Of a DNA stretch of 21,678 nucleotides, positions 1-21,678 are shown in pieces. The stretch lies in IMG/VR virus record IMGVR_UViG_3300020442_001527, positions 1-21,678 of that record. One strand, 5' to 3'. The notes below the pieces were generated by a model, which made no database searches, was not told the DNA's origin, and was given only the letters and a program-made list of their open reading frames with translations. The position numbers and the translations under genes are program-made. Numbering within the stretch: the first letter of the stretch is position 1; each line of letters begins with the position of its first letter. This stretch comes from a virus.

Positions 1-1
1 A

Positions 2-1126
2 CCGGAGTATATATTAAGTTATGAAGATTTCAAAGCAAACGATACTCACTTGGTGGAGTACTACAAAAGAGAAGTTCCCTACTATCTTTTGGGAAACGAC
101 AGGAACTATGATCTACCTTCTGTCGATGTTGTTAACACCGTGTGCCCTTGTGCTGGTTTGTCTAGCCTCAATACTACGGCATCTTCTGACGCTGCTGCTA
201 ACGATTGGATGCTTACCTCTGCTAATTATGTCTTGGGTACACTCAAACCTCAAGTATTCTGGGGTGAAAATGCACCAAGACTCGCTTCAAAAATGGGGCA
301 GCCGATTGTGGAAAATCTCAGAGCAATTGGAAGAGAGTTTGGATATACTTTCAGCTTATATAAAACGAAGTCTCTCCTCCATGGACTCGGACAAGTAAGA
401 GATAGATCATTTTATTTTTTCTGGAAAGGTGATAAAGTTCCTCAGTTTGAATATATAAAAAGGGAACATGAAAAAATTGAGGATACGATACGTTCCGTGA
501 AACGCAGATCTGATGATCCTATGAATGTCCTCACAAATACAAGTGTTCCTTCACAAGACCCATACTACCGTTATGTCTTAGAAGAAATGCACGGTGGTAT
601 AACTCATAAAGAGTTTCAAAATAAAATAAAGAAAAGCTATGATGTTCTACATTACATAGAAGATAATGAACATTCTTATGACGGTGTAGCAAATTGGATG
701 TCTTCACACGGCTATGAAAAACAAGCACAGCGTTGTAAAGTAATGTATGAAAAATTAGCATCTGGTGGAAACATTATGAGAAGAGGTGTATATGTGCCAA
801 AGAATTATATTGGTGCTTTTGTAGGTAGCGCACCTACCAAACTTACACATCCAGATGAAGATAGATTTTTAACAATAAGAGAATGCTTAAGCATTATGGG
901 ATTACCTGAAGATTTTATACTACAAGGTGGTCTTAAAAATTTAAATCATATTTGCCAAAATGTACCAGTCACAACAGCAAGTGATATGGCAGAACATGTT
1001 TTAAAATTTTGTGATGGTAGATTGAACAATCAGTTATGGGATCAAGACTTTATGGTACAAGATAATCGAAAGCAATCAATAATTAGTGAAAATAAACCTT
1101 TACAATTAGATGCTTTTATGGTATAA
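2..1126 (+). CDS. C5-cytosine DNA methyltransferase, 5' end cut by window edge
   Basis: The reading frame is open from the first bases, so the true start lies to the left of the window. A TTG at 50 is an unlikely start because good coding sequence continues upstream of it. The protein would transfer a methyl group from SAM to C5 of cytosine in DNA. Visible C5-methyltransferase motifs, in order, are motif IV with the catalytic Cys (CPCAGLSSLN, near base 146), motif VI (ENAPRL), motif VIII (QVRDRSF) and a C-terminal stretch RECLSIMGLPEDF followed by QNVPVTTA that matches motifs IX-X. Between VIII and IX lies about 150 residues of variable sequence, the expected target recognition region. The SAM-binding motif I must be upstream and is not seen. 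No restriction partner is next to it, so self-protection or DNA marking is more likely than a restriction-modification pair. The family is secure. The target sequence is unknown. Confidence 0.88.
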   Translation, partial: PEYILSYEDFKANDTHLVEYYKREVPYYLLGNDRNYDLPSVDVVNTVCPCAGLSSLNTTASSDAAANDWMLTSANYVLGTLKPQVFWGENAPRLASKMGQPIVENLRAIGREFGYTFSLYKTKSLLHGLGQVRDRSFYFFWKGDKVPQFEYIKREHEKIEDTIRSVKRRSDDPMNVLTNTSVPSQDPYYRYVLEEMHGGITHKEFQNKIKKSYDVLHYIEDNEHSYDGVANWMSSHGYEKQAQRCKVMYEKLASGGNIMRRGVYVPKNYIGAFVGSAPTKLTHPDEDRFLTIRECLSIMGLPEDFILQGGLKNLNHICQNVPVTTASDMAEHVLKFCDGRLNNQLWDQDFMVQDNRKQSIISENKPLQLDAFMV

Positions 1127-1150
1127 TTATATTATTTGTAGGAGAATAGC

Positions 1151-2194
1151 ATGTCAATAATGGATAAATTAAAAAAGAATAGTAAAAGTGATTTTACTTC
1201 GATACTTTCTGATTCCAAATTTTTTAATGAAAAAGATATGGTACCAACTAGTGTACCTATGATAAACGTAGCATTATCAGGTTCAATGGACGGTGGTATA
1301 ACACCGGGCTTAACTGTATTAGCTGGTCCATCAAAACATTTTAAAACATCATTTGCTTTGATTATGGCAAGTGCATATTTAAAAAAGTATGATGATGCTG
1401 TATTATTATTTTATGATTCAGAGTTTGGTTCACCGCAAGCATACTTTGAAAACTTTGATATTGATACAAGTCGTGTATTACATACACCAATAACAAATGT
1501 AGAAGAACTTAAGTTTGATATGATAAGTCAACTTGAAGGTTTGAATCGTGGTGATAAAGTAATTATCATTATAGATTCAGTTGGTAACCTTGCATCTAAA
1601 AAAGAATTGGAAGATGCAATCAATGAAAAGTCAGTGGCAGATATGTCAAGGGCAAAAGCACTTAAAGGTTTGTTTAGAATGACAACACCATATTTAAATA
1701 TGAAAGACATACCTTTACTTGCAGTTAATCATACTTATAAGGAAATAGGTTTATTTCCAAGGGATGTAGTATCAGGCGGTACCGGCATATACTACAGTGC
1801 AGATAATATTTGGATTATTGGTAGACAACAAGATAAACAAGGTACTGAAATAAAAGGCTACCACTTTGTTATCAATGTGGAGAAATCAAGATATGTTAAA
1901 GAAAAGTCTAAAATTCCTATTTCTGTTAGTTGGGACGGCGGTGTGCAGTATTGGTCTGGCCTGCTTGACGTTGCTATGTCTGGCAATTATGTTAGTAAGC
2001 CCAGCCCTGGTTGGTACTGCAGAATTGATAAATCAACTGGAGAATTGGTGGAACCAAAAGTTCGAGAAAAAGACACGTTAAACGAAGAGTTTTGGCAGCC
2101 TATTATTGAAGAAACCGATTTTAAACAATATGTCACTAATAAGTATTCAATACTTAATAATGTAGTTAATCTTGAAAAATTGGATCAACATTAA
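1151..2194 (+). CDS. uvsX: UvsX RecA-like recombinase
   Basis: This is the T4-type RecA homologue. It coats single-stranded DNA and catalyses strand exchange for recombination-dependent replication and repair. The protein has 347 residues, close to T4 UvsX. The Walker A loop has the UvsX form GPSKHFKTS (residues 59-67), and Walker B is VIIIIDSVGN (137-146). The start is ATG with GGAG upstream. The stop overlaps the next start (TAATG type), so translation is probably coupled. Its position two small genes before the gp41 helicase is a common T4-like arrangement. No UvsY mediator or Dda-like helicase is visible in the window. Confidence 0.95.
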   Translation: MSIMDKLKKNSKSDFTSILSDSKFFNEKDMVPTSVPMINVALSGSMDGGITPGLTVLAGPSKHFKTSFALIMASAYLKKYDDAVLLFYDSEFGSPQAYFENFDIDTSRVLHTPITNVEELKFDMISQLEGLNRGDKVIIIIDSVGNLASKKELEDAINEKSVADMSRAKALKGLFRMTTPYLNMKDIPLLAVNHTYKEIGLFPRDVVSGGTGIYYSADNIWIIGRQQDKQGTEIKGYHFVINVEKSRYVKEKSKIPISVSWDGGVQYWSGLLDVAMSGNYVSKPSPGWYCRIDKSTGELVEPKVREKDTLNEEFWQPIIEETDFKQYVTNKYSILNNVVNLEKLDQH

Positions 2195-2508
2195 TGGTTT
2201 TAGTTGAGGATAAGCACTATCAAATAATTCCAGATAAAGGTGATGAACAAGCTTGGAATGTAAGAATACTTTCAGGCACGTTCACCGAAACCGTGTTGAA
2301 GTTTGGTGTAGTAAAATTTAATGGGAAAGGTAAAGACAAATACATGTCATTTAACTTTGACATTGTTTACACACCAGACACTGAACTTACTAAAGAAAAT
2401 AAAAAGCTTCAAGAGTTTGCTGGTATTATGTTGGAGCAAATAATGGCAAGAGGTATTGAAGAAGGTAATGTATTAACAAGAGAGGTGAAAGATGAAAGTA
2501 ACGACTAG
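2194..2508 (+). CDS. Conserved small phage protein between uvsX and helicase
   Basis: The protein has 104 residues and no family I can name. It is predicted soluble, rich in beta-strand-like segments in the first 60 residues (for example FGVVKFNGKGKDKYMSFNFD), and ends in a charged helical part. It starts inside the uvsX stop codon and overlaps the following gene by 17 bases, so it is very likely translated with its neighbours. The location suggests a role alongside replication or recombination, but nothing in the sequence shows one. Confidence 0.75.
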   Translation: MVLVEDKHYQIIPDKGDEQAWNVRILSGTFTETVLKFGVVKFNGKGKDKYMSFNFDIVYTPDTELTKENKKLQEFAGIMLEQIMARGIEEGNVLTREVKDESND

Positions 2509-2674
2509 TCAAAGACTTATATTATTAATGGATGAAATTGCAATAGCAAAAAGTAAATTGCAACCGCATGACACTGGTCATATTCATACTTCAATAAGCT
2601 ACTTAGAAAGTAGAGTTGAAGAAGTACAAAAAGAAATAGATGAGGAATTAAGAAAAGCTGCCTATGCCTACTAA
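2492..2674 (+). CDS. Small helical protein, unknown function
   Basis: A 60-residue protein that starts at an ATG preceded by AGAGG. It overlaps the preceding gene by 17 bases and the helicase gene by 11. The second half (from SYLESRVEEVQKEIDEELRK) reads as one charged amphipathic helix that may form a coiled coil. I do not recognise a family. Tight overlap on both sides supports it being real. Confidence 0.65.
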   Translation: MKVTTSQRLILLMDEIAIAKSKLQPHDTGHIHTSISYLESRVEEVQKEIDEELRKAAYAY

Positions 2675-4031
2675 TTTAGAACAAACTATATTACGTAATC
2701 TCTTAACTGATGAAAAGTATATGCGTAAAGTATTACCTTTCATCAAACCTGATTACTTTGAAGGTATATATCGAATACTATTTCGTGAAGCTGGTAAGTT
2801 TGTAGCAAAATATAATAAGCTACCAAACGCCGAATCATTTAAAATAGAACTCGATAATGCCGATAAATTAAATGATGAACAATATAATTTGGCTATGGAT
2901 ATTGTACCACAATTATTTGCTGGTGAAAAGGTAGATGATAAATGGTTATTGGACACTACAGAAAAGTGGTGTCAAGACCGTGCAATATATCTTGCAATTA
3001 TGGAATCAATATCAATTATTGATGGAAAACATGAACAATTAACTAAAGGTGCTTTACCTGATTTATTAACTAAAGCATTAGGTGTTGGCTTTGATTTAAA
3101 AGTTGGTCACGATTATGTAGAAAATGCGGAGGATAGATATGAATTTTATCATACAGAAGAAGACAGGCTTCCATTCGATTTGGAATACTTCAATACCATT
3201 ACAAAAGGCGGTGTCCCGCGTAAGACTCTTAATATTGCTCTCGCTGGTACCGGTGTCGGTAAGTCTTTATTTATGTGTCATGTTGCTTCCTCAGCTTTAG
3301 TACAAGGTTTCAATGTTTTATACATCACAATGGAAATGGCTGAAGAAAGAATTGCAGAAAGAATAGATGCTAATTTACTTGATGTTCCTATTGATCAACT
3401 CGATAAAATATCAAAAGACAGGTTTTCTTTGATGGTCAACAACATTGCAAAGAAAACTACAGGTAAATTAATAATTAAAGAATATCCAACCGGTTCTGCA
3501 CATTCCGGTCATTTTCGTGCATTATTAAATGAACTTAAATTGAAAAGACAATTTGAACCTGATTTAATATTCATAGATTATTTAAATATCTGTGCATCAT
3601 CAAGAATGAAAGGAATGGGCGGTGCAATCAACTCATACTCTTACATTAAAGCAATTGCTGAAGAATTACGTGGCCTTGCGGTCGAGTTCGACATACCGAT
3701 CTTCTCTGCAACGCAAACGACTCGTAGTGGTTATTCTAACTCAGATATTGGGCTTGAAGATACCAGTGAGTCTTTTGGATTACCCGCAACCGCGGACTTA
3801 ATGTTTGCTTTAATATCTACCGAAGAACTCGAACAGCAAGGCCAGTTCATGGTAAAGCAATTAAAGAATCGTTACAACGATCCAACACTACATAAAAGAT
3901 TTGTAATTGGTGTTGATCGTAGTAAGATGAGATTGTTTGATGTAGAAGACAATCAACAAACACTTGTAGATGATACACCAGTGTTTGACAAAACAGAAAC
4001 CGGAAAAAGATTTAAGGATTTTAAATTATGA
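2664..4031 (+). CDS. 41: Replicative DNA helicase, gp41/DnaB type
   Basis: This is the hexameric 5'-3' helicase that unwinds the fork and would partner with a primase (not in this window). The 455 residues match the T4 gp41/DnaB family. An N-terminal helical domain occupies about residues 1-150. The RecA-like motor then follows with Walker A AGTGVGKS (194-201), a TMEM segment typical of DnaB motif H1a, Walker B DLIFIDYLNIC (300-310), and a later SATQTTRSG stretch like the DnaB sensor motif. It overlaps the upstream small gene, and its last bases overlap the next start (ATG at 4028). Confidence 0.95.
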   Translation: MPTNLEQTILRNLLTDEKYMRKVLPFIKPDYFEGIYRILFREAGKFVAKYNKLPNAESFKIELDNADKLNDEQYNLAMDIVPQLFAGEKVDDKWLLDTTEKWCQDRAIYLAIMESISIIDGKHEQLTKGALPDLLTKALGVGFDLKVGHDYVENAEDRYEFYHTEEDRLPFDLEYFNTITKGGVPRKTLNIALAGTGVGKSLFMCHVASSALVQGFNVLYITMEMAEERIAERIDANLLDVPIDQLDKISKDRFSLMVNNIAKKTTGKLIIKEYPTGSAHSGHFRALLNELKLKRQFEPDLIFIDYLNICASSRMKGMGGAINSYSYIKAIAEELRGLAVEFDIPIFSATQTTRSGYSNSDIGLEDTSESFGLPATADLMFALISTEELEQQGQFMVKQLKNRYNDPTLHKRFVIGVDRSKMRLFDVEDNQQTLVDDTPVFDKTETGKRFKDFKL

Positions 4032-4381
4032 TAAAACATTATATAGCAATACTGTGGTGCCTAGCTTTTTGGGGCGGGTTCATTACTGGTAAAAGTGCAT
4101 TTGCAGGTGAATGGAATGATAAGCCAGTTGTTTGCGAACAAAAAGATCAATTTGAAAGTTTGATGGTTGAACAAGGTAAAATAATTTTAGGTGCAGCTGA
4201 TATGTTTGCCACTGTTAGAAACAAAGATGGATTAAGTGATATTCCAGCAGTACTTCCAATGCGGCTTTATGTAAACTTATCTAACAAACATTTTACAATA
4301 GCCGAATGGCATAGAGATTATAATACTTATTGCATTTTAGCTTATGGAGAAGAATGGCATATCATAGGAGAAAAAAGCTGA
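4028..4381 (+). CDS. Small exported protein, unknown function
   Basis: The protein has 117 residues. The first 26 or so form a signal peptide: a short charged start (MIKH), a hydrophobic core (YIAILWCLAFWGGFITG), and a plausible cleavage site after SAFA. The mature part has three cysteines (in VVCEQ and YCILAY, plus one in the leader) and no motif I know. Its start overlaps the helicase stop by four bases, and its stop touches the next start. An exported protein inside a replication operon is unexpected. It may modify the host envelope or block superinfection, but that is only a guess. Confidence 0.7.
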   Translation: MIKHYIAILWCLAFWGGFITGKSAFAGEWNDKPVVCEQKDQFESLMVEQGKIILGAADMFATVRNKDGLSDIPAVLPMRLYVNLSNKHFTIAEWHRDYNTYCILAYGEEWHIIGEKS

Positions 4382-4582
4382 ATGTTTTATGATATAAAAA
4401 AGTTAACTGAACTTGAAAAAGAACTATCTGAAAACTTAATGCAAGCAGATGGAAAGACATGGGAAAAAGAATTTAGACCATTTTGGGTAAACTACAGAGG
4501 TGACATACCAAAATGCTTGATGGTCATAAGAGAATATCGAAGTTTATTAGAACAAATGGAAGCGAATAATGGCAAAACCTGA
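4382..4582 (+). CDS. Small hypothetical protein
   Basis: This 66-residue soluble and mostly helical protein (KLTELEKELSENLMQ and later EYRSLLEQME) starts directly after the preceding stop, with AGGAG just before it in the upstream gene. No family is recognised. It overlaps the next gene by 14 bases. Compact packing and an intact frame support it. Confidence 0.6.
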   Translation: MFYDIKKLTELEKELSENLMQADGKTWEKEFRPFWVNYRGDIPKCLMVIREYRSLLEQMEANNGKT

Positions 4583-4787
4583 AGTATATAAAGTAGATCC
4601 AAGACAAATACATATTGATCAGCGTAAACAAGATACAAGAAGAGACGCTTGGGATAGAGATTATATGGGCTTTTATTATTTGAAGGAGGAGCCAAAAAGT
4701 AAAAAGCGAATATCTAATGCAACTCCTGTTTTTATATTTGCTTTTTTTTATATTTGTATTTTAGTAATGATAGATTCGATGGGGTAA
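4569..4787 (+). CDS. Small protein with C-terminal membrane anchor
   Basis: A 72-residue protein. The first 48 residues are strongly charged (many K, R, D), and the last 23 form one hydrophobic membrane segment (TPVFIFAFFYICILVMI). It looks like a tail-anchored peptide facing the cytoplasm. It ends just before the thyX start. Function is unknown. Confidence 0.6.
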   Translation: MAKPEVYKVDPRQIHIDQRKQDTRRDAWDRDYMGFYYLKEEPKSKKRISNATPVFIFAFFYICILVMIDSMG

Positions 4788-4789
4788 AA

Positions 4790-5449
4790 ATGATAGCAAG
4801 ATTAGTTAGTTATTCTCAACCAACCAGCATTATAGGAATTGAAGATGTACAAGAGTTAATTGCATTTTCTGCAAGAGTTAGTAATCCTTCAAACCAAATG
4901 AATAAAGATACAAATCAAAAGTTACTTAATTATCTTATTAAACATAAACACTGGTCGCCATTTGAAATGGTAAGTGCTTGTATTGAAATCAATACTACAC
5001 GTGATATTGCCAGACAAATTTTAAGGCATCGTAGTTTTAGTTTTCAAGAGTTTAGTCAAAGGTATGCAAATCCAGTAGAGGAGTTAGAGTTTGTTACACG
5101 AGAAGCGAGAATGCAAGATACAAAGAATAGACAAAATAGTGTTGAAGTTGATGATAAAACTATCCAAGATGAGTGGCAGCAAGAACAAAGAAAAGTTATC
5201 GAAGTCTGCAAACAAGCTTATAAAAATGCAATTGAAAAAGGAATAGCTAAAGAAGTTGCAAGAGCGGTCTTACCGGAAGGATTGACGGAATCAAGATTAT
5301 ATATGAATGGTACTATTCGAAGTTGGATTCATTTCATAGAATTACGTTCAGCTAATGGTACACAAAAAGAATGTATTGAAGTTGCAAAAGCTTGTGCAAA
5401 AGCAATAACAAATATATTCCCTATGGTAAAGGAGTTTGTGAATGAATAA
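4790..5449 (+). CDS. thyX: Flavin-dependent thymidylate synthase ThyX
   Basis: ThyX makes dTMP from dUMP using FAD, NADPH and methylene-tetrahydrofolate, feeding phage DNA synthesis. From the chosen start the protein is 219 residues, normal for the family. The diagnostic RHRX7S signature is complete: RHRSFSFQEFSQR at residues 79-91. The downstream segment LPEGLTESRLYMNGTIRSWIHFIELR is the usual substrate-binding end of ThyX. I chose ATG at 4790 with GGGG five bases upstream, over an in-frame TTG at 4754 that would lie inside the previous gene. It overlaps the next gene by eight bases. Confidence 0.95.
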   Translation: MIARLVSYSQPTSIIGIEDVQELIAFSARVSNPSNQMNKDTNQKLLNYLIKHKHWSPFEMVSACIEINTTRDIARQILRHRSFSFQEFSQRYANPVEELEFVTREARMQDTKNRQNSVEVDDKTIQDEWQQEQRKVIEVCKQAYKNAIEKGIAKEVARAVLPEGLTESRLYMNGTIRSWIHFIELRSANGTQKECIEVAKACAKAITNIFPMVKEFVNE

Positions 5450-5831
5450 TAAATATACACAAGACATGACAGGCACCGGTCAACATGTTGAATTACCAGA
5501 TCCCGGTCCCGAACCAGAACGATATTACGATTGGATGTTGTGGAAGCTAAGGCAAAGTCCTCAGTGGAGAGAAGCAATACACAGTAATAAAATAGAAAAG
5601 AAGACTGAATTTCAAACAGGAATATTTGAAGTGTTTAAAAACTTATTAAAAGGTAGCAGTCTTACATTAGCGCTTGTATACACGCTAGGACATATTTTTA
5701 TTGCCGCCAATGTCGTATATTGGATGACAGGCGCCAGTCTCTTTGAAGCTGGTGTTGTAGCTCTTGTTGAGCCTATGTTCAATGGTGTTTGGTTCTATGT
5801 TCTTCATAGATTATGGAAGAAATATAGTTAA
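5442..5831 (+). CDS. DUF2061-like small membrane protein
   Basis: The protein has 129 residues. About 60 soluble residues rich in proline and charge come first, then two membrane helices (roughly SLTLALVYTLGHIFIAANVV and a second around FEAGVVALVEPMFNGVWFYV), ending HRLWKKYS. The helical pair and the closing YVLHRLW resemble DUF2061 membrane proteins, whose ends read YYxHERxW. That assignment is from memory and is tentative. It is the last gene of the left block: about 100 non-coding bases with a promoter follow. Confidence 0.7.
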   Translation: MNNKYTQDMTGTGQHVELPDPGPEPERYYDWMLWKLRQSPQWREAIHSNKIEKKTEFQTGIFEVFKNLLKGSSLTLALVYTLGHIFIAANVVYWMTGASLFEAGVVALVEPMFNGVWFYVLHRLWKKYS

Positions 5832-5850
5832 CATATTAATCACTTTTTTT

Positions 5851-5906
5851 CATTTAAATGCATTTTCTCCTTTACATTTCCATAAAACTGTGGTAGAATA
5901 TATCTA
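5851..5906 (+). promoter_or_regulatory. Sigma70-like phage promoter P1 with palindromic box
   Basis: The -35 element TTTACA is at 5871-5876, followed by a 17-base spacer ending in TGTGG and the -10 element TAGAAT at 5894-5899. Start of transcription is expected near 5906. A perfect palindrome, AAATGCATTT (5856-5865), sits five bases upstream of the -35. The same layout recurs at 18766 and 19110. It drives the gene at 5932 and probably the operon through RNase H. Confidence 0.8.
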
Positions 5907-5931
5907 TAATAAAAATTTATGGAGTTGAATT

Positions 5932-6216
5932 ATGAATATCGATCAAGCAATGTTTAATAGACAGGAAAAGATTAGAAGGTTTCCTAACAGCGTACTCGCT
6001 AAACAGGATAAGTTTATGCAATGTCCTATAAACAGAAGACTTGTTTACGGTCTTCAAAAGCGTAGACATTGGAGCGAGTTTGCTCAAAGCATTTTGTCTT
6101 TTTTCGAAAAGACTGGTTTCATCACAACTAAGCAGTGTGTAGCTGGTAATGAATTCGTCAGAAGACAGGACGAAAGAGATGCTGTGAAAGCGGCTAAAGA
6201 AGCGGAGGATGTGTAA
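5932..6216 (+). CDS. Small basic protein, first gene after promoter P1
   Basis: A 94-residue protein with GGAG seven bases before the ATG. It is rich in Arg and Lys in the first 60 residues (NRQEKIRRF, INRRLVYGLQKRRHW) and ends in a charged helix. I recognise no family. The basic character would fit nucleic acid binding, but there is no known fold to support that. Being the promoter-proximal gene, it may be strongly expressed early. Its stop overlaps the next start (TAATG). Confidence 0.7.
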   Translation: MNIDQAMFNRQEKIRRFPNSVLAKQDKFMQCPINRRLVYGLQKRRHWSEFAQSILSFFEKTGFITTKQCVAGNEFVRRQDERDAVKAAKEAEDV

Positions 6217-6368
6217 TGAAAAAAATTGTATATGCAAGATGTCATTTTACTGATGATTATGTTAAGATAATATCTTATATGGGTATGGGTAATTACCACG
6301 TTGAATATCCAGACGGCGAAATGCAATTAGCACATGAGTCAACTTTAGATTTTGATGGAGCGTTATAA
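6216..6368 (+). CDS. 50-residue hypothetical protein
   Basis: This short frame starts inside the preceding stop codon with GCGGAGG ahead of it and ends just before the next gene. The product begins MKKIVYARCHFTDDYVKI and includes MGNYHVEYPDGEMQLAHES, which reads as a small beta-rich fold. There is no family match I can name. Coupled start, strong ribosome binding site and perfect packing between neighbours support it as a real gene. Confidence 0.65.
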   Translation: MKKIVYARCHFTDDYVKIISYMGMGNYHVEYPDGEMQLAHESTLDFDGAL

Positions 6369-6369
6369 T

Positions 6370-6627
6370 ATGGGAATCTTTATAGGTAAACACAATAGAT
6401 CATCTTCTTGGATTGGCAGGTTTGATCCAAAAAATCCAGAAGATATGAAAGAATATGAAATGGTTAAAGCAGTTGTAAGATCATGCAACTCACCAACTCG
6501 TAAGTTTAGAGTTGAAAAGAAAGGTAGAAAACCTACCGATGGTTTTGTTTACGGAGGCAATCCACGAGGTGGTATGAAGAATGCCACACTCTGGGATGTA
6601 TACGTATATAAGAGGTATACCATATGA
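6370..6627 (+). CDS. Small hypothetical protein
   Basis: The product has 85 residues from ATG 6370, which has GGAG nine bases upstream. In-frame codons at 6352 and 6355 are worse starts because they overlap the previous gene. The protein is basic, with a KKGRKPTDGFVYGGNPRGG segment that reads as a flexible glycine-rich loop. No family is recognised. It overlaps the RNase H gene start by four bases. Confidence 0.65.
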   Translation: MGIFIGKHNRSSSWIGRFDPKNPEDMKEYEMVKAVVRSCNSPTRKFRVEKKGRKPTDGFVYGGNPRGGMKNATLWDVYVYKRYTI

Positions 6628-7493
6628 TTATTGTAGATTATAGTGGTATTGCGTTGGCAAGTATCATCATCAATAAAACTTTTGATGAACAAATGATTCG
6701 TCATATGATACTCAACTCCCTTAGAATGTATCACAAAAGATACAAAGACGAATATGGCGAAATGGTACTTGCCGTCGACGCATCTAATAATTGGAGAAGG
6801 AAAGCTTTTCCACAATATAAAGCAAACCGTAAGAAAGATAGAGGTACATCTTCCTTTGATTGGAATGAAGCATTTCGTATCTTAAATAAAATACGTGAAG
6901 AAATTGCCGAAAACTTTCCTTACACCGTTATAAGAGTTGATGGTTGCGAAGCCGATGATGTTATAGGTACATTGGTTACAATGAATCCAGATCATAACAA
7001 TGATTTTAATCCACAAAAATATATGATTGTATCTTCTGACAGAGATTTCTTACAATTACAAAGATTTCGAAATGTTAAGCAGTTTTCACCTCTTCTTAAA
7101 AAAGAATTATCTGTAGATAATCCAAGAGTGTATTTACAAAATCATATTATACGTGGTGATAAAGGTGATGGTATACCAAACATCTTATCCGAAGATAATG
7201 TATTTGTTGAAGGATTCAGGCAAAAGCCTATGTCACAAAAGAAAGTTGATGAAATTATTCAAGACTTGGAAGAAGGTGAATTACTATATGCTGCATCATG
7301 GTATCGTAACTATTGCAGAAATAAAAAATTAATTGATCTTAGTGAAACACCACCCGAGCTCAGAAGGGAAATTATAAATAACTTTATGGCGGATAAGCCA
7401 GATACACGATGGATGAGACGAGGTAAAGTATATCCATACCTTGTAGCAAACAGGTGTAATCAATTGATTGAAAGTGTACAGGAGTTTATTTAA
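6624..7493 (+). CDS. rnh: T4-type RNase H, FEN1-like 5' nuclease
   Basis: This enzyme removes RNA primers and adjacent DNA from lagging-strand fragments. The 289 residues are slightly shorter than T4 Rnh (305). Acidic metal ligands of the 5'-nuclease fold are visible: D5 (IIVDYSG), D52 in the VDASNNWRRKAFPQYKANR block (51-69), the EADD cluster (109-112), and SSDRDF (137-142). GDKGDGIPN (178-186) is the helix-turn-helix DNA clamp that defines FEN-like enzymes. Its stop overlaps the next start. Confidence 0.93.
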   Translation: MIIVDYSGIALASIIINKTFDEQMIRHMILNSLRMYHKRYKDEYGEMVLAVDASNNWRRKAFPQYKANRKKDRGTSSFDWNEAFRILNKIREEIAENFPYTVIRVDGCEADDVIGTLVTMNPDHNNDFNPQKYMIVSSDRDFLQLQRFRNVKQFSPLLKKELSVDNPRVYLQNHIIRGDKGDGIPNILSEDNVFVEGFRQKPMSQKKVDEIIQDLEEGELLYAASWYRNYCRNKKLIDLSETPPELRREIINNFMADKPDTRWMRRGKVYPYLVANRCNQLIESVQEFI

Positions 7494-7909
7494 TGACAAA
7501 GTATGTATTCGAAATTCTTGAAGAAGTAGGTAAACAACGGACTCGAGATGAAAAGGTAAAGATTCTCAAACAAAATGAAACATGGGCTTTAAAAGATGTT
7601 ATCAGAGGTACCATGGATTCTACAGTCGTTTGGAATCTACCTGAAGGACAACCACCATATACACCATCACCAGCTCATCATCACCCAGCTAATCTAATTA
7701 GAGAAAATACAAAGTTTAAATATTTTGTCAAAGGTGGTCAAGGTGATCAAATGCCGAAAGTAAAGAGAGAACAAATCTTTATTGGTATATTAGAAGGTGT
7801 ACATCCTGAAGATGCGAAAGTAGTTTTATCTATGATTAATAAGAAAAATTTAAAAGGTATAACTAGACCTGTAGTAGAGGAGGCGTTTCCGAATTTACTG
7901 CAAGATTAA
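7493..7909 (+). CDS. Conserved marine T4-like phage protein, possibly DUF6433
   Basis: The product has 138 residues. It starts with an N-terminal helix (VFEILEEVGKQRTRDEKVKILKQNE), then a proline/histidine stretch (PEGQPPYTPSPAHHHPAN), and ends with KVKREQIFIGILEGVHPEDAKVVLSMINK and a terminal helix. I recall this arrangement from a conserved phage family of unknown function, probably DUF6433, but I cannot confirm the number. The gene starts one base inside the RNase H stop. This coupling suggests a role near replication, though no enzymatic motif is visible. Confidence 0.8.
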   Translation: MTKYVFEILEEVGKQRTRDEKVKILKQNETWALKDVIRGTMDSTVVWNLPEGQPPYTPSPAHHHPANLIRENTKFKYFVKGGQGDQMPKVKREQIFIGILEGVHPEDAKVVLSMINKKNLKGITRPVVEEAFPNLLQD

Positions 7910-7921
7910 GAAAGGCAACGT

Positions 7922-8092
7922 ATGTTACAACAACTTGAGCGTTTACAAAAAGATTCCAGTGAATTAGAAATTTATGCATTAAAACTGAAGAAGAGAGGTA
8001 GATTAGAAAAGATGAATAAGATACTCAAAAAGAAAGATTTCATTCAGAACCAAATCAAGTTGATTGATACGGAGGTAAGATTTTCGACTTAA
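7922..8092 (+). CDS. Small lysine-rich coiled-coil protein
   Basis: This 56-residue protein starts at ATG with AAAGG eleven bases upstream. It is nearly all helix: LQQLERLQKDSSELEIYAL, then KLKKRGRLEKMNKILKKKD. Leucines at heptad-like spacing and many lysines suggest a short coiled coil, possibly a DNA- or RNA-binding accessory. It closes the operon: a promoter starts 16 bases later. Confidence 0.6.
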   Translation: MLQQLERLQKDSSELEIYALKLKKRGRLEKMNKILKKKDFIQNQIKLIDTEVRFST

Positions 8093-8107
8093 AAGAAAGT
8101 TTTTTTA

Positions 8108-8136
8108 TTTACATTTATTGAATTATATGGTATTAT
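8108..8136 (+). promoter_or_regulatory. Sigma70-like phage promoter P4 (no palindromic box)
   Basis: The -35 TTTACA (8108-8113), a 17-base spacer and the -10 TATTAT (8131-8136) lie just ahead of the gene at 8158. The spacer ends in ATGG, like the TGTGG of the three related promoters, but the AATGCATT palindrome is missing upstream. This may be a constitutive version of the same promoter type. Confidence 0.7.
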
Positions 8137-8157
8137 ATTATTATTTAAGGTGAACAT

Positions 8158-8718
8158 ATGAATATTTTTATACTTGACAAAGATCCTATGAAAGCAGCAA
8201 TGATGCTGTGTGACAGGCACGTTCCAAAAATGATTGTGGAATCTGCACAAATGCTCAGCACTGTCCATCGTTTACTCGATGGTACACCTGAAAAACGTAG
8301 GTCAAAATCCGGAAAAACAATGCAAACATATTACTCGTTCGGCGATGAACGTGATGATTTGTATTATCTTGCAGTTCATAAGTATCATCCTTGTACTACA
8401 TGGACTAAAGAAAGTTTACAAAACTATAACTGGCATTACTATCATTTTTATGCTATGGCCAAAGAATTTGAATATCGTAGAGGTAAAAAACACTCTACAT
8501 TTGAAAAACTCGGTGACTTACTCGCTAAACCTCCAATAAATATACCGGATATTGGATTAACGGAATTTGCTCAAGCAATGTCTCATTATCCAGATTGTAT
8601 TGTGCCCGGCGATGCGGTACAAGCATATCGTAATTATTACCATCAAGCAAAATCATTTGCTAAATGGGAATGGGGCAGGGAAGCTCCAACATGGTGGAAA
8701 GGATATCAAGGTGCCTAA
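8158..8718 (+). CDS. Conserved phage protein, possible DNA-repair-related family
   Basis: The product has 186 residues. The opening MNIFILDKDPMKAAMMLCDRHVPKMIVESAQML and later YLAVHKYHPCTTWTKES and LTEFAQAMSHYPDCIV are familiar from a protein conserved in many marine T4-like phages. A distant link to pyrimidine-dimer glycosylases has crossed my mind, but I cannot verify it and it does not look like T4 DenV. His, Cys and Asp in the conserved blocks (CDRHVPK, HKYHPCT) look like an active or metal site. It has its own promoter and the ribosome binding site AAGGTG. It overlaps the next gene by eight bases. Confidence 0.75.
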   Translation: MNIFILDKDPMKAAMMLCDRHVPKMIVESAQMLSTVHRLLDGTPEKRRSKSGKTMQTYYSFGDERDDLYYLAVHKYHPCTTWTKESLQNYNWHYYHFYAMAKEFEYRRGKKHSTFEKLGDLLAKPPINIPDIGLTEFAQAMSHYPDCIVPGDAVQAYRNYYHQAKSFAKWEWGREAPTWWKGYQGA

Positions 8719-8941
8719 ATATACAGTAAAGCCTTTAGAAGAAGGCGATGAATATGATATTGAATGTAGTGCCGACGAATTACAGGATTATCTTAAAAAG
8801 CATAACTGCATAAAAGTTTTAAAGTTTCCAGGGATTGTTGGACATACTGGCAGTTTACTTTCTAAAACTGACCAAGGTTGGAAAGATAATTTAAAAAGAA
8901 TCAAAGCTAACTCGGGTAGAGGCAACACAATTAAAATATGA
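8711..8941 (+). CDS. FmdB-like small phage protein lacking zinc cysteines
   Basis: The product has 76 residues from a GTG start at 8711, with GGAAAGGA eight bases upstream. An upstream ATG at 8567 would bury 144 bases inside the previous gene in another frame and add unlike sequence. The opening VPKYTVKP, the middle ADELQDYLKKH and the ending KTDQGWKDNLKRIKAN follow the layout of short FmdB/zinc-ribbon-type phage proteins. The CxxC pairs that bind zinc in that family are absent here, so any link is structural only. It overlaps phoH by four bases. Confidence 0.7.
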   Translation: MPKYTVKPLEEGDEYDIECSADELQDYLKKHNCIKVLKFPGIVGHTGSLLSKTDQGWKDNLKRIKANSGRGNTIKI

Positions 8942-9618
8942 GCAAATCGATAGTTAAGTTTGAAGACTTAATTCAAATTGAACCAATAACAAAAAATCAA
9001 GTAAAAGCTTTTGAGTCATGGGCAGATGGTGAAAACCTAGTATTAGCCGGTTCCGCTGGTACAGGTAAAACATTTGTTGCCATGTATCTCGCATTGCAGA
9101 CTTCTTTAGAACCTTCAACTCCATATCATAAAGTTATAGTGGTTAGATCAATTGTACCTACACGTGATATGGGTTATTTACCGGGAACTAAAGAAGAAAA
9201 GGTAGAACCTTTTGAAACACCATATAAAACTATTTCACTAGAATTATTCGATTATGATTCAGCGGTGTATAATAAACTTATAAATAATCATCAGATGGAG
9301 TTTATTACAACTTCATTCGTCCGTGGAACACAACTCAATAATGCTATCGTTATTATTGATGAAATGCAAAATTTAAACTTTCACGAACTCGATTCTGTGA
9401 TTACACGTATCGGCCAAGATTGCAGAGTCATTTTTTCTGGTGATTACTATCAGTCAGATTTCCGAGAGGGATATGAACGCGATGGTATTCAAAGGTTCCT
9501 AAGAATAGTCGAACGGCTAAAGAATTTCAGTGTTATAACATTCGGTTGGGACGATATAGTGAGGTCTGACTTTCTCAGAGATTATATTATGACAAAAGAA
9601 ATGTTAGGTATAAAATGA
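8938..9618 (+). CDS. phoH: PhoH-like P-loop ATPase
   Basis: The product has 226 residues, typical of phage PhoH. Walker A AGSAGTGKT (37-45), the PhoH-specific VVRSIVPTRDMGYLPGTKEEK (68-88), and Walker B NAIVIIDEMQN (135-145) are all present. A later RVIFSGDYYQSD stretch matches motif III of related helicases. PhoH is common in marine phages. An RNA helicase/ATPase role is proposed for the family, and the link to phosphate starvation is by name only. Both ends overlap neighbours (ATGA type). Confidence 0.93.
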   Translation: MSKSIVKFEDLIQIEPITKNQVKAFESWADGENLVLAGSAGTGKTFVAMYLALQTSLEPSTPYHKVIVVRSIVPTRDMGYLPGTKEEKVEPFETPYKTISLELFDYDSAVYNKLINNHQMEFITTSFVRGTQLNNAIVIIDEMQNLNFHELDSVITRIGQDCRVIFSGDYYQSDFREGYERDGIQRFLRIVERLKNFSVITFGWDDIVRSDFLRDYIMTKEMLGIK

Positions 9619-9881
9619 AATTTTTTTTAATAGTATCATTTTTGATAAGCAGCGCTTCTGTTGATAGACCTATGTTTGTTTTTAAGACACCGTCATTTGA
9701 AACTCAACAAGAGTGCCAAGAGTATGTTAACGAGATGCATATGCAAATATACCAAAAAGCAGCTGCATCATATAATTATAGGTTCACACCTGAAGCTATA
9801 TATTGCATAACTAAAGATGCAGTGAAAGATATATTTGAGTATAATTATGGAACCAACGAAGGCAATAAAACAGGCGTTTAA
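9615..9881 (+). CDS. Small exported protein, unknown function
   Basis: An 88-residue protein whose start overlaps the phoH stop. Residues 1-15 (KFFLIVSFLISSASV) form a short signal peptide. The mature part carries two cysteines (QQECQEYV and AIYCITK), spaced as if to form a disulfide, and has two predicted helices. It overlaps the downstream nuclease gene by 35 bases. The signal and coupled start support it. No family is recognised. Confidence 0.6.
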   Translation: MKFFLIVSFLISSASVDRPMFVFKTPSFETQQECQEYVNEMHMQIYQKAAASYNYRFTPEAIYCITKDAVKDIFEYNYGTNEGNKTGV

Positions 9882-10542
9882 ACATGAAAAGATTGATATC
9901 GGATATCAAGACTTGGACGCAGAAACTAGTGATAGCGGGAGAACTTACACTACTCCTGACGGCAAGTCTTATCCTAGTATCACTACAGTTTTAAGTATAT
10001 TAAATGAACATATAATTAAGGCATGGCGTGAAAGAGTCGGCGAAGAAGAAGCTAATCGTATAAGTGGCAAAGCTGCAAATCGTGGTACACGTGTTCATAG
10101 TATTGTTGAAAAGTATTTAAACAATGAAGATACTACAAACTTTTTGCCACATATCAGACAAAGTCTAGAAAATTTAAAACCAGTACTTGATGACAAAGTT
10201 GGACCAATCTATGGTTTAGAAGTTCCACTATTTAGTCATCATCTCGGTATTGCAGGTAGATGTGATTGTATAGCAAAATACAATGGTGTAACATCTATCA
10301 TTGATTTCAAAACCTCAAGATACATCAAGAAAAAAGAGAAAATAAGTAATTACTTTGCACAAGGTGCCGCATATTCTATTATGTGGGAAGAACGTACTGG
10401 AATGGTGGCACCTAATATAGTAATAGTCATGGACGTAGACCATGAAAAACCGTCAGTCTTTGTTGAACATCGGGACAACTGGACTAAATTATTAAAAGAT
10501 ACAATTAAAGAATATAGAACAAGAAAGATGTTTGGTCACTAA
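9847..10542 (+). CDS. PD-(D/E)XK nuclease, MGME1/Cas4-like exonuclease
   Basis: Probable single-strand DNA exonuclease for recombination or genome processing. From ATG 9847 it has 231 residues. Motif order fits the PD-(D/E)XK fold: a conserved start PSITTVLSIL, then GTRVHSIVEKYL with the early helix His, E124 in GLEVPLFS, GRCD (137-140), IIDFKTSR (151-158) giving the D-X-K, and QGAAYS (172-177) as the trailing Gln helix. A TTG at 9835 would extend it by four residues but has no better ribosome binding site. Marine T4-like phages commonly carry this gene near phoH. Confidence 0.88.
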   Translation: MEPTKAIKQAFKHEKIDIGYQDLDAETSDSGRTYTTPDGKSYPSITTVLSILNEHIIKAWRERVGEEEANRISGKAANRGTRVHSIVEKYLNNEDTTNFLPHIRQSLENLKPVLDDKVGPIYGLEVPLFSHHLGIAGRCDCIAKYNGVTSIIDFKTSRYIKKKEKISNYFAQGAAYSIMWEERTGMVAPNIVIVMDVDHEKPSVFVEHRDNWTKLLKDTIKEYRTRKMFGH

Positions 10543-10778
10543 TGAAATTAACAGAAGCAATACAATTAAGATCTGAGTTTGAATTTATTACTAAAGGGTT
10601 CAATATGCCCGAAGGTTCTAGTATAGATACTATAGAATGGTTTATAGATAATGGCCATAGGTCAAATTCTTTGAGAAAAGGATTTGATGATGCACTAACG
10701 TTAGCGAAGGAAATAAAGGAGTTTAGCGATGGCTGCACAAAAAAGACTAGAAGCCGGAAGCAAGTACGCGTCTTTTGA
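10542..10778 (+). CDS. Small hypothetical protein
   Basis: The product has 78 residues and starts in the nuclease stop codon (TAATG). The body is acidic and helical with TIEWFIDNGHRSNSLRKGF in the middle and a basic tail (CTKKTRSRKQVRVF). The first gene of the EF-hand frame overlaps its last 50 bases. No family is recognised. Confidence 0.6.
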   Translation: MKLTEAIQLRSEFEFITKGFNMPEGSSIDTIEWFIDNGHRSNSLRKGFDDALTLAKEIKEFSDGCTKKTRSRKQVRVF

Positions 10779-11061
10779 TAAAGACGGCGACGGAATTGTT
10801 ACCGATGAAGAATTTGAAATGGAACAAAAATTGATACAATTAGAAAATGAAGATAAAAAACAAGATGCACAAAGAAACATGGCTTGGTTTGCTTTGTTTG
10901 GTATGTTACTTTACCCTGCTATTGTTGTTGCTGCAACGTTATTTGGACTTGATAATGCTGCAAAAATACTAGGCGATATGGCTGCAGTGTATTTTGTATC
11001 TGTTGCTGCTATTGTAGCTGCATTTTACGGCAAAGAGGCTTTGGCACAAAAGAAAAAATAA
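10729..11061 (+). CDS. EF-hand membrane protein
   Basis: A 110-residue protein. Residues 17-28 are a canonical 12-residue EF-hand calcium loop, DKDGDGIVTDEE, with acidic residues at positions 1, 3, 5 and 12 and glycine at 6. An amphipathic charged helix follows, then two membrane helices (about 51-74 and 81-101) and a basic tail (KEALAQKKK). The hairpin membrane layout with a calcium loop is seen in proteins of several marine phages. Size and topology would also fit a holin-like protein. Start is ATG with AAAGGAG upstream. It sits directly before the glycan cassette. Calcium binding is inferred from the loop alone. Confidence 0.85.
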   Translation: MAAQKRLEAGSKYASFDKDGDGIVTDEEFEMEQKLIQLENEDKKQDAQRNMAWFALFGMLLYPAIVVAATLFGLDNAAKILGDMAAVYFVSVAAIVAAFYGKEALAQKKK

Positions 11062-11075
11062 TATAAAGTTTTGTG

Positions 11076-11846
11076 ATGAAAAATTTAGTATTTCAATATT
11101 ATATACCTTATGAATCGTTTGACGCTGATATGGGTGGTGTACAAATGCCTGAATGGGCACATGCCGGTTCACGTTCTGCAAAAGCTTATGCAGACTATTG
11201 TAATGCTGAGTATGAGTTATCACATGATAGATTTTTTAAAGAAATAGATCCAAGACTCGATTCAATTAAAATAATATTTGATGAAAAGTATGACGAATAT
11301 GATCATATTTTGTCAATAGATCTTGACATGTTGATACATTCTGGTGTAAATGAAAACATCTTTGAAAAAGAAATTAAAGATGTTGCAATGGTGCATGAAC
11401 TTGGCGTACATACAGGTGGTCCTGCAGGTTGGTTAAGTAGAGTTATGTATCAACCTTTATATAAAAGAGGCATAATTGCTTATGGTAAACATTTATGGGG
11501 AGAAGACTGGATGTTTCCAAAAAGTGAATTATACCCTGATGAAAAATTTAGATATATGAATGGTGGTCTACAACTTTGGTCGAAAGAAGGAAGACTAAAA
11601 GCTCGCAAACATTTCACATCAGTTGACAATTATATCTTACATACAAGATATACAGAACAAATGTATATTAACCTACAATTATCACAACCAATTTTTGAAG
11701 TAACAGAATTAGATACACATTGGAATAGAATGCCGTATCAGTGGCGTAGTGGACCTGACGGTAAAATTAATCATTTCTTGGCAAGAACTAAATTTGATAT
11801 GCCGAGGTTAGAAAAAACGGAGTTAAGTATATGGGAAAGTTCTTAG
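11076..11846 (+). CDS. GT-A type glycosyltransferase, paralogue 1
   Basis: A 256-residue predicted sugar-nucleotide-dependent glycosyltransferase. The metal-binding motif DLD (82-84) sits in EYDHILSIDLDML. The later FRYMNGGLQLWSKEG is the N-x-G region common to GT8-like enzymes, and TEQMYINLQL takes the place of their D-Q motif. The N-terminus MKNLVFQYYIP matches two other cassette members (12724, 14104), pointing to local duplication. ATG 11076 is preferred over GTG 11073. It is the first of eleven overlapping genes. The sugar and acceptor are unknown. Confidence 0.8.
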   Translation: MKNLVFQYYIPYESFDADMGGVQMPEWAHAGSRSAKAYADYCNAEYELSHDRFFKEIDPRLDSIKIIFDEKYDEYDHILSIDLDMLIHSGVNENIFEKEIKDVAMVHELGVHTGGPAGWLSRVMYQPLYKRGIIAYGKHLWGEDWMFPKSELYPDEKFRYMNGGLQLWSKEGRLKARKHFTSVDNYILHTRYTEQMYINLQLSQPIFEVTELDTHWNRMPYQWRSGPDGKINHFLARTKFDMPRLEKTELSIWESS

Positions 11847-12436
11847 AAGTAGCGGCTGAAAGACCAAGAGGATTGAATTGGGAAGTCATGAATTTAGCAA
11901 CACATGCAGGTGTAGTAAAAGGTGATGCCACAAATTTACCACTACCATACAACGACAATGAATTCTTTGGTGTTTATTCTGAACATTTTATAGAACACTT
12001 GTTTAAGTATCAAGGTATAAATTTTTTTAAAGATGTTTTAAGAATACTAAAACCCGGCGGTGTAGTAAGAACCGTATGGCCACCTGAAGAATTTATAAAT
12101 GTTTTAGTAAGTAATGATGAACTTACACCAGATCAACAAATGTTTGTAGAACATTATTATAATTTTTATATTGTCAAAGAACAATTTTCACCTCCAGGGA
12201 ATAATCATAGAACCAAACGTGAACAGTGTGCACTTGGCCTACTACATCAAAAAGGTCAACATCATTATTTGTGGTCAAGAAAAGAAATGATGGAAACATT
12301 AAAAGACATAGGTTATACAAACGTTAAGATGTTTAATTATCAAGACAGCGGTGTACCTGATTTTAAAAATATTGATACGCCAGGAAAAATAAGAGCATTA
12401 CATTCTGCAGTGGTGGAAGCAACTAAACCATGGTAA
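11831..12436 (+). CDS. SAM-dependent methyltransferase-like protein (COG4627 type)
   Basis: A 201-residue protein. The segment KGDATNLPLPYNDNEFFGVYSEHFIEHL and then LRILKPGGVVRTVWP is the classic central part of class I methyltransferases of the COG4627/Methyltransf_11 type. The glycine-rich motif I that should sit at residues 5-12 is poor (FLEVAAERPRGLNWEVMNL instead of LGxGxG). It may bind SAM weakly or differently. Start is ATG with CGGAG eight bases upstream. It probably methylates a sugar or lipid head group made by its glycosyltransferase neighbours. Confidence 0.78.
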   Translation: MGKFLEVAAERPRGLNWEVMNLATHAGVVKGDATNLPLPYNDNEFFGVYSEHFIEHLFKYQGINFFKDVLRILKPGGVVRTVWPPEEFINVLVSNDELTPDQQMFVEHYYNFYIVKEQFSPPGNNHRTKREQCALGLLHQKGQHHYLWSRKEMMETLKDIGYTNVKMFNYQDSGVPDFKNIDTPGKIRALHSAVVEATKPW

Positions 12437-12723
12437 TAACACTAAAGTTTGACGGTCAACAACAATTATTTCATTACTATTGGTTACCCTTAATATATAA
12501 GCATAATGAATGTAAATTTATTGTAGAAGATAAAACAACTAAAATGATATATCCAAAAGACGTCAATAATTTAGAAGTTGTTACCAACATAAATAATGTC
12601 AAACTAAGACAACCTGTATTACATTGTAAAATGAATAAAGTTCCAACATATAAAACAATGATTGACTTACAAGCAAAACGTGCAGGCGAGTACGAAGACT
12701 TTGGTGTATATTACGAGGTGTAA
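12430..12723 (+). CDS. Hypothetical protein in glycan cassette
   Basis: The product has 97 residues and lies between a methyltransferase and a glycosyltransferase gene with a 7-base overlap upstream. It is beta-rich, starts VITLKFDGQQQLFHYYW and has no motif I recognise. It ends with an intact stop right before the next start. Its position argues for a part in the same pathway. The residues give no function. Confidence 0.65.
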   Translation: MVITLKFDGQQQLFHYYWLPLIYKHNECKFIVEDKTTKMIYPKDVNNLEVVTNINNVKLRQPVLHCKMNKVPTYKTMIDLQAKRAGEYEDFGVYYEV

Positions 12724-13542
12724 ATGAAAAAAAATTTAATCTATCAAGTGTGGGCAGGTGATATGAGACCCGGCTGTAAGTACAGCGAAAAACTATTCCG
12801 TGAATATGCAGAAAGAATTGATGCAGATTACAGATTAGATTTAAGTCCTAATATTGCGAGTAAGCATGTTCCCGGTAAAGATGGCATGTATTTTGAATGG
12901 TTGAATCCAATATTAGATGATTCATTTTTAGAGTATGATAAAGTATGTGTAATAGACTTAGATGTTTTTCCTGTAGAAAATTTAAGTAATAATATATTTA
13001 GTGAATCTGTTAAAGATTTCGGCATATGCACTGAACCTTTTCAAGGTAAGTATCGAGAATCTGTAACGATAGGTGGAAACATAAATAGACAAAACGATGA
13101 AAGATGGGCAACTGTAGTTAAAAAACAATACGGTAAAGAAATGCCTAGAGACATTGATGGTTATTTAAAAGTTTATAATGCTGGTATGGTTATGTTTACT
13201 CAAAAAGGTATGAAACTTGCAAGAGAAAAGTTTGTACCGTTTCAAGAATATATGAATTATATAAGAGGCCACGGCCTTGGTAGATTTTATAGTGTTGATC
13301 AAAATTATTTTCATGCCATGATGGTTACTCATAGTGACTATACTGAGATGGAAAATGGTTGGAATAATTATGTACACTATACGCGTGGTCCATTAGGATT
13401 ACAGGATCCAGTGCATGATAGTAGAAACGCATTTACTAAATTTGTGCACGTTCAACTAAGTGGTGCAGATTATTTTACTGAAGAACAATTATATCATATT
13501 ACTAATTCACCAAGATCAAAATGGAAAGTGGAAGGTGTATAA
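12724..13542 (+). CDS. GT-A type glycosyltransferase, paralogue 2
   Basis: The product has 272 residues. It opens MKKNLIYQVWAGDMRPG, then has REYAERIDADYRLD (26-39) and DLD (78-80) in YDKVCVIDLDVF. YNAGMVMFTQKG is the Asn-Gly region, and SVDQNYFHAMM is the Asp-Gln region of GT8-like folds. The EYA..IDADY element is shared with the gene at 14104, so the two are close paralogues. Start has GAGGTG upstream. Likely adds a hexose-type sugar to a glycan. The substrate cannot be read from sequence. Confidence 0.82.
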   Translation: MKKNLIYQVWAGDMRPGCKYSEKLFREYAERIDADYRLDLSPNIASKHVPGKDGMYFEWLNPILDDSFLEYDKVCVIDLDVFPVENLSNNIFSESVKDFGICTEPFQGKYRESVTIGGNINRQNDERWATVVKKQYGKEMPRDIDGYLKVYNAGMVMFTQKGMKLAREKFVPFQEYMNYIRGHGLGRFYSVDQNYFHAMMVTHSDYTEMENGWNNYVHYTRGPLGLQDPVHDSRNAFTKFVHVQLSGADYFTEEQLYHITNSPRSKWKVEGV

Positions 13543-14111
13543 TGCTTACAGCTGATTTAGGTCATGTAAAAACCGTAGAAGAATTTTACAAATCAATAAG
13601 ACTTCAACAAGAAGTTGCACATGGTAAATCATATTGTGATCAACATGATGCCATTACAAAATACATGAAAGAATGTGATTCGTATAAAGAATTAGGTACA
13701 CACCAAGGTGGAACCGCTGCATGTGCTATGTTAACGAAACCAAAATACATTGAATTGATAGACATCAATCATTACAAGTACAGGTGGAAACTACAAGAGT
13801 TAGCTGAACCTTATTGTAAAGAAAATAATATTGAGTTAGTAGTGAAAGATGTTGATTCAGGTTCTTTAGCATCATTAGGTGCACCTGTCGATATGATGTT
13901 GATTGATTCATTACATCGTCCAGATCATATGAAAAAAGAATTAGAACTACATGGTGTTTCTGTAAATAAGTACATTATTGCGCACGATACTTTCGTTAAT
14001 CAATCACTGCATCAATGTCTAGAAAATTGGTGTAATGAAAATCGTGCTTGGAAAGTACATGAAAGGGGCATGGTAAATGTTGGTTATACGGTGTTAAAGA
14101 AGAATGCGTAA
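13542..14111 (+). CDS. Class I methyltransferase-like protein (Methyltransf_24 type)
   Basis: The product has 189 residues from ATG 13542, with GGAAGG six bases upstream and the previous stop overlapping it. An ATG at 13521 would start inside the previous gene. Motif I is YKELGTHQGGTAA (48-60), the acidic ribose-binding strand ends in ELIDIN (71-76), and DMMLIDSLH (117-125) followed by IIAHDT (146-150) resembles Methyltransf_24 and cephalosporin-hydroxylase-like proteins. SAM-dependent O-methylation of a sugar is the natural suggestion in this context. Confidence 0.78.
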   Translation: MLTADLGHVKTVEEFYKSIRLQQEVAHGKSYCDQHDAITKYMKECDSYKELGTHQGGTAACAMLTKPKYIELIDINHYKYRWKLQELAEPYCKENNIELVVKDVDSGSLASLGAPVDMMLIDSLHRPDHMKKELELHGVSVNKYIIAHDTFVNQSLHQCLENWCNENRAWKVHERGMVNVGYTVLKKNA

Positions 14112-14826
14112 TTTAATACTGCAACACTTTGACGGTGAAATGAGACCACTCGATTATGAGTCACAGTGGAATATTATGGATTATGCCGATATGATAGATG
14201 CAGACTATAAACTTATTATAGGTAAGCCTTTTAGACAAAATTTAACAAATGCGTGCCAAAAAGTACATATGATACATGAAGAGTTTGACGAATGGGATAA
14301 TGTATTAATGTTAGACATTGATATGTTTAGGCCATCTAATATGTATGTGAATGTATTTAAAGAAAAAGGCATAGGATTATATGCATCTGTACAACAAAAT
14401 TTACATAAAAGATTAGTACATTGGCATCCTATGTTGGCGAGTATGAGTGCACCTTACTGGGGTGGCGCAATCTATAAAATGGATAGACATACAAGACAAA
14501 CATTACGTAAACAACTTGGTGGTAACGAAGGGTGGATGCAGAACTTTAATAAACCTTACAATTATGAAGATGAAGGTATAATGCATGTTTTAGCATTTAG
14601 ATCAGGCATAAAAATAGAACATCCGTATATGGATCCTAAATGGTGTCAGTGTTCTTTTCTACCAAATCCAGAAAATGCAGGTTTTATACACGTAAGAACT
14701 AAAATAACTCCGCAAGGACCAAAGCAAGATAAAATGTTAAATTGGCAAAAGCTAGTTGATGAAAGAGTATTAAGCGCATATAGGCCAGTGGATAGTAATG
14801 CTACAGACACTATTACAGAGATATAA
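14104..14826 (+). CDS. GT-A type glycosyltransferase, paralogue 3
   Basis: The product has 240 residues and is close to the gene at 12724: MRNLILQHFDGEMRP, then MDYADMIDADYKLI, and DID (71-73) in WDNVLMLDIDMF. YWGGAIYKMDRHT and YEDEGIMHVLAF stand where the Asn-Gly and Asp-Gln regions lie in the relatives. The Asn of the first is replaced by Gly and the Gln of the second by Glu, so specificity may differ. Eight bases overlap the previous gene. Confidence 0.8.
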   Translation: MRNLILQHFDGEMRPLDYESQWNIMDYADMIDADYKLIIGKPFRQNLTNACQKVHMIHEEFDEWDNVLMLDIDMFRPSNMYVNVFKEKGIGLYASVQQNLHKRLVHWHPMLASMSAPYWGGAIYKMDRHTRQTLRKQLGGNEGWMQNFNKPYNYEDEGIMHVLAFRSGIKIEHPYMDPKWCQCSFLPNPENAGFIHVRTKITPQGPKQDKMLNWQKLVDERVLSAYRPVDSNATDTITEI

Positions 14827-15217
14827 ATCTAAAAGATTAAAATATCATTTATACTATGATAGATATTTTTATAATGATAGATTAAAACCTTTTATCATAT
14901 TACAAGTCGGTGTAGAACCTAGTTTACAGGTTTGGCAAAGATACTTTCCAAAATCATTAATTTACTGTATTGATAAATTCGATAGATATGATCCTAAAGA
15001 TATTTCTTACTTAGAAGAAAAACGAATTTATTGGTCAAGATGTGATGTTAATAACAATAAACAATTAGATGATGTCATGAAAAATGTATGGAATAGTCCA
15101 CGGTTTAATATTATAATAGATAATACTAATAATTACGAAACATTAAGAAAATACGGCATAGGTAAATATTATAAAGAGGTAAACGATGAAATCTTTTGTC
15201 ATAGTTGTCAAAGATAA
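14798..15217 (+). CDS. Short methyltransferase-like protein, possibly degenerate
   Basis: A 139-residue product. FIILQVGVEPSLQVWQRYFPKSLIYCIDKFD follows the pattern of class I methyltransferases of the LEIGVxxGxSLxxWxxYFP type, but the motif I glycines are lost (QVGVEPS). FNIIIDNTNNYETL stands where FDIIIDDGSH would be. The protein then stops early. Start is ATG 14798 inside the previous gene (29-base overlap). Its 3' end overlaps the next by 32 bases. It may be a decaying or repurposed methyltransferase. A real gene is likely, activity is doubtful. Confidence 0.62.
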   Translation: MLQTLLQRYKSKRLKYHLYYDRYFYNDRLKPFIILQVGVEPSLQVWQRYFPKSLIYCIDKFDRYDPKDISYLEEKRIYWSRCDVNNNKQLDDVMKNVWNSPRFNIIIDNTNNYETLRKYGIGKYYKEVNDEIFCHSCQR

Positions 15218-15884
15218 TAATATATCCGAGTCAGGTTATCAAGAGCTTAAAGAAAGCTATGATAGGTATGGACACGATGATGGCATTGAGCCTTATTATG
15301 CCGTGGAGATAGATAAAGTTGAATTGATAAGTAAAGCAAATGGATTAGAATGGAATTATCCATGGGAAGGTCAAACAACTGACTTAAAAACAGGTTTACT
15401 TAAAACTGCATATCCTACTGCAGATAAACGTAAACGCATGTCTTGTTTCTTAAGTCACTGGTATCTTTGGCAAAAATGTAAACAATTAGATGAAACCATT
15501 TGTGTTCTTGAACATGATGCGAGATTCATAAAACAGTTACCAAGTGATAGAACATTTAGAAATAGTAACTTTGATATTGTTGGAATTAATGATCCATCAA
15601 TGGCAACTCGTAAATCAAAATTATATCACGATAAAATATTAGAAAATCCAAGTTTCTTTCAACCAGTTCCTACTATTGATGAGTTCAATGTACCGCAAGG
15701 ATTAGCTGGTAATTCTGCATATGTAATTAAACCAAAAGGTGCACAAAAGATGATTGATTTGGCAGCCGAACACGGTATGTGGCCAAATGACGCATTGATG
15801 TGTAAACAATTAATTCCTGAAATAGGTGTAACCCGTAACTTTTATACAAGAGTACAAGGATTGAGGTCAACGACAACGCTATGA
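15186..15884 (+). CDS. GT25-family glycosyltransferase (LPS type), copy 1
   Basis: The product has 232 residues. RMSCFLSHWYLWQKC (84-98) and ICVLEHDARF (105-114) are the hallmark of the Glyco_transf_25 family, where the usual E-D-D is here E-H-D. GNSAYVIKPKGAQKMI is the conserved late segment of the family. GT25 enzymes commonly transfer galactose or similar sugars to lipooligosaccharide or protein. Start is ATG with AGAGGT upstream, overlapping its neighbours on both sides. A second GT25 gene follows directly, which suggests duplication. Confidence 0.85.
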   Translation: MKSFVIVVKDNNISESGYQELKESYDRYGHDDGIEPYYAVEIDKVELISKANGLEWNYPWEGQTTDLKTGLLKTAYPTADKRKRMSCFLSHWYLWQKCKQLDETICVLEHDARFIKQLPSDRTFRNSNFDIVGINDPSMATRKSKLYHDKILENPSFFQPVPTIDEFNVPQGLAGNSAYVIKPKGAQKMIDLAAEHGMWPNDALMCKQLIPEIGVTRNFYTRVQGLRSTTTL

Positions 15885-16522
15885 AGATGTTTGTAATAAC
15901 AATAATGGAAAATGAAAGATCAGTGCAGGTTGCTGATAGATGTGTAAAAAGTGGTTTGGTGTTTGGTTATAAAATAGAAAAACATCCAGCATACTCACCA
16001 CAAAATTGTAATGTTTATAAAGAACTTGATAAATTAGGTTATGATAAAAAAGGATTCAGCGAAGTATACAGTAGAATAGATAACTGTATAGCAGGTTTTT
16101 TAAGTCATCATAGTTTATGGCAAAAGTGTCTTGACTTAAATGAACCTATAGTAATATTTGAACACGATGCGGTGTTGATAAATGATGTACCAAATCTTGT
16201 TTTATTTGATATTTTAAATTTAGGTAAACCTTCTTACGGTAAATTTAAAACACCATCATATATAGGTTATGGTTCATTAGTTTCTAAACCGTATTTCCCT
16301 GGTGCACATGCATATCGAATTACACCAAGAGGTGCGGCAGATTTAATTAATGAAGCTCAACTTAGTGCAGGTCCTACAGATGTATACATACATTCCAGTA
16401 AATTTACATTAGGTGAATTTTATCCATGGGTTGCTGAAGCAAGAGATAGCTTCACAACAATACAAAGTAAACAAGGTTGCTACGCAAAACATAATTATGG
16501 CGAAACATATGAAATTATATGA
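15881..16522 (+). CDS. GT25-family glycosyltransferase, copy 2
   Basis: The product has 213 residues. AGFLSHHSLWQKC (71-83) and VIFEHDAVLI (91-100) match the same GT25 signature as the preceding gene, with the same E-H-D change. AHAYRITPRGAADLI is the family's C-terminal block. The two proteins share the frame of motifs but differ strongly outside them, so the duplication is not recent. Start overlaps the previous stop (ATGA). Confidence 0.83.
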   Translation: MKMFVITIMENERSVQVADRCVKSGLVFGYKIEKHPAYSPQNCNVYKELDKLGYDKKGFSEVYSRIDNCIAGFLSHHSLWQKCLDLNEPIVIFEHDAVLINDVPNLVLFDILNLGKPSYGKFKTPSYIGYGSLVSKPYFPGAHAYRITPRGAADLINEAQLSAGPTDVYIHSSKFTLGEFYPWVAEARDSFTTIQSKQGCYAKHNYGETYEII

Positions 16523-17162
16523 TGAAGCATTTTTAACAGGCTGTGATGAAACACAAGCATGGATGATGCATTGGTTCATAAAGAACTTTAAAAAACATTC
16601 TAAAAAACCATTAATATTTGCAGACTTTGGTGTAAGTAATTTAAATTTAAATGTTATGAGAGCTAATTGCCATGCTATTCTTGATATGACAAAAACACCT
16701 GAAAAGGGATGGCTCAATAAACCAGTATCAATGTTAAATTGTCCTGCAAAGAAAACAGTATGGATCGATACTGATTGTGAGATAGTCGACAATATTGACG
16801 GCATATTTGATTTACTTGAACCAGAAAAACTTAACATGGTAAAAGATGAACCATGGACTAAAAGATCTGGTTCAACATGGCATAACTCAGGTGTTGTTGG
16901 TTTCATAGATAAACCTATAATACTACATCAGTGGCGTAGTGCTTGCAAAACTCGTCCTTTATCAGGAAATGGCGATCAAGAAATATTACACGGAATGTTA
17001 AATGAAATTACTAAAATCAAATATATAAATGATTTACCAAACGAATACAATGTATTAAGAATACAAACCGAAGTCGATAAAGATTATGATGGTCATATAA
17101 GAATTATGCATTGGACTGGCTATAAAGGAAAACAAATAATCGATAGCAAAAAATGGGATTGA
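16509..17162 (+). CDS. GT8-like glycosyltransferase
   Basis: The product has 217 residues from ATG 16509. An earlier ATG at 16497 lies in the previous gene and has no ribosome binding site. DTD (87-89) in KKTVWIDTDCEIV is the metal-binding motif, WHNSGVVGFIDKP is the Asn-Gly region and GNGDQEILHGML the Asp-Gln region. The start and order of motifs fit GT8-type retaining transferases. It differs clearly from the three paralogues upstream and is probably a separate acquisition. Confidence 0.8.
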   Translation: MKLYDEAFLTGCDETQAWMMHWFIKNFKKHSKKPLIFADFGVSNLNLNVMRANCHAILDMTKTPEKGWLNKPVSMLNCPAKKTVWIDTDCEIVDNIDGIFDLLEPEKLNMVKDEPWTKRSGSTWHNSGVVGFIDKPIILHQWRSACKTRPLSGNGDQEILHGMLNEITKIKYINDLPNEYNVLRIQTEVDKDYDGHIRIMHWTGYKGKQIIDSKKWD

Positions 17163-17163
17163 T

Positions 17164-17784
17164 ATGAAAAGAACTGTTCATATTGTAGGTAATGGAGACC
17201 ACGCCGGTTATTTTTGGAATGAACCAAGACACGGCATGAAATTAACATGTAATGTTCCACCATTTACACCTCCACAAGTTTACGCAACAATCATGGTTGA
17301 TTTTAAAATGATGAAAGCAATACATGAAGGTTCGGTTACTGTAGGCGGTGAATGGATTATTGGTATGCGTCCAAAGATATACATGCAAAACAATCCAACA
17401 TTTCATTTAAAGTATTCGCATCACATTAAAGAATTTTATACAGAACTACCAAAGTATGTAGCAAACTACACAGACTTTAATTGTGGTCACATGGCAGTAC
17501 ACTATGCAGCAAATAAATGTAAAGCTGAAGAAGTACACATGTATGGGTTTGATTCTTTATTTGATTTTAATCTTAGAAGCACGTCTGATTTATTCTTAAA
17601 TTCAGATAGAGGTAATAGTAATAATAATAGATTGGCAAACAACTGGAGGCCTGTTTGGGAAAACATGTTTAAAGAGTTTCCAAATACTAAATTTATTCTA
17701 TATCATAAGCACAACGCAATCAAATGTACTATATCAAAAAATGTACATATAGTTACATATGATAAAATGAAATCACCAAATTAA
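17164..17784 (+). CDS. Unknown glycan-cassette protein with Rossmann-like start
   Basis: The product has 206 residues. It starts KRTVHIVGNGDHAG, which looks like the strand-loop of a nucleotide-binding fold (some glycosyltransferases and DUF115-like proteins begin this way). VDFKMMKAIHEG and EVHMYGFDSLFDFNLRS are further blocks. I cannot place it. It closes the cassette: its stop is followed by about 50 bases before the next gene, which has AAGGAAA as its ribosome binding site. Confidence 0.68.
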   Translation: MKRTVHIVGNGDHAGYFWNEPRHGMKLTCNVPPFTPPQVYATIMVDFKMMKAIHEGSVTVGGEWIIGMRPKIYMQNNPTFHLKYSHHIKEFYTELPKYVANYTDFNCGHMAVHYAANKCKAEEVHMYGFDSLFDFNLRSTSDLFLNSDRGNSNNNRLANNWRPVWENMFKEFPNTKFILYHKHNAIKCTISKNVHIVTYDKMKSPN

Positions 17785-17833
17785 CGTATAAGTCGTATAT
17801 ATATTATGATTTATGTAAAAAAAAGGAAACGCT

Positions 17834-18649
17834 ATGACACAACTTATATCACCCCAAAAATTTACTGACACTGTTGGCCTACTAAGGTCATTTTTTTTGG
17901 AAAAAGGATTTTTGGAAGTACACACTCAAAACAGATTATCGATACTGGCGGCATGTGAAGATCCCTTTAATGTTGCCACTTACAATTATGCAGGTCAGGT
18001 TTGGCCGCTGCCGCAGACAGGTCAAATGTGGTTAGAACACGAATTATTATCCAGCCCCTCAAGTAAGGGGTTTTTTTGTGTCTCCACTTCGTATAGGCAA
18101 GAACCAAATGCAATACCGGGTAGACACGACATCATCTTTCCAATGTTTGAATTTGAAATGCCGGGTAACATACATGATCTTGCAAGAATGGAGTATGAAC
18201 TCGTTGAATACTTAGGATTTAAAAAGCCTACAGAAAAGAAATATTCTGATTGGCAGAAAGAATACGGTGTTGATGGAGAACTTACTGCAGAGCATGAAGG
18301 TAAGATGTTTGATGATTACACTACAACAATGATTACAGACTTTCCAGAATTTACGAGTCCATTTTGGAATATGAGTCGATATGAAGATGGAATACATTCA
18401 AAGAAGATTGATGTTATTCTTGGAGGTATGGAAACAATAGGATCAGCGGAAAGATCTACAGATGTAGATCAAATGCGTGATACATTTCATACAATTACTG
18501 ACGGTGCATACTCTAAATTGTTATTTGATTTATTCGGTAAAGAAAGAGTAGAAGCCGAGTTAGAAGAGTTCTTGAAGTTTGATTTCTTTCCACGAGTTGG
18601 CGGTGGTATTGGAATGACAAGAATGATTGCGGCTTTAGATACTATCTAA
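17834..18649 (+). CDS. Minimal class II aminoacyl-tRNA synthetase-like protein (Asp/Asn type)
   Basis: The product has 271 residues and consists only of a catalytic core. No N-terminal OB-fold anticodon-binding domain precedes it: sequence starts directly at LLRSFFLEKGFLEV, the motif 1 region, whose usual proline is missing. Motif 2 is complete (TSYRQEPNAIPGRH then FPMFEFE, residues 85-108, with R88 and E90). VILGGMETIGSAERSTD (194-210) and motif 3 GGGIGMTRMIAAL (256-268, R263) match class IIb enzymes of the Asp/Asn/Lys group. AsnRS-related archaeal asparagine synthetases and EpmA-type ligases also consist of such a core, so the product may be charged tRNA, free asparagine or a modified molecule. 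It ends seven bases before a tRNA gene. Bases 17950-18120 are less AT-rich than their surroundings. Confidence 0.85.
   Translation: MTQLISPQKFTDTVGLLRSFFLEKGFLEVHTQNRLSILAACEDPFNVATYNYAGQVWPLPQTGQMWLEHELLSSPSSKGFFCVSTSYRQEPNAIPGRHDIIFPMFEFEMPGNIHDLARMEYELVEYLGFKKPTEKKYSDWQKEYGVDGELTAEHEGKMFDDYTTTMITDFPEFTSPFWNMSRYEDGIHSKKIDVILGGMETIGSAERSTDVDQMRDTFHTITDGAYSKLLFDLFGKERVEAELEEFLKFDFFPRVGGGIGMTRMIAALDTI
18053..18077 (+). terminator. Intrinsic-terminator-like hairpin inside the synthetase gene
   Basis: CCCCT (18055-18059) can pair with AGGGG (18066-18070) across a six-base loop, and seven T residues follow (18071-18077). Two weak pairs extend the stem. The site lies in codons 74-82 of the gene at 17834. 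Such a hairpin could end part of the transcripts, or be a coding coincidence in SSPSSKGFF. Confidence 0.4.
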
Positions 18650-18656
18650 TAGTTAT

Positions 18657-18741
18657 TGCTGGGTGGCGGAACGGTAGACGCGGTAGGTTGTTTCCCTATT
18701 GTCAGGCAGGCGTGGTGGTTCGAATCCACCCCCAGCAGCCA
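18657..18741 (+). tRNA. tRNA with anticodon GUU and class II (Leu-like) body
   Basis: The acceptor stem TGCTGGG pairs perfectly with CCCAGCA (18731-18737). Next come discriminator G73 and an encoded CCA. The D-stem is GCG/CGC with loop GAACGGTAGA. The anticodon stem GTAGG/CCTAT (one G-U pair) encloses loop TTGTTTC, giving anticodon GUU (18690-18692, Asn) with U at position 37 where a purine is usual. The variable region is 14 bases (18700-18713) with a possible three-pair stem, so this is a class II tRNA. The T-stem is GGTGG/CCACC with loop TTCGAAT. The D-arm context GGTGGCGGAA...GGTAGACGCG is that of bacterial tRNA-Leu. Anticodon and G73 are those of tRNA-Asn. Isotype is therefore conflicted. 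It is probably co-transcribed with the synthetase-like gene. Confidence 0.88.
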
Positions 18742-18765
18742 ACTTTTTTTCATTTTTTTTCACTT

Positions 18766-18809
18766 AAATGCATTTTTTCCTTTACAAACGGTTTTTTTTG
18801 TGGTACAAT
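18766..18809 (+). promoter_or_regulatory. Sigma70-like phage promoter P2 with palindromic box
   Basis: The palindrome AAATGCATTT is at 18766-18775, the -35 TTTACA at 18781-18786, then a 17-base spacer ending TGTGG, and the -10 TACAAT at 18804-18809. Sequence upstream (18744-18758) holds two T-tracts that may act as a UP element or help terminate the tRNA transcript. It drives the gene at 18845. Confidence 0.8.
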
Positions 18810-18844
18810 ATATCTATAAAATAAAAAATTAAGGAGTTGAAATT

Positions 18845-19111
18845 ATGAAGCATTTAAATAATTTAATAAAAGGTACAATCGAAGATTCTAAGGCACCTTG
18901 GGCTATCAGCGAAGATATGGTTGATATGTACAAGCAAGATGCTAAAGATTTCAAAGATATACTTAATATGATTAAGGATAAAAATTATTCTGGTGCTAAG
19001 AAGTTAATTCAGTACATGGACACTTTACCTAGAGAAGGTGCCATCGTTGCAATCGCTCGTGACTTAGGTAATTCATGGGTTGCAGAAAATCTTGGCTATG
19101 AAGTTAATTAA
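18845..19111 (+). CDS. Small hypothetical protein under promoter P2
   Basis: An 88-residue, soluble, mostly helical product with AAGGAG upstream. Sequence such as DMYKQDAKDFKDILNMIKDKNYSGAKKLIQYMDTLPREG suggests a compact helical bundle. It is a monocistronic unit bounded by promoters on both sides: the next promoter's palindrome overlaps its stop codon. Strong signals suggest high early expression, as for small host-takeover proteins. No family is recognised. Confidence 0.7.
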   Translation: MKHLNNLIKGTIEDSKAPWAISEDMVDMYKQDAKDFKDILNMIKDKNYSGAKKLIQYMDTLPREGAIVAIARDLGNSWVAENLGYEVN

Positions 19112-19152
19112 TGCATTTTTTCCTTTACATTTGCGGAAAACTGTGGTAGAAT
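19110..19152 (+). promoter_or_regulatory. Sigma70-like phage promoter P3 with palindromic box
   Basis: AATGCATT (19110-19117) overlaps the end of the preceding gene. The -35 TTTACA is at 19124-19129, with a 17-base spacer ending TGTGG and the -10 TAGAAT at 19147-19152. It matches P1 closely, including the bases after the -10. It drives the genes from 19184 onward. Confidence 0.8.
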
Positions 19153-19183
19153 ATAACTATAATAAATAATGAGGGAGTATATT

Positions 19184-19375
19184 ATGGCAAAAGTAAAAAG
19201 TTTAATGATGGATTTACAAGAAGAGTTTTACGGTAAAGCTCTTATCCTTGTTAAGGATAGTGATTCAGCATGGGAAGCTCAACAAAAAGTTGAAAAACTT
19301 AGAAAAGTTGAGTACAACTGGCTTGATCAGTTTGCAATTGCTGAAGAAGTAGAGAATGCTTGGTATGCCAGTTAA
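19184..19375 (+). CDS. Small hypothetical protein under promoter P3
   Basis: The product has 63 residues from ATG 19184, with GAGGGAG seven bases upstream. An ATG at 19169 would cover that ribosome binding site. It is highly charged and helical (LMMDLQEEFYGKALILVKDSD, then AWEAQQKVEKLRKVEYNW). I recognise no family. It overlaps the start of the hydrolase gene by 11 bases. Confidence 0.7.
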   Translation: MAKVKSLMMDLQEEFYGKALILVKDSDSAWEAQQKVEKLRKVEYNWLDQFAIAEEVENAWYAS

Positions 19376-19919
19376 TCATAAGAATCACTTAAAAGGTTTA
19401 CTTATTGGCGCAATAGGATTTCTTGGACTAGGATTTTGTAGTCCACCTGCGCCAGCAGCTGAACCAATTGAAAGTATGCATAAACAAATTATATGCATGG
19501 CAGATAACATATATTGGGAAGCACGTAATCAACCTGTAAAAGGTATGTGGGCAGTGGCATTGGTTACTGACAACCGTGTTGAAGATGACAGATTTCCAAA
19601 CACACATTGCGAAGTAATTAAACAAGGTCCAACAAGTAAGTGGTGGTTTGAAAAACACGGTAAGGTAGTACCTATAAGGCATAGATGCCAATTCAGCTGG
19701 TATTGTGATGGTAAAAGTGATGAAGTACCTCTATACGATATTGATGTATATCGAATTGCTTTAGCAATAGCACAGAAAGTTTTCTTTGGTTCTTACAATG
19801 AAGATATAACAAAAGGTGCTACACATTATCACGCAGATTATGTGTTTCCATCATGGCGTAAACAAAAAACTAAAACATTAGTGGTGGCTAATCATATATT
19901 CTATAGATGGGAAAAATAG
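19365..19919 (+). CDS. SleB-like cell wall hydrolase with export signal
   Basis: A peptidoglycan hydrolase of the SleB/Hydrolase_2 family, probably a phage lysin. From ATG 19365 it has 184 residues (ATG 19356 adds three). Residues 9-26 are a hydrophobic signal or signal-anchor segment (LKGLLIGAIGFLGLGF) followed by a proline/alanine linker. The catalytic domain shows ADNIYWEARNQP with the expected glutamate E52, WAVALVTDNRVEDDRFPNTH (62-81) and CQFSWYCDG (108-116), all hallmarks of SleB. The export signal implies it could reach the periplasm without a classical holin, as SAR-type lysins do. That is inference. Confidence 0.88.
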   Translation: MPVNHKNHLKGLLIGAIGFLGLGFCSPPAPAAEPIESMHKQIICMADNIYWEARNQPVKGMWAVALVTDNRVEDDRFPNTHCEVIKQGPTSKWWFEKHGKVVPIRHRCQFSWYCDGKSDEVPLYDIDVYRIALAIAQKVFFGSYNEDITKGATHYHADYVFPSWRKQKTKTLVVANHIFYRWEK

Positions 19920-20563
19920 TGTCAGAATACACCGATGAAAACAAAATGCCGGCACACACTAATGTTAGTGAATATGCATTCTTTACTGAAAAGGAATGTG
20001 ATGAAGTAAAGCAATATTGTTACGATATTGAAAAGAAACTAATTGATGATGGATTTGATAAAAACTCAGGTCATGAATCATTAGGTAATGTAGTAACTAC
20101 TGTTAACTACTTTCGATACAATTTCTTTGCAGATCATCCAGCATATGCGGATAGATTAGTAGAATGTTTATATAAGACTAATCAATATTTGGAGTGGCCT
20201 ATTGTTTGTCAATCATGGGTAAACGTATATCACAAAGGACAAGGTATAGGTTGGCATAACCATCAAGGCACTATGGGTAGAAGTTTTAGCGCAAACATAT
20301 TCATTGATGGACCAACAAAACCCGGCATAACTTTTAAACAGTTCGGTGAAAAGGCAAAAGTATTTGAAAACAAAAAAGGTACAATACAAATATTTCCGTG
20401 TGAGTTAATGCACATGGTACCAGAAACAAAAGAAGAAAGAATTACGATTGGTATAACATTGCATAGTTATCCATCAATCACAAAAGGTTTGATAAATCAA
20501 TTAGCGTTTAATTCAAGAGATTATAAAGGTTCAATAATTTTAACAAAGGAATATTATGGATAA
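19907..20563 (+). CDS. 2OG-Fe(II) oxygenase-like protein
   Basis: The product has 218 residues. SWVNVYHKGQGIGWHNHQG gives an H-x-H pair (H117, H119). FPCELMHMVPETKEERITIGIT supplies the distal histidine (H169) and the arginine that would hold 2-oxoglutarate (R178). Together these resemble the iron-binding set of 2OG oxygenases, though the second ligand is His rather than the usual Asp/Glu. The substrate is unknown: protein, small molecule or DNA base. GTG 19919 with GGGA upstream is an alternative start overlapping the previous stop. Confidence 0.8.
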   Translation: MGKIVSEYTDENKMPAHTNVSEYAFFTEKECDEVKQYCYDIEKKLIDDGFDKNSGHESLGNVVTTVNYFRYNFFADHPAYADRLVECLYKTNQYLEWPIVCQSWVNVYHKGQGIGWHNHQGTMGRSFSANIFIDGPTKPGITFKQFGEKAKVFENKKGTIQIFPCELMHMVPETKEERITIGITLHSYPSITKGLINQLAFNSRDYKGSIILTKEYYG

Positions 20564-20708
20564 GTCAGTTTTTTGGGAACACTATTGCATGGTGGAAAGA
20601 GATATTATGGGATTTGAAAAAGGTGTACCTTGTGATTGGTGTGGAATGGAAGAACCAATTAAGATAGTAGTAAGGAACGATGACGAAAAGGGAATTGAAG
20701 AAGAGTAA
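20556..20708 (+). CDS. Small CxxC protein, unknown function
   Basis: A 50-residue product that starts at ATG with AAAGGA upstream and overlaps the previous gene by eight bases. It contains a CDWCG pair that could bind zinc or form a disulfide, preceded by another Cys (HYCMV). The tail is acidic. Intact frame and ribosome binding site support it. Confidence 0.6.
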   Translation: MDKSVFWEHYCMVERDIMGFEKGVPCDWCGMEEPIKIVVRNDDEKGIEEE

Positions 20709-20709
20709 G

Positions 20710-20838
20710 ATGCTGGATTTTTCACACATGAAAAAAGTGGTGAATCAACCGCAACAAGAAAAAGACTTTATGGATAAATACAGAATCATTATAAAAGAAT
20801 TAAGACAAAGACTAAATAAACTTAGAGGAAAAATATGA
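20710..20838 (+). CDS. Small basic helical protein
   Basis: A 42-residue product starting one base after the preceding stop with GAAGAG upstream. KYRIIIKELRQRLNKLRGK is a basic amphipathic helix. Its stop overlaps the next start (ATGA), which argues for a translated gene. No family is recognised. Confidence 0.55.
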   Translation: MLDFSHMKKVVNQPQQEKDFMDKYRIIIKELRQRLNKLRGKI

Positions 20839-21176
20839 AACGATTTGTATATGACAGTTGGAATGGTGTAATGAATTACAGATATAATCCATTGAAGAAC
20901 ATTCCAGACTTACAAGTGAGACACATGGTAATGCAAATACTTGCATGGATGTGGTGTATAGCATTCTCAATGTACTTTGGTAGTATGTGGGTTTTTGGCT
21001 TTACTGCAATCGCACATATGTTTATAATTAGTGCAATAGTAGTTACAGTTGCAACATTTTCTTCAGCGCATAAACTTAACTGGACATACCATACACCAAG
21101 CCGTGCAAGAGCAATGTATTATAATGGTAAAAGAATTGAATTAGATGAAAATGATGTTGGAGGTGAACACGAATGA
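20835..21176 (+). CDS. Small two-helix membrane protein
   Basis: A 113-residue product. Residues 34-52 (MQILAWMWCIAFSMYFGSM) and 53-74 (around WVFGFTAIAHMFIISAIVVTVA) form two membrane helices. The C-terminal 35 residues are soluble and acidic. It overlaps its neighbours by four bases at both ends. A holin role is possible from size and topology but cannot be claimed. Confidence 0.7.
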   Translation: MKRFVYDSWNGVMNYRYNPLKNIPDLQVRHMVMQILAWMWCIAFSMYFGSMWVFGFTAIAHMFIISAIVVTVATFSSAHKLNWTYHTPSRARAMYYNGKRIELDENDVGGEHE

Positions 21177-21511
21177 TACACTATAAATTTAATGAAGATG
21201 AAAATTTACATGAGTTAAAAAAACATATTGACGCAACATACGATAGTCACTACTCAAAGGAACAATTCCAAGCAACGGAATTCATAGTTGACGGTGGCCA
21301 CGGTACAGGATTCTGTATCGGTAATATTATGAAGTACGCGCAAAGATATGGTAAGAAAGGTGATTCTGCTCAAGCCAGAAAAGACTTAATGAAGATATTA
21401 CATTATGCCATCATTCAATTACACGTACATGATTTAAACGAAGCAACCCTTCCTATAGCTGATATTGATTCAGATGTTCAGTATACTACTGTCAATAACC
21501 TGACAGTGTAG
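21173..21511 (+). CDS. DUF3310-family protein
   Basis: The product has 112 residues. The core FCIGNIMKYAQRYGKKGDSAQARKDLMKILHYAI follows the DUF3310 pattern (GNxxKYxxRxGxKG, then DLxKxxxYL), a short helical family common in phages and sometimes called a nucleotide kinase on weak grounds. Its stop codon is embedded in the stem-loop of the terminator that follows. Start has GGAGG upstream. Confidence 0.82.
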   Translation: MIHYKFNEDENLHELKKHIDATYDSHYSKEQFQATEFIVDGGHGTGFCIGNIMKYAQRYGKKGDSAQARKDLMKILHYAIIQLHVHDLNEATLPIADIDSDVQYTTVNNLTV

Positions 21512-21542
21512 TATGTCAAATAATAGCCACTGTCAATTTTTT
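21501..21542 (+). terminator. Rho-independent terminator
   Basis: TGACAGTG (21501-21508) pairs with CACTGTCA (21528-21535) across a 19-base loop, and a T run follows (21537-21542). It overlaps the end of the DUF3310 gene. A second inverted repeat, TGTCAATTTTTTGACA (21531-21546), is nested at its 3' side and could form a competing hairpin. Confidence 0.7.
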
Positions 21543-21549
21543 GACATCA

Positions 21550-21557
21550 TATAAATA
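21550..21557 (+). promoter_or_regulatory. T4-type late promoter core
   Basis: The octamer TATAAATA matches the T4 late promoter, recognised in T4 by the sigma factor gp55 with gp33 and the sliding clamp. It lies 17 bases upstream of the ATG of the last gene and directly after the terminator. A TTGACA nine bases upstream is too close to serve as a -35. Confidence 0.75.
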
Positions 21558-21574
21558 TTACTGTAGGAGTAATT

Positions 21575-21678
21575 ATGCCAAAAATATCTGAAAACACCGG
21601 CGTTGAAATGCCGATAAGAAATTTAGTGTCCATCATCATAGCAGTGGCTGTAGGTGTATGGGCATACTTTGGTATTAT
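21575..21678 (+). CDS. Small membrane protein, 3' end cut by window edge
   Basis: The frame starts at ATG with AGGAG five bases upstream and runs off the right edge. It begins MPKISENTGVEMPIRN, followed by a membrane helix (LVSIIIAVAVGVWAYFGI). The late promoter implies expression with virion or lysis genes. Similar short membrane proteins occur in marine T4-like phages. Function is unknown. Confidence 0.75.
   Translation, partial: MPKISENTGVEMPIRNLVSIIIAVAVGVWAYFGI

Follow-up and report, generated by a model that had tools for sequence, protein, structure and literature searches.

Asparaginyl-tRNA synthetase (AsnRS) is a class IIb enzyme whose kind of catalytic core also occurs outside translation, in archaeal AS-AR and in AS-A, as a free-standing AsnRS-like unit of ~270-340 aa; to our knowledge, neither a tRNA partner nor a link to pyrimidines is known for AS-AR or AS-A. 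Non-proteinogenic tRNAs are represented by the staphylococcal tRNA-Gly that serves for cell-wall bridges, and the adenylation of an amino-acid carbamate formed from bicarbonate is carried out by TsaC/Sua5, the threonylcarbamoyl-AMP synthase. For the cyanophages P-SSM2 and P-SSM7, a table entry of Sullivan and colleagues (PMC3037559) lists T4-GC 194 as 'tRNA ligase'. The passages found in that paper contain no discussion of the synthetase-tRNA pair, the odd tRNA or the pyrimidine context described below, and our literature search, with subscription journals mostly outside its coverage, returned no paper that deals with the pair or with a pyrimidine enzyme resembling AsnRS. T4-GC 194 and PHROG 29758 are the same protein family, for which the function label in PHROGs is 'unknown'; the tRNA lies directly behind the gene in P-SSM2 and P-SSM7, and P-SSM5 possesses the tRNA as well.

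The window, that is, the whole stretch of viral DNA analysed here (21,678 nt, IMG/VR record IMGVR_UViG_3300020442_001527), carries a member of this family (E 1e-131 to PHROG 29758) directly followed by a tRNA gene (Table 1).

Table 1. Positions of the synthetase-tRNA pair and of other features of the window.
Feature	Positions	Strand	Basis or remark
AsnRS-like class II synthetase core (T4-GC 194 / PHROG 29758 family)	17834..18649	+	271 aa
Spacer, stop codon to tRNA	18650..18656	+	7 nt
Type II tRNA, anticodon GUU, U1-A72, G73, encoded CCA	18657..18741	+	ARAGORN
ThyX-like thymidylate synthase ORF	4754..5449		by eye
Promoter-like module	5860..5899		
Promoter-like module	18770..18809		
Promoter-like module	19113..19152		
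Small phage ORF, EF-hand-like motif	10729..11061		translation

The window enzyme matches Pfam tRNA-synt_2 (D, K and N; PF00152) with an E value of 1.2e-15 over profile positions 29-292 of 308. This was its sole Pfam match, no anticodon-binding domain was found in the 271 residues, and the AlphaFold model (pLDDT 92.6) consists of the core only; together with motifs 2 and 3, the Pfam match bears out a reading made earlier from the sequence alone (hereafter the sequence-only reading), which had described a minimal class II core of the AsnRS/AspRS class without an anticodon-binding domain. When the model was used in a fold search, the best PDB match was 1x54, a structure of AsnRS with asparaginyl-adenylate (E 1.1e-17, TM 0.79 by query), and a profile built from 42 relatives had AsnRS 2xgt as its top match (E 6e-13). 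Residues R88, E90 and H98 of motif 2 and R263 of motif 3 are invariant among 40 aligned members and, as read from the alignment, the ATP-site motifs of this AsnRS-derived core are intact. The enzyme shares with AsnRS the catalytic fold, motifs 2 and 3 and Asn-type residues in the region of the substrate pocket, where the segment QTGQMWLE resembles QSSQLYLE of AsnRS, unlike QSPQLYKQ of AspRS. In contrast to AsnRS, it lacks the N-terminal OB-fold anticodon domain, is ~17-21% identical in sequence, has CEDP in place of the EGG loop and an invariant Arg (R254) in place of the His before motif 3, and belongs to a family that sits in a pyrimidine gene context. None of the named equivalog models scored the window enzyme above its curated cut-off, the AsnRS model TIGR00457 (asnS) giving 30.2 bits against a cut-off of 342.6. 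Membership in LysRS was rejected on a score far under the curated cut-off, and so was identity with EpmA, which acts in EF-P lysylation (genX model, 14.5 bits against 286.9). The fold search also returned a protein of Pithovirus LCPAC304 (BFVD A0A481Z9R2) with 46% identity and a TM of 0.93 to the phage model, and the family may be present in a eukaryotic giant virus too.

Of 157 viral loci that were retrieved through the protein and extend 200 nt or further downstream, 153 have the tRNA behind the enzyme gene, and the gap between the two in relatives is mostly 7-15 nt. With this frequency the linkage is not due to chance, and the synthetase-tRNA pair is almost certainly real and conserved; the same survey of adjacency upholds the coupling of enzyme and tRNA that had been proposed from the window. 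The pair is common in the sea, since scans of viral sequences gave at least 599 pattern matches in IMG/VR. In the two megaphages LR756501 and LR756508, no such tRNA was found beside the enzyme gene, and a search for the GUU type II pattern elsewhere in the two found none. The database record of P-SSM2 (AY939844.2) puts a tRNA-Asn ~2 kb off, within a CDS; in the DNA of this phage it immediately follows the 'tRNA ligase' gene, at record position 164094-164179. The window also contains three near-identical promoter-like modules of the form GCATTTTTTCCTTTACA-N13-GTGGTANAAT, of which none is expected by chance and one starts ~29 nt past the tRNA, and a small phage ORF whose translation contains the EF-hand-like motif DKDGDGIVTDEEFE.

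Rfam RF00005 also calls the window tRNA (47.7 bits, gathering 29, positions 18657-18738), a family-specific tRNA model scores it at 80.7 bits, and the end elements and anticodon given in Table 1 were taken directly from the sequence; single-sequence RNA folding gave a z of 0.10. ARAGORN, Rfam and the sequence thus agree with the sequence-only reading on an odd tRNA shortly after the stop codon that carries GUU and G73. That reading missed the type II body of the tRNA, its U37, the pyrimidine-biosynthesis context and the limitation of the tRNA to one phage lineage. The D arm of the window tRNA is Leu-like and its variable arm is paired; across the family the variable arm measures 11-38 nt and forms a stem, unlike the short loop of a type I tRNA-Asn. 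Its anticodon loop, UUGUUUC, keeps U33 and has a U at position 37. We collected 147 distinct family tRNAs by a search that required the stems and the T loop only; the counts omit two loci, L062, where the finder chose a neighbouring tRNA-Cys, and L351, which fitted poorly. U1-A72, G73 and the anticodon GUU are invariant in all 147, G18G19 and the T loop are retained, and CCA is encoded in 99. A pyrimidine (U or C) occupies position 37 in 128 of the 147 (87%), and in 14 the U at position 33 is replaced by C or G, whereas each of 128 other tRNAs from the same loci has U33 and a purine at 37 (Fisher, 3e-58 for pyrimidine-37 and 1e-4 for non-U33). When the changes were mapped on the enzyme tree, position 33 had changed 12 times and position 37 17 times, with no change at positions 34-36. 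Because some loci had been fetched by the long-arm motif GCAA(n)TATTTA, the loop statistics were rerun on protein-retrieved loci alone, with the same outcome. This variable-loop motif is shared by long-arm tRNAs (loci L006-L085 and L199-L278; 28 of the 35 long arms in protein-retrieved loci) and may be a protein contact. Many relatives with longer arms receive the wrong identity from ARAGORN, which calls them Glu, Asp or Ile.

The family therefore has the GUU and G73 of an elongator tRNA-Asn and departs from it at U33 and purine 37. Since pyrimidine-37 and loss of U33 occur in the family and neither occurs in the 128 control tRNAs, the phage tRNA is, judging by its sequence, probably not an ordinary elongator. 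The loop pattern is that of a tRNA whose identity elements, and not its decoding, are the reason for its retention, a last step that draws on established tRNA biology. Like the staphylococcal tRNA-Gly, the phage tRNA would be specialised away from the ribosome; unlike in that case, the alterations lie in the anticodon loop and leave G18G19 and the T loop intact, and only here is there a dedicated neighbouring synthetase. The lost U33 and purine-37 favour the earlier proposal that the aminoacyl-tRNA is used beyond translation, a use that we infer. The same changes weigh against an orthogonal translation pair, in which the enzyme would charge the tRNA with Asn and the tRNA would decode phage AAC and AAU codons even if host tRNA-Asn runs short or a defence nuclease destroys it, the altered loop possibly resisting cleavage. 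Such a pair would fit the intact class II motifs, the Asn identity elements in every tRNA copy, the frequently encoded CCA and the frequency of tRNAs in phages, but we consider it unlikely, given the replacement of U33 in several lineages, the prevalence of pyrimidine-37 and bacterial homologues that lie beside pyr genes and have no such tRNA. A simple bypass of the host amidation route for translation, also raised by the sequence-only reading, found no support.

A scan of 84,980 genomes gave 129 homologues of the enzyme. Bacterial loci that were retained come from Bacteroidota, CPR, Midichloriaceae, Pasteurella atlantica, Dependentiae, Myxococcota and others (52-63% identity), and a few homologues lie in DPANN-type archaeal MAGs. 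The special tRNA was absent from the bacterial loci checked. In 30 records, the GUU type II tRNA pattern occurred only with the phage-type enzyme or on phage-like contigs, and of four such matches one (in G027) is not tRNA-like. A hidden tRNA partner in bacterial hosts was rejected; the tRNA model matches checked in bacteria and megaphages are ordinary tRNAs, mostly tRNA-Leu. In the enzyme tree, a quick tree of modest support, the main phage clade falls within the bacterial sequences, close to those of Pasteurella and Midichloriaceae. The tRNA partner is confined to one phage lineage, and it is not essential to the chemistry of the family, because bacterial homologues and megaphages do without it. 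Relatives without the tRNA, which had been named beforehand as a sign against a joint function, thus exist outside the phage clade, where bacteria and megaphages have the enzyme alone, and not within it.

When the genes up to 4 kb away from 72 bacterial homologues were clustered, PyrE/PyrF-type proteins lay near 22 and PyrD near 19, with the PyrD, PyrE and PyrF identities of neighbours confirmed for examples; these clusters outranked all others, the next being a CPR synteny block in 10 loci. For example, the genes for the enzyme, PyrF, a phosphoribosyltransferase (PRTase) and a PyrD-like protein are consecutive in Candidatus Bandiella. Different neighbours, such as argH or pckA, occur in some carriers (CPR, Weeksellaceae); an argH-like gene adjoins four homologues from CPR and Cytophagaceae (L303, L311, L357 and L358), of which three also have an amidohydrolase beside them. 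The early pathway genes are mostly missing from carriers: above the curated cut-offs, pyrB was found in 1 and carB in 4 of 27 carrier genomes, as compared with both genes in 14 of 14 control genomes, although pathway gaps are frequent in MAGs and in reduced genomes, which make up many of the carriers. The ATCase/OTCase domain PF02729 occurs in 4 of the 27, and the three checked are ornithine carbamoyltransferases. For dihydroorotase, pyrC_dimer was above its cut-off in none of the carriers and pyrC_multi in one, and 12 of the 27 match the multifunctional dihydroorotase model, most of them under the curated cut-off. Neither dihydroorotase model matches in Pasteurella atlantica (G001), Bandiella (G003) or a Midichloriaceae genome (G017), all of which have pyr clusters. 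In a single bacterial family, represented by 150 genomes, pyrB is missing in 4 of 4 carriers and present in 134 of 146 non-carriers (p 9e-5), two of the four carriers sharing an identical protein, which leaves ~3 independent cases. PyrD, PyrE and PyrF neighbours combined with absence of the steps that would be replaced were thus found for the bacterial homologues, and in part for the phage loci, and the enzyme family is probably tied to pyrimidine synthesis.

Among the phages, three loci (L046, L174 and, on the other strand, L113) have the order dihydroorotate dehydrogenase-like gene, enzyme, tRNA and PRTase, and a fourth (L040) has the same order with the PyrD-like gene more distant. The phage PyrD-like genes match DHO_dh with E values of 1.6e-16 and 1.4e-17. 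The PRTase, which is orotate-phosphoribosyltransferase-like, is present in 21 viral loci; its own Pfam match is weak (E 0.066), and it was assigned via its bacterial homologue, the PRTase located after PyrF in Pasteurella and Midichloriaceae, to which it is ~33-48% identical. A search for it in named phage records gave no match. In a cyanophage-type locus (L251), a PyrE-like gene lies immediately upstream. DHO_dh was found in just 6 of 42 viral records carrying the enzyme, most of the long ones being without a recognisable PyrD, and in the reciprocal search the phage PyrD-like and PRTase genes were located partly beside the enzyme and also on contigs where the enzyme was not found. No pyrD or pyrE was found near the pair in the window, where pyrimidine metabolism is represented elsewhere by a ThyX-like ORF. 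Three other enzyme-bearing loci (L096, L115 and L119) contain, by eye, a 2OG-Fe(II) dioxygenase (backed by a Pfam match for L096), ABC-type binding proteins and an Apt-like phosphoribosyltransferase, which suggests a wider nucleobase gene set.

The best explanation of these observations, to which we give an even chance of being correct, is that the pair is a phage nucleotide-metabolism module and not an aid to translation, the enzyme making a pyrimidine precursor. This precursor would enter upstream of PyrD and would most simply be dihydroorotate, which equals L-asparagine plus CO2 minus H2O, so that an asparagine-binding, ATP-using AsnRS core could make it. The alpha-N of asparagine would become N1, CO2 would supply C2 and the side-chain amide N would become N3; the carbamate of asparagine would be adenylated, as TsaC/Sua5 does with threonine, and the ring would close on the amide. 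The chemistry proposed here is like that of TsaC/Sua5, whose fold is unrelated and whose product is a precursor of a tRNA modification; we know of no precedent for the reaction as proposed for asparagine. Such a step would replace CarAB, PyrB and PyrC at once and would explain carriers that have PyrD, PyrE and PyrF and are without CarAB, PyrB and often PyrC. In the phage version, asparagine would, on the simplest view, be presented as Asn-tRNA on the dedicated, non-decoding tRNA, and bacteria would use an ordinary tRNA or none. Charging could be by the phage enzyme, by host AsnRS or by host AspRS plus GatCAB, the invariant GUU being read by host AsnRS or a non-discriminating AspRS and U1-A72 by GatCAB; charging by host enzymes would account for the fixation of GUU, G73 and U1-A72 in the partner of a phage enzyme that lacks an anticodon domain. 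Having lost U33 and purine-37, the tRNA would stay off ribosomes. We put forward this tRNA-coupled route from asparagine and bicarbonate to dihydroorotate tentatively, as possible rather than probable: genomic context suggests the pyrimidine role, and from it we infer the reaction and the part played by the tRNA.

A related possibility is that the enzyme makes N-carbamoyl-aspartate from N-carboxy-aspartate and ammonia with ATP, PyrC still being required and the tRNA acting as a carrier or regulator. Most carriers have lost pyrB and carB and 12 of 27 retain a dihydroorotase-like protein, as this reaction would have it; it is nonetheless distinctly improbable, in view of the pyr clusters without a dihydroorotase-model match in G001, G003 and G017 and of pocket residues that resemble AsnRS and not AspRS. 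We are more doubtful still that the aminoacyl-tRNA is a donor for modification of a peptide, lipid, cell wall or protein tag in the infected cell, with the phage pyr neighbours incidental: the clustered neighbours show no conserved transferase partner and the bacterial homologues indicate pyrimidines, even if a dedicated, apparently non-decoding tRNA and a polysaccharide-type gene cluster upstream in the window would suit a donor. Finally, an ammonia-dependent asparagine synthetase like AS-A or AS-AR, to which the tRNA would be linked simply as cargo, the free-asparagine option of the sequence-only reading, is most improbable despite its comparable size and fold and a weak match of the 42-relative profile to 3p8t (E 6e-4), because the asparagine synthetase A models give 15-22 bits against cut-offs of ~300-390 (389 for NF005055) and because it leaves the pyr context and the fixed tRNA unexplained.

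De novo pyrimidine synthesis is taught as a single universal route via carbamoyl phosphate and aspartate carbamoyltransferase, and the genes around relatives of the phage enzyme suggest that the pair takes part in making pyrimidines for the virus along an undescribed route. If dihydroorotate synthesis is correct, one AsnRS-like enzyme in place of the first steps would explain the absence of PyrB and CarB from bacteria that have PyrD, PyrE and PyrF, and the phage form, with its ribosome-avoiding tRNA, would be, as far as we know, the first dedicated tRNA to serve nucleotide synthesis. Whatever the chemistry, a phage synthetase-tRNA pair that is widespread and includes a tRNA stripped of decoding features is unusual and directly testable.
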